From positions 1 through 48,883 of the forward strand of contig VGAC01000014.1 of assembly GCA_016870865.1 (NCBI GenBank): 48,883 nucleotides of DNA, written 5' to 3'. Of the stretch, positions 1 through 48,883 are shown in pieces. Both the position numbers and the translations under genes were made by a program. Each line of letters begins with the position of its first letter. Position 1 is the stretch's first letter. A model generated the notes under the pieces. The model did not search any database. It was not told where the DNA came from and saw nothing but the letters and a program-made list of their open reading frames with translations. Source of the DNA: Actinomycetota bacterium (GTDB taxonomy: Bacteria; Actinomycetota; Acidimicrobiia; Acidimicrobiales; Ilumatobacteraceae).

Positions 1-951
1 TTACCGGCAGCCGGTGACCCGTGCTGGTGCGGCAGCGGGCGCAAGTACAAGCGCTGCCACAAGCCCCTCGAGGGCCGGATCATCCCCGGAATCGTCAGTC
101 CGATGCGGTCGGTGCCAGAGGGAATCGCAAAGCCGTCGTACGCAGACTCGGGAGAAGTGGCGCGCTGGGACGAACCGAAGATCAAGGCACCCGAGGTGAT
201 CGAGCGCATGCGTTACGCGTGCAGTATGGCCACCGAGATTCTGCGCATGGCAGGTGAGATCGTGCGTCCGGGATTGACGACCGACGACATCGATGTGTTC
301 GTGCACGACGAAACGATTCGTCGTGGTGCATACCCGAGCCCGCTGAACTACCACGGCTATCCGAAAAGCGTGTGCACGAGTCTGAATGAGGTGATCTGTC
401 ACGGTATTCCCGACTCCACCGTGCTGCGAGACGGCGACATCATCAACCTCGACGTCACGTGCTTCGTGAATGGTGTGCATGGCGATACGAACGCAACTTT
501 TTTTGTTGGTGATGTCGATGAAGAAGACAGTTTGCTCGTACGGGTAGCCGAAGAGTGCATGTGGAAAGGTATCGAAGCGGTGGTTCCCGGAAAGCCTCTC
601 AGTGACATCGGAAAGGCCATCGAGAACCACGCGAAGAACAACCGCATGGGTGTCGTCCGAGCCTTCATCGGCCACGGCATCGGCGAGCAATTCCACTCCG
701 ACATCCAGGTGCTGCACTACTACGACCCGCGCAATTCGATGATCATGCGCCCCGGGATGACGTTCACCATCGAGCCGATGATCAGCCTCGGCACGTGGCA
801 GCACAAAATGTGGGATGACAACTGGACCGCCGTCACCGCCGATGGCAAGCGCACCGCCCAGTTCGAACACACGGTCCTTGTCACCGAGACCGGAGTCGAT
901 GTTCTCACCGCCACCGGTGCCGTTTCGCCCTCGGCACCGTGGAAGCGGTAG
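1..951 (+). CDS. map: Type I methionine aminopeptidase with N-terminal SEC-C zinc knuckle (5' end outside window)
   Basis: Removes the initiator methionine from new proteins in the cytoplasm. The reading frame is open from base 1. It first encodes a SEC-C type motif ([14 protein letters not shown], about bases 19-60), then the pita-bread peptidase fold. Metal ligands of the family are visible: Asp in NLDVTCF, Asp in VHGDTN, His in GHGIGEQ, Glu in FTIEPM and Glu in AQFEHT, plus the substrate-binding His of YHGYPKS. An internal ATG at 103 would drop the SEC-C motif, so the true start must lie left of the window. SEC-C extensions are known in some bacterial type I enzymes and are thought to bind zinc or the ribosome. 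coaA follows after 19 bases. Confidence 0.93.
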
Positions 952-970
952 ACATTCCTCCGGGGACACA

Positions 971-1894
971 ATGCTCGATCTCGACCGCCACATACCCTTT
1001 TCGCGAGACGAATGGGCCGATTTGCGTGCCGCGACGCCGCTCACGATTCGCGAAAAGGATCTCGAGGCGTTGCGCGGAATCAACGAACAGATCGACCTCG
1101 AGGAGGTCACTGCCGTCTACCTACCCCTCACCCGTCTACTGAATCTCTACGTCAGCGCGACGCAGAACCTGCACAAAGTGTCGGCCACTTTCCTGGGCAC
1201 CATGGCTCCCAAGGTCCCCTATGTGATCGGTATTGCCGGCAGTGTGGCCGTGGGCAAGAGCACCTTCGCCCGCATTCTCCAGGCTCTACTCGCACGCTGG
1301 CCCGAACACCCCAAGGTCGACCTCGTCACAACCGATGGATTTCTGTTCCCGAATGCGGTGCTCGAAGGGCGCGGCATCATGAACCGCAAAGGATTCCCCG
1401 AGAGTTACGACACGAAGGCGCTCTTGCAATTCTTGCGTGGTCTCAAGTCGGGTCAACCCGAAGTTCTCGCTCCGATGTACAGCCACATCGTCTACGACAT
1501 CGTCGAAGGCCAAGAGGTCGCCGTTCGACAGCCCGACATTCTCATTCTCGAAGGACTAAACGTCTTGCAGGTCGGGACCGACTCGAACGAATTCGTGTCC
1601 GATTACTTCGATTTTTCCATCTACATCGACGCCGAGGAATCGGTCATCCGGGACTGGTACATCGAGCGCTTCCACACCCTGCGGCGCACCGTCTTCCAAG
1701 ACCCACAGAGCTTCTTTCGGCACTTCGCCGAACTCAATGACGACGAGGCAACCGAGGTCGCGCGCGGGATCTGGACGGAAATCAACGGGCGCAACCTCAC
1801 CGACAACATTGCACCGACGAAGTCGCGTGCGTCACTTGTGATCAACAAGGGCTCGAACCACAGGGTGACGGACGTTCAACTGCGCAAGCTGTAG
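971..1894 (+). CDS. coaA: Type I pantothenate kinase
   Basis: Phosphorylates pantothenate with ATP, the first and usually rate-limiting step of coenzyme A synthesis. The protein has 307 residues, normal for the bacterial type I (PRK-like) family. The P-loop is GSVAVGKS at residues 90-97, followed by TTDGFLFP with the catalytic Asp and by the [11 protein letters not shown] pantothenate-binding region. ATG 971 was chosen because the family sequence begins about there; an in-frame start further upstream at 815 would run antisense-like residues ahead of the conserved part and overlap map. It probably shares a transcript with map, 19 bases away. It ends one base before the stop of the convergent HTH gene. 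Confidence 0.95.
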
Positions 1895-1895
1895 T

Positions 1896-2258
1896 TCAGC
1901 GGTGAATCGCGTTGAGGTAGTTGTAGACCGTGATGCGCGACACCGCCATCGCATCGGCGACGTCTTCCACCGCACGGCGCAACATGAATGCCCCCCGCTC
2001 GTCGAGTAGGCGTATCGCACGTTGTTTGTCGTTGCGCGAGAGTTCCTTGAGGCTTGCGCCGAGTTCCTTCTCGACACCTTCGATCAGACGATCGAGTGCA
2101 CCGTGCAGCGCCAGCATCCGGACCGCACCCACCACTTGACCGTCCCAAGAGAGCGGAATGTCGCTTGCTGCCATTTCGGACGCCGACACGATAGTTGCGC
2201 CGACAGCATCGAGAATCGGAGCAACCGCCCGCAGGAGGGGATGTTCAGGCTGACTCAT
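1896..2258 (-). CDS. Small YheO/DauR-type helix-turn-helix regulator
   Basis: Probable DNA-binding regulator of 120 residues. The C-terminal part (about residues 75-118; LLDERGAFMLRRAVEDVADA then VSRITVYNYL) matches the HTH_22 domain that ends YheO/DauR-family regulators. The PAS-like N-terminal domain of full-length members (about 220 residues) is absent; a short domain of about 70 residues replaces it. Short versions like this occur in actinobacteria. The start ATG overlaps the stop of the thiamine-binding gene (ATGA), so the two are translationally coupled and this is the last gene of the Nudix operon. Its target and ligand are unknown. Confidence 0.75.
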   Translation of the reverse strand: MSQPEHPLLRAVAPILDAVGATIVSASEMAASDIPLSWDGQVVGAVRMLALHGALDRLIEGVEKELGASLKELSRNDKQRAIRLLDERGAFMLRRAVEDVADAMAVSRITVYNYLNAIHR

Positions 2259-2506
2259 TCGCCGTCCGGACCGATGTGGATGCTGACATGGGTGGCGCCG
2301 TTGGCGTACGCCACGTCGAGAAGTGCGGCCACGACACGACCGGCTTCACCCGCGGTGGCGCGAAGGGTCGTCCCGAACGGCCCGAATTCGACCGTCACTC
2401 CGAGCGCTTCGACCGCGGCAACCGCCGCGGTGACGTGCGGGCCGGGGGCGCCCTCGACGAAGGGTTCGATCGTGAATTCGACCATGACCGCTGCGTTGGG
2501 GAGCAT
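2255..2506 (-). CDS. Thiamine-binding protein, MTH1187/YkoF-like family
   Basis: An 83-residue protein with the MTH1187 (PF01910, formerly DUF77) pattern: VEFTIEPF near the N-terminus, a helix around TAAVAAVEALGV, then FGPFGTT and a closing strand THVSIHIG. Members form ferredoxin-like oligomers; related YkoF binds thiamine or its pyrimidine precursor. ATG 2506 is chosen; a second ATG at 2485 (MVEF) is equally close to the family start. A longer start at 2626 would overlap the Nudix gene and encode unrelated residues. It sits between the Nudix and HTH genes with overlap or short spacing, so the operon may concern cofactor handling. That role is an inference. Confidence 0.75.
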   Translation of the reverse strand: MLPNAAVMVEFTIEPFVEGAPGPHVTAAVAAVEALGVTVEFGPFGTTLRATAGEAGRVVAALLDVAYANGATHVSIHIGPDGE

Positions 2507-2529
2507 GCCCACAGGGTACCGATCTGCGT

Positions 2530-3033
2530 TCAGGCCCCGAAAAGATGCGGGCCAAGCAGCGCAAGGCTGTCGGGCAGGAACCGTTCTTTGGCGACCATAC
2601 GCCGCAATTCCTCGGACGCGACCCACCGGAATTCAGCGACTTCCCCATCGCGGGCCTCGACCTCGCCGTCGTGACGCACCTCGTAGCAGCGCCCGATCAG
2701 GCTGACCTCGGTGTCGCAGTATGGCCCGCCCGAGACCGGCATGGGCTCGGCCCTGATGCCCGCCTCTTCCCACAATTCGCGTCTCGCCGCATCGTCGTAG
2801 GACTCTCCGGCGGCAACCACCCCACCGAGGGCGATGTCCCACCAGCCGGCCCAGATGTCCTTGTGTTCGCTGCGTCGGTGGACGAGCACCCGGTGCGCGG
2901 AGTCACGCACGAGGATGAACACCGCGCGATGCCGCAACACGTCGCGGCGCATCACCGACCGCGGAACCGTGTCGATCACCCGATCGTCGATGTCGATGAT
3001 GTCGACAAGTTCTGTGTCACCGCCCTCGGCCAC
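2530..3033 (-). CDS. Nudix hydrolase (IPP-isomerase-like/YfcD type)
   Basis: Hydrolyses a nucleoside-diphosphate-linked or similar substrate. The Nudix box is complete: G-x5-E-x7-REL-x-EE-x-G in GGVVAAGESYDDAARREL followed by WEEAGI. The N-terminal ELVDIIDIDDRVI and LRHRAVFILVRD are typical of the YfcD/isopentenyl-diphosphate-isomerase-like subgroup. I use GTG 3033 (167 residues) because it leaves 25 bases before the divergent M20 gene and matches where the family begins. ATG 3060 adds nine residues but would overlap the divergent start codon. First gene of a minus-strand operon with the thiamine-binding protein and HTH regulator. The substrate cannot be told from sequence. Confidence 0.82.
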   Translation of the reverse strand: MAEGGDTELVDIIDIDDRVIDTVPRSVMRRDVLRHRAVFILVRDSAHRVLVHRRSEHKDIWAGWWDIALGGVVAAGESYDDAARRELWEEAGIRAEPMPVSGGPYCDTEVSLIGRCYEVRHDGEVEARDGEVAEFRWVASEELRRMVAKERFLPDSLALLGPHLFGA

Positions 3034-3058
3034 GGAAAAAGTGTGGCACGATGGCGCC

Positions 3059-4312
3059 ATGTCGGCTGAAGCGCTGATCGAAGAGCACGGTCCCAGCAGG
3101 GAACTGCGCGATCAGGCCCGCGGATTACGGGACGCAGCGGTGACGCTGCGCCGCTCGTTGCACGAGCATCCCGAGGTGGGCAACGACCTGCCGGTGACGC
3201 GTGAGCAGGTGCTACAGGCACTCGACGGGCTACCTCTCGACATCACCCTGCACAAGACAACGAGTGGCATCGCTGCCCTCCTCACCGGTGACAAACCCGG
3301 TCCGACGGTTCTGCTGCGTGGCGACATGGACGCGCTTCCGATGCCCGAGGACACGGGCCTTGAATTTGCGTCGAAAAATGCCAACGTGATGCACGCATGC
3401 GGTCACGACACCCATACGAGCATGCTCGTGCAGACCGCACACCTGTTGTCGGACCGGAGGGGTGAGATACCCGGACGAGTGCTGTTCATGTTCCAACCGG
3501 GCGAAGAGGGTTTCCACGGAGCGCAGTACATGCTCGAAGAAGGCCTCGTCGACCTACCCCCACACAGGGATGGAAGCGAGTCGCCGATCACCGGTGCGTT
3601 CGCACTTCATATTTCGACGGCTTTGCCGGTCGGGATGGTGGGTATCAAGGGCGGGCCGATCATGGCCTCGAGTGATCGTATGACGATCACCGTGACGGGC
3701 GCAGGTGGACATGCCTCCGAGCCGCACCGCACCGGTGACCCCGTACCTGTTGCGTGTGAGATCGTGCAGGCACTGCAGACGATGGTGACGCGGCGCATCG
3801 ACGCATTCGACCCGGCGATCGTGACCGTGACGAAGATCAACGCCGGTACCGCATACAACGTCATTCCCGAGACAGCGGTCCTGGAGGGCACCATTCGTGC
3901 GGTCAGCGCCAGAACCCGCAGCAAGGTGCACGAGATGATCGCACAGGTCGCTTCGGGCATTGCGGCCGCACACGGCATGTCCGCCGAAGTCGATATTCCC
4001 CTCGGCTACCCCGTCACGGTCAACGACCCCGGGTTCGCCGGCTTTTCGAGTGGTGTCGCCACATCGATCCTCGGCGATCGCAAGGTGGTACAACTTTCCC
4101 ATCCCGTCATGGGTGCCGAGGATTTCAGTTACGTGCTCGAGCGCCTGCCGGGTGCGATGATGTTCCTCGGTGGCACGCCCGCCGACAAGAACCCGGCGAC
4201 AGCCGCCCCGAATCACTCGAACCGCGTGATGTTCGACGAAGACGCGATGGAAATCGGTGTCTCGTTGTATGCCGCGATGGCGCTGCGCCATCTCGGCGTC
4301 AGGCTGTCCTGA
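3059..4312 (+). CDS. M20 family amidohydrolase (hippurate/IAA-amino acid hydrolase-like)
   Basis: A 417-residue zinc-dependent amidohydrolase of subfamily M20D, which cleaves N-acyl amino acids. Metal-binding motifs in order: GDMDALPM, HACGHDTHTSM (Cys and His ligands), FQPGEEGFHGA (catalytic Glu), and SHPVMGAEDFSYV near the C-terminus. The lid (dimerisation) domain lies between, with VTVTGAGGHASEPHRT. ATG 3059 is taken as the start: the frame upstream is an antisense shadow of the Nudix gene. There is no recognisable Shine-Dalgarno. It is divergent from the Nudix operon. The acyl and amino-acid specificity is unknown. Confidence 0.9.
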   Translation: MSAEALIEEHGPSRELRDQARGLRDAAVTLRRSLHEHPEVGNDLPVTREQVLQALDGLPLDITLHKTTSGIAALLTGDKPGPTVLLRGDMDALPMPEDTGLEFASKNANVMHACGHDTHTSMLVQTAHLLSDRRGEIPGRVLFMFQPGEEGFHGAQYMLEEGLVDLPPHRDGSESPITGAFALHISTALPVGMVGIKGGPIMASSDRMTITVTGAGGHASEPHRTGDPVPVACEIVQALQTMVTRRIDAFDPAIVTVTKINAGTAYNVIPETAVLEGTIRAVSARTRSKVHEMIAQVASGIAAAHGMSAEVDIPLGYPVTVNDPGFAGFSSGVATSILGDRKVVQLSHPVMGAEDFSYVLERLPGAMMFLGGTPADKNPATAAPNHSNRVMFDEDAMEIGVSLYAAMALRHLGVRLS

Positions 4313-4315
4313 ACG

Positions 4316-5320
4316 TCACTTCAAGACGAGTGCGTTTGGTGGCGATGCAACGCCCGAGGGCAGGTTCAAGGGCGCCGACGTGAAGAGGCCGGTGTAGCGA
4401 CCGTCGGCCGCGCAATCGTCGGCGAGGTGGTCGAGGACGAACATCTCGCCGAGTGGCAGACCGAGCATCGGTAGGAAAAGTGTGTGCGTGAAGATCTCGT
4501 GCATGCGGCGACGGTCGGCGCGAATCTCGGCGTTTTCCTCCGCGGATCGCAACGCCCCGGGAGGCCACACTTCGACGGCAGGGTTGTCGGCTGCGATGGC
4601 AGCAATGTGCATGTTCCACAAAACTTCAGCCGTGCGTTCGTCGGACCGCAGACCCGGTGTGCGCAGTTCGCTGACGACGGCCATGCGCTCGCGCACATCG
4701 CTTGGTTGACGTTCGTACCAGCCGATCCACCCCGTGCGCACGAGGAGTATGTCACCCTCCTCCAACTCCGTTCCCTGATGTGCGAGACACTCGAGTAGTT
4801 CGTCGGCCTCGATCGGATCGGACTTGTCGTGCTGTATCGGCCGACCGACCGTCTCGCGCCAACGCGCGACGTCACACAGCACGGCGCGGCCCACGATGCC
4901 GCGTTGCGCCCAGTGGTGCACGCCATGCGCATCGTCGGCGACTCCGCCGAAGTGTCCGGTTCCGCCCTCGTCATTTTGAGCCGCGAAGTTGCGGATGTGA
5001 CGGAACCCGTCCCATTGACTCGACGACTGGGTGTTCCACCCGTGGAGAACGTCGTCATGGCTGACTGCGCGCTCGTCACCCGTGACCTCGTGGTCGAAGG
5101 GACTGCGCCCGAACAGCGGCGGGTCGGGCTTGCGCATGTCCCAATTCATCGAAAACACCCGACCACCGGTCACCAAACTCGCTGCGGCAGCGACACGCTC
5201 GGGCGTCAGCAGGTTCAGACAGCCGAAGTACCGGGCATCGCCCTCCCACACGTCCCACGCGGCGGGTAGACCGCCCCGACGGGGCAGATCGCGGTAGGCG
5301 GGCAGGTCGCTTTTCGTCAC
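4316..5320 (-). CDS. Cyclase-family metal-dependent hydrolase (kynurenine formamidase-like fold)
   Basis: A 334-residue protein of the cyclase family (PF04199), whose members include kynurenine formamidase and carbamoyl-type hydrolases. Visible features are SMNWDMRKPDPP, the SSSQWDGFRHI segment at the place of the metal-binding HxGTHxD motif, and the conserved EEGDILLVRTGWIGWY strand. The QWDG version is that of a long actinobacterial/fungal subgroup, not of the short formamidases. GTG 5320 is chosen; a TACGGT box ends 7 bases before it, so it is probably leaderless. It faces the CoA-transferase across a shared promoter region. The substrate is unknown. Confidence 0.8.
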   Translation of the reverse strand: MTKSDLPAYRDLPRRGGLPAAWDVWEGDARYFGCLNLLTPERVAAAASLVTGGRVFSMNWDMRKPDPPLFGRSPFDHEVTGDERAVSHDDVLHGWNTQSSSQWDGFRHIRNFAAQNDEGGTGHFGGVADDAHGVHHWAQRGIVGRAVLCDVARWRETVGRPIQHDKSDPIEADELLECLAHQGTELEEGDILLVRTGWIGWYERQPSDVRERMAVVSELRTPGLRSDERTAEVLWNMHIAAIAADNPAVEVWPPGALRSAEENAEIRADRRRMHEIFTHTLFLPMLGLPLGEMFVLDHLADDCAADGRYTGLFTSAPLNLPSGVASPPNALVLK

Positions 5321-5327
5321 GCCCGAG

Positions 5328-5348
5328 ACCGTACCCGCCCTGTACGGT
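5328..5348. promoter_or_regulatory. Overlapping divergent promoters with mirrored TACGGT -10 boxes
   Basis: Perfect inverted repeat ACCGTAC-N7-GTACGGT. Each arm carries a TACGGT hexamer (TANNNT) pointing outward. The minus box (5333-5328) ends 7 bases before GTG 5320; the plus box (5343-5348) ends 9 bases before ATG 5358. Both genes would be transcribed with no or almost no leader, and each -35 region would fall at or beyond the other promoter. Promoter assignment is an inference; the repeat itself is plain. Confidence 0.6.
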
Positions 5349-5357
5349 GGCGATTTC

Positions 5358-6602
5358 ATGGGCAACACGGGGGGCGGCGGAACGGGCGAACGACCGATCA
5401 GCGGGCTGCGTGTCTTGGACTTCAGCCGTGTTCTCACCGGCCCCCATGCGACGCGCATGCTCTGCGACCTCGGCGCCGACGTCATCAAACTCGAACCGCC
5501 CGAGGGCGACCTCACCCGTTTCACGAATCCACGGGTCAACTCGCTCTCGACGTATTTCGTCCAGCAGAACGTGGGGAAAAAGAACATCTGCCTCGACTTG
5601 TCGAAGCCCGAGGCCGTCGCCCTTGTCCACCGCCTGATCGAACACGTCGATGTCGTCGTCGAGAATTTTCGTCCCGGAGTGATGAAGCGTCTGCGGCTCG
5701 ACTACGACACGTTGAGCGTGATCAATCCGCGGCTCATCTATGCATCCATCACGGGTTACGGCAACACGGGTCCGTGGGTGCACCGTCGCGCGTACGCACC
5801 TGTCATAAGCGCCGAGACGGGCATCACGAAGTATCAGGGTGATGTACGCGGCGGTGATTACGCGAACGACCCGTTCTCACATGCCGACGTGTACACGGCG
5901 ATGGAGACATGCACCGCGATTCTTGCGGCCGTCATTCAACGGGGTCGTACCGGTCGCGGGCAGTGGATCGACGTCGCGATGGCACAGACGATGCTCTACG
6001 TCAACGAACACGCCCACGACGAGCTGTGGACCGACCCCGTCCCGCCCGAGCAAATTCGATCCTTTCAGCCGGCGAACTACCCCGTTCTCACCGCGGCGAA
6101 CGGCGACAAGGTGGTTGTCAGCGGGCACCCCGCCGAACGTGGCACGTTCGACAATTTCATGAATGGCGCCGGACGTGGTGACGTGATCAGTGATCCACGC
6201 TTCGCCGACGTGCCGGGTCGTCTCGCCCATCTCGACGAGATCCAGGAGATTCTCCGCGTGTGGGCGGCAACGATGCCCGATGCGACGGCCATCGAAGAAG
6301 CACTTTCCCACCAACAACTCGCATCGGGCAAGATCCGTTCACCGCACGAGGTCGCCGACACCACTTGGGGCCGCGAACGCAACGTGACGGTCGAGGTGAG
6401 CAACCGGGGCGGTGGGACCGTTCGCATTCCGAACGCACCGTGGCGTTTTTCCGATGCCGACACGACGACATCGGGGGAACCGCGCTATCCGGGTGAAGAC
6501 AACGAAGCCGTGTTCTCCCAACTCCTCGGCCTCTCCCCGAGCGACATCGCCTCTTTGACCGAGCGTGGAATACTCTTGAGCCGCAAGCCGCGGTCCCGCT
6601 GA
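5358..6602 (+). CDS. Class III CoA-transferase (CaiB/BaiF family)
   Basis: A 414-residue member of the family that moves CoA between carboxylic acids. The N-terminal Rossmann half shows LRVLDFSRVLTGPHATRMLC and LGADVIKLEPPEGDLTR; VVVENFRPGVMKRL and SITGYGNTGP follow, then the second half from about residue 200. In formyl-CoA transferase the catalytic Asp169 sits in a VDVSMQD segment; the matching segment here is IDVAMAQ, with Gln at that position. The protein may therefore act by another route, or have another role. ATG 5358 lies 9 bases after a TACGGT box. It is divergent from the cyclase gene and 37 bases ahead of the phosphotransferase. Confidence 0.87.
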   Translation: MGNTGGGGTGERPISGLRVLDFSRVLTGPHATRMLCDLGADVIKLEPPEGDLTRFTNPRVNSLSTYFVQQNVGKKNICLDLSKPEAVALVHRLIEHVDVVVENFRPGVMKRLRLDYDTLSVINPRLIYASITGYGNTGPWVHRRAYAPVISAETGITKYQGDVRGGDYANDPFSHADVYTAMETCTAILAAVIQRGRTGRGQWIDVAMAQTMLYVNEHAHDELWTDPVPPEQIRSFQPANYPVLTAANGDKVVVSGHPAERGTFDNFMNGAGRGDVISDPRFADVPGRLAHLDEIQEILRVWAATMPDATAIEEALSHQQLASGKIRSPHEVADTTWGRERNVTVEVSNRGGGTVRIPNAPWRFSDADTTTSGEPRYPGEDNEAVFSQLLGLSPSDIASLTERGILLSRKPRSR

Positions 6603-6639
6603 CGAACGGACCGCCAACCAACACATCCGGGGGGATGAC

Positions 6640-7731
6640 ATGGCCGGACTGGCCCGACCAACGACACCGCGACAGGTGACTGCTTCATGGCTGACACGGG
6701 CCCTGCAATCCTCGGGGGTCATCGAACCCCACATCGAGGTTGGCTCGGTCCGCCACGAGCCCCTCGGCGGCGGAACCGGGGTGTTCGGCACGCTCGTGAG
6801 ACTCATCGTTGATTACACCGAACCGAACTCGGGTCCGACCTCGATGGTGCTCAAGATCCCCACAGCCGCGCCCGAGAACAAAGTCATTGGACTCGCGCTC
6901 GGTCTCTACGTGCGCGAGGGCCAGTTCTTCCGACAGATGGCCGGCCGCACACCTGTCGACATCGTTGGTTGCTACTACAACGACATGGACGTCGACGCGG
7001 GTGAGTTCGTTCTGGTTCTCGAAGAAATCCGTGACCTGCAGGTCGGCCAACAGACCACCGGGGCGACCGTCGCACAGCTCGAGATCGCCCTGCGTGAGCT
7101 CGCGAAATTCCACGCCGCATGGTGGAACCACCCCGACCTCGACAAGATGGATTGGTTGCCGCGCAACGACTCACCGGCGAATCTCGCCGTTGTTCCCGAC
7201 ATCATGCGCAACGCGATGACGGTCATCGAAAAGGACTGGGTGAATGTCATCGGCCGTGATGCCGTCGATCTCGGCAACGAACTTGCCGCGCAATTCGATT
7301 CGATCATCAAGAGAACGGGTGAGATCGCCCACACGATGTGCCATGGTGATGCTCGACTCGAAAACATGTTCTTCGATGCGGGTGCATCACGCATGAAGTT
7401 CATCGACTTCCAGCTCGTCATCAAGGCGACACCCGCACAGGACGTGGCGTACCTCATGAGTTCGTCGGCGGACAAGGCAATCTGGGACGAACACGGCATG
7501 CGTCTGTTGAGGATGTACCACGAGGCGCTCGGCGCGACCGGCGTGTCCGACTACGGCTGGGACCAGTTCTGGTACGAGTTCAGACTGCAGGCCTTGTGGA
7601 GCGTCGTGGCGCCGGGATCGCTGGTGGCGAGTTTCGACGTCGGCGACGAGAACGGGAAATTGCTGTCGCGACGATGGATGGAGCGTGGGTGGCACATTCC
7701 GATGGCCACGAACGCCCGCGAGGTCCTCTAG
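6640..7731 (+). CDS. Kinase-like phosphotransferase (APH/EcK family)
   Basis: A 363-residue protein with the aminoglycoside-phosphotransferase fold, closest in look to the ecdysteroid-kinase-like/ACAD10-type group. VLKIPTA holds the ATP-binding Lys, FVLVLEEI is the hinge, CHGDARLENMFF is the catalytic loop and MKFIDFQLV carries the metal-binding Asp. A purine-rich ribosome site (GGGGGGA) precedes ATG 6640. In actinobacteria such genes often lie near acyl-CoA dehydrogenases and CoA-transferases and are thought to phosphorylate hydroxyl or hydroxyacyl compounds. The CoA-transferase next door fits this. The true substrate is unknown. Confidence 0.8.
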   Translation: MAGLARPTTPRQVTASWLTRALQSSGVIEPHIEVGSVRHEPLGGGTGVFGTLVRLIVDYTEPNSGPTSMVLKIPTAAPENKVIGLALGLYVREGQFFRQMAGRTPVDIVGCYYNDMDVDAGEFVLVLEEIRDLQVGQQTTGATVAQLEIALRELAKFHAAWWNHPDLDKMDWLPRNDSPANLAVVPDIMRNAMTVIEKDWVNVIGRDAVDLGNELAAQFDSIIKRTGEIAHTMCHGDARLENMFFDAGASRMKFIDFQLVIKATPAQDVAYLMSSSADKAIWDEHGMRLLRMYHEALGATGVSDYGWDQFWYEFRLQALWSVVAPGSLVASFDVGDENGKLLSRRWMERGWHIPMATNAREVL

Positions 7732-7752
7732 CAGCCCGAGAGGCCCCGTGCG

Positions 7753-8187
7753 TCAACGCCCTGAATGACCGAATCCGCCACCACGGTCGAAGCCCTCGAG
7801 TGAATCAACCACCTGCCAGGCGACTTCTTCGATGCGCTGGATGACGAGCTGGGCGATGCGATCACCGCGCTTGACTTCGTAGTCGTTGGTCGGGTCGGTG
7901 TTCAGCATCACGCACTTCAATTCGCCCCGATATCCCGCGTCGATGAGGCCGGGAGTGTTGACGAGGCTGATGCCGTGTGTGAGCGCGAGACCACTCCGCG
8001 GGATGACGAAACCCGCATAGCCCTCGGGAATCGCGACGGCGATGCCGGTCGGCACCAACACGCGACCGCCCGCACGGGAAACGAGCGCATCGTTGCGCGC
8101 GTGAAGATCGACACCTGCATCACCACGGTGTGCAACGCTCGGCAAGGGCAGGCCGGGGTCGAGTTGCTGAATCGCGACCTTGAGCAC
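7753..8187 (-). CDS. dut: dUTP diphosphatase
   Basis: Hydrolyses dUTP to dUMP and pyrophosphate, keeping uracil out of DNA and supplying dTMP synthesis. The protein has 144 residues, normal for the trimeric family. All five motifs are present: DAGVDLHA, PRSGLA, GLIDAGYRGE with the catalytic Asp, GDRIAQLV, and the C-terminal P-loop-like RGGGFGHSG. The start is GTG 8187; TAGATT ends 6 bases before it, which suggests leaderless expression. It is convergent with the kinase-like gene and divergent from orn, 34 bases away. Confidence 0.96.
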   Translation of the reverse strand: MLKVAIQQLDPGLPLPSVAHRGDAGVDLHARNDALVSRAGGRVLVPTGIAVAIPEGYAGFVIPRSGLALTHGISLVNTPGLIDAGYRGELKCVMLNTDPTNDYEVKRGDRIAQLVIQRIEEVAWQVVDSLEGFDRGGGFGHSGR

Positions 8188-8193
8188 ACGGTG

Positions 8194-8214
8194 AATCTAG
8201 AACAACGGTAGTTT
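8194..8214. promoter_or_regulatory. Divergent dut/orn leaderless promoters
   Basis: Only 34 bases separate the two start codons. On the minus strand TAGATT (8199-8194) ends 6 bases before the dut GTG. On the plus strand TAGTTT (8209-8214) ends 7 bases before the orn GTG. Each -35 region must therefore fall at or inside the neighbouring promoter or gene. No good Shine-Dalgarno precedes either start. The boxes are seen; their function is inferred. Confidence 0.55.
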
Positions 8215-8221
8215 TGGGGTC

Positions 8222-8752
8222 GTGATGGCGTGGATGGACCTCGAGATGACAGGTCTCGATCCGGTACTTGACCGCATCGTGGAGATTGCAACGATCATCA
8301 CCGACGACGAACTCAACATCGTCGCCGAGGGCCCCGACATCGTGATTCACCAGCCCGACGACGTCCTGGCCAAGATGGTGCCCGTCGTGGTCGACATGCA
8401 CACCAAGTCCGGCCTGCTCGAAGAGATCCGTACCTCGACAATCAGCATCGAAGAAGCAGGCCGCGAAACTCTCGCATTCCTCAAAACCCACATCGACACA
8501 CCGAGGTCGGTGCCTTTGTGCGGCAGCAGCATCGGCACCGACCGACGTTTCCTGGCCGCGCATCTCGGCGAGGTCGAGAATTATCTGCACTACCGCAGCA
8601 TCGACGTCTCGAGCGTGAAGGAACTCGTCAAGCGCTGGTATCCGCAGGTCGCCGCGGGTCGGCCCGCAAAGACGGGGAACCACAGGGCGCTCGAGGACAT
8701 TCGTGACAGCATTCACGAACTTGCCTACTACCGCGCCAACGCGTTCAAGTAG
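8222..8752 (+). CDS. orn: Oligoribonuclease
   Basis: 3'-5' exoribonuclease that degrades two- to five-base RNA fragments, including linearised cyclic dinucleotides. A DEDDh exonuclease of 176 residues: WMDLEMTGLDP (first Asp and Glu), TDRRFL (Asp), and GNHRALEDIRDSI (His and last Asp). The start is GTG 8222 or ATG 8225; both lie just after a TAGTTT box, so the mRNA may begin at the start codon. The family's usual first residues (MxxxLVWIDLEMTGL) are a little longer than here. The TAG stop codon forms the first three bases of the next gene's putative -10 box. Confidence 0.95.
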   Translation: MMAWMDLEMTGLDPVLDRIVEIATIITDDELNIVAEGPDIVIHQPDDVLAKMVPVVVDMHTKSGLLEEIRTSTISIEEAGRETLAFLKTHIDTPRSVPLCGSSIGTDRRFLAAHLGEVENYLHYRSIDVSSVKELVKRWYPQVAAGRPAKTGNHRALEDIRDSIHELAYYRANAFK

Positions 8753-8755
8753 TTT
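8750..8755 (+). promoter_or_regulatory. Putative -10 box of the MBL-fold gene
   Basis: TAGTTT, overlapping the orn stop codon and ending 7 bases before GTG 8763. It matches the TANNNT box seen before other starts here, and no Shine-Dalgarno is present. Leaderless transcription is inferred. Confidence 0.45.
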
Positions 8756-8762
8756 TCCACCC

Positions 8763-9830
8763 GTGAATTCGTCGGCCGAAGTTCCTCGCCCCGTGCGCCA
8801 AGAGGCCTTGTACGCCACCGACGAAATCACCGAACTTGCCCCCGGCGTCCTGCGCACGCAACTCCCCATCGACCTGCCGGGTCTTGGTCACGTCAACATG
8901 TACGTGCTCGAAGACGAGCGTGGCGTCACCGTCGTCGACCCCGGAATGCCCGGCCACGAATCATTCGTCGCGCTCAAGGCACGCTTGCGCGCAATCGGGG
9001 TACCACTGAAGCGAGTTCACTCGGTTCTCGTCACCCACAGTCATCCCGATCACTACGGCGGGGCCGGCCGCTTGCGCAAAGAGGTGGGTGCCGAGATCAT
9101 CGCCCATCGGCGGTTCCGACTGTGGTGGGACCCGTGCGAACCCCCGGACATCGACGTCGAGGACGTGCCGTTGGTCAAAAGTCCGATGCGCGTGGATGGC
9201 AAGACGCCCTGGGGTGGTCGTGGCTACGACATTCCCTGGTCACGGCGCACCCGCATGCGCATGCACGCCAGGTTTCCGAAAGTGTTCGGTGTACCCCACC
9301 CCAGTCGTCGCATCGACGAGGGCGACCGCGTGATGATGGGTGGTCGTGAGTGGCTCGCCTACCACACCCCGGGACACACCGAAGACCATCTCTGTTTGCT
9401 CGACCCCGACTCGGGTCTGCTCATCAGCGGTGACCATGTGTTGCCGACGATCACGCCGCACATCTCGGGCATGTCGTATGCAGCGGACCCGTTGCACGGA
9501 TTTTTCGCTTCACTCGACAAGGTCGCCGATCTCGGTACGCAACTCAAGCTCGCGCTGCCCGCTCACGGAGCGCCGTTCACCAACGTGGTGGAACGCGTCG
9601 AGCACATCAAGTTGCACCACATCGAGCGCCTCGACAAGTTGCGCCAGATCGGTGCCGACTTCGACCGTCCGGCGACGGTGATGGACATCGCCAAACATCT
9701 CTTTTCTGCACGCGCCCAGGGCCCCATGGCCGACAGCGAAACCTTTGCACACCTCGAGCACCTGCGGCTCGCGGGTGAGTTCGACCGCCGCGAGCGCGAC
9801 GGCTATCTCGAATACGTCCGCGTCAGCTGA
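8763..9830 (+). CDS. Metallo-beta-lactamase-fold hydrolase
   Basis: A 355-residue MBL-fold protein, longer than the 220-250 residues of simple members. THSHPDHYGG gives the HxHxDH metal site; HTPGHTEDHLCLLD and SGDHVLP supply the other ligands. The C-terminal 90 residues (helical, from about residue 270, with HLFSARAQGPMAD and HLEHLRLAGEFDRR) look like the winged-helix extension of the LACTB2/glyoxalase II-like group. GTG 8763 is chosen because the upstream in-frame codons belong to the orn 3' end. Its last 8 bases overlap the 3' end of the convergent thioesterase gene. The substrate is unknown. Confidence 0.85.
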   Translation: MNSSAEVPRPVRQEALYATDEITELAPGVLRTQLPIDLPGLGHVNMYVLEDERGVTVVDPGMPGHESFVALKARLRAIGVPLKRVHSVLVTHSHPDHYGGAGRLRKEVGAEIIAHRRFRLWWDPCEPPDIDVEDVPLVKSPMRVDGKTPWGGRGYDIPWSRRTRMRMHARFPKVFGVPHPSRRIDEGDRVMMGGREWLAYHTPGHTEDHLCLLDPDSGLLISGDHVLPTITPHISGMSYAADPLHGFFASLDKVADLGTQLKLALPAHGAPFTNVVERVEHIKLHHIERLDKLRQIGADFDRPATVMDIAKHLFSARAQGPMADSETFAHLEHLRLAGEFDRRERDGYLEYVRVS

Positions 9831-10584
9831 CGGACGACCGACGCACCTGCGTCGCGGCAACCACGTCACCTGCGGATTCGTGCCAGATCAGCGTGTGATC
9901 GCCCGTTTCGCGCACCACCGTCGCCACCTCGTGTTCGGGGTTCACCGGGGCGAGATGCTCCAGCACCACCTCGAGCGGCGCGCGCATCTCGCGGTGTGCA
10001 CCGAGCCACTCTTCAACGGCCTCCCAGTAGGCGGCATTATTCATGTGGCCGAGCGCGTCCATGTCGGAGAACCGCAGCGGCCACGGATGACGTGGTTCAC
10101 CCGGCGTTGGTCGATCGCGCAGCAGTACGCGTGCACCAACTTTTCGGCCCACGGCTGATGCGCTTGCAACGGCGAGGAAGTCGGCGGCGAGTTTCGCCGG
10201 CGCCATGGTGGCCAGGTCGACGTGCACCCACACCGCCGCGGCTTCGATGCGGCCCCCACGCTCGCCCTCGATGAGCGTCGAACGCTCCGCCCAGTGCGAG
10301 CCCAATCCACCGCACCATGTCTGGAGACTGAGGGACTCTTGGAAGACAGGAAACTTCTCGACGCGAAGCGCGGTGCGGCGCACGACCCAGCCGTCACGGT
10401 CGGCGTAGGCGGCCTCCCGGGCGTCGTCGTGGGCGATGTCCTGGAGATAGCGCACGGCGGCATCCAGGCGCAGACGACCGCGTGGTGTGACGTCGCCCAG
10501 CCGCACCCGGCGCGTGGCCCCGAACACCCGCCCCACCCCGGGAACCGCCGGAAATTCGAGCGTGATGGGGGCCGGCGGGGTCAC
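9823..10584 (-). CDS. Acyl-ACP thioesterase family protein
   Basis: A 253-residue protein made of two hot-dog domains, the layout of acyl-ACP thioesterases (PF01643) that release fatty acids from acyl carrier protein. Domain 1 begins at VFGATRRVRLGDVTP and contains LDAAVRYLQDIAHDDA; domain 2 has FSDMDALGHMNNAAYWE, the typical hot-dog helix. The start is GTG 10584, six bases after a TAGGGT box on the minus strand. Convergent with the MBL-fold gene (8-base overlap) and divergent from the whiB7 leader. It could act on acyl-CoA instead of acyl-ACP. Confidence 0.82.
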   Translation of the reverse strand: MTPPAPITLEFPAVPGVGRVFGATRRVRLGDVTPRGRLRLDAAVRYLQDIAHDDAREAAYADRDGWVVRRTALRVEKFPVFQESLSLQTWCGGLGSHWAERSTLIEGERGGRIEAAAVWVHVDLATMAPAKLAADFLAVASASAVGRKVGARVLLRDRPTPGEPRHPWPLRFSDMDALGHMNNAAYWEAVEEWLGAHREMRAPLEVVLEHLAPVNPEHEVATVVRETGDHTLIWHESAGDVVAATQVRRSSVS

Positions 10585-10590
10585 GGCAAA

Positions 10591-10596
10591 ACCCTA
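10591..10596 (-). promoter_or_regulatory. Putative -10 box of the acyl-ACP thioesterase gene
   Basis: TAGGGT on the minus strand, ending 6 bases before GTG 10584, with no Shine-Dalgarno. This agrees with the leaderless pattern of the window. Confidence 0.45.
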
Positions 10597-10624
10597 ATTC
10601 ACGGGGTTTGACGGGGGTCTGCGC

Positions 10625-10638
10625 TAAATCGGTTGACG
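10625..10638 (+). promoter_or_regulatory. Candidate WhiB7-autoregulated promoter element of whiB7
   Basis: An A/T-rich patch TAAAT (10625-10629) lies three bases before TTGACG (10633-10638), which is a good -35 hexamer. WhiB7-dependent promoters in mycobacteria and Streptomyces carry an A/T-rich patch three bases upstream of the -35, read by the AT-hook. The -10 at the right distance (TTTCCT, 10656-10661) is poor. A start site near 10668 would put the upstream ORF at the very 5' end of the RNA. Confidence 0.45.
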
Positions 10639-10670
10639 TTTGCGGCGGGACGTGGTTTCCTTGGCGACGC

Positions 10671-10811
10671 ATGTTGTTCGTAGTCCGCACCCAGGCTTCG
10701 GCCCGCCACGCAGCCGCCATGGCTGCTTATTGGCACGCCACCCAGCCGGTGTTTGCAGCCTCGTTCACGAATAAGCGACCCACCCAGCGCCCCGACAGGA
10801 GCCCGACGTAA
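10671..10811 (+). CDS. Upstream ORF (leader peptide) of whiB7
   Basis: A 46-codon frame, ATG 10671 to TAA 10811, inside the whiB7 leader; an in-frame ATG at 10719 would give 30 codons. There is no Shine-Dalgarno. The peptide has no recognisable domain. Its stop codon sits in the left arm of a hairpin (10803-10825), and codons 38-40 cover the segment best able to pair with the terminator. This is the arrangement expected if translation speed controls termination, as shown for whiB7/wblC in other actinobacteria. Translation here is inferred, not proven. Confidence 0.55.
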   Translation: MLFVVRTQASARHAAAMAAYWHATQPVFAASFTNKRPTQRPDRSPT

Positions 10812-10825
10812 CGAAAAAACGTCGG
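10803..10825 (+). promoter_or_regulatory. Hairpin at the stop codon of the whiB7 upstream ORF
   Basis: CCGACGT (10803-10809) pairs perfectly with ACGTCGG (10819-10825) around a nine-base A-rich loop. The TAA stop (10809-10811) overlaps the left arm, so a terminating ribosome would hold it open. It probably nests inside the longer antiterminator pairing 10782-10789 with 10836-10843. Confidence 0.6.
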
Positions 10826-10832
10826 AAGTCGA

Positions 10833-10866
10833 GGCCGCTGGGTTCAAAAACCCGGCGGCCTTTTTT
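10833..10866 (+). terminator. Rho-independent attenuator in the whiB7 leader
   Basis: A 12-bp stem, GGCCGCTGGGTT (10833-10844) with AACCCGGCGGCC (10849-10860), one G-T wobble, loop CAAA, followed by six T (10861-10866) and GTTTT. It lies 41 bases before the whiB7 ATG and on its strand, so it must end transcription before the gene unless disrupted. ACCCAGCG at 10782-10789 is complementary to CGCTGGGT (10836-10843) of the left arm; shorter copies ACCCAGC (10740-10746) and ACCCAG (10689-10694) also occur. Confidence 0.85.
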
Positions 10867-10906
10867 GTTTTCCGGCGTGCCTCACTTCGACGAGAAAGAC
10901 ATCACC

Positions 10907-11251
10907 ATGCTTGCACCAAACACCCTCATCCCCTTCGAACAGCCGATCCTGCTCACGGCCAAGCGCTGCGCCGATGGCAACGGCACCCTCACGTATCTCT
11001 TCTTCTCCGAGGAGTACGTCGACGTCTGTCGGGCCAAGGCCATCTGTGCCAAGTGCACCTCGCGTGAGGCCTGTTTGAACGACGCACTCCAACGCCAAGA
11101 GCCTTGGGGTGTCTGGGGCGGTGAGCTCCTCGAGAACGGCCGCGTGGTCGCCACCAAGCGACCACGCGGACGGCCAGCCGTACACATCCGCCGCCCGGTG
11201 GTCGTGGACGAAGTACCGATTCCGCGCCACTTGGCAGCGTCGGTAGCCTGA
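10907..11251 (+). CDS. whiB7: WhiB7-family transcriptional regulator
   Basis: A 114-residue iron-sulfur regulator. Cluster cysteines are probably C21, C47, C50 and C56, with an extra Cys at 41. The Wbl signature reads EPWGVWGGE at 65-73, and the AT-hook KRPRGRP lies at 84-90. The spacing from Wbl motif to AT-hook, and the wording of both, match WhiB7, which binds the primary sigma factor and switches on intrinsic antibiotic-resistance genes. ATG 10907 is preceded by GAGAAAG eight bases upstream. A long leader with an upstream ORF and an attenuator precedes it, as expected for whiB7. The 20-odd residues after the AT-hook are longer than usual. Confidence 0.92.
   Translation: MLAPNTLIPFEQPILLTAKRCADGNGTLTYLFFSEEYVDVCRAKAICAKCTSREACLNDALQRQEPWGVWGGELLENGRVVATKRPRGRPAVHIRRPVVVDEVPIPRHLAASVA
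11244..11249 (+). promoter_or_regulatory. Putative -10 box of the TlpA-like gene
   Basis: TAGCCT at the very end of whiB7, ending 7 bases before GTG 11257. It could give a leaderless transcript independent of the whiB7 attenuator. Confidence 0.4.
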
Positions 11252-11256
11252 CCCGC

Positions 11257-11841
11257 GTGACCGGACGCCGCCGTTTCCCCCTCTCGGCGGCGGCAATCCT
11301 GGTCGTCAGCGTCGCGGGCGGATGGCTGTTGAGCCGGGCGGGTGATGACCCTTCCTCCAACGAGGGAGTGGTCGTCCTCTCGCCCGGCTCAACCAGCCAG
11401 GACCCCACCATCGGAACCAATGCCCTGAACACGGGAAAGGCCTTCCCCGTCGTCGAGGTCGAATCGCTCGATGGCGCCGCCATCACCTTGGGCGAACCGA
11501 CGGGCAAACCGTTTCTGGTCAATTTCTGGTACTCGACCTGCGAACCCTGCAAGCGGGAGATGCCTGCCCTCGTTGCCGCACGGGACAGGTACGACATCGA
11601 CATCGTCGGTGTGAATCCCCGCGACAGCGCCGAGGTCGCCCGTGACTTCGCCGATGACTACGGCATCACCTATTCGCTGCTGCGCGACCCGAACGGTGCC
11701 TCGCTGGTCGCCCTCGGTGTCGGAACGTTTCCGATGACCTACCTCGTGGGTGGTGACGGCACCATCCTCGAACAGCACGCCGGCGAAATCACCGCGGGGA
11801 AGCTCGACCGCATGCTCACAGCAATCACAGGATCCCAATGA
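11257..11841 (+). CDS. TlpA/ResA-like thiol-disulfide oxidoreductase, membrane-anchored
   Basis: A 194-residue protein: a basic N-terminus (TGRRRF), one membrane segment (about residues 9-25), a linker, then a thioredoxin domain facing outside the cell. The redox motif is STCEPC within FLVNFWYSTCEPCKREMP, and the cis-Pro loop is VGTFPMTYLV. Such proteins keep cytochrome c apo-protein cysteines reduced or exchange disulfides during envelope assembly. The start is GTG 11257. The stop overlaps the ccdA-like start (ATGA), so TlpA and its electron donor are co-translated. This fits the c-type cytochrome fused to oxidase subunit II further along. Confidence 0.9.
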   Translation: MTGRRRFPLSAAAILVVSVAGGWLLSRAGDDPSSNEGVVVLSPGSTSQDPTIGTNALNTGKAFPVVEVESLDGAAITLGEPTGKPFLVNFWYSTCEPCKREMPALVAARDRYDIDIVGVNPRDSAEVARDFADDYGITYSLLRDPNGASLVALGVGTFPMTYLVGGDGTILEQHAGEITAGKLDRMLTAITGSQ

Positions 11842-12698
11842 TTGCGCTCGAAGGAAATTTTGCCTACAGCTTCGTGCTCGGCGTTCTCGCCGCGGTCAAC
11901 CCGTGCGGTTTCGTTCTCTTGCCCACCTACCTGATGTTCTTCCTGGGTCTCGAAGGGTCGCGGCCCGCCGACTCGCAGCGCACATCGCTCACCCGCGCAT
12001 TGCGTGTCGGTTTGGCAACATCGTCGGGTTTCATCGCCGTCTTCATTGTTGTCGGATCCATCTCGCGTTTGTTCACCAATGCGATCGAACGCAACGCGAA
12101 GTACGTGTCGATCGTCATTGGTGCCGCTCTCGTCGTCATGGGCATCGCGATGCTGGCCGGCTGGAAGCCACGCATCGTCACTCCCAACATCGCGACAGGT
12201 AAAACCCGCACGTTTGGTTCGATGTTTCTCTTCGGCATCGCCTACGCGGTCGCCTCGATCGGCTGCACGATCGGATTTCTCACATCGGTGATTCTCGGGT
12301 CGATCAACGTGCACGGGTTCTTTTCGGGCATCTTGAGCATCGTCCTCTACGGCTTGGGCATGGGTGCCATCGTGACGGCGCTCACCGTTTCACTCGCCTT
12401 CGCCAAGGGCGGTCTCCTGCGCCTCCTGCGCAGTGGTATGCGATACCTCGACCGAGTGTCGGCCGCACTCGTACTCCTCACCGGTCTTTATCTCACCTGG
12501 TACTGGTACGCAGCCATCGCGGAGCGCGACTACGGGTCGTTCGTCGGTCGCGTCGAGAGTTGGCAGAGCGACCTCACAACTTTCCTCCAGCGACAGGGTG
12601 CGTGGAAACTGGCACTCGTCTTCGGTGCGGTCATCATGGTTGCGGGTGTCGTCATTCGTATCGGTGAGCAACGCAAGGACGAAGAGCCCCGTGTTTGA
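11838..12698 (+). CDS. CcdA/DsbD-like transmembrane thiol-redox protein
   Basis: A 286-residue membrane protein that carries reducing power from cytoplasmic thioredoxin to the TlpA-like partner. The first segment holds the conserved AAVNPCGFVLLP cysteine, and the second conserved Cys is in AVASIGCTIGF. About six membrane segments follow, with one more near the C-terminus (FGAVIMVAGVVIRI), making it slightly longer than typical CcdA. ATGA overlap with the tlpA-like gene shows coupling. The next gene starts 8 bases inside its 3' end. Confidence 0.87.
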   Translation: MIALEGNFAYSFVLGVLAAVNPCGFVLLPTYLMFFLGLEGSRPADSQRTSLTRALRVGLATSSGFIAVFIVVGSISRLFTNAIERNAKYVSIVIGAALVVMGIAMLAGWKPRIVTPNIATGKTRTFGSMFLFGIAYAVASIGCTIGFLTSVILGSINVHGFFSGILSIVLYGLGMGAIVTALTVSLAFAKGGLLRLLRSGMRYLDRVSAALVLLTGLYLTWYWYAAIAERDYGSFVGRVESWQSDLTTFLQRQGAWKLALVFGAVIMVAGVVIRIGEQRKDEEPRV

Positions 12699-13293
12699 CG
12701 AACTTCTCGCCCGCGAAGGTGTCGAAGAGGTCCTCGAGCTGCGAGGAAGATTCGGGTTCATGGCGTACCACGGGGGCGGTCTGGAGGAAATGACCGACGT
12801 CATCGCGCGCGCGGCGGCTGAGTTGTCGGACGCCTCCTACTACGGCGTGCACCAGCCCGCGGGGATGGAGTGGCACATACCGTCGACAAAGGTGGCGCCC
12901 GAGCATTCGCAGAAACTCACCGAGTTCCTGGCCAACGTCGACATCGTCGTCACCGTGCACGGCTACGGGCGCATGGGTATGTGGGCATCACTGCTCCTGG
13001 GCGGGTCGAACCGCGACCTTGCCCACCATGTCGGTGCGCACATCCGCCAACGCCTCCCCGCCTACGACGTGCGCACCGACCTCGAAACCATCCCGCAGGA
13101 GCTGCGCGGTCTGCATCCCAAGAACCCGGTCAATCTGCCGCGGCTCGGTGGGGCGCAGTTGGAACTTCCTCCACGCGTTCGCGGCACGAGCCCCCTGTTC
13201 TGGGACTGGGAGGGCCCGGGCCTGAATCCGCACTCGCAGTGCCTCGTCGAAGCCTTGGCGACCGCTGCGCGCACCTTTCCGCTCGGGTCTTGA
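12691..13293 (+). CDS. Poly-gamma-glutamate hydrolase-like protein
   Basis: A 200-residue protein with the look of PF05908 (poly-gamma-glutamate hydrolase, first found in Bacillus phages), a zinc carboxypeptidase-like fold. MAYHGGGLEEMTDVIARAAA supplies the first metal-binding His and Glu; VDIVVTVHGYGR supplies a later His. GTG 12691 is chosen because it follows AAGGA closely and overlaps the ccdA-like stop by 8 bases, giving a three-gene operon. Why such a gene is joined to thiol-redox genes is unclear. The activity is inferred from motif layout only. Confidence 0.65.
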   Translation: MFDELLAREGVEEVLELRGRFGFMAYHGGGLEEMTDVIARAAAELSDASYYGVHQPAGMEWHIPSTKVAPEHSQKLTEFLANVDIVVTVHGYGRMGMWASLLLGGSNRDLAHHVGAHIRQRLPAYDVRTDLETIPQELRGLHPKNPVNLPRLGGAQLELPPRVRGTSPLFWDWEGPGLNPHSQCLVEALATAARTFPLGS

Positions 13294-13298
13294 GGCCG

Positions 13299-13940
13299 CT
13301 ACGGGGCGAGACGTTCGATCGTCCAGCCGGTGGGCCCATCGCTCCGGGAGTAACGGAAGCGATCGTGGAGACGATTGGGTCGACCCTGCCAGAACTCGAC
13401 ACTGACGGGGCGCAGCCGGAAACCACCCCAGTGAGGGGGGCGCGGAACGATGAGCCCCTCGAATCGTGTCGTCGCCTCCTCGACGCGCGCCATCAGCACC
13501 TGACGGTCGGCGATGGGTTGCGACTGCGGTGATGCCCAGGCCCCGATCTGCGAATCACGGGGCCGCGACGCGAAATACTCGTCGCTTTCACGATCACCGA
13601 CACGCTCGACGGTGCCGCGTACGCGTACTTGGCGATGCAGGTCGAGCCATGCGAAGGTCCCGGCGGCAACGGGGTCGTCGTCGATTTGCCGCCCCTTTGT
13701 GCTGTCGTAGTTGGTGAAAAAGACGAAACCGCGTTCGTCGGCGGCGCGCACGAGAACCACACGCGCGTCGGGTGCACCGTCGTCGCCAATCGTCGACACG
13801 GTCATCGCATTCGGCTCGGCAACCTCTGCCTCGGCGGCCTGGTCGTACCAACGCTGCCACTGCACGACGGGCGACGCATCGAGATCCGCCGTGTCGAGAC
13901 CCGCAGTCTCGTACTGCACACGCCGGTCACGCAGGCTCAT
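13299..13940 (-). CDS. pdxH: Pyridoxamine 5'-phosphate oxidase
   Basis: FMN enzyme that oxidises pyridoxamine or pyridoxine phosphate to pyridoxal phosphate. The 213-residue protein is the family's normal length. FMN-binding segments are RVVLVRAADERGFVFFTNYD with STKGRQ, and WASPQSQPI. The C-terminal signature is FWQGRPNRLHDRFRYSR. ATG 13940 overlaps the serS stop (ATGA), so it is the second gene of a serS-pdxH operon. Longer in-frame starts would run back inside serS. Convergent with the hydrolase gene, 5 bases apart. Confidence 0.95.
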   Translation of the reverse strand: MSLRDRRVQYETAGLDTADLDASPVVQWQRWYDQAAEAEVAEPNAMTVSTIGDDGAPDARVVLVRAADERGFVFFTNYDSTKGRQIDDDPVAAGTFAWLDLHRQVRVRGTVERVGDRESDEYFASRPRDSQIGAWASPQSQPIADRQVLMARVEEATTRFEGLIVPRPPHWGGFRLRPVSVEFWQGRPNRLHDRFRYSRSDGPTGWTIERLAP

Positions 13941-15229
13941 GGTCGTGTGATGCGCTCGGCACCGCGCATGTAGGGTCGCAGAACGCTCGGCACGGTCACC
14001 GAGCCGTCCTCTTCGCGGAAGTTCTCGAGAATCGCCGCCCACACGCGCGGCACCGCCAACGCCGAGCCGTTCAAGGTGTGGGCGAAATCCGTTCCCTTCT
14101 GCATGCCGCGCTTCACGCGGATATCGGCGCGACGCGCCTGGTAGTCGGAGAACCAACTCACCGAACTGACCTCGAGCCACGTATCGCAACCCGGTGCATA
14201 GACCTCGAGATCGAAACTGCGGTGGTGGCTCTGGCCGAAATCACCCGTGCAGATTTCGATGATTCGATACGGCAGGCCGAGGGCCGAGATGAGTCGTTCG
14301 GCGCGGTCACGCAACTCCACCAACAACTCGGGTGCCTGCTCGGGAAGGGCAAGGGCGAAAATTTCGACCTTGTCGAACTCGTGTCCGCGCAGCATCCCAC
14401 GCGTGTCACGACCAGCCGACCCCGCTTCGCGGCGGTAGCACGGGGAGTACGCCATGAGTCGCTTTGGCAACTCGTCTTCACGAAGGACTTCACCCGCATA
14501 GATCGAGGTGAGGGGAACTTCAGCCGTGGGGATGCACCACAGGTCGTCGCGTTCGATCGAATATGCATCGTCGGCGAATTTCGGCAACTGGCCGGTTGCC
14601 GTCAGCGTGGCGGTTGTGACGAGGGACGGCGGCCGGATCTCTTCGAATGCGTCGACGTTCGCGTCGAGGGCGTACTGACACAATGCCCGTGCCAGGGTTG
14701 CGCCGAGGCCGCGCTGCATCGTGAACATGGCGCCGGAAATCTTCACGGCGCGCTCGTTGTCGAGAATGCCCAATTGTTCGGCGGTTTCCCAGTGGGGCAC
14801 GCGCCGGTGCGTGGGAAACGACGTCGGCAGGTTGTTCGGGCCCACAACAACCCGATTGTCGCGATCGCTCGTGCCGTCGGGTGCGTCGGCGTGGGGCAAA
14901 TTCGGGATGCACAACATCACCTCGCGCAGGGCCGATTCGACTTCCACGGACTCGGCCGCGAGACCCGCTGCACGAGTCCCAAGGTCGCGACTCTGGGCCA
15001 TCAGCACCTCGGCACCTGTCGTGTCGCCGGCCTCGCGCAGGGAACCCACCTGCTTGGAAATGTTGTTGACTTGGTGACGCACTTCATCACGTTCGACGAC
15101 GATGTCGCGCAGTCGGGCGTCGAGACGCAGCGCGTGGTCGAGTTGTGCAATCAGGTCGGGCTTCGCGCGACGATCCATTGCGGCCCGCACGACTTCGGGG
15201 GCGTTGCGCAGCAGGCGGATGTCGATCAC
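13937..15229 (-). CDS. serS: Seryl-tRNA synthetase
   Basis: Class II synthetase that charges tRNA-Ser (and tRNA-Sec where present). The 430 residues comprise the N-terminal antiparallel coiled coil (about 30-100) and the catalytic core. Motif 2 is CYRREAGSAGRDTRGMLRGH, then FDKVEIF; the serine site has EVSSVSWFSDYQARRADI; motif 3 is LNGSALAVPRVWAAILEN. The usual Ser-Ser-Cys of the ELSSCS segment reads Ser-Ser-Val here. The start is GTG 15229, nine bases after a TAGCCT box. Its stop overlaps the pdxH ATG. Confidence 0.97.
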   Translation of the reverse strand: MIDIRLLRNAPEVVRAAMDRRAKPDLIAQLDHALRLDARLRDIVVERDEVRHQVNNISKQVGSLREAGDTTGAEVLMAQSRDLGTRAAGLAAESVEVESALREVMLCIPNLPHADAPDGTSDRDNRVVVGPNNLPTSFPTHRRVPHWETAEQLGILDNERAVKISGAMFTMQRGLGATLARALCQYALDANVDAFEEIRPPSLVTTATLTATGQLPKFADDAYSIERDDLWCIPTAEVPLTSIYAGEVLREDELPKRLMAYSPCYRREAGSAGRDTRGMLRGHEFDKVEIFALALPEQAPELLVELRDRAERLISALGLPYRIIEICTGDFGQSHHRSFDLEVYAPGCDTWLEVSSVSWFSDYQARRADIRVKRGMQKGTDFAHTLNGSALAVPRVWAAILENFREEDGSVTVPSVLRPYMRGAERITRP

Positions 15230-15238
15230 AGGATGAGA

Positions 15239-15265
15239 AGGCTACCTGCCCTCTCCCCGTACGCT
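15239..15265. promoter_or_regulatory. Divergent promoters of serS and the ABC exporter
   Basis: TAGCCT on the minus strand (15244-15239) ends 9 bases before the serS GTG. TACGCT on the plus strand (15260-15265) ends 7 bases before the ATPase ATG. The ATPase also has GGAGG two bases before its ATG, too close for ideal ribosome binding, so short-leader or leaderless expression is likely. Confidence 0.45.
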
Positions 15266-15272
15266 GGAGGCA

Positions 15273-16187
15273 ATGGCAGCCGTGGAAGTCGAGAACCTCA
15301 GCGTTCACTACGGCCCGCTGCGGGCAGTCGACGAGGTGTCGTTCACCGCCGAGTCCGGCGAGATCACGGCCGTGCTCGGTCCGAACGGCGCGGGCAAGAC
15401 GAGCACCATCGAAACCTGCGAGGGATTTCGACGGCCGACGTCGGGTGCGGTGCGGGTGCTCGATCTCGACCCGTGGGCACAGCGCACGGCCTTGCATCGT
15501 GAAGTGGGTGTGATGCTCCAGGACGGCGGTGTCTACCCGAGCGCGCGTGTCGGCGAGACAGTGGCCCAGTTCTGCAGGTTGTACGACCGCGGTGCAATGG
15601 CTGGCGAGTTGGTGGCCCGTGTCGGCCTGGTCGAACGCACAACCACGACGTGGCGGCGACTCTCGGGTGGTGAAAAGCAACGCCTGTGTCTCGCACTCGC
15701 CCTTGCTGCCCGTCCCCGAGTCGCTTTCCTCGACGAGCCGACGGCCGGCATCGACGTGAACGGCCGTGACGACGTGCGTGGGATCATCCGTGATCTCGCC
15801 GGACAGGGCTGTGCCGTGGTGCTGGCCACCCACGAACTCGACGAGGCAGAACGGCTGGCCGACAGGGTCGTGCTCTTCAACCGCGGACGCATCGTCGCCA
15901 ACAGCACGCTTGCCAACCTGCGTTCCTCCCGCACGACCGTTCGCTTCCGCTCGTCGCCGTCACTCGATGCCCAAAGGCTCGCGCAGCACATCGGCCTCGA
16001 AGTGGTTGCCAACGGCGACGAGTTCATCATCAGTTTTTCCTCCCCCGATTCATCGATGGCAAGTGACTTGGTTTCGCGCATCTCGGTGTGGCTGGGATCG
16101 AACTCCTTTCCGCTCCACGACCTGAACGTTGGTGGCGAGCGCCTCGAGGACGTCTTCCGCATGCTCACAAAGGAGCAAGGACCATGA
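15273..16187 (+). CDS. ABC transporter ATP-binding protein
   Basis: A 304-residue ATPase of the drug/lipid-exporter (DrrA/CcmA-like) class. Walker A is GPNGAGKTST, the signature RLSGGEKQRL, and Walker B VAFLDEPTAGID, followed by the switch His in LATHELDEAERL. About 80 residues follow the nucleotide-binding domain, with a short GGERLEDVFRMLT tail typical of ABC-2 exporters. The stop overlaps the permease start (ATGA). In many actinobacteria such a pair lies beside heme A and cytochrome oxidase genes, as it does here. The cargo is unknown. Confidence 0.92.
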   Translation: MAAVEVENLSVHYGPLRAVDEVSFTAESGEITAVLGPNGAGKTSTIETCEGFRRPTSGAVRVLDLDPWAQRTALHREVGVMLQDGGVYPSARVGETVAQFCRLYDRGAMAGELVARVGLVERTTTTWRRLSGGEKQRLCLALALAARPRVAFLDEPTAGIDVNGRDDVRGIIRDLAGQGCAVVLATHELDEAERLADRVVLFNRGRIVANSTLANLRSSRTTVRFRSSPSLDAQRLAQHIGLEVVANGDEFIISFSSPDSSMASDLVSRISVWLGSNSFPLHDLNVGGERLEDVFRMLTKEQGP

Positions 16188-16909
16188 GCCCATTGGCTGC
16201 GCAGATCGGTGCCGAGTTGTCACTCGTGCGGCGCAACGGCGAACAACTCCTCATAACACTCGGGATTCCTCTTGTCTTGTTGGGCTTCTTCGGCAGTGTC
16301 GACATCCTTCCCACCGACACCGACGAACCCATCGACTTTCTGGTGCCCGGCATCCTCGCCCTCGCCGTCATGAGCACCTCGATGGTCAGCCTCGGTATCG
16401 CCACCGGTTTCGAACGCTCGTATCTTGTGCTCAAACGACTCGCGGCCACGCCACTGGGCACCGGGCGACTCATCACAGCCAAGACCGTGGCGGTTGTATG
16501 TATCGAAGCGGTGCAGATGGCACTGCTCGTTGCTCTCGGGTTCGCGCTCGGATGGACGCCCGTGTCGGCGAATTGGTTGCTCGCACTGGCTGCGGTCGTC
16601 GTCGGAACGTTCGCTTTCGCGGGAATCGGTCTTGCACTTGCGGGCAACCTCCGTGGCGAGGTGAACCTTGCCGCGGTGAACGGCCTCTATCTCGTCTTGC
16701 TGCTGCTCGGAGGTGTGCTCTTCCCGCTCGACCGCCTGCCCCCGTTCCTCCGCGCAATCGGACGGGCAACACCGACACACGCGCTGGCCGATGTTCTGGC
16801 TGACTCGCTGATGAAGGCGGGCGGGCACACAGCCACGTCGTGGGTGGTGCTCATCGCCTGGGCGGTGGTCATGCCGGCGGTGGCCGCGCGCACCTTCCGC
16901 TGGGCGTAG
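16184..16909 (+). CDS. ABC-2 type transporter permease
   Basis: A 241-residue protein with six likely membrane segments, the usual ABC-2 size. It carries the short cytoplasmic FERSYLVLKRLAATPLGTGR stretch common in ABC-2 exporters and an FPLDRLPPFLRAIGRATPTH loop before the last segments, the usual exporter motif. It pairs with the preceding ATPase gene (4-base overlap) and its stop is directly adjacent to the ctaG stop on the other strand. Partner of the ATPase; cargo unknown. Confidence 0.88.
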   Translation: MSPLAAQIGAELSLVRRNGEQLLITLGIPLVLLGFFGSVDILPTDTDEPIDFLVPGILALAVMSTSMVSLGIATGFERSYLVLKRLAATPLGTGRLITAKTVAVVCIEAVQMALLVALGFALGWTPVSANWLLALAAVVVGTFAFAGIGLALAGNLRGEVNLAAVNGLYLVLLLLGGVLFPLDRLPPFLRAIGRATPTHALADVLADSLMKAGGHTATSWVVLIAWAVVMPAVAARTFRWA

Positions 16910-17803
16910 TCAGCGCTGTGGTTCGGGTGCGGGCGGGGTCTTCTCGAAGGCCTGTTCGACTTCCTCGAACGTCAGCGTCGTGTCACGCACATAGGTCTGC
17001 TCGGCGTTGAAATTGCCGGCGAAGCGTTTGAAGAACATGAAGATGACGAGCGACCAGAGGAAGATGCTGCCACCAAGTTTCATGATCGCCCCGGCGAGTT
17101 GCTGATCCGTCGAAACCGAAAGACCCCACACGCGCACCGGCGTGTCGTAATGCTTGTACACCGTTCCCTCGGCGAAGGTCAGCCAGCCTGCGGGCACGGT
17201 CGGCACGATCGACATGAGGAAGAGGTAGATCATCTTGCCGCCGTAACCGATACGGAACTCCGTTGCCGGGCCGCAGATGGGTATCCACATCAACAGCGCC
17301 GAGGTGACGACCAGAACGTGCAACGAATAGTGCACCGCGCTACCCGAGGCACTCCGGTTGACCAGACCCGGAATGTGGGTGACCATGACCACCACGTTGA
17401 ATATCACGCCCGCGATGACCGGCTTGGAGAACCACCGCACGACGCGGTATCCCCCTCCGTCGCCGATGAGGGCGCGGAACATCCATTCCGGCAATGCGAG
17501 TAGCGCCAGGGGCGGAACGAAGTACGACAACGCCATGTGCTGGAGCATGTGCATCGAGTAGAGGTACTCCTCGGCGAGATCGTGCATGGGCCAGTCCGAT
17601 GCAATCCACAGCAGGATCATCGCCGCTGCAAATGCGACGATGTTCCGCCGCGTGACGATGGGCCCCGATGGCACGGCTTGTGGACCGATTACGCGCACTG
17701 CGTAGATGTAGGCGCCGATCAGGAACCCCACGAGGAGCCACAATTCCGGGTGCGCCTGAAAGCGCCACGGATCGAGAAGTGGATTGGCTGCTTCGGCAAT
17801 CAT
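16910..17803 (-). CDS. ctaG: Cytochrome c oxidase assembly factor CtaG (caa3 type)
   Basis: A 297-residue membrane protein of the caa3_CtaG family (PF09678), which is needed to form active caa3 oxidase, probably by delivering copper. About seven membrane segments are visible. Conserved His-rich pieces are SMHMLQHMALSYFVPPL and VMVTHIPGLVN, with SLHVLVVTSALLMW in between. A GGGGAGG ribosome site precedes ATG 17803. It is the last gene of the oxidase operon, 22 bases after subunit IV. Confidence 0.93.
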   Translation of the reverse strand: MIAEAANPLLDPWRFQAHPELWLLVGFLIGAYIYAVRVIGPQAVPSGPIVTRRNIVAFAAAMILLWIASDWPMHDLAEEYLYSMHMLQHMALSYFVPPLALLALPEWMFRALIGDGGGYRVVRWFSKPVIAGVIFNVVVMVTHIPGLVNRSASGSAVHYSLHVLVVTSALLMWIPICGPATEFRIGYGGKMIYLFLMSIVPTVPAGWLTFAEGTVYKHYDTPVRVWGLSVSTDQQLAGAIMKLGGSIFLWSLVIFMFFKRFAGNFNAEQTYVRDTTLTFEEVEQAFEKTPPAPEPQR

Positions 17804-17825
17804 TGCGCCTCCCCGCGGGGACGTG

Positions 17826-18161
17826 TCACGCGGTGAAAAACTTGAAGGTGGCTAGGAAGGTTGCATAAACGCCAATGGCGAGGAACAACCCCGTGTAGAA
17901 CATGAAACTGAAGATCTTGCTGTCGAACTTCAGATGCATGAAGTAGGACACGACGATGAAGAACTTCACGCACATCAGTATCAAGAGAAGGGGCATGAAG
18001 AACGGTCCGAAATCCACGAAATACGTGGCCACTTCCAGGGCCGTCAGGGCCGCGAGCACCAGGGCAACCTTGATGTAGCCGATCGTGGTCATGCCGTGCT
18101 CGGCGTGCTCACCATGTGCTTCGTGTTCCATGTGTTCGGTGTGTCCTGCGGTGGTTGTCAT
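17826..18161 (-). CDS. Cytochrome c oxidase subunit IV (caa3/PF03626 type)
   Basis: A 111-residue small subunit. A His- and Glu-rich N-terminus (residues 6-23) is followed by three membrane segments; the middle one ends in KFFIVVSYFMHLKFDSK, the mark of this prokaryotic subunit IV family. It stabilises the CuB region of subunit I in known oxidases. ATG 18161 is preceded by GAGG at a suitable distance. Longer frames reaching 18527 are antisense-like and overlap subunit III, so were not used. Confidence 0.9.
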   Translation of the reverse strand: MTTTAGHTEHMEHEAHGEHAEHGMTTIGYIKVALVLAALTALEVATYFVDFGPFFMPLLLILMCVKFFIVVSYFMHLKFDSKIFSFMFYTGLFLAIGVYATFLATFKFFTA

Positions 18162-18192
18162 GCTTGAAACCTCGTGTACTTGCGGGGCCGTG

Positions 18193-18795
18193 TCAGGTCG
18201 GGATGAGATAGACGAGTGTGAAAATGATGATCCACACGATGTCAACGAAGTGCCAATAGAGACCCACCAGCTCGACAACCTCTGCCTTGTCGCCGGGCAC
18301 TCTGCTGCGCTTGATGATGCCGACCAGTGACAACAACATGATGACACCGACGGTGACGTGGACGCCGTGGAACCCGGTGAGCGTGTAGAACGCCGAGCCG
18401 AACAGGCTCGTTGTGAAACCAAGGCCCTCGTTGTACATCGCGGTGAACTCGTATACCTGGCCGCCGACGAACGTTGCCCCGAGCAAGCCCGTGACGGTGA
18501 GCCACAAGGTTGTGCCGCGATCATCACGCTTTTGCGCGGCGGCGACGGCCAGAACCATTGTGAGCGAACTCATCAACAGCACGAAACTGCTCACCGAGGT
18601 GAACGGGATGTCGAACACGTTGCCGGGTCGCGGGCCCTCGCCCACCCGACCCCGATAGATCATGTAGGTGCTGATGAGGCCACCGAACAGGAGGCACTCC
18701 GAACCGAGGAAGAGCCACATCCCCAACTTGTTGTTGGACAACCCCGTCGAGGTGTGGTGGCCGTATTCGGCGTGGTGAACTGCAGTGTCAACCAA
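18193..18795 (-). CDS. ctaE: Cytochrome c oxidase subunit III
   Basis: Subunit III of the aa3/caa3 oxidase, five membrane segments, about 200 residues. Family marks: NNKLGMWLFLGSECLLFGG with the conserved Glu, FHGVHVTVG, and GLYWHFVDIVWI. I take TTG 18795, because AAAGGAG lies 10 bases before it and the protein then starts just ahead of the family's usual N-terminus. ATG 18819 gives eight more residues but only repeats coding of subunit I in another frame, and GGAGG touches the ATG. Either way the start overlaps the end of subunit I. Confidence 0.93.
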   Translation of the reverse strand: MVDTAVHHAEYGHHTSTGLSNNKLGMWLFLGSECLLFGGLISTYMIYRGRVGEGPRPGNVFDIPFTSVSSFVLLMSSLTMVLAVAAAQKRDDRGTTLWLTVTGLLGATFVGGQVYEFTAMYNEGLGFTTSLFGSAFYTLTGFHGVHVTVGVIMLLSLVGIIKRSRVPGDKAEVVELVGLYWHFVDIVWIIIFTLVYLIPT

Positions 18796-20782
18796 GGGGC
18801 GCCAACTCCTTTGTGCCATCCTCCGAGGCAGGAGGATCGAAATCGGTTTCGGGTGCCGTGGACGGTTCGAGCGACCAGCCGAACAACGCCAAGACGACGA
18901 TCACGGCACCCACGATTGCCACGGGAATCGCGTAGATGACGCCGAGGGCAATCACCGGCAGACCGCTCGCGAGGATGATCGGCCAGTACGACGGCGACGG
19001 CATGTGGATGTGCTTGTCGGCATTCGCCTCTTGATCACGCACGATGTCTTCCGCGGTCGAAACTTGCTTGATCTCGTGCGTCACCGAATCCTGGGCGTAC
19101 TTGCGGTGGAAGAATTCGTCGAGGTGTCGAACCGTTGGTATGGCATCGAAGTTGTGCTCCTTGGGTGGGCTGGTCGTCATCCACTCGAGCGTGCGCGCAT
19201 CCCATGGATCGAGTGGAGCCACCTGCTTGCTGCGTGCGGTCTTCCAGACATTGATGAGGAACAGCAGAACGCCAACCGTGAGGATCAAGGAACCGATCGA
19301 CGCAACCCGATTCCAGAATCCGAGGTTAAAGAGGCCCTCACCGGCGCGTGCCTCGGTCCATATGTACATCCGGCGGGGCTGACCCTGCAAACCGATCATG
19401 TGCATCGGGCCGAAGGTCAGGTTCATACCGATCACCATCAACCAGAAGTTGGCCTTGCCGAGACGCTCGTTCAACTGCTTGCCGAACACCTTCGGCCACC
19501 AGTAATAGAAGCCGGCAAAAAGACCGAAGATCGCCCCACCGAAGAGCACGTAGTGGAAGTGCGCGACGATGTAGTACGTGTCTGTTTGCTGCGTGTCCGA
19601 CGGGGCGACGGCATGCGTGACACCCGACAGACCACCGATCGTGAACAGGACAACGAGACCGATTGCGAAGTGCATGGCGGCCGTGAAGTTCAACTTGCCG
19701 CCCCAGATCGTCATCGTCCAGTTGATGATCTTGACGCCGGTCGGTACGGCAATGGCCATCGTTGCGATCGAGAACACCGCCACCGACACCGGACCGAGAC
19801 CTGATGCGAACATGTGGTGAGCCCACACACCCCAGCCGACGAACCCGATGGCCGCGCCCGAGAAGACCACGAACGGATAGCCGAAGAGAGGCTTCTTAGA
19901 GAACACCGGCAGCACCTCGGAGATGATGCCGAAGCTGGGGAGAACGAGGATGTACACCTCGGGGTGACCGAAAATCCAGAACAAGTGCTGCCATAGCAAC
20001 GGGTCGGCACCCGCGGAGACGTCGAAAAACGTGGCACCGAAACTGCGCTGGAAACTCAGCAGGAACAGCGCAACGGTGATGACCGGGATGGCGAACAGCA
20101 GCAGGAACTGAACGACGAGCTGGAGCCAGGTGAAGACGGGCATCTTCATCAGGCTCATGCCCGGCGCGCGCATGTTGAGCACGGTGACGATCAGGTTCAC
20201 CGCACCCGTCAAGGAGGCGATACCCGTGATCTGCAGACCGAGGGCCCAAAAGTCGACGCCGTTGGAGGGCGAGAAGACGGGGCCCGAGTTCGGTGCGTAC
20301 ATGAACCACCCACCGTCGGCCGCACCGCCCAGGAACCACGACAGGTTGACGATGATTCCGCCGCCCACGAGGGTCCAGAAACCAAACGCGTTGATGCGCG
20401 GGAATGCAACGTCGCGCGCGCCAATCTGCAGGGGAACGAAATAGTTCGCGAATGCCGCGGCCATTGGCATGACGAAGAGGAACACCATCGTCGTCGCGTG
20501 CATCGTGAACATCTGGTTGTAGACATCGGCAGTCAGCACCTTGTTGTCGGGGGCCGCCAACTGGAGACGTATCAAGACGGCCTCGATGCCACCAACGATG
20601 AAGAAGAACATCGCCACTGCGCCGTACATGATGCCGAGCTTCTTGTGGTCGACGGTGAAGACCCATGACTTCCACCCGGTGGTGGCGACGGGCCGCCGCA
20701 GCGCACCATAGGTGCGTGTCGGCGTGACCGGGGCGGGTAGGGCGGGGGCTCCGACCGGGGCGGGACGTTCAATAATTGCCAT
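18788..20782 (-). CDS. ctaD: Cytochrome c oxidase subunit I, type A1, with C-terminal extension
   Basis: Catalytic subunit of the caa3 oxidase: 12 core membrane segments with heme a, heme a3 and CuB. Visible ligands: H95 in FTMHATTM (low-spin heme), H273 and Y277 in FGHPEVYIL (CuB and the cross-linked Tyr), H322-H323 in WAHHMF (CuB), and H408 and H410 in AHFHYVL (hemes a3 and a). D124 (GARD) opens the D channel and E275 is the type A1 glutamate. At 664 residues it is longer than usual (540-580). After the DPWDARTLEW motif come about 90 residues with two more membrane segments (from PSYWPIILASGLPVI). It overlaps subunit III. Confidence 0.96.
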   Translation of the reverse strand: MAIIERPAPVGAPALPAPVTPTRTYGALRRPVATTGWKSWVFTVDHKKLGIMYGAVAMFFFIVGGIEAVLIRLQLAAPDNKVLTADVYNQMFTMHATTMVFLFVMPMAAAFANYFVPLQIGARDVAFPRINAFGFWTLVGGGIIVNLSWFLGGAADGGWFMYAPNSGPVFSPSNGVDFWALGLQITGIASLTGAVNLIVTVLNMRAPGMSLMKMPVFTWLQLVVQFLLLFAIPVITVALFLLSFQRSFGATFFDVSAGADPLLWQHLFWIFGHPEVYILVLPSFGIISEVLPVFSKKPLFGYPFVVFSGAAIGFVGWGVWAHHMFASGLGPVSVAVFSIATMAIAVPTGVKIINWTMTIWGGKLNFTAAMHFAIGLVVLFTIGGLSGVTHAVAPSDTQQTDTYYIVAHFHYVLFGGAIFGLFAGFYYWWPKVFGKQLNERLGKANFWLMVIGMNLTFGPMHMIGLQGQPRRMYIWTEARAGEGLFNLGFWNRVASIGSLILTVGVLLFLINVWKTARSKQVAPLDPWDARTLEWMTTSPPKEHNFDAIPTVRHLDEFFHRKYAQDSVTHEIKQVSTAEDIVRDQEANADKHIHMPSPSYWPIILASGLPVIALGVIYAIPVAIVGAVIVVLALFGWSLEPSTAPETDFDPPASEDGTKELAPLG

Positions 20783-20797
20783 GGCTTTTGTCTCCGA

Positions 20798-22021
20798 TCA
20801 CTTCAGAGTGGCGAGGTAGGCGACGAGTTTGTCGATGTCGTCCTCGGACAGGCCGAGGTTGGGCATTCCACGGTACTTGCCGCCCGACTTTTCGAGCTTT
20901 GTCGGGTCGGCGTACATTGCCTTCATTGCGGGGGCATTGCGCAGCCAGCGACGCAGGTCGTTCTGGTTCAAACAGTCCTCTGTGACGCCGGCCAGGTATT
21001 TCTCCCCGAATTCTTGGCTGGGGGAACCCCAGACGTCCTTGCGGCATCCCTTGGTCAGGAGGTCCCACGAGGCGCCGGCGAAGGTGTTGCGCGACATGAG
21101 GTGGGTGAGATTGGGCGCGGCGCCCGACCACACGTTGTCTTCCGGTGCCGCGATCGCAGGCGATCCGTCGGCCCTCTTGAGGCCGTTGACCTGGTGGCAA
21201 CGAATGCACTGGTTCAAAAAGACTGCCTCACCCTCTTTGGCGAGCGTGCCATCGGCGGGTGATGCGGCAAGCGAGAGTTGGCCCTTGACCCACGCGGCAA
21301 AGTCATCCCGGTCGAGCGCAACGGCTTCCATGCGCATCGCGGCATGCGACAGGCCGCAGAACTCCGTGCATTGACCGGCGTAAATACCGGGCTCGTCGGC
21401 CTCGAGGCGCAGGGTGTGCACGCGACCGGGGACCGCGTCACGCTTGCCGTTCAAAGCGGGAATCCAGTACGAGTGGATGACGTCGCGGCTGGTTTCGCGC
21501 AACAACACCTTGGTGCCGGCCGGAATGACCAACTGACCCGAGGTGATGATCGGGTCGGTGATGCCGTACTGCTCTTGGACCGGATAGTCGTACTCCCACC
21601 ACCACTGCTGGCCCGTCACGTTGATCACCATTTCGGTGTCGTCGGTCTTGGCGAGGTCAAAGATCGTCTGGAAGGTGAAGACACCGATGGCCGCGAGGAT
21701 GATCGCGGGAAGGACGGTCATACTGATTTCAAGCACGGGCTTGCCATGGGACTGCTCGGGAATCGGCTGACCGCGATCCCTGTACTTGAAGACCGCGTAG
21801 CCGATGGCGGCGAAAACAATGACGCCAACGATGCCGGCAATGGCAAATACCGGTCGTTGCAGATCGTCGATCTTCTCTGCATTCGGACCCTTTGGCTGCC
21901 AGGTGTCTTGTGGGGCGTTGCTGGCACAGCCGGACAGAAACGCGACACCCGCAAGGCCTGCCGCAGCCGCGACGAGACGACGCGCCGTTTTCGATGTTGG
22001 TACGGAATACCACTTGCTCAT
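20798..22021 (-). CDS. ctaC: Cytochrome c oxidase subunit II with fused cytochrome c (caa3)
   Basis: A 407-residue lipoprotein that takes electrons into the oxidase. A lipobox ends in LSGC at Cys32. Two membrane segments (about 57-78 and 99-122) precede the CuA cupredoxin domain, with H183, C218, E220, C222, H226 and M229 as CuA ligands (GQCTEFCGLSHAAM). A class I cytochrome c domain follows: CIRCH at 272-276 and the axial Met in RGMPNLGL. The fusion means no separate cytochrome c is needed. ATG 22021 overlaps the stop of the upstream gene (ATGA). Confidence 0.95.
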   Translation of the reverse strand: MSKWYSVPTSKTARRLVAAAAGLAGVAFLSGCASNAPQDTWQPKGPNAEKIDDLQRPVFAIAGIVGVIVFAAIGYAVFKYRDRGQPIPEQSHGKPVLEISMTVLPAIILAAIGVFTFQTIFDLAKTDDTEMVINVTGQQWWWEYDYPVQEQYGITDPIITSGQLVIPAGTKVLLRETSRDVIHSYWIPALNGKRDAVPGRVHTLRLEADEPGIYAGQCTEFCGLSHAAMRMEAVALDRDDFAAWVKGQLSLAASPADGTLAKEGEAVFLNQCIRCHQVNGLKRADGSPAIAAPEDNVWSGAAPNLTHLMSRNTFAGASWDLLTKGCRKDVWGSPSQEFGEKYLAGVTEDCLNQNDLRRWLRNAPAMKAMYADPTKLEKSGGKYRGMPNLGLSEDDIDKLVAYLATLK

Positions 22022-23139
22022 GGGACGAACACCTCAATGCTCTGGTCCTCGACTCCCGGGACGGAGAACGTGTAGGGCTTCTTGGATGCAATCGATGATT
22101 TGTCGATGCGGAACGTGAGGAGTTGCTCCTCACCCTCTTCGATCATTTGGGTGCAGGTGTGCAATTCCTCAACGACGCCTTCCTGCACCTTCTTCTCGCC
22201 GTAGTGAAGGGTCAGACGATACTCGCCCTCGGTCTGGTTGCGGAAGATGATCGAGGTGTTGCTCGACTTCTGGATCGTGATCTTCGATGTCGGGGAGTCG
22301 AGGCCAAGCTCGCGCGCCTGCAATTTTCCGCCGACGAATTCGATCGTGGCCGTGGGGTTAGACCGCATCGAGACCTTGGCCTCGGAGTTGAAGTCGAAGT
22401 ATTTGCTCTTCTCTTCACCGCACTCTTTGTGGGCGAAATGGTCTTCCTCGTTTGCCTCGACAAGCTGGTCGCGTTTGCCGGCGCTTGCACCGGCGATGCC
22501 ACCGGCCACGATGCCAACCGCACCAGCAGCGCACAGTCCGACGACGATGGTCTTTTTCAGGTTCGGCCGCAGTGCAAACACGATGCCACCGACCAGAACG
22601 ATGCAGCCCACGAGGATGAACACGATCGCGCCCGTCGTTTTCGAAACCGCCAACATGATGCGGGAGAACGGTACGACGACAACTGCCGCGCCAATGGCAG
22701 CGAGCACGGGGAATTCGAGCGGGTGAATCAAGCGACCACGTACGGAGGCGTTGAACTTCCGGTCCGAGGATGCTGTTTCCGACCAGCCTTGGATGACCCA
22801 CTCGACGAAGCCCGCGACCAGCGCGGAGAGTCCGAGGAGGAAAACGATCTCGTGGGTGATCAGACCTACGCCCATCACAACGATGCCGACGGTGGTGACG
22901 AGCGGCCAGAGGCTCGAGCCAATCGGCTCGGCATTGGCCGGCGCGGCTGTATCGCCCACCTCCACGTCCCCATCGCGGTTGAACAATGCAAGTCCAGCGA
23001 GTAGCCCCACCGCAAGCATGATCGAGGCGAGGGCAACCGCACCACCCACCGCACCGTCGACGAGTGCGATGTAGACAACGAGAACGACGGCCGAGAAGCC
23101 GGTCACGCCTATCAGGTATTTGGAGCCGTTGGTGAACAT
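22018..23139 (-). CDS. Membrane protein with CtaF-like N-terminus and cupredoxin-like C-terminal domain
   Basis: A 373-residue protein not recognised as a named family with certainty. Residues 1-165 have four likely membrane segments and carry VEWVIQGWSE, GRLIHPLEFPVLAAIG and FSRIMLAVS, resembling the actinobacterial oxidase subunit IV (CtaF). Two or three more segments lie at 167-220. Residues 265-373 outside the membrane look like a cupredoxin fold (SIIFRNQTEGEYRLTLHYG; PYTFSVPGVEDQSIEVFV), but the Cys and His copper ligands of that fold are missing. It sits between the subunit III-like gene (7-base gap) and ctaC (ATGA overlap). ATG 23139 is chosen because upstream codons look non-coding. 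Confidence 0.65.
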   Translation of the reverse strand: MFTNGSKYLIGVTGFSAVVLVVYIALVDGAVGGAVALASIMLAVGLLAGLALFNRDGDVEVGDTAAPANAEPIGSSLWPLVTTVGIVVMGVGLITHEIVFLLGLSALVAGFVEWVIQGWSETASSDRKFNASVRGRLIHPLEFPVLAAIGAAVVVVPFSRIMLAVSKTTGAIVFILVGCIVLVGGIVFALRPNLKKTIVVGLCAAGAVGIVAGGIAGASAGKRDQLVEANEEDHFAHKECGEEKSKYFDFNSEAKVSMRSNPTATIEFVGGKLQARELGLDSPTSKITIQKSSNTSIIFRNQTEGEYRLTLHYGEKKVQEGVVEELHTCTQMIEEGEEQLLTFRIDKSSIASKKPYTFSVPGVEDQSIEVFVP

Positions 23140-23146
23140 CCCGCGC

Positions 23147-23752
23147 CTATTTCTGAACGAAAACCACGAACCACACGGCCGTGTATGCAGCGGACAGGAA
23201 ATACCAATAGAGAGCGTGCGCATTCATGAGATCGGTGTTGCCTGCACGACCACCGGTGCTCTTGAACAATGCGGCGAGCGTGAAAGCCACCCCTGCAAGG
23301 ACGAAGGTGATCAACGTGCCGGTGATTGCGTAGAACATCGTCTGATACGGGCCGTCGGCAAGAACAATTTCCATGTTGGGGTACACCGCAACAAGACCGT
23401 TCAGCAGGGCGAGGCTCATCAACAACGTCATGCCGAGCGCCATGCTGGTGTGGCGTGAATCTTTTCGTCGCGACGAATAGACGGCCCACTGGGCCATGAT
23501 GCAGGCGACGCCCACGGTGACCAGACCCACATTGGTGAGGACCTCGGCCATCTTCAGGTCCTCGGGCAACCAGTCCTTGATTTGCTTGAGGCCGTCGGAC
23601 GACTCGCGCAACGGTGCGGCGTCACGGAAGCGCAGCCAGATCGAAAGCATGCCGCCGATCAGCAGCGCACCTGCTGCTGAGACGACGCCGGTGCCAACGA
23701 GCAACTGGCGCCGCGGTGCGGGCTGGGGACCGGCCGGCAGGACGTGCGTCAT
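23147..23752 (-). CDS. Degenerate cytochrome c oxidase subunit III-like protein
   Basis: A 201-residue membrane protein. It aligns along its length with subunit III at 18193-18795: the loop before segment 3 (YSSRRKDSR against AAQKRDDRG), FYAITGTLITF against FYTLTGFHGVHVTV, and ALYWYFLSAAYTAVWF against GLYWHFVDIVWIIIF. The conserved Glu of segment 1, the HGVH pair and the WHFVD His and Asp are all replaced. It is therefore a subunit III paralogue without the conserved polar residues. ATG 23752 overlaps the stop of the subunit I-like gene (ATGA). Partner of that gene in the same operon. Confidence 0.75.
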   Translation of the reverse strand: MTHVLPAGPQPAPRRQLLVGTGVVSAAGALLIGGMLSIWLRFRDAAPLRESSDGLKQIKDWLPEDLKMAEVLTNVGLVTVGVACIMAQWAVYSSRRKDSRHTSMALGMTLLMSLALLNGLVAVYPNMEIVLADGPYQTMFYAITGTLITFVLAGVAFTLAALFKSTGGRAGNTDLMNAHALYWYFLSAAYTAVWFVVFVQK

Positions 23753-25377
23753 TTCACACTCCCCGTCGGCTTGAGGTCGAAGAGTGGTTCGGGGCTCGAC
23801 ACGGCGGGCACCGATGCGAAGTTGTCGGCCGGGGCGGGTGACGACACCGACCATTCGAGAGTCTGTGCATCCCACGGATCGTCACCGGCAGGTTCGCCGT
23901 TGCGGAACGCACGCGCTGCGGTGAGAGCAAAAAGCACGATCGTCACGGCGAGGATCGCCGATCCCGCGGCAGCGAGTCCGTTCCAGAGTTCCTGCGGTCC
24001 TCCGTAGGCGAAGCCATCGACCACACCCGCGGGCTGGTCGGCGAAACCAGCGACATAGAGCGGCAGCGACGACAACACCGTGCCGAGGAAACCCAACGTG
24101 CCGAGGCCAAACACCGCCGACCGGGGAAGCGAGCGGCCCCACAACTTGGGACCCCAGAATGAAATCGCTCCGATGCCCATGAGCACCGTGCCATAGATGA
24201 CGTAGTTGAACTCGCCCTCCTCGAACACGGTGCCGGCCAGTCCGGCGGGGCCGAACTGTGCGACCAAGTGACCCGCCATACCCGCGAGGACCATGCCAAG
24301 ACCAAGGACGGCGGGCACGAGCGGAGCTATCACGCGCGGCTTGCCCTGCGCGAGACCGAGAACACAACCACCCAGGACGACGAGCGCACCAAGGACCGGG
24401 AGGCCGTTGAAGATGAGGAACGGAAGGAGTTCCTTCACCTTGTCGCTGCCCGAGGTGTCGGTCCACGTCAGCGCGTGCTGGACCTGGGTGGCACCACCGA
24501 ACGCAGCCACACTGAGCACACCCGCACCGACGAGGAGGATCGCTCGCAGCGGATGACGACGTCCACTTGCAACCGTTGCGATTTCGGCGACGACCCCGAC
24601 ACCTATTGCCGCGAACACGTAGGTCTGGGGTTGCGTCATCGACCAGCCGAGCCAATCGTTGACACCCTTGTTGCCGCCGAAGGCGAGTCGCCCGTAGTGA
24701 TGGTCGACGTAGAGGTAAATGGCCGTGCCGACGACGACGGGAAGCGTGAGGAGCAGCGACACCCCGCCCGTCAGCGCCGCCCATGTCAGCATGGGCACGC
24801 GGGCCAAAGACATGCCCGGCGCGCGGTTCGTGAGAACGGTGGTGACCAGTGAAACCGTCGCGGCCAGAGCGCCGGCGGCCGTTATGGCCACACCAACCAA
24901 GAAGAGGTCGACCATCTTTGCCTCACCGCCACCAGGACCGCCGTTTGCGGCGATCGACGAGATGCATAGGAGGAGGCCGGCGAGCCACATCCAAAAGCCG
25001 AACAGGGCAAGACGACCAAAGGCGATCGCCTTGGAGCCGATCTGCAGGGGCACGATTGCGATTGCGATACCAAGCATCAGAGGCAACGCAACGCCAAAGG
25101 ACAGCACGACGCGGTAGAGCGATGACAGTTGCACCACGGAGTCGAGATCGAGGATCAGATATCCGCCGGCGCCGATGCGCTCGAATCCGAGGAGCGCCCC
25201 GATGACGGCGGACGCCGCACCGCCGAGCAGTGCCGTCACTGCGAAGAGACGGCCGATCTTCTTGTGGTCGGTTGTGGTTGCCCATGACCCAACACCAACG
25301 ACCAGCGCCCCGAGGGCGCCAGCGCCGGAAGAGGACGCTGCGGCGGGCGCCGCAGCATGCGTGTCGAAGGTGGTCAT
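23749..25377 (-). CDS. Subunit I-like protein lacking heme and CuB ligands (pseudo-oxidase)
   Basis: A 542-residue membrane protein clearly related to subunit I. Shared landmarks are TTDHKKIG (35-42), IVPLQIG, NRAPGMSL (184-191), FWGPKLWG and a C-terminal DPWDAQTLEW. Yet the cofactor residues are gone: the low-spin heme His is Tyr89; FGHPEVY reads MTQPQTY (H to Q, E to Q; Tyr253 kept); at most one His remains at the WAHHM site (His301); AHFHY reads GEFNY (both heme His lost); and the D-channel Asp is Ala117. It cannot bind hemes as known oxidases do. It is the first gene of the oxidase operon. A TAGTCT box lies on the minus strand at 25416-25411, 33 bases upstream. The frame is intact, so it is not a pseudogene. 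Confidence 0.85.
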   Translation of the reverse strand: MTTFDTHAAAPAAASSSGAGALGALVVGVGSWATTTDHKKIGRLFAVTALLGGAASAVIGALLGFERIGAGGYLILDLDSVVQLSSLYRVVLSFGVALPLMLGIAIAIVPLQIGSKAIAFGRLALFGFWMWLAGLLLCISSIAANGGPGGGEAKMVDLFLVGVAITAAGALAATVSLVTTVLTNRAPGMSLARVPMLTWAALTGGVSLLLTLPVVVGTAIYLYVDHHYGRLAFGGNKGVNDWLGWSMTQPQTYVFAAIGVGVVAEIATVASGRRHPLRAILLVGAGVLSVAAFGGATQVQHALTWTDTSGSDKVKELLPFLIFNGLPVLGALVVLGGCVLGLAQGKPRVIAPLVPAVLGLGMVLAGMAGHLVAQFGPAGLAGTVFEEGEFNYVIYGTVLMGIGAISFWGPKLWGRSLPRSAVFGLGTLGFLGTVLSSLPLYVAGFADQPAGVVDGFAYGGPQELWNGLAAAGSAILAVTIVLFALTAARAFRNGEPAGDDPWDAQTLEWSVSSPAPADNFASVPAVSSPEPLFDLKPTGSVK

Positions 25378-25488
25378 GGAGGGCTAACTCTTTCTTGAAA
25401 CGTGCTCTCGAGACTACCCATCGACCGCGCCCGTAAAGGAAACCAGGCTTGTGTCACTTGGCTTTGTGGGCTTGTGACGCGCGAGGCG

Positions 25489-26439
25489 CTAGGACACGCC
25501 GTGGCGCACGAGCACGTCGAGAGCGATCGCCCCGAACACGAGGGTGATGTAGGAGATCGAATACGAAAACAACCGCATCGAGGTGGCCGGCGTCGGGCGG
25601 CGGCGCAGGAAGTCGACCCCGACCAAGAAACCCGTTCCCAGAACCGCCGCCACCACCCAATAAACGGGTCCGAGATCAGCGACGGGAGCGAGAATGAGGC
25701 TCGACGTGACCAACGTCACCGTGTAGAGGAACATGCTGCGGATCGTCCGCTCCATCGACACAACCGTCGGCAGCATTGGCACCTTTGCCGCCCGGTAATC
25801 ATCGGCGTGGCGAATAGCGAGAGCCCAGAAATGGGGCGGGGTCCAGAGGAAAATGAGGAGAAAGAGTACGACGGCGGACCACGAGACACTGTTGGTCACC
25901 GCCGACCAGCCAACGAGAACCGGAACCGCGCCCGCCGCGCCACCGATCACGATGTTCTGGCGGCTCGTGCGCTTTAGCCACAGAGAGTAAACAACGACAT
26001 AAAAGAGGGTCGCGCTGAAGGTGAGAACAGCCGACAACAGGTTTGCCCCGATCCACAACACCGTGAATGCGGCGGCTTCCAGGGTCCAGGCAAAGACGAT
26101 GGCCTGCCGCGGCGACACCAGCCCGGTGACGAGCGGGCGGTGCTTCGTGCGTTCCATCAGTCCGTCGATGTCGCGGTCGATGACCATGTTGAGGGCGTTC
26201 GCGCCGCCCGCGGCGAGCGACCCGCCGATGAGGGTCACGACCACAAGGGCCGTGGAGGGCCAACCGCGACGGGCGAGGACCATCGTCGGGACGGTCGTCA
26301 CGAGGAGCAATTCGATGATTCGGGGCTTGGTGAGGGCGACAAAACCGCCGGCCAGGGAACGCGGTCTGCGCTGAGCACCATGCGAAAACGCCTTGCGGGC
26401 AATTCGCGAGGGGACGATCGGGCGTGCGCTGACAGCCAT
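25489..26439 (-). CDS. ctaB: Protoheme IX farnesyltransferase (heme O synthase)
   Basis: Adds a farnesyl group to heme b to make heme O, the precursor of heme A for the oxidase downstream. The UbiA-fold protein has 316 residues and about nine membrane segments. Prenyl-diphosphate motifs are NMVIDRDIDGLMERTKHRPL and HADDYRAAKVPMLP, and the NIVIGGAAGAVPVLVGW and WTPPHFWALA segments are typical. ATG 26439 is chosen because upstream codons read into the divergent clpS region; a TACCAT box ends 9 bases before it. It is separated from the oxidase operon by 111 bases and divergent from clpS. Confidence 0.95.
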   Translation of the reverse strand: MAVSARPIVPSRIARKAFSHGAQRRPRSLAGGFVALTKPRIIELLLVTTVPTMVLARRGWPSTALVVVTLIGGSLAAGGANALNMVIDRDIDGLMERTKHRPLVTGLVSPRQAIVFAWTLEAAAFTVLWIGANLLSAVLTFSATLFYVVVYSLWLKRTSRQNIVIGGAAGAVPVLVGWSAVTNSVSWSAVVLFLLIFLWTPPHFWALAIRHADDYRAAKVPMLPTVVSMERTIRSMFLYTVTLVTSSLILAPVADLGPVYWVVAAVLGTGFLVGVDFLRRRPTPATSMRLFSYSISYITLVFGAIALDVLVRHGVS

Positions 26440-26470
26440 GGAGTCGTAATGGTACGGGCAGAATGGTGCC

Positions 26471-26779
26471 GTGCCATCAACGGTGCCCTCTACTCGCGAA
26501 GAACTCGACCTCGACCAGAGCCTCGACACGACGACCGATTCGCCGTGGGTCGTCATCGTGTGGAACGACCCGATCAACCTCATGTCGTACGTCACGCTCG
26601 TCCTCCGCAAAGTGTTCGGCTACAGCCTCGAAAAAGCGACACAGTTGATGCTCGACGTGCACCACAAGGGTCGTGCGGTTGTCTCGAGCGGCCCGCGTGA
26701 ACGTGCAGAGCTCGATGTCTACCGACTGCATGAACACGGCTTGTGGGCGACGATGCAAAAGGACGGCAACGACAAGTGA
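26471..26779 (+). CDS. clpS: ATP-dependent Clp protease adaptor ClpS
   Basis: Delivers proteins with destabilising N-terminal residues to ClpAP/ClpCP. The 102-residue protein has a loose N-terminus followed by the ClpS core: [20 protein letters not shown] with the N-degron pocket residues, [17 protein letters not shown] with the key His pair, and [19 protein letters not shown]. The start is GTG 26471; a second GTG at 26486 would remove five residues. The stop overlaps the start of the DUF2017 gene (TGATG). Neighbour order clpS-DUF2017 is standard in actinobacteria. Confidence 0.93.
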
Positions 26780-27303
26780 TGCGGCGCCGGGCGTCGGGCC
26801 CCTTCCAGTTGCAGGCCGACGGTTCGTTTCGCGTCAATCTGCCACCCGACGTGCGTGAATTGCTGGTGCATCTCTTCGGTGAGTTGCGTGACGTCCTGAC
26901 ACAGGGAAACACATCTGATCCCGCGTTGCGACGCCTCTTCCCCGTCGCCTACCACGACGATGCCGAGCGTGACGCCGAGTATCAGGATCTGATGCGTTCC
27001 GAGCTCGTGGCCTCGCGGCTCACCGCGATCTCACGGGTCACCGAGGCCATTGGGGGTGGCGACCGACTCGAGCCGGGCGACATGGATCTTCTCCTCCAGT
27101 CGCTCAATGCCGTACGTCTCCTCCTCGGCACGATGCTCAACGTGTCGGAGGCCGACGAGACCGAGTCGGGCACCGACGACCCCGATGACCCCGTCGCGGC
27201 CCAGGCCCACCTGTATTCGTATCTCGGCTGGCTTCTCGAGGCCGCGGTTGGCGCGGCGATAGCCGCCGTACCCGACGGGGGAAACCCGCCAAAACTCCGA
27301 TAG
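26779..27303 (+). CDS. DUF2017 family protein
   Basis: A 174-residue soluble protein of the actinobacterial DUF2017 family, which nearly always follows clpS. Visible: VNLPPDVRELLVHLFGELRD near the N-terminus, RRLFPVAYHDDAERDAEYQD, and a C-terminal region SYLGWLLEAAV. The function is unknown; its constant link to clpS suggests a role with the Clp system. The start ATG overlaps the clpS stop, so the two are coupled. Three tRNA genes follow. Confidence 0.85.
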   Translation: MRRRASGPFQLQADGSFRVNLPPDVRELLVHLFGELRDVLTQGNTSDPALRRLFPVAYHDDAERDAEYQDLMRSELVASRLTAISRVTEAIGGGDRLEPGDMDLLLQSLNAVRLLLGTMLNVSEADETESGTDDPDDPVAAQAHLYSYLGWLLEAAVGAAIAAVPDGGNPPKLR

Positions 27304-27334
27304 TTTTCACTCGCTCTCCAGCGGAGTCGAGCTA

Positions 27335-27407
27335 GCCCCCATCGTCTAGTGGCCTAGGACACCACCCTTTCAAGGTGGCGGCACGGGTTCGAATCCCGTT
27401 GGGGGTG
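27335..27407 (+). tRNA. tRNA-Glu (TTC)
   Basis: A 73-base cloverleaf: acceptor GCCCCCA with TGGGGGT, anticodon stem CCACC/GGTGG around loop CTTTCAA (anticodon TTC), T-loop TTCGAAT, discriminator G. CCA is not encoded. First of a Glu-Asp-Phe cluster. Confidence 0.96.
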
Positions 27408-27454
27408 CGAAAACTGAATATTGAAATAGCCGAAACATTGCAAGGCCAGTCTCT

Positions 27455-27528
27455 GGTCCCGTGGTGAAGTTGGAGTTCACGCCGGCCTGTCAAGCCGGAG
27501 GTCGCGGGTTCGAGTCCCGTCGGGACCG
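27455..27528 (+). tRNA. tRNA-Asp (GTC)
   Basis: A 74-base cloverleaf: acceptor GGTCCCG with CGGGACC, anticodon stem CCGGC/GCCGG around loop CTGTCAA (anticodon GTC), T-loop TTCGAGT, discriminator G. CCA is not encoded. Confidence 0.96.
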
Positions 27529-27552
27529 CGTTTCGGACATCATGTCCGACAC

Positions 27553-27628
27553 GGTCGAGTAGCTCAGTCGGCAGAGCGTCCGCCTGAAAAGCGGAAGGTC
27601 ACCGGATCGACGCCGGTCTCGACCACCA
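27553..27628 (+). tRNA. tRNA-Phe (GAA), CCA encoded
   Basis: Acceptor GGTCGAG with CTCGACC, discriminator A, then an encoded CCA (27626-27628). Anticodon stem TCCGC/GCGGA holds loop CTGAAAA (anticodon GAA). The T-stem ACCGG/CCGGT is sound, but the T-loop reads ATCGACG, so position 54 is A instead of the nearly universal T. Confidence 0.94.
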
Positions 27629-27662
27629 GGGTTTCGTCGTTGTCGGCGATTAGACATTTCCC

Positions 27663-29804
27663 ATGGCCACCGAAATTCGTCGCGACATCGAGGGCCTGCG
27701 CGCCGTCGCGGTTGGCGTCGTAATCTTGTACCACGCGCACTTGCTTGGACTGCGCGGTGGATTCATCGGCGTCGATGTCTTTTTCGTCGTCTCGGGCTTT
27801 CTCATCACGAGCCTGTTGCTGCGCGAACACTCGGCCACGGCACGTATCTCGCTGCCCCGTTTCTACGGCCGCCGCGTGCGGCGTCTCCTGCCCGCGTCGT
27901 GTCTCGTCGTCGTCGGCACGGTCGTCGCCGGCAATATCTGGCTCGAGCCACTGCGCTTGCGCGACCTCGGCACCGACGCGATCGCAAGTGGTGGCTTCGT
28001 GGCGAACATCGTCTTTGCACAACGTGGAACCGACTATCTGCAATCGGCATTGCCGCCTTCGGCCTTGCAGCACTACTGGTCACTCGCCGTCGAGGAGCAG
28101 TTCTACCTCGTATGGCCGGCACTGCTCGCTTTGTTGTTGTGGCGCGGTGCGCGGTCGACATCACGCGCCGCCATCGGTATTGCAGTTGTGTCAGTGGCGT
28201 CTTTCATCGTATGTATCCGCCAGACCTCGGTGTCCCAGCCGTGGGCATTTTTTGGTTTGCACGCCCGCGCCTGGGAACTCGGTGCCGGTGCACTCCTCGC
28301 CGTTGCATGGCCCCGTGTGGTGGCTTTGTCACCACGACTCCGCGGTATCGGTGGGTGGGTCGGTGTTGCCGTGATCATCACCGCATGCTTCGCGATCACC
28401 GAGGCGATGGCGTTCCCCGGCGTTCTCGCACTCGCCCCGGTCATCGGCACGGTTCTTGTTCTTGCCGCGGGTGACGATTCGACACGTGGCCCCGTGATCG
28501 CGCTCCGCAACGGCACCATGCAGTGGATCGGTGCACGTTCGTACTCCATCTACCTGTGGCACTGGCCGGCGCTGGTCATCGGTGAGGCAGCTTTGAATGG
28601 TCCGCTGTCGGTCGCCGAGCGCATCGCGCTCATCGCTGGTTCCATCGTGGCTGCGGGCCTTTCGTACCGCCTGGTCGAGAACCCCGTCCGTCGGTCGCCA
28701 ACCCTCGCCACACGCAACAATCTGACGCTGTGTGTCGGTGCACTGCTCGTTGTCGTCAGCATCGGAGCAGGTGCGGTGTTGCGCAACAAACCGGTCGATT
28801 TGTCCACCGACGTCGTTGCCACGAGACCGACCCTGATCACCGCTCCGACGTCGATCGCGTCGCCATCCACGACAGACACGACGAGCGACACGGCACCGGG
28901 CACCACGGTGCCCGTGGATCCGCCGTCGGTTGTCAGCCCGACCGAACCACTCGCCGCCGTCATCGAGGGCATCGCGACGGAAAAGGTGCCAAAGAACCTC
29001 GAACCATCGTTGGCGGGGGCGACGGGCGACAAGCCGGTCATATACGACGACGGCTGCCATCTCGACGCGGGATCGACCACGACGAGCGAGTGCGTCTTTG
29101 GTGACACATCGTCGCAGTTCACCGTGGCGCTTTTCGGCGACTCGCATGCCGCACAATGGTTCAACGCGCTCGATTGGATCGCAAAGCAGCGTGGCTGGCG
29201 GTTGTTGGCACTGACCAAATTGGGGTGTGCACCGATCGAACGGATCACCTACAACGCCACCATCGGTGCGACGTATCCGCAGTGCAAGCCATGGCGTGCG
29301 AGCGTCAAGAAGCGTCTCGCAGCGGAGCGAGCCGCCGTGGTCTTCATCTCGTACTCGAATCGTCTGCAGCAGGTCGGTGTGCAGCAACCGTTCCCCGATC
29401 AGGTATGGCTCGACGGTTTCGCCGAATTGATCCCCGAGCTGCGGGTGGCGGGCACCGAAGCGGTTCTCATCACCGACACGCCCTATCCGGGCCGTGACGT
29501 GCCGATTTGTCTGTCAAGCAACGTGTCGAGGGTCGGCAACTGTGCGTTCTCCCGCGAGAAGGGCATCCGCCAGTCCCGACTCGACACGAACATCGCCGCG
29601 GCCCTCGACAACGGTGCACAGGTTCTCGACGTGACCAACTGGCTGTGTACCAAGGAGGCATGTCCCGTCATCGTCGGCAATCTTCTCGTGTACCGCGACT
29701 CGAATCACATCACGACGAAGTACGCAGAGTGGCTGATCCCGCTCATCGACGCGGCGATCAGCCCCTACGTCGAGGGTGTTCGCCAGCGCACCAAGGTTTC
29801 CTGA
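27663..29804 (+). CDS. Acyltransferase family 3 protein with SGNH domain (OatA-like)
   Basis: A 713-residue two-part envelope enzyme that O-acylates a surface sugar polymer or peptidoglycan. Residues 1-380 form the membrane acyltransferase: RRDIEGLRAVAVGVVILYHA, then GGFIGVDVFFVVSGFLITSL, and HYWSLAVEEQFYLVWP with about ten membrane segments. A Thr/Ser/Pro-rich linker (about 385-430) leads to the outer SGNH domain: FGDSHAAQWFN (block I Ser) and YRDSNHITTKYAEW (block V Asp and His). ATG 27663 begins just ahead of the family start. Its last 40 bases overlap the convergent tesB gene. Confidence 0.92.
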   Translation: MATEIRRDIEGLRAVAVGVVILYHAHLLGLRGGFIGVDVFFVVSGFLITSLLLREHSATARISLPRFYGRRVRRLLPASCLVVVGTVVAGNIWLEPLRLRDLGTDAIASGGFVANIVFAQRGTDYLQSALPPSALQHYWSLAVEEQFYLVWPALLALLLWRGARSTSRAAIGIAVVSVASFIVCIRQTSVSQPWAFFGLHARAWELGAGALLAVAWPRVVALSPRLRGIGGWVGVAVIITACFAITEAMAFPGVLALAPVIGTVLVLAAGDDSTRGPVIALRNGTMQWIGARSYSIYLWHWPALVIGEAALNGPLSVAERIALIAGSIVAAGLSYRLVENPVRRSPTLATRNNLTLCVGALLVVVSIGAGAVLRNKPVDLSTDVVATRPTLITAPTSIASPSTTDTTSDTAPGTTVPVDPPSVVSPTEPLAAVIEGIATEKVPKNLEPSLAGATGDKPVIYDDGCHLDAGSTTTSECVFGDTSSQFTVALFGDSHAAQWFNALDWIAKQRGWRLLALTKLGCAPIERITYNATIGATYPQCKPWRASVKKRLAAERAAVVFISYSNRLQQVGVQQPFPDQVWLDGFAELIPELRVAGTEAVLITDTPYPGRDVPICLSSNVSRVGNCAFSREKGIRQSRLDTNIAAALDNGAQVLDVTNWLCTKEACPVIVGNLLVYRDSNHITTKYAEWLIPLIDAAISPYVEGVRQRTKVS

Positions 29805-30580
29805 GCAATCGAGGCGACGTGCGTGCCGTCGGCAGCGAAGACGTGACCGAATGTGAGCCCTCGACCGCCAACGAACGCCGCGCACGACATCTCGTAGAAG
29901 TGCCAGTCGTTCGAGCGATGTGGACGGTGAAACCAGATTTGGTGGTCGAGACTTGCACTGAAGCATCGGCCGGCGTCGCCGGCTTCGCGTGCCTCGGGTA
30001 GTGCGACGAACACCGCATCGGTGGGAAGGTCGTCGGAGATGTAGGCAAGAGCACACTGGTGCTCGAACTGTGCGTCGGAAACGTCGGTCGTCACCCGCAT
30101 CCACGCGCCACACCAACCCGTCACGTTGCGACGTGACTCGGGCACGTTGTCACCGTCGACCCGCCGTCGGTCAAAGACATCACTCCACGACTCGGATGTG
30201 AGTCGATCGGGGCCGACCAGGCCGTCGGGGATAGATACTGCGTCCAGTTCAGCCGTCGATTCGGGCACCTGGAACGACGACTCGAGGTTGAGAATCGCTC
30301 CTTTCTCCTGACCTGCGACGGCACGCCGCGTCGCAAAGCTGCGCCCGTCGCGAATCCGGTCGACTTCGTAACGAACGATCTGCGAGTTGTCGCCGCGCTG
30401 GATGAAATAGGCACGCATGGAGTGCACCATGAAAGCAGGGTCGACCGTGGCGGCCGCTGCCGCCAGTGCCTGGGCGACGATGTGACCTCCGTACAGCCCA
30501 CCCCACGGGTAGGGATGCCCGATACCTACGAATGTGTCGGGGCCGTGCGCTTGCAGGGCGACGAGATCGTGGAGGTTCAC
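29765..30580 (-). CDS. tesB: Acyl-CoA thioesterase II
   Basis: Hydrolyses medium- and long-chain acyl-CoA. The 271-residue protein has the TesB double hot-dog: GGLYGGHIVAQALAAA and MVHSMRAYFIQRGD in the first half, CFSASLDHQIWFHRP and QETLVRWR in the second; Asp of SLDHQ and the late Gln-Glu-Thr belong to the TesB active site. The start is GTG 30580 after a GGGGGT stretch. The 3' end overlaps the acyltransferase gene by 40 bases. Together with CoA-transferase and acyl-CoA synthetase genes in this window it fits fatty-acid turnover. Confidence 0.92.
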   Translation of the reverse strand: MNLHDLVALQAHGPDTFVGIGHPYPWGGLYGGHIVAQALAAAAATVDPAFMVHSMRAYFIQRGDNSQIVRYEVDRIRDGRSFATRRAVAGQEKGAILNLESSFQVPESTAELDAVSIPDGLVGPDRLTSESWSDVFDRRRVDGDNVPESRRNVTGWCGAWMRVTTDVSDAQFEHQCALAYISDDLPTDAVFVALPEAREAGDAGRCFSASLDHQIWFHRPHRSNDWHFYEMSCAAFVGGRGLTFGHVFAADGTHVASIAQETLVRWRTPST

Positions 30581-30598
30581 ACCCCCATTGTGGCCCGA

Positions 30599-31033
30599 TC
30601 AGGACACGCGAATGACAACGAGCACGTCGCCCGTCACGTGACTCTCGACTTCGTAGTCACCGGCTTCGGATGCGGTGAAGGCGAACACCTTCTCGTCACC
30701 TGCGGGTGTTTCGTCCCCACCCAGGTCGAAGCCGTGGACATGGAATTCGTCATCCTCGTCGGGATTGACCAGAGTCAATTCGATCGCATCACCGACCGAC
30801 ACCTCTTCGATGCGATCGGGGCCGGAGTCGACACCGACGCTCACGGTGATCCGAATCGTGTCGTCTTCGACCGTTGTCAGGGACACGGTATCGAGAGATG
30901 CGATGGTGGTTCCGTCCATCATTGTCGTGGTCGGAGATGTCGTACCGGTTCCCGGATCACCCTCTCCGCCGCAAGCCGACGACACGAACAACCCCAGGAC
31001 GAGGACCGCCAACTTCGTTTTCATCAGTGACAT
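30599..31033 (-). CDS. Cupredoxin-like lipoprotein
   Basis: A 144-residue secreted protein. The signal sequence MSLMKTKLAVLVLGLFVSS leads to a lipobox Cys (SSAC), then a Thr-rich linker, then a cupredoxin-like domain from about residue 65: SVGDAIELTLVNPDEDDEFH with HVHGFD, and ASEAGDYEVESH near the end. Two or three His could bind a metal, but the usual Cys ligand is not evident, so copper binding is uncertain. ATG 31033 or 31024 could be used. It follows pyrE by 4 bases, probably as its operon partner, and precedes tesB by 18. Confidence 0.7.
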   Translation of the reverse strand: MSLMKTKLAVLVLGLFVSSACGGEGDPGTGTTSPTTTMMDGTTIASLDTVSLTTVEDDTIRITVSVGVDSGPDRIEEVSVGDAIELTLVNPDEDDEFHVHGFDLGGDETPAGDEKVFAFTASEAGDYEVESHVTGDVLVVIRVS

Positions 31034-31037
31034 CCGA

Positions 31038-31616
31038 TCAACTATTGAAGTCGAAACCAAGATCCGGCGCGGTGAGCATCGGCTGGTAGGCGATGCCGGC
31101 CTCGGCGGCCATTGCTGCACAAGTGCCGCCACGGTCGACGATGACCGTGATGAAAACAGGTTCGGCGCCGTACGCCCTCACCACCCCGATCGCTTCGAAC
31201 AACGAGGTTCCACGGGTCACGGTGTCCTCGGTGATGACGACCTTGTCACCGGGTTGTAGCGCACCGGCGAGACGACCGGTCACGCCGTGATCCTTTGCCT
31301 CTTTCCTGACACTGAAACTTCTCAAGTTGAAGCCGCGCGTCGCACCGACTGCGGCGATGCCGAATGCAACCGGGTCGGCGCCCATCGTCAATCCGCCGAT
31401 CGCCGTTGCCGAATCGGGGATCATCGACAGTGCAACGTCGGCAACCAAAAGAATTCCATCCGCGCGGCACGCGGTTTGTTTGGTGTCGAGAAACCACGTG
31501 CTCTGGCGCCCCGACTTCAAGGTGAAACTGCCGCGCTTGACGGCGTGGGCAAGGACGTGGTCGCGCAACTTGGTTCGGGCCGGGTCGAGCGGTGGCAGGT
31601 TGCCGACATCGGTCAT
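31038..31616 (-). CDS. pyrE: Orotate phosphoribosyltransferase
   Basis: Joins orotate and PRPP to orotidine monophosphate in pyrimidine synthesis. The 192-residue protein has the PRPP loop VVITEDTVTRGTSLFEA, the SGRQSTWFLDTK orotate region, and VRKEAKDHGVTGRLAGAL with the catalytic flexible-loop Lys. ATG 31616 is preceded at 7 bases by TACCGT, so a leaderless message is likely. An in-frame start at 31664 adds 16 residues without family similarity. It is separated from purB by 262 bases with no gene. Confidence 0.94.
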   Translation of the reverse strand: MTDVGNLPPLDPARTKLRDHVLAHAVKRGSFTLKSGRQSTWFLDTKQTACRADGILLVADVALSMIPDSATAIGGLTMGADPVAFGIAAVGATRGFNLRSFSVRKEAKDHGVTGRLAGALQPGDKVVITEDTVTRGTSLFEAIGVVRAYGAEPVFITVIVDRGGTCAAMAAEAGIAYQPMLTAPDLGFDFNS

Positions 31617-31878
31617 GGTCGCCACGGTACCCACCAGGTCGATTTCGGGACACGACCGGAGCAAAAGGTCGGGCTTCTCTCAGGAGGCCCGCCCCACCAA
31701 GAAGACCGCCCGTATGCGATCCGAAGGATGGACCCGGGCGAGCGCCGGGATGGTGAGTCCGGATCGCAGTTCGCGATGGTTCCCCGTGGCCCCCTCCCCA
31801 CGGCATCATCCACACCCGGCGGCGCGAAGTCGGAGTCAGTGCCCGCGTATTTCGGGGGCCGGGTGTCTGGGCCGGTGC
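31617..31878. other. Gene-free region between purB and pyrE with hairpins
   Basis: No convincing reading frame. Visible structures: CCGTGG (31784-31789) with CCACGG (31798-31803) around a C-only-but-one loop CCCCCTCC; ATCGC/GCGAT around AGTTC at about 31763-31777; and CGGGC with GCCCG at about 31672-31693. The putative pyrE -10 box (TACCGT, minus strand 31629-31624) sits at its left edge, so most of it would not be pyrE leader. It may hold a small RNA; the sequence matches none I can name. Confidence 0.4.
31624..31629 (-). promoter_or_regulatory. Putative -10 box of pyrE
   Basis: TACCGT on the minus strand, ending 7 bases before ATG 31616; no Shine-Dalgarno. Fits leaderless transcription. 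Confidence 0.45.
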
Positions 31879-33192
31879 CTAACCATCGATCACCGGATCA
31901 TCGATTGCATCGATGGCACGCGCGGCGTTGGCAACGACCCGCGACTCATCGAAAATGGCGACGATTGCCCCTTTCGTCAGATCGATGTCGAGGCTCGCAA
32001 TCAGAACCTCGCGAAAGTGTTGACCGGTTTCCAGCGATCGCCGCGACAACTCCTGCACGATGCGATAGGCATCATCTCGGGACTTGCCGTTCTCGACGAG
32101 AGCCAGCAGGACGGACTGCGAATAAGTGACACCGTTCAACAAGTCGAGGTTGCGTCGCATTTGTGCGGCATCGACCTCCAGGTTGGCCAGGAGGTTTCGC
32201 AGACGACGTGCGACGTAGAAAGCGAGTGCTGCCGAGTCGGGCAGAATGATGCGCTCGGTCGAGGAGTGCGAGATGTCACGCTCGTGCCACAGAGCGACGT
32301 CCTGGAGACCCGCCTGCAGGTTGCCGCGCAGCACGCGCGACAAGCCGGTGATGGTTTCCGCCGAGATGGGATTGCGCTTGTGGGGCATCGCACTGCTGCC
32401 CTTTTGACCCTTTGTGAAACCTTCGCGCACTTCGTTCACTTCGGTGCGCTGCAGGTGGCGCAGTTCGACCGCGATCGATTCGGCGGTCGTGCCGACCGAT
32501 GCGCACGCCCACAGGAACTCGGCGTGGCGGTCGCGGCCGATGACCTGTGTCGCGGGCACCGGCACGAGACCGAGTGATTCGCCGACGAAACGCTCGACGG
32601 CCGGATCGACGTTCGAATAGGTCCCGACGGCCCCCGAAAGTTTGCACACCGACACCACGTCGCGGGCCGACTGCCAACGCACGAGATCGCGGCGCAGCTG
32701 CAGCACCCAAAGAGCCGCTTTGGCTCCGAACGTCGTGGGTTCTGCGTGGATACCGTGCGTACGGCCGATCATCAGCGTCGAACGGTGGGCCCGTGCGAGG
32801 TCGGTCGCCACGTCGATCAGCTTCTCGAGTTCTTCGATGATGATGCTGCCCGCATCGCGAAGTGCCCAACACCATGCGGTGTCGACGACGTCGGTACTTG
32901 TGAGTCCGTGATGGATGTAGGCGCCGGCAGGCATGCCGATGTGCTGTTGCAACACGTCGACGAATGCGGCCACATCATGGTTGGTGACCGTCTCGCGGTC
33001 GGCCACCGCTGCCACGAAGCTCGAATCGACCACGGGCGCAGCCGCGCGACAGGCGACGGCGGTGCCGGCTGGAACCACACCGAGCCGCTCTTGTGCATCG
33101 GTGGCGAGAAGTTCGATGTCGACCCAGCGCTGCATGCGCGCGGTATCGGTGAAGAGGTTCGCAATTTCGGGAAGCGCGTAGCGATCGATCAT
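31879..33192 (-). CDS. purB: Adenylosuccinate lyase
   Basis: Splits fumarate from SAICAR and from adenylosuccinate in purine synthesis. The 437-residue protein of the fumarase/aspartase superfamily shows HHGLTSTDVVDTAW, RTHGIHAEPTTFG with the catalytic His, and the signature KGSSAMPHKRNPISAE with the flexible-loop Ser. ATG 33192 overlaps the purA stop (ATGA), so purA and purB, which act in successive steps from IMP to AMP, are co-translated. Confidence 0.96.
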   Translation of the reverse strand: MIDRYALPEIANLFTDTARMQRWVDIELLATDAQERLGVVPAGTAVACRAAAPVVDSSFVAAVADRETVTNHDVAAFVDVLQQHIGMPAGAYIHHGLTSTDVVDTAWCWALRDAGSIIIEELEKLIDVATDLARAHRSTLMIGRTHGIHAEPTTFGAKAALWVLQLRRDLVRWQSARDVVSVCKLSGAVGTYSNVDPAVERFVGESLGLVPVPATQVIGRDRHAEFLWACASVGTTAESIAVELRHLQRTEVNEVREGFTKGQKGSSAMPHKRNPISAETITGLSRVLRGNLQAGLQDVALWHERDISHSSTERIILPDSAALAFYVARRLRNLLANLEVDAAQMRRNLDLLNGVTYSQSVLLALVENGKSRDDAYRIVQELSRRSLETGQHFREVLIASLDIDLTKGAIVAIFDESRVVANAARAIDAIDDPVIDG

Positions 33193-34478
33193 CCGCGCAC
33201 CACGCAATCGCCGCGTTCGGGTCCCGTTCCGACCATCGTCACCGGCACGCCGACGTTCCTCTCGACGAGGTCGACGAGCGCGCGCGCATTCGGGGCCAGG
33301 GCGGAAAATGTGCCCGCTCCCCGCAGGCTCGACTTCCAACCGGGCAGGGTCGCATACACCGGCTCGACTGCGGCCAACACCTCACTGCGGTCGGGGTAGC
33401 CCCGCAGGATGTTTCCGTCGAGTCGGTAGTCGGTGCACACCTTCACCTCGTCGAACGTATCGAGCACGTCGAGTTTCGTGAGCGCGATCTCGGTGAGCGA
33501 GTTCACTCGTGCCGCATGGCGCAACATGACGAGATCGAGCCAGCCCGTGCGGCGTCGGCGGCCGGTCACCGTGCCGTATTCGTGGCCGATGTCGATGAGC
33601 GCCCGGCCGAGCATGTCGGGTTCGCCGTCGGCACCGACGAGTTCGGTCGGCAACGGACCCGATCCGACGCGCGTCGTGTAAGCCTTTGCGATACCGACCA
33701 CGCGGGTGATGTCACGCGGTCCGAGCCCCGTTCCCGCACAGGCTCCTCCCGAAACGGGGTTCGACGACGTCACGTACGGATAGGTGCCGTGGTCGATGTC
33801 GAGAAACGTTGCCTGCGCACCTTCGAGGAGAATGTCGGCGCCGTCCTCGAGTGCGTCGTGGAGTTCATTCACGGTGTCGGCGACGTACGGCGCGATGCGG
33901 CGGGCCAGATCGTTGAACTGTGCAGCGATCGCTTCGACGTCGAGCGGCGCACCGCCGAGTGCGGCCAGCGTCGAGTTCTCTTCTTTCGCGCGACGCCGCA
34001 CGGTGTCGGCAAAGACCACCGCATCGTGAACTTCACCGACGCGGATTCCCACACGTCGTGCCTTGTCGGCGTAGGCGGGGCCGATGCCCTTGAGCGTCGT
34101 TCCGATCTTGTCGTCACCGCGCCCGGCTTCGGTGAGCGCGTCGTGGGCCTGGTGCCACGGGAAGATGAGGTGTGCACGGCTCGACACCCGCAGCCGCGCG
34201 CACGACACGCCGCGCGACTCGAGGGCCTCGACCTCTCGGAACAACGTCGGCAGGTCGACAACCACACCATTACCGATGATGGGGGTGACGTGGTCGTAGA
34301 GAACCCCGCTCGGCACCAGTTGAAGGGCGTATTTTTCGTCGCCGACGACGACGGTGTGACCCGCGTTGTGACCGCCCTGATAACGAACGACATGGGAGTG
34401 CTCACGCGAGAGGAGATCGATGATTTTTGCCTTGCCCTCATCCCCCCACTGGGTACCTACGACAACCGTGACGGGCAT
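33189..34478 (-). CDS. purA: Adenylosuccinate synthetase
   Basis: GTP-driven ligation of aspartate to IMP, first step to AMP. The 429-residue protein begins VTVVVGTQWGDEGKAKIIDL, with the catalytic Asp in GDEGK; the usual GDEGKGK reads GDEGKAK here. The second catalytic residue is His in RYQGGHNAGHTVVV, and GIGPAYADKARR and TGWLDLVMLRHA follow as expected. ATG 34478 is preceded by AGGAG at a normal distance; a TAGGAT box at 34524-34519 gives a leader of about 35 bases. Divergent from hisD. Confidence 0.96.
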   Translation of the reverse strand: MPVTVVVGTQWGDEGKAKIIDLLSREHSHVVRYQGGHNAGHTVVVGDEKYALQLVPSGVLYDHVTPIIGNGVVVDLPTLFREVEALESRGVSCARLRVSSRAHLIFPWHQAHDALTEAGRGDDKIGTTLKGIGPAYADKARRVGIRVGEVHDAVVFADTVRRRAKEENSTLAALGGAPLDVEAIAAQFNDLARRIAPYVADTVNELHDALEDGADILLEGAQATFLDIDHGTYPYVTSSNPVSGGACAGTGLGPRDITRVVGIAKAYTTRVGSGPLPTELVGADGEPDMLGRALIDIGHEYGTVTGRRRRTGWLDLVMLRHAARVNSLTEIALTKLDVLDTFDEVKVCTDYRLDGNILRGYPDRSEVLAAVEPVYATLPGWKSSLRGAGTFSALAPNARALVDLVERNVGVPVTMVGTGPERGDCVVRG

Positions 34479-34518
34479 TCGGCGCTCCTGACCGCGTGCA
34501 TGTGGGGAACGTGGAGAA

Positions 34519-34553
34519 ATCCTAGCGGCCTGGCGGTCCAGCACCGCTAGGTT
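34519..34553. promoter_or_regulatory. Divergent purA/hisD promoters inside an inverted repeat
   Basis: CCTAGCGG (34521-34528) and CCGCTAGG (34544-34551) form a perfect 8-bp inverted repeat with a 15-base spacer. Read outward, each arm runs into a -10-like box: TAGGAT toward purA (minus, 34524-34519) and TAGGTT toward hisD (plus, 34548-34553), extending the likeness to about 11 bases. hisD GTG 34562 follows by 8 bases. It may be two look-alike promoters or also an operator. Confidence 0.55.
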
Positions 34554-34561
34554 TCCCCTTC

Positions 34562-35899
34562 GTGAGCGTGTTGCGCACCATGACTTGGGGATCGATGTCG
34601 GAGGCCGATCGCGCACGCCTCTGCTCCCGTGGGCTTGCCGACATCTTCGACCCCGGCCTTCGCGCGTCCATCGCCGATCTGGTCGAAGACGTCCGCGTGA
34701 ATGGTGACGATGCGGTGTGCCGGGCACTGGCAAAGTTCGACGGGGTCACCCTGCGGGCCGACCAACTCGCGATCACCCCCGAGGCAATCGCGACAGCCAC
34801 GGTGTCCGCCGACCTCGAGGCGGCGCTCGCCAAGGCGACCAGCAACCTGCGCACCTTCAACGAAAAGGTCGTCGAGCGCTCATCCAACTGGACCACCGAG
34901 ATTCAGCCCGGGCTCAGCGCCGGCGAGCGGGTCACCCCGATCTCGTCCGCGGGTCTGTTCGTTCCCAGCGGCAAGGCCTCGTATCCGTCGGTCGCCTACC
35001 AACTCGGCGTGCCCGCAGTCGTTGCGGGTGTGCCAGACATTGCGCTTCTCGTGCCACCCGAACCCGGCACGAACGGCGGTGTCGACCCCGCGATCCTCGT
35101 CGTGTGTCGCATGCTCGGCATCTCGCGCGTCTACCGCGCGAACGGTCCGGCCGGTATCGCCGCACTCGGATTCGGCACGGCGACGATCGCACCCGTGCGC
35201 AAGATCGTGGGACCCGGGAGCCCTGCGGTCACCTGCGCGCAGGTCGAGATGCAACGACACGGGGTCGCCACGATGATGCTGCTCGGGCCCACCGAGAGTC
35301 TCGTGATCGCCGACGACTCGGCGGATCCCGTGCGGCTCGCCGCCGACCTGTTGATCGAGGCCGAACACGGCACCGACTCGTCCGTCGTGTTGGTCACCAC
35401 GTCAGCGTCCCTCGTAGATGCCGTGGATGTCGAACTTGAACGCCAACTCGCTGCGCTGCCCGCCCATCGCGCGGGCGCTGCCCGCGCGTCGCTGGGTCCG
35501 AACGGCGGCGCGGTTCTCGTCTCCACGCTGGATGAGGCCGCTGCTGTCGCCAATCGCTACGCGCCCGAACACCTGCAGGTCGCAGTAGACGAATCGTCCG
35601 TCGACCGCGTCGTCGACATGTTGATGAATGCAGGTGAGATTCTCGTCGGCCAACACACACCTTTCAGTGCGGGAAATTTCCTCATCGGTTGTCCCGCATC
35701 GCTGCCCACGAGTGGTTTCGCCCACGTGTCGTCGGGCATCACAGCCGAAACGTTCCTGAAGCGCACCGCGGTGGCACGCGCAACCGAGTCGGCACTGCGC
35801 GACATGTCGAGGTCAATCGTCACGCTCGCGACCCACGAGGGTTTTCCCGCGCACGCCAACGCCATCACCAAACGATTCGAGACGAAGGACAAGTCATGA
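34562..35899 (+). CDS. hisD: Histidinol dehydrogenase
   Basis: Zinc- and NAD-dependent oxidation of histidinol to histidine, last two steps of the pathway. The 445 residues include GLFVPSGKASYPS, RANGPAGIAALGFGT, KIVGPGSPAV (usual GPGN reads GPGS), and YAPEHLQV with the catalytic Glu-His pair; GQHTPFSAGNFLIG and PTSGFAHVSSGIT follow. The start GTG 34562 lies 8 bases after TAGGTT, so leaderless. The stop overlaps the next gene (ATGA). Other his genes are not in the window. Confidence 0.95.
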   Translation: MSVLRTMTWGSMSEADRARLCSRGLADIFDPGLRASIADLVEDVRVNGDDAVCRALAKFDGVTLRADQLAITPEAIATATVSADLEAALAKATSNLRTFNEKVVERSSNWTTEIQPGLSAGERVTPISSAGLFVPSGKASYPSVAYQLGVPAVVAGVPDIALLVPPEPGTNGGVDPAILVVCRMLGISRVYRANGPAGIAALGFGTATIAPVRKIVGPGSPAVTCAQVEMQRHGVATMMLLGPTESLVIADDSADPVRLAADLLIEAEHGTDSSVVLVTTSASLVDAVDVELERQLAALPAHRAGAARASLGPNGGAVLVSTLDEAAAVANRYAPEHLQVAVDESSVDRVVDMLMNAGEILVGQHTPFSAGNFLIGCPASLPTSGFAHVSSGITAETFLKRTAVARATESALRDMSRSIVTLATHEGFPAHANAITKRFETKDKS

Positions 35900-36354
35900 C
35901 GCTCAAGGCAACCATCAAGGCCGACCTCACGACAGCGATGAAGGCGCGCGACGACCTGACGACGTCGACCCTGCGCATGGTGCTCTCGGCCATCACGAAC
36001 GCCGAGGTGGCCGGCGATCAGGCCGTGACCCTCGACGACAACCAGACGATCGCCGTGTTGCAGAGCGAGGCAAAAAAGCGTGCCGAGGCCGCACAGATAT
36101 ACGCCGATGCCGGACGTGGGGAGGCCGCAGCAAAGGAAAAAGCCGAACTCGTGGTGATCGAGCGTTATCTGCCGGCGGCGATGAGCGACGACGAGATGAA
36201 CGCGATCATCGCCGAGGAAGTCGCCAAGGCGAAGTCCGCCGGGGCCGAAGGCGGCAAGGCCATGGGTGCGGTGGTCAAGGCCGTCCGCGAGCGGGTGGGC
36301 AGCGGTGCCGACGGTTCCCGCATCGCCGCAGCGGTCAGAGCCGCACTCGGCTGA
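35896..36354 (+). CDS. YqeY/GatB-like domain protein
   Basis: A 152-residue helical protein of the YqeY family, related to the tail domain of the GatB amidotransferase subunit and thought to bind tRNA. LKATIKADLTTAMKARD opens the protein; LRMVLSAITNAEV, RAEAAQIYADAGR and EKAELVVIERYLPAAMSDDE are family stretches, and GAVVKAVRERVGSGADGSRI ends it. ATG 35896 overlaps the hisD stop, so both share a message. Convergent with clpB, 3 bases apart. Confidence 0.92.
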   Translation: MTLKATIKADLTTAMKARDDLTTSTLRMVLSAITNAEVAGDQAVTLDDNQTIAVLQSEAKKRAEAAQIYADAGRGEAAAKEKAELVVIERYLPAAMSDDEMNAIIAEEVAKAKSAGAEGGKAMGAVVKAVRERVGSGADGSRIAAAVRAALG

Positions 36355-36357
36355 GGG

Positions 36358-38841
36358 TCAAACCGACACGAGCAGTTCCCCGTCGCGCGCAGTGACGTGG
36401 ATCGTGGAATCTTCACCGGCCTTGCCTTCGAGAATGAGTACCGCGGCGCGGTCGGCGATTTCCCGCTGAATCAAGCGCTTCAGCGGTCGCACGCCGAAGT
36501 CGGGGTCGAAGCCACGGTCGGCGAGCACCTCCTTTGCCTCGACCGAAACATCGAGTGTGACGCGCCGGTCGGCCATACGAGCGACGAGATGCTTCAACTG
36601 AATGTCGACGATCGCACCGAGGTCCTCGCGGTCGAGGGTGCGGAAACTCACGATTTCATCGATGCGGTTCACGAACTCGGGCCGGAAGTACTCGACGGGG
36701 TCGACGGGCAGATTGCTGGTCATGATGAGTACGACGTTCGAGAAATCGACGGTGCGACCCTGCCCGTCGGTCAGACGCCCGTCGTCGAGGAGCTGCAACA
36801 ACACGTTGAACACCTCAGGGTGGGCCTTTTCGATTTCGTCCAGCAACACCACGCCGTAGGGTCGACGTCGCACGGCCTCGGTCAGCTGGCCACCTTCGTC
36901 GTAGCCCACGTAGCCGGGAGGGGCACCGATCAGGCGGCTGACTGAGAACTTCTCCATGTATTCGGCCATGTCGATGCGCACCATCGCGCGCTCGTCGTCG
37001 AACAGGAACTCGGCCAGTGCCCGGGCGAGTTCGGTCTTGCCGACACCGGTCGGACCAAGGAACATGAACGAACCGATCGGACGGTTCGGGTCCGACAGAC
37101 CGGCACGACTCCTACGCACCGCGTTGGCGACCGCCGCAACCGCACCTTCCTGGCCGATCACACGCTGGTGCAAAAGTTCCTCGAGGCGCACGAGTTTTTG
37201 CATCTCGCCCTCCATCAGGCGACTGACCGGAACACCCGTCCACTTCGACACCACTTCGGCGATGTCCTCAGCATCGACTTCTTCCTTCAACATTCTCTTC
37301 GAGGACTGCAGTTCGTCGAGGTGTGCCGTCGCAGCCGAGATACGCCGTTCAAGCTCCGGAATGCGGCCGTAGCGAATCTCGGCGGCCTTTTCCAGATCGG
37401 TCTCCCGATCGACCGCACTGCGCAACGCTTCGAGTTCCTCTTTCAGGGTGCGGATTGCGGCGATCGCGGCACGTTCGGCTTCCCAGTGTTCCTTCATGAC
37501 CGCCGTCTGTGCCTGCAGCGAGGAAAGTTCCTCGTTCAACGATTCGAGTCGTTCGCGCGAAACAGCGTCTGTTTCCTTTTCCAAGGCCACCTTTTCGATC
37601 TCCAACTGGAGAATGCGACGTTCGACGACGTCGATTTCGGTCGGCAACGAGTCGATCTCGATGCGCAACTTGCTTGCCGACTCGTCAACGAGATCGATCG
37701 CCTTGTCGGGAAGGAAACGGTTCGTGAGATAGCGGTTCGACAGTACGGCCGCGCTGACCAGTGCGCTGTCCTGGATGCGCACGCCGTGGTGCACCTCGTA
37801 GCGTTCTTTGAGGCCGCGAAGAATCGCGATCGTGTCCTGCACCGTCGGCTCTCCTACGTACACCTGCTGGAACCGTCGCTCGAGTGCGGCGTCCCGCTCC
37901 ACATACTTGCGGTACTCATCGAGCGTCGTTGCCCCGATCATCCGCAGTTCTCCGCGGGCCAGCATCGGTTTGATCATGTTGCCCGCGTCCATCGCACCTT
38001 CGGCACCACCGGCGCCGACCAGCGTGTGCATTTCATCGACGAAGGTGATGACATCCCCGCGTGCATCGGTGACTTCCCTCAACACCGCCTTCAGACGCTC
38101 TTCGAACTCACCGCGGTACTTCGCCCCGGCGAGCATCGAGCCGATGTCGAGCGCCACGAGGCGCTTGTTCTTCAAACCCTCCGGGACGTCGCCGTCGGCG
38201 ATACGTCGAGCAAGACCCTCGACGATTGCCGTCTTGCCGACCCCGGGTTCACCGATCAACACCGGATTGTTCTTCGTGCGCCGCGACAGCACCTGAATGA
38301 CCCGGCGAATCTCGTCGTCGCGGCCGATCACCGGGTCGATCTTGCCTTCGCGTGCCCGCGCGGTGAGATCCTGACCGTACTTGTCCAGTGCCTGGAACTG
38401 CTCCTCGGGGTTCGGGGACGTGACGCGGTGTGATCCGCGAACACGACGAATCGCGTCGAGCAATTCATCGCTGCTGATTCCCACCCGCTGGTTCATCGAA
38501 TGGAGAAGGTGCTCGACCGACAGATAGTCGTCGCGCAGGTCTTTGCGCGTCTTGTCGGCGTTGGCGAAGATGTTGTTCAACTCGCGGTTCATCCGCGGCT
38601 CTTCACCGCCGTACGCGTTGGGCAATTTTGCGACGGCCTCATCGGTCTTGCTGCGCAACATCAGCGGCGCGACACCGACGATCTGCAACACGGCGGGGAC
38701 GATCGTGCCTTCCTGGCGCAGCAGCGCAGCCATGACATGGTCGGGGGTCAGTTCCGGATTGCTACGGCCACCCGCGTCTTGCATCGCGGCGGTGACTGCC
38801 TCCTGCGTCTTTTGTGTCCACTTCTTCGGGTCGATTGCCAT
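36358..38841 (-). CDS. clpB: ATP-dependent disaggregase ClpB
   Basis: Hexameric AAA+ machine that, with DnaK, pulls proteins out of aggregates. The 827 residues contain the N-domain (1-145), AAA1 with Walker A GEPGVGKT, the coiled-coil middle domain (about 395-520), AAA2 with Walker A GPTGVGKT and Walker [16 protein letters not shown], and the C-terminal D2 small domain. Between MTSNL and [10 protein letters not shown] only seven residues occur, the short actinobacterial form. ATG 38841 begins [15 protein letters not shown], the family start; AAAGGA lies upstream. Last gene of the HspR operon, 37 bases after hspR. Confidence 0.96.
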
Positions 38842-38878
38842 GTCGTCGCCGTCCTTTGGGTGATCCCGGTAGTTGTTC

Positions 38879-39265
38879 TCAGTAGCGATCGCGGTCAAAG
38901 ATGCTGGGCCTCTGGCCGAACACAACGACGGCCTGACGCAGGGGAACGATCTCCCCGCGGGTCGCGTCACCGTTGATGCGTACCCGCAGTTCCGCAACGT
39001 GACGTCGAAGTTCGGCGATCTCGTCTTCCAACTGCATCACCATGCGGATACCCTCGAGGTTGAGGCCCGCGGCGGCCAACTGCGCGATGCGACGCAGGCG
39101 TGCAATGTCGGCGTCGGTGTAGCGGCGGTTGCCGCCCGTGGTGCGACCGGGATTGACCAGGCCGCGTCGCTCGTAGATGCGCAGGGTCTGGGGGTGCATG
39201 CCCGCCAACTCGGCTGCAACGGAGATGACGTAGACCGTCTCTTGTCGTGATCGCTTCTCTGTCAT
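38879..39265 (-). CDS. hspR: Heat-shock repressor HspR (MerR family)
   Basis: Represses its own operon by binding HAIR repeats, with DnaK as co-repressor. The 128-residue protein has the MerR winged helix [40 protein letters not shown], then a short coiled coil [19 protein letters not shown] 39265 is chosen as AGGAG precedes it well; a start at 39280 would add five residues and overlap dnaJ. Two HAIR elements (42770-42794 and 42833-42855) in front of dnaK are the expected targets. Confidence 0.95.
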
Positions 39266-39276
39266 GAACGCTCCTC

Positions 39277-40368
39277 TCAACGTCCCCGTGGGTTGGCGGT
39301 CACCTTCGCCAGGTCTTCGATGGCTGACCGCTCGTCATCGCTCAACTTCGCGGGCACAGCCACATCGACTGTGACGATGAGGTCGCCCGACTTGCCGTCG
39401 GTGACGATGCCGCGACCCTTGACACGGTGCTTGCTGCCCGATTGGGTTCCGGCTTTCACCTTCAAAGTCACGCCCGGTCCGTCGAGTGTCGGAACCTCGA
39501 TGTCAGCGCCCAGCGCCGCTTCATGAAACGCAACGGGAACGCGAACGAGAAGGTTCAGTCCGTCGCGCGTGAACGTCGGGTGCGTCGTGACCTTGCACTC
39601 GACGAACAAGTCACCGGGCGGACCGCCGTTGCGTCCGGGCGCCCCACGGCCCTTGAGTCGGATGCGTTGACCGTTGTCGACACCCGCGGGGATGCGCACC
39701 TTGACCTCGCGCGCGCGATGCTCGACACCCGATCCCCTGCACGACACGCACGGGTACTCGATGATCACGCCACGGCCCTGGCAGCGCTGGCACGGTGAGG
39801 AGAAGGAGAAAAATCCCTGGTTGCTGTCGACGGCGCCGCGGCCACCACATTGTGGACACGACTGTGGTGTGGTGCCTGCGCGAGCTCCGCTGCCGTTGCA
39901 TCCGGTGCACGACGCCTCGGAGGTGAGATGCAACGACGTAGTGATGCCGTGCGCGGCATCGGCGAAGTCGAGCGTCAAAACCGCTTCGATGTCGCCACCG
40001 CGCTGTGGTCCGGTGCCACGCGCACCGCCACGTCCGCGGCCGCCGAACATCTGGCCGAGCAGGTCGCCCAGACCGTCCCCCACGTCGAACCGAAATCCCC
40101 CCGGTCCGCCGTCACCGGCGAAACCCATCGGCCCCATCGTGCGAACCTGGTCGTATTCCTTGCGCTTGTCCTCGTCTCCGAGAACGTCGTAGGCAGCCGA
40201 CACCTCCTTGAACCGTTCCTCGGCTGCCGCGTTGCCGGGGTTCGCGTCGGGGTGCAGTTCACGGGCCAGTTTGCGGTACGCCTTGGTGATCTCCTTCGCG
40301 GTTGCCGACTGCGACACGCCGAGCACCGCGTAGTAGTCCTTTTCGAACCACTCGCGTTGCGGTGCCAT
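39277..40368 (-). CDS. dnaJ: Chaperone DnaJ
   Basis: Hsp40 partner that hands substrates to DnaK and stimulates its ATPase. The 363 residues are in full type A layout: J domain (10-75) with HPD in LARELHPDANPG, Gly-rich region (85-120), zinc domain with CTGCNGSG, CPQCGGRG, CQRCQGRG and CVSCRGSG, and the C-terminal substrate domain. ATG 40368. The gene order dnaK-grpE-dnaJ-hspR is the actinobacterial standard. It is 4 bases after grpE. Confidence 0.96.
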   Translation of the reverse strand: MAPQREWFEKDYYAVLGVSQSATAKEITKAYRKLARELHPDANPGNAAAEERFKEVSAAYDVLGDEDKRKEYDQVRTMGPMGFAGDGGPGGFRFDVGDGLGDLLGQMFGGRGRGGARGTGPQRGGDIEAVLTLDFADAAHGITTSLHLTSEASCTGCNGSGARAGTTPQSCPQCGGRGAVDSNQGFFSFSSPCQRCQGRGVIIEYPCVSCRGSGVEHRAREVKVRIPAGVDNGQRIRLKGRGAPGRNGGPPGDLFVECKVTTHPTFTRDGLNLLVRVPVAFHEAALGADIEVPTLDGPGVTLKVKAGTQSGSKHRVKGRGIVTDGKSGDLIVTVDVAVPAKLSDDERSAIEDLAKVTANPRGR

Positions 40369-40372
40369 CGGT

Positions 40373-40900
40373 CTAGCCCTTCACCTTGACCATCGCGGCG
40401 CGCAACACGCGACCCTTCCAGCGGTACCCCGTACGCAGTACCTCGACCACCGTCGTCTCGCCGTTGGAGTCACCGTCCACTGGCTCGTGCAGCACCGCCT
40501 CGGCACAGCCGGGATCAAAGACCTTCCCCTGCAGGTCGAGTGCCTCGAGGCCCTGCTTTTGCAGTGCACCGATGAGCGCCGACCAAATCGGTTCGACCCC
40601 CTCGACACCGTGTGCGAAAGCGGCCTCGCATGCATCGAGCACCGGCAACAAGGCCTCGGCGATCTTTCCCGTGGAGCGGTCGATCTCGTCGACGGTCTGT
40701 GCTGCGGCTCGTTTGCGGTAGTTCTCGAAGTCGGCCTGCAATCGCAGCGCGATGTCCTTGTATTCATCGCGTTGCTCGAGGGCAGCGTCGCGTTCCGCGA
40801 CCAGGGGATCGATTGGCTCGGTGATCGAAACGGCGTCGTTTTCAACCGCCGACGGGCTGCCGGCTTCCTCGCTCGACTGGTTCGTGGTGTGTTCCGACAT
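40373..40900 (-). CDS. grpE: Nucleotide exchange factor GrpE
   Basis: Releases ADP from DnaK. The 175-residue protein has an acidic, disordered start (1-30), a long dimer helix (33-80; ERDAALEQRDEYKDIALRLQ then ADFENYRKRAA), and the C-terminal beta domain ending VVEVLRTGYRWKGRVLRAAM, the family signature. ATG 40900, 12 bases after dnaK. Confidence 0.94.
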   Translation of the reverse strand: MSEHTTNQSSEEAGSPSAVENDAVSITEPIDPLVAERDAALEQRDEYKDIALRLQADFENYRKRAAAQTVDEIDRSTGKIAEALLPVLDACEAAFAHGVEGVEPIWSALIGALQKQGLEALDLQGKVFDPGCAEAVLHEPVDGDSNGETTVVEVLRTGYRWKGRVLRAAMVKVKG

Positions 40901-40912
40901 GGCGTCGAGCGG

Positions 40913-42742
40913 TCACTTTTCGTCGACGATTTCGGCGTCAACGATGTCGTCCTCGCCGGGCGTCTGGCCGCTTGCCGACGTTCCCGCCGCGTTGGTGTCG
41001 CGCGCGGCCGCCTCGTAGAGCTTCTGGCTGAAGGCCTGGCTCGCCGACATCAACTTCTCGGTCGCATTCTTGATCGTGTCGACGTCGTTGCCCGCCAGGG
41101 CGGTCTTCAGATCGGCCAGCGGTGTTTCGACCGCGGCCTTCTCGTCGGCGCTGACCTTGTCGCCCTGATCACGCAGGACCTTCTCGGTTTGGTAGACGAG
41201 CGAGTCGGCATTGTTGCGCACTTCAGCCTCGGCACGGCGCTTGCGGTCCTCGTCGGCGTGTGCCTCGGCATCCTTGACCATCTGGTTGATCGCGTCCTTG
41301 TCGAGCGACGACTGGCCGGTGATGGTCATCGACTGTTCCTTGTTGGTCGCACGGTCCTTTGCCGACACGTGCACGATGCCATTCGCATCGATGTCGAAAG
41401 TGACCTCGATCTGCGGCACACCACGCGGTGCGGGCGGCAGGTCGACGAGCTGGAACTTGCCGAGCGTCTTGTTGTAGGCCGCCATTTCGCGTTCACCCTG
41501 CAGCACGTGGATTTCAACCGACGGTTGCATGTCTTCGGCCGTGGTGAACACTTCGGTGCGGCGCGTCGGGATGGTGGTGTTGCGCTCGATGAGCCTGGTC
41601 ATCACACCGCCCTTGGTCTCGATGCCGAGCGACAGCGGTGTGACGTCGAGAAGCAGAACGTCCTTCACGTCACCCTTCAGCACGCCGGCCTGGATGGCGG
41701 CACCGACGGCGACGACTTCGTCGGGGTTGACCGACTTGTTCGGCTCCTTGCCCGTGAGCGACTGCACGAGGTCCTGGACCGCGGGCATGCGGGTGGAACC
41801 GCCGACGAGGATGATGTGATTGATCTGACCCTTCGACAGACCCGCATCCTTGATCGCCTGCTCGAACGGAATACGGCAACGCTCGATGAGGTCACTCGTC
41901 ATTTCCTGGAACTTGGCACGCGTCAACGTTTCGTCGAGGTGCAAGGGACCTTCGGGGGTTGCGGTGATGAACGGCAGATTGATCTGCGTCTGCTGAACCT
42001 GCGACAACTCGATCTTCGCCTTTTCAGCGGCCTCCTTGAGGCGCTGGGCTGCCATACGGTCGTTACCGAGATCAATGTTGTGGGCGGCCTTGAACTGCTG
42101 CACCAACCAGTCGATGACCCGCTGGTCCCAGTCGTCGCCGCCGAGGCTGGTGTCGCCGTGTGTGCTCTTCACTTCGAACACGCCATCGCCGATTTCGAGC
42201 ACCGACACGTCAAAGGTGCCGCCACCGAGGTCGAACACGAGAACGGTCTCGTCTTCGCTGCCTTTTTCCAGGCCGTAGGCAAGTGCAGCGGCGGTGGGTT
42301 CGTTGATGATGCGCAACACTTCGAGACCCGCGATCTGCCCCGCCTCTTTTGTGGCTGTGCGCTGGGCGTCGTCGAAGTACGCGGGTACCGTGATGACGGC
42401 CTGCGTGACGGTGTCGCCAAGGTAGGCCTCGGCATCGCGCTTCAACTTCATCAGGGTGCGGGCACTGATCTCTTGGGGTGAGTAGCGCTTGCCGTCGATG
42501 TCATCGGATTTCCATGCCTCGCCCATGTGTCGCTTGACCGAGCGGAACGTACGGTCGGGGTTGGTGATCGCCTGACGCTTGGCAACCTCGCCCACGAGGA
42601 CCTCGCCGGTCTTGGAAAAGGCCACGACCGAAGGGGTGGTGCGGGCACCTTCGGAGTTGGGGATTACGACGGGGTCGCCTGCTTCGAGAACCGCGACAAC
42701 GGAGTTGGTGGTTCCGAGGTCAATACCGACTGCCTTTGCCAT
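40913..42742 (-). CDS. dnaK: Chaperone DnaK (Hsp70)
   Basis: Central ATP-dependent chaperone. The 609 residues begin [20 protein letters not shown]; further signatures are [16 protein letters not shown] and [17 protein letters not shown]; the interdomain linker [19 protein letters not shown] leads to the substrate domain and a C-terminal tail ending in an acidic segment. ATG 42742 is preceded by AGGAGG at six bases. First gene of the heat-shock operon, under a promoter overlapped by HAIR operator 1. Confidence 0.97.
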
Positions 42743-42769
42743 GGGGGCCTCCTGACTGTGTGGGACACA

Positions 42770-42794
42770 AAGTTGAGTGATACCGACTCAACTT
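42770..42794. promoter_or_regulatory. HAIR operator 1 (HspR-binding inverted repeat)
   Basis: Perfect inverted repeat AAGTTGAGT-N7-ACTCAACTT. It matches the HspR consensus CTTGAGT-N7-ACTCAAG in the core and spacing, differing only in the outermost base. It overlaps the proposed dnaK -10 box and start site, a repressing position. hspR itself is in the operon. Confidence 0.88.
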
Positions 42795-42819
42795 TAGGGG
42801 GAGGCGGGGCGGTTTCCAA
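42791..42819 (-). promoter_or_regulatory. dnaK operon promoter
   Basis: On the minus strand, TTGGAA (42819-42814), 17-base spacer, TAAAGT (42796-42791). The start site would fall near 42784, giving a leader of about 40 bases with AGGAGG. The -10 box overlaps HAIR operator 1. Confidence 0.65.
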
Positions 42820-42832
42820 CCCTCGGGACAAA

Positions 42833-42855
42833 ACTTGAGCCGTCATGACTCAAGT
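42833..42855. promoter_or_regulatory. HAIR operator 2
   Basis: ACTTGAGC-N7-ACTCAAGT. One arm is an exact match to the HspR consensus half, the other differs at one base. It lies upstream of the dnaK -35 box and 46 bases before ATG 42902 of the divergent amidohydrolase, so it could serve both directions. Confidence 0.8.
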
Positions 42856-42901
42856 CTCTGTTGCCCTTTCGCTTTCAGGGTCGGGCGGCAAAGATGGCGG
42901 G

Positions 42902-44668
42902 ATGCACGATCTCGTGGTTCGCAACGCTCACCTCGTGGATGGCACCGGCACCCCGGCGAGACCCGCCGACATTGCCATGTCGGACGGCGTGATCACCGAC
43001 GTGGCCCCCCATGTGGATGGTCGAGCCCGCCGCACCGTGGATGCGGGCGGCATGGTCGTGACCCCAGGTTTTGTCGACATCCACACGCATTTCGACGGAC
43101 AGGCCACGTGGGACCCGATTCTCGCCCCGTCCTCACAGCACGGCGTGACCTCGATCGTGATGGGCAACTGCGGCGTCGGTTTCGCCCCCGCCAGGCCGAA
43201 CCCCACCGACCATGCATGGCTGATCGGTTTGCTCGAGGGCGTGGAAGACATTCCTGGCACCGCACTCGCCGAAGGACTGACCTGGGATTGGGAAACCTTC
43301 CCCGACTACATCGCTTCGCTGCAGCGCCGCGAATGGACGATCGACGTGGGAACACAGGTGGCCCACGCGCCGTTGCGTGCCTACGTAATGGGTGAACGTG
43401 GTGCCGACCCGCACGAGGAACCAACCGTGGATGAACTCGGTGCGATGGTCCGCCACGTGCGCGAGGGCTTGCGTGCCGGAGCCCTCGGCTTCACGACCAG
43501 TCGTACCTACATTCACCGCACGAGCTCGGGCCAACCCCTCGGTACGCGCTTCGCCAGCACCGACGAGTTGGTTGCGCTCGCCTCGGCGCTCACCGACGAG
43601 GGTACGGGTGTCATTCAGTTGATCTCCGACGCATATCTCAGCCACGACGAGGATCTCGCGACACGCGAGATGACATTGATGGAGGAGATGGCGCGCGCCT
43701 GCGGCCGCCCGATGTCGATGACCGTGCAACAGCCCATCGATGCGCCCGAGAGATGGAAGCGCATGGTGTCCTGGACCATCGACGCCGCGTCGCGCGGTAT
43801 CGACCTGAAAACCCAGATTGCGCCACGCCCCATTGGTGTCCTGCACGGTCTCGACGCGTCGATCACACCGTTCATCCTGTGCCCCACGTGGGCGCTCGTC
43901 ATGCAACTTCCCCGCGAGCGACGCGTCGCCGAACTGTCGAAGCCCGAGGTGCGCGACCGTGTGCTGCGCGAGCACCCCGAACAACTTCTGCGCGCTACGG
44001 GGGTGTTGCACAACCTGTGCGCAGAATTCGGGTCGCTGTTCCCGATGAGCGACCCCGTCGACTACGAACCCAGTCCCGACTCGTCGATCGCCGGCATTGC
44101 CACCCGCGAAAACAGAACACCCGCCGAGGTCGCCTACGAGATGTTGTTGCACAACGGCGGGCGTCAACTGTTGTACATGCCGCTCTTCAATTACGTTTCG
44201 GGGAATCTCGATGCGGTACGTGAGATGCTGCTGTCACCGCGTTCTGTCATCGGTCTCTCCGATGCCGGCGCGCACTGTGGTGCAATTTGCGACGGATCCT
44301 TCACGACAACCGCGGTCGCGCACTGGTCACAGAAGCGCAGCCGTGGTGAACGTCTGCCGCTCGAATTCATGGTCCACCACGTCACGCAGCGCACCGCACA
44401 GCACGTTGGTTGGTTCGATCGCGGCGTCGTTGCGCCGGGCATGGTCGCGGACCTGAACGTGCTCGACATCGACCGTCTGGGTGCCGCACCCCCGAGGCTC
44501 GTGAACGACCTTCCCGCAGGCGGCCGCCGGTTGGTTCAAGATGCCCATGGATATGTCGCCACCGTGAAGTGCGGGGCGGTGACCTTCGAGCACGGTGAAC
44601 ACACCGGCGTGCTGCCCGGTCGTTTCGTTGCGGGCACGCGTGGTACCCCTTCTACGATTCCCGTATGA
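42902..44668 (+). CDS. N-acyl-D-amino-acid deacylase-like amidohydrolase
   Basis: A 588-residue amidohydrolase-superfamily (D-aminoacylase/AHS family 3) metalloenzyme. [20 protein letters not shown] holds the first His-x-His; [25 protein letters not shown], the MTVQQP segment, and [12 protein letters not shown] with the late metal/catalytic Asp follow. The C-terminal [14 protein letters not shown] closes the beta-sandwich. ATG 42902 ([16 protein letters not shown]) is used; the in-frame ATG at 42845 lies inside HAIR operator 2 and would add non-conserved residues. Divergent from dnaK; gpmA overlaps by ATGA. Substrate unknown. Confidence 0.85.
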
Positions 44669-45408
44669 CCGGCACGCTCGTTCTTCTTCGCCACGGCCAA
44701 AGCACGTGGAACGAACTCAACCTGTTCACGGGTTGGCACGACGTCGAACTCACCACACGGGGTGAACACGAGGCGGTCGCGGCCGGTGCGCTGATGCGCA
44801 GTGAGGGTCTGTGCTTCGACTTCGCCCACACCAGCGTGCTCACCCGCGCGGTGATGACCTGCCATCTGGCACTGCGCGAAATGGGTCAGGTGTGGCTGCC
44901 GATGCAGCGTCACTGGCGGCTCAACGAACGGCACTACGGCGCCCTGCAGGGCCTCGACAAGAAGGAAACGACCGCCCGGCACGGCGCGGAGCAGACCCAC
45001 CTGTGGCGCCGCAGTTTTGACGTTCCACCCCCGGCTGTCGAGGCGTCGAGCCCCGAGCACCCCTCCAACGACCCGCGCTACCGGTTCATCGACCGCACAG
45101 ACCTACCCGCAACCGAATGCCTCAAGGACGTCGTCGCTCGTGTTCTTCCCTACTGGACCACCGAAGTTGTCCCGCAATTGCAAGCCAACATGAACGTCCT
45201 CGTCACCGCACACGGAAACAGTCTTCGCGCACTTCTCATGCATCTCGAGGGCATCAGCGAGGCCGACATCGCCGAACTGAACATTCCAACGGGTGTGCCA
45301 CGCCGCTATGCCTTCGACGCTTCGATGAAGGTGACCGACCTCGCGTATCTCGGTGATCAGGCCGCGATCACCGCCGCCACCGCGGCTGTCGCAAACCAGT
45401 CGAAGTAA
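44665..45408 (+). CDS. gpmA: 2,3-bisphosphoglycerate-dependent phosphoglycerate mutase
   Basis: Interconverts 3- and 2-phosphoglycerate in glycolysis. The 247 residues carry LVLLRHGQSTWNELNLFTGW with the phosphorylated His, SVLTRAVMTCHL, RLNERHYGALQGLDK, and VLVTAHGNSLRALLMHLEG with the second His. ATG 44665 overlaps the amidohydrolase stop. A 30-bp palindrome lies 20 bases after the stop. Confidence 0.95.
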   Translation: MTGTLVLLRHGQSTWNELNLFTGWHDVELTTRGEHEAVAAGALMRSEGLCFDFAHTSVLTRAVMTCHLALREMGQVWLPMQRHWRLNERHYGALQGLDKKETTARHGAEQTHLWRRSFDVPPPAVEASSPEHPSNDPRYRFIDRTDLPATECLKDVVARVLPYWTTEVVPQLQANMNVLVTAHGNSLRALLMHLEGISEADIAELNIPTGVPRRYAFDASMKVTDLAYLGDQAAITAATAAVANQSK

Positions 45409-45427
45409 AGATTTTTCCCGGTGCGAC

Positions 45428-45457
45428 GCGCCATGCGTCACGCGTGACGCTTGGCGC
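45428..45457. repeat. 30-bp near-perfect palindrome
   Basis: GCGCCA-T-GCGTCACG followed by CGTGACGC-T-TGGCGC: 14 of 15 pairs match, with one T-T mismatch and no loop. It stands between gpmA and the cyclic-nucleotide-binding gene. There is no T-run after it, so it is not a typical terminator; it could be a protein-binding operator. A small hairpin TCGAG-CAAA-CTCGA follows at about 45460-45473. Confidence 0.7.
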
Positions 45458-45486
45458 ATTCGAGCAAACTCGATTCGAAGTCGGCT

Positions 45487-45492
45487 TAGCCT
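45487..45492 (+). promoter_or_regulatory. Putative -10 box of the cNMP-binding gene
   Basis: TAGCCT ending 6 bases before ATG 45499, matching the leaderless pattern. GAAGG lies between box and ATG, too close to act as a ribosome site. Confidence 0.4.
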
Positions 45493-45498
45493 GAAGGC

Positions 45499-45924
45499 AT
45501 GTCATTGAGAAAAAGCCCCCGTCAACATCTCGCCAACGTCCCACTCTTTTCTTCTTGCAATTCCCGTGACCTCGACAAAATCGCCAAGGCATCCGAGCGC
45601 CTCACGCTCAAGGCAGGCACCACGATGATCACGCAGGGCACGGCCGGCAAGCAGGCCTACGTCATCCTCGCGGGAACCGCGACCCTGAAGCGCAACGGCA
45701 AGAAGATCGCATCGGCCGAGGCCGGCGCCATGGTCGGCGAACTCTCGCTCCTCGACCAGGGCTCGCGCACCGCGACCGTCGTGTGCGACTCGGACTGCGA
45801 CGTGCTCGTCCTCGAACAACGCAAGTTGCTCGCAGTCATCGACGAGGTTCCCGCCGTCGGTCACAAGCTGCTCGCGGCCCTCGCCACCCGCATTCGCGAC
45901 CTCGATCGCGCGCACTACGGCTGA
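45499..45924 (+). CDS. Stand-alone cyclic nucleotide-binding domain protein
   Basis: A 141-residue protein that is one cNMP-binding (Crp N-terminal type) domain. VPLFSSCNSRDLDKIAKASE starts the fold; ITQGTAGKQAYVILAGTATL and the phosphate cassette region AMVGELSLLDQGSRTATVVC follow, in which Gly-Glu-Leu and Arg-Thr-Ala match cAMP-binding sites. There is no DNA-binding helix-turn-helix, so it is not a Crp regulator itself. It may bind cAMP and act on a partner protein, possibly the following Fe-S gene. That link is by position only. Confidence 0.82.
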   Translation: MSLRKSPRQHLANVPLFSSCNSRDLDKIAKASERLTLKAGTTMITQGTAGKQAYVILAGTATLKRNGKKIASAEAGAMVGELSLLDQGSRTATVVCDSDCDVLVLEQRKLLAVIDEVPAVGHKLLAALATRIRDLDRAHYG

Positions 45925-45983
45925 GCCGAACTGTTCCCACCGTGGGACAAGCCAACCTTGAGGCAAGTAGGGTTGGCGGTGCC

Positions 45984-48260
45984 ATGAGCAGCCCGAGTAC
46001 CCCCGTACCGACTGACGGTGCCCCGCGTCGCTTCAAGCCCCATCAGTTGTCGATCGCCATCGGCGTTGGTGTCGGTTCCTTCACATTGGTCTCGGGCATC
46101 ATGCCCCAGATCACCCATTGGCACAGCGACTCCGCTGTGACGCGCAAGGTATTCGATGGCATCCCGGGTCCCTTGCAGGCGGCCTTCTACACCGTGATCC
46201 CGATGCTCGTCGTGTGGGGTTCGCTGCGTTTTGCCGATCGTGTGCGCAACTGGGAACGTGGAGCGCCCGACCGTCGCCGCACCACACCGAAGAACGTCAA
46301 GCGCCGCCTCGCCGACTACCGCGCGGGCGTCTACATGCGCACTCTGCTGCGCGACTCGGCTGCTGGTCTCATGCACTCGATGATCTACTTCGGCTTCCTC
46401 GTCCTGCTCGGCGTGACCACGGTTCTCGAAATCGACCACCAAATGCCCGAAAGCCTGAAGTTCCTGCACGGTCGCGTGTACCAGGCGTACGCGATGATCG
46501 GCGACCTCGCCGGGGTCGTGTTCACGGCCGGCGTCACATGGGCGATTCTGCGACGCTACGTGCAACGCCCCTACCGCATTCGCATCAAGACCAGGCCCGA
46601 GCACGCGGCAATTCTCGGCGTGCTGCTGGGTATCGGCGTCACGGGTTTCGGCGCCGAGGCGTTCCGCATCGCACAGTCGTCGGCTGCCGGTGAGAACATG
46701 GACTTCGAAAAGTGGAGCTTCGTCGGTTATCCACTCGCCCAGATATTCGCCGGTGCGTCGGCTGGAACTCTCGGGAATTGGCACCAGATCTGGTGGGTTG
46801 CCCACGTTCTCACTTTCATTGCGTTCCTGCTGTTGCTGCCGATCACGATGCTGCGCCACATCTTCACGTCGCCGCTGAACATGTACCTCAAGGACCGCGA
46901 GCGCCCGAAGGGCGCCATGAAGGCGATGCCGAATCTCACCGAGACCTCGCTCGAATCGTTCGGTGCGGCCGTGGTCGAGGACTTCACGTGGAAGCAGTTG
47001 CTCGACACCGACGCCTGCACCATGTGCGGCCGGTGCACCAGTGTGTGTCCGGCGCATGCCACGGGCAAACCGCTCGACCCGCGTGAAATCGTGTTGAAAA
47101 CCGGTGAGGTCATGGCAGCCACCGCTGCACACGCCGAGGGTGGCCGCGTGTCACCCCCGATCGGTACGGATGCAGAGATCACGATCAGCACCAACTCACT
47201 TTTCGAGCGCATCACCGCCGAAGAGGTGTGGGCCTGCACGTCGTGCAAGGCCTGTGACGAAATCTGCCCGGTCAACATCGAAATCCTGGACAAGATCCTC
47301 GACATGCGCCGCTACCTGTCGCTGATGGAGTCGAACTTCCCGGCGGAGTTGGGCAACGCGTACCGCGCGATGGAGAACCAGGGCAACCCATGGGGCATGA
47401 ACCAGGGTGACCGCGCCGACTGGGCGAAGAACCTCGAGGTGGAGGTCGTCGACCCGGGCTCACCGCTGCAGACCGAATACCTCTACTGGGTCGGTTGTGC
47501 GGGCAGCTTCGACGACAAGAACAAGAAGGTCACGCAGTCGATGGCCAAATTGTTGAAGCGCGCCGGCATCGACGTGGCCATTCTCGGCCCCAGCGAAATG
47601 TGCACGGGTGACTCGGCTCGCCGCAGCGGGAACGAGTACCTGTTCCAGATGCTCGCGATGCCGAACGTGGAAATGCTCAACGGCATGGGCGTGAAGAAAA
47701 TAATCACCCAGTGCCCACACTGCTTCAACACCCTGAAGAACGAGTACCCGCAGCTTGGTGGCAACTACGAAGTCATTCACCATAGCGAACTGCTCGAGCA
47801 ACTCATCGCGAGTGGCCAGCTCGACATGAGCGGTGCAACGCTCGACGACCGCATCACGTACCACGACTCGTGCTACCTCGGCCGCCACAACGACGTCTAC
47901 ATGGCGCCGCGCAGAGTGGTCGGCAGCATCAAGGGTCTGCAGATCGTCGAAATGCCGCGCAACGGCACCAAGGGCATGTGCTGTGGCGCCGGTGGCGCAC
48001 GCATGTGGATGGAAGAGTCGATCGGCACCAAGGTGAACGACGAGCGTGCTCGCGAGGCCCTGAGCACCGGCGCAACCCGCGTCGCCACCGCCTGTCCGTT
48101 CTGCTACATCATGCTCGACGACGGCGTGAAGGCTGCGGGAGCCGAAGAGGGTCAGGTCAAGGTTGCCGACATTGCAATCCACGTTCTCGACGCGCTCGAA
48201 AACGGCGAACGCAACGGCGCGGCCTCTGCGCCGCTGGCGGCGCCCGTCGCCGGCGAATAG
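45984..48260 (+). CDS. Membrane Fe-S oxidoreductase, EtfD-like (ETF:menaquinone oxidoreductase)
   Basis: A 758-residue protein. The N-terminal 290 residues have about five membrane segments like a nitrate reductase gamma/HdrE cytochrome b, with His in LMHSMIYFGFL and GNWHQIWWVAHVLTF. Two 4Fe-4S motifs follow: CTMCGRCTSVCP (about 345) and CTSCKACDEICP (about 417). Two CCG domains end it, with CPHCFNTLKNEYP, HDSCYLGRHN and MCCGAGGARMWME. The layout matches actinobacterial EtfD (Rv0338c type), which passes electrons from electron-transfer flavoprotein to menaquinone during beta-oxidation. ATG 45984 is used; a TAGGGT box ends 10 bases before it. No etfAB lies in the window. Confidence 0.87.
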   Translation: MSSPSTPVPTDGAPRRFKPHQLSIAIGVGVGSFTLVSGIMPQITHWHSDSAVTRKVFDGIPGPLQAAFYTVIPMLVVWGSLRFADRVRNWERGAPDRRRTTPKNVKRRLADYRAGVYMRTLLRDSAAGLMHSMIYFGFLVLLGVTTVLEIDHQMPESLKFLHGRVYQAYAMIGDLAGVVFTAGVTWAILRRYVQRPYRIRIKTRPEHAAILGVLLGIGVTGFGAEAFRIAQSSAAGENMDFEKWSFVGYPLAQIFAGASAGTLGNWHQIWWVAHVLTFIAFLLLLPITMLRHIFTSPLNMYLKDRERPKGAMKAMPNLTETSLESFGAAVVEDFTWKQLLDTDACTMCGRCTSVCPAHATGKPLDPREIVLKTGEVMAATAAHAEGGRVSPPIGTDAEITISTNSLFERITAEEVWACTSCKACDEICPVNIEILDKILDMRRYLSLMESNFPAELGNAYRAMENQGNPWGMNQGDRADWAKNLEVEVVDPGSPLQTEYLYWVGCAGSFDDKNKKVTQSMAKLLKRAGIDVAILGPSEMCTGDSARRSGNEYLFQMLAMPNVEMLNGMGVKKIITQCPHCFNTLKNEYPQLGGNYEVIHHSELLEQLIASGQLDMSGATLDDRITYHDSCYLGRHNDVYMAPRRVVGSIKGLQIVEMPRNGTKGMCCGAGGARMWMEESIGTKVNDERAREALSTGATRVATACPFCYIMLDDGVKAAGAEEGQVKVADIAIHVLDALENGERNGAASAPLAAPVAGE

Positions 48261-48266
48261 CCGACC

Positions 48267-48883
48267 TCAATCGATCAGTTTCGCGACTGACTTCTTCTGG
48301 ACCTTTCCAAGGGCGTTCCTCGGAAGTTCGTCGACGAAGACGACCCGCCGCGGACGTTTGTGCGCCGCGAGAGTCGAGGCGACATGATCGATGACCGTGT
48401 TGGCCGCTATGGGTGCGTTGACGACAACGACGGCCGTGATCGATTCGCCGAGGTCGTCATCGGGTACACCAATCACGGCAGCCTCAACGACACCTTCCAC
48501 TTCCATGATTGCTGCCTCGACTTCGCCGGCACCGACCTTGAAGCCACCACACTTGATGATGTCAACGGAGGTTCTTCCGACGATGCGGTACATACCTGAT
48601 TGGTCGACAACCGTGGAGTCGCCCGTGATGAACCAGCCATCGGACGTCATCGATGCGGCCGTCGCCTCGGGAAGGCCGAGGTAACCACGGCCGAGCGTTG
48701 CACCACGAATTTCGAGCGTTCCGATCGTCGAACCATCGGGCACGACAATTGATCCGTCATCGTTGCGGACCCTGGCTTCGACGCCCCGTATCGGAAGACC
48801 CACCCAACCGGGACGACGATCGCCGTCGAAGCGGGTCGAGATGGTGATGAGGGTTTCGGTCATGCCGTAGCGCTCGAGGGGAA
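48267..48883 (-). CDS. AMP-forming acyl-CoA synthetase, malonyl-CoA synthetase-like (5' end outside window)
   Basis: The last 205 residues or so of an adenylate-forming enzyme that activates an acid as acyl-AMP and then joins it to CoA. The visible part begins in motif A5 (LERYGMTETLIT), then GWVGLPIRGVEARV, GYLGLPEAT, WFITGDSTVVDQSGMYRIVG (the ribose-binding Asp), and the hinge RTSVDIIKCGGFKVGAGEVE. The C-terminal catalytic Lys is in PRNALGKVQKKS. The RYGMTETL wording resembles MatB-type malonyl-CoA synthetases. It continues to the right beyond the window. Convergent with the EtfD-like gene. Confidence 0.9.
   Translation of the reverse strand, partial: PLERYGMTETLITISTRFDGDRRPGWVGLPIRGVEARVRNDDGSIVVPDGSTIGTLEIRGATLGRGYLGLPEATAASMTSDGWFITGDSTVVDQSGMYRIVGRTSVDIIKCGGFKVGAGEVEAAIMEVEGVVEAAVIGVPDDDLGESITAVVVVNAPIAANTVIDHVASTLAAHKRPRRVVFVDELPRNALGKVQKKSVAKLID

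Follow-up and report, generated by a model that had tools for sequence, protein, structure and literature searches.

The window analysed here, i.e., a 48,883-nt stretch of DNA from an Ilumatobacteraceae bacterium (Actinomycetota, Acidimicrobiales; positions 1 to 48,883 of contig VGAC01000014.1 in assembly GCA_016870865.1), carries directly before the structural genes of a caa3-type cytochrome oxidase three genes that encode a subunit I homologue (I'), a subunit III homologue (III') and a third protein (X). We lean towards the reading that I', III' and X represent the cofactor-free ghost of an aa3-type oxidase core, which persists as a non-catalytic partner to the caa3 oxidase. Its basis consists of the predicted fold of I', ligand loss, the recurrence of that loss among homologues, purifying selection, grouping with aa3-type enzymes, a constant gene cluster and overlapping codons; the partnership itself we infer from gene order. 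The preliminary description of this DNA had centred on I'; the gene is one of three forming a near-complete aa3-like core.

His ligands serve as the signature for recognising heme-copper oxidases in genomes, and the ghost clade lacks most or all of them; a match to the COX1 profile alone does not equal an oxidase. The ghosts constitute a natural experiment on the roles of a non-catalytic oxidase body, such as dimer or supercomplex contacts and assembly, and they provide a graded series of cofactor loss on a single tree. No description of such a protein among heme-copper oxidases was found in the open-licence literature, and we know of no earlier case of an oxidase core without cofactors being retained in much of an order.

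The gene cluster and its predicted proteins

The I' gene is an uninterrupted minus-strand ORF (ATG at 25377, stop codon ending at 23749, 542 aa; Table 1), as the preliminary description had reported, and the landmark motifs quoted there are present in the translation. The protein exceeds the gathering score of the Pfam COX1 family (117 bits vs 34.8, E 1.2e-33), and its nearest solved relatives by sequence are actinobacterial CtaD chains, mostly mycobacterial (E about 1e-42). Its AlphaFold2 model, built with 69 natural homologues (pLDDT 90.3, pTM 0.92), could be superimposed by VIA-align over 498 residues on Mycobacterium smegmatis CtaD (6adq_F) at 2.6 Å (Z 40.5), with Escherichia coli bo3 and a second M. 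smegmatis entry tying with 6adq_F; the top Foldseek match was also mycobacterial. By homology, i.e., the COX1 profile and the 12-helix fold together, I' is a member of the heme-copper oxidase superfamily. It falls far under the equivalog cut-off of the working oxidases (195 vs 670.75 bits), which the CtaD of the same gene run passes at 682 bits (TIGR02891), and it lacks the features of a functional A-type heme-copper oxidase, i.e., the six His, the D- and K-channel residues and the helix VI Glu.

Table 1. Genes of the oxidase cluster in the window
Gene	Positions	Strand	Product or assignment	Basis
ctaB	25489..26610	-	Heme O synthase; longest ORF, true start probably inside	Profile matches
I'	23749..25377	-	Subunit I homologue without heme or CuB ligands	ORF, COX1 profile, alignment, predicted fold
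III'	23147..23752	-	Subunit III homologue, 201 aa	COX3 6e-6; aa3_CtaE_Actin 4.4e-8, below family cut-off
X	22018..23139	-	373 aa: CtaF-like front, three more helices, C-terminal cupredoxin without copper motif	Profile, model
ctaC	20798..22021	-	Oxidase subunit II with fused cytochrome c, caa3 type	Profile matches
ctaD	18788..20782	-	Catalytic subunit I, all six His	TIGR02891 682 bits, over cut-off
ctaE	18193..18819	-	Subunit III of the catalytic oxidase	Profile matches
ctaF	17826..18173	-	Subunit IV of the caa3 oxidase, start assumed	PF03626 7e-11; TIGR02229
ctaG	16910..17803	-	caa3 assembly factor	PF09678 2.6e-39

I' had been described as the first gene of the oxidase operon, but ctaB lies upstream of it on the same strand across a gap of 111 bases; a promoter/terminator scan between the two genes found nothing. 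Stop and start codons overlap by 4 bases at two junctions, I'/III' and X/ctaC. Further down, ctaD and ctaE overlap by 32 bases (18788-18819), provided that the listed ATG of ctaE is right.

III' is nearest to the actinobacterial aa3 subunit III family, which matches 27 of the 28 rows of the III' alignment, the remaining row being a real CtaE. X of the window has no Pfam match of its own. Its front (positions 5-122) was matched by profile to actinobacterial subunit 4, CtaF (7q21_F, E 5.1e-5), and PF12270 matches X in 7/35 members, the window's X not among them. The model of X is weaker than that of I' (pLDDT 77.7, pTM 0.44) and contains seven long helices and a C-terminal beta domain with a cupredoxin fold (Z 11.7; Foldseek 2.6e-5). 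Despite this fold X gave no COX2 match, the copper motif is present in none of ten full-length X proteins from the window's family, and X thus lacks the CuA-carrying cupredoxin that defines an oxidase subunit II. In the other aligned members of the order X ends without the C-terminal domain; the contacts made by X can therefore not be constant, since the cupredoxin domain is missing in many members.

Ligand loss in I' and its homologues

Residue numbers and replacements were read from an alignment of I' with the CtaD of the operon. All six CtaD His are replaced in I' (H95 by Y88, H273 by Q249, H322 by Q298, H323 by V299, H408 by E389 and H410 by N391), as are D124 (Ala), K351 (Val) and E275 (Gln), which we take to be the D-channel Asp, the K-channel Lys and the helix VI Glu, respectively; the helix VI Tyr is retained. 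The roles of the helix I Arg and of the propionate Arg pair, referred to below, are likewise presumed. The earlier account of these replacements held for the EFN in place of HFH (E389, N391) and for the Ala at the D-channel Asp, and needed two corrections: the residue at the low-spin heme position is Tyr88 rather than Tyr89, and the His-His pair, said to keep at most one His, has none at either aligned position, the nearest (H301) lying two residues further on. An oxidase without heme ligands, CuB and proton channels can neither catalyse nor pump by the known mechanism, and since all of these are gone, I' is unable to work as an oxidase or pump in that way. Near the former low-spin heme site I' has E66 and R89, both typical of the ghosts; the two residues occur together in 48/80 ghost rows (Fisher p 0.009, kinship of the rows ignored), and a salt bridge between them in the vacated pocket is possible.

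A scan of public genomes yielded 44 loci. In nine of them (L001-L009) the I' protein is 42-90% identical to that of the window where compared and the ligands are missing wherever covered; among the other 35, the 11 that were read are all catalytic. The comparison was later widened by a search of 395 genomes of the class and further fetches to 81 ghost and 66 catalytic proteins, two of the ghosts (L107 and L115) having been scored as ctaD by profile and assigned by hand from position and ligands. Among the 81 ghosts none of the six His is kept in 54, one in 16, two in seven and three in four, and no ghost (0/81) keeps two CuB His; in the catalytic set each His is present in 65 or 66 of 66 proteins, the sole miss being an alignment gap. 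Within the family of the window, 29 of 36 rows lack all six His and seven retain one. The preliminary description had regarded His ligands in relatives as a sign of a decaying copy: the family rows keep at most one, and more distant members do keep two or three. The recurrence of the replacements that it had proposed to look for by alignment was found, the same kind of loss being present in all 81 homologues examined, which makes the ligand loss of I' more than chance.

Gln occupies two of the CuB positions in 51/81 and 65/81 ghosts, so that replacement there is non-random; the former a3 and low-spin positions vary widely, the helix II position still being His in 22/81. Four new residues, R43, E66, R89 and R274, are conserved as ghost-typical. 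Among the 111 alignment columns conserved at 97% or more in the catalytic set, 33 are still conserved at 80% or more among the ghosts, and these are framework positions, e.g., those of the PLQ.GA, FPR, RAPGM and LEW motifs. Another 50 fall below 15%, including the other five His, both channels and the Arg pair, and the remaining 28 lie between 15% and 80%. The K-channel Lys did not occur among the residues listed for the 81 ghosts, nor in a separate count (0/71).

Ancestry, selection and distribution

A maximum-likelihood tree of 52 rows, rooted on E. coli CyoB as the single outgroup, unites all 22 ghosts (100/100) and joins their clade to actinobacterial aa3-type CtaD (100/97); the caa3 CtaD encoded in the ghosts' own operons are placed elsewhere. 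The idea that I' is a copy of the neighbouring ctaD, implied when it was first described as a paralogue of the operon's own subunit I, is rejected by this rooted tree. III' and the front of X point to an aa3 ancestry likewise. The ghost branches are long, and the 12 rows that fail the composition test are all ghosts; these features and the single outgroup leave the exact sister of the ghosts provisional.

L107 branches first among the ghosts (split support 94/78), followed by L115, L126 and L127. In these four both low-spin His and the helix I Arg are still present, in the last three the a3 His as well, while every CuB His and the Arg pair are lost in all of them; their X proteins retain a C..H..M motif (4/4). 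Three others (L077, L081 and L083) keep the low-spin His pair and have an X without that motif. The pair is found in 7/81 ghosts, for which a redox role is thus possible, and in no row of the window's family. The branching order suggests that CuB was lost first.

For estimates of selection, dN/dS was calculated by the method of Nei and Gojobori between the window and loci L001 and L002, in that order; most pairs with L004 and L051 were at or near synonymous saturation. The values were 0.071 and 0.107 for I', 0.080 and 0.072 for III', and 0.083 and 0.085 for X, with those of ctaB (0.077, 0.106) similar to I', against 0.033 and 0.053 for ctaD and 0.025 and 0.039 for ctaE. The amino acids of I', III' and X thus change approximately two to three times faster than those of ctaD and ctaE, which fits a partner but also an independent role. 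A neutral ratio near 1 and frameshifts in relatives had been named beforehand as further marks of decay; the ratio is about 0.1, and neither a frameshift nor an internal stop was seen in the family members read (no internal stop in I' of the window or of L001-L009, and the TGA of L070 terminates a protein whose tail is shorter). Ligand loss together with these ratios supports the earlier proposal of a retained, catalytically silent subunit I. The C-terminal tail bearing the LEW motif is absent from I' of L070, L075 and L076.

Profiles of I' also catch catalytic CtaD, and X was therefore used as the marker of the ghost. By hand counts in a class sample of 395 genomes, from two screens treated as the same draw, X was found at 2.5e-51 or better in 95/151 genomes of Acidimicrobiales (28/29 of the window's family and 67/122 others); 56/151 are without X at this strong level, two genomes of the order having a match near 1e-6. 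The best match elsewhere in the class was 2.6e-16, and a phylum sample of 396 genomes reached at best 1.3e-27 beyond the class; the weak matches listed from outside the order are confined to the middle helices or the CtaF-like front and were excluded from the ghost clusters. I' itself was found at 8e-127 or better in 27/29 family genomes; in G031 it is cut at the contig end, and G161 gave no I' match at 1e-30, catalytic CtaD included. That I' lies beside X was seen in the fetched loci, a subset of the 95 genomes with X. One ghost carrier, Desertimonas flava SYSU D60003 (L008; Ilumatobacteraceae, Acidimicrobiales in NCBI), makes the ghost testable in a named strain. Two loci with actinobacterial-looking oxidase genes, L002 and L019, come from records titled Acidobacteria and Saccharibacteria, and I' of L002 is 83% identical to that of the window; these labels or bins are probably wrong.

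The cluster has the order ctaB-I'-III'-X-ctaC-D-E-F-G. Fifty of the fetched stretches contain both a strong X and a catalytic ctaD. In 49 of them I' and III' precede X, and ctaC and ctaD follow it, all on one strand; the exception (L129) begins at a contig end. ctaB lies in front in 47 of 49 ghost clusters, and ctaG follows ctaF in the window and in many loci. Outside the order, none of the seven fetched caa3 loci with ctaD has a ghost beside it, all seven having ctaC, D, E and F and six of them ctaG. The caa3 oxidase does not need the ghost in general, because 56/151 genomes of the order lack X and 7/7 loci outside it lack the ghost. The genome of the window (96% complete) encodes two COX1 proteins, i.e., the ghost and the caa3 CtaD.

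Possible roles and comparison with known systems

The probable role of I' is that of a structural partner, not of an enzyme. As we picture it, the genes of an aa3 oxidase core would have been placed before ctaCDEFG in an ancestor of the order; CuB would have been lost first and the hemes after, and the copper site of the cupredoxin would have been lost or the domain dropped. Contacts with caa3 subunits may be the reason why the membrane body was retained, in that it would form the other half of a lopsided oxidase complex or a platform for caa3 assembly, and such a ghost would be expected to contain no heme, to reduce no O2 and to pump no protons. A stronger version, which we put forward tentatively and hold to be rather less than an even bet, is that in a respiratory complex widespread in the order the live caa3 oxidase pairs, as a lopsided dimer, with what is left of an older aa3 oxidase, a metal-free body whose contacts stayed essential; if true, the early branches that keep the heme His pair and the copper motif would be living intermediates between an enzyme and a scaffold. 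A proton- or quinone-handling role, also considered in the preliminary description, obtained no support.

It is also conceivable, if unlikely, that the ghost acts solely in assembly or maturation, transiently holding CtaC, CtaE or cofactor-delivery proteins and being absent from the finished enzyme. The overlap of the ghost genes with ctaC, which they precede, and the regular company of ctaB and ctaG would suit such a factor; three oxidase-core subunits kept together are much for a chaperone, and profile searches found no chaperone motif. We give a still smaller chance to an independent new function, e.g., in transport, signalling or a separate membrane complex, with the operon shared for co-regulation only. 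The four newly conserved residues, the Gln at two CuB positions and the co-occurrence of E66 with R89 are what such a function might leave behind, against which stand the constant place in the caa3 cluster and the finding that no other family matched I' above COX1.

That the ghost survives from the bcc-aa3 supercomplex, still forming a structural part of actinobacterial complex III as a dead aa3 core, appears improbable. Its aa3 ancestry on the tree agrees with this, as does the binding of actinobacterial aa3 to complex III (6adq and others, by structure titles); the ghost does not, however, track actinobacterial QcrC. In the 55 ghost genomes of a 198-genome sample of the order (hand counts, two screens treated as the same draw), 43 have no QcrC match at 1e-10, three have one below the cut-off and nine one above it, and 8/9 of the latter also carry a separate aa3 CtaD of at least 775 bits; G114 has the ghost and QcrC over the cut-off without an aa3 CtaD of 700 bits or more. 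The aa3 and caa3 enzymes were told apart by bit scores here, the curated cut-off of NF050116 having failed to separate them (0/198 genomes above it; matches below it in 8/14 control genomes). The genome of the window has no such QcrC. By ORF reading, its complex III cluster (L080, 5442-8866) contains two ORFs for a split cytochrome b, one for a Rieske protein and one for a 340-aa protein with two CxxCH motifs (a diheme cytochrome c), and adjoins NADH dehydrogenase-like ORFs. The weakest reading, that I' is a decaying pseudogene, might appeal to the loss of all ligands, the faster amino-acid change than in ctaD and the missing tail in three family members, and was rejected as extremely improbable on the open frames, a dN/dS of about 0.1 that contradicts it, the confidently predicted fold and retention across the order.

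Three known systems invite comparison with the ghost as we read it, i.e., the metal-free remainder of an aa3-type core at the side of a caa3 oxidase. The first is the actinobacterial aa3 oxidase of the bcc-aa3 supercomplex (CtaD, CtaE, CtaF; 6adq, 7q21), with which I' shares its fold (Z 40.5) and tree position, and whose subunits III and IV also have relatives in the three-gene unit. Unlike that enzyme, the ghost lacks heme, CuB and the channel residues, has no CuA subunit II of its own, and is encoded with a caa3 oxidase and without a link to QcrC. The second is the caa3 oxidase of the operon, to which the ghost genes are adjacent in constant order and with overlapping codons; its CtaD, unlike I', has the full set of ligands and takes a different position on the tree. 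The third is a three-helix cupredoxin protein encoded beyond ctaF/ctaG in caa3 loci outside the order (L133-L140, e.g., L134 6517-7212), which matches the middle of X. It differs from X in being a separate gene without a subunit-IV part, and its copper motif is kept in 7/8 loci by the pattern used, L139 having a variant; X may thus be a fusion. In a wider sense the ghost resembles pseudoenzyme partners, in which a dead homologue is kept with a live enzyme, here a dead homologue alongside a live oxidase.
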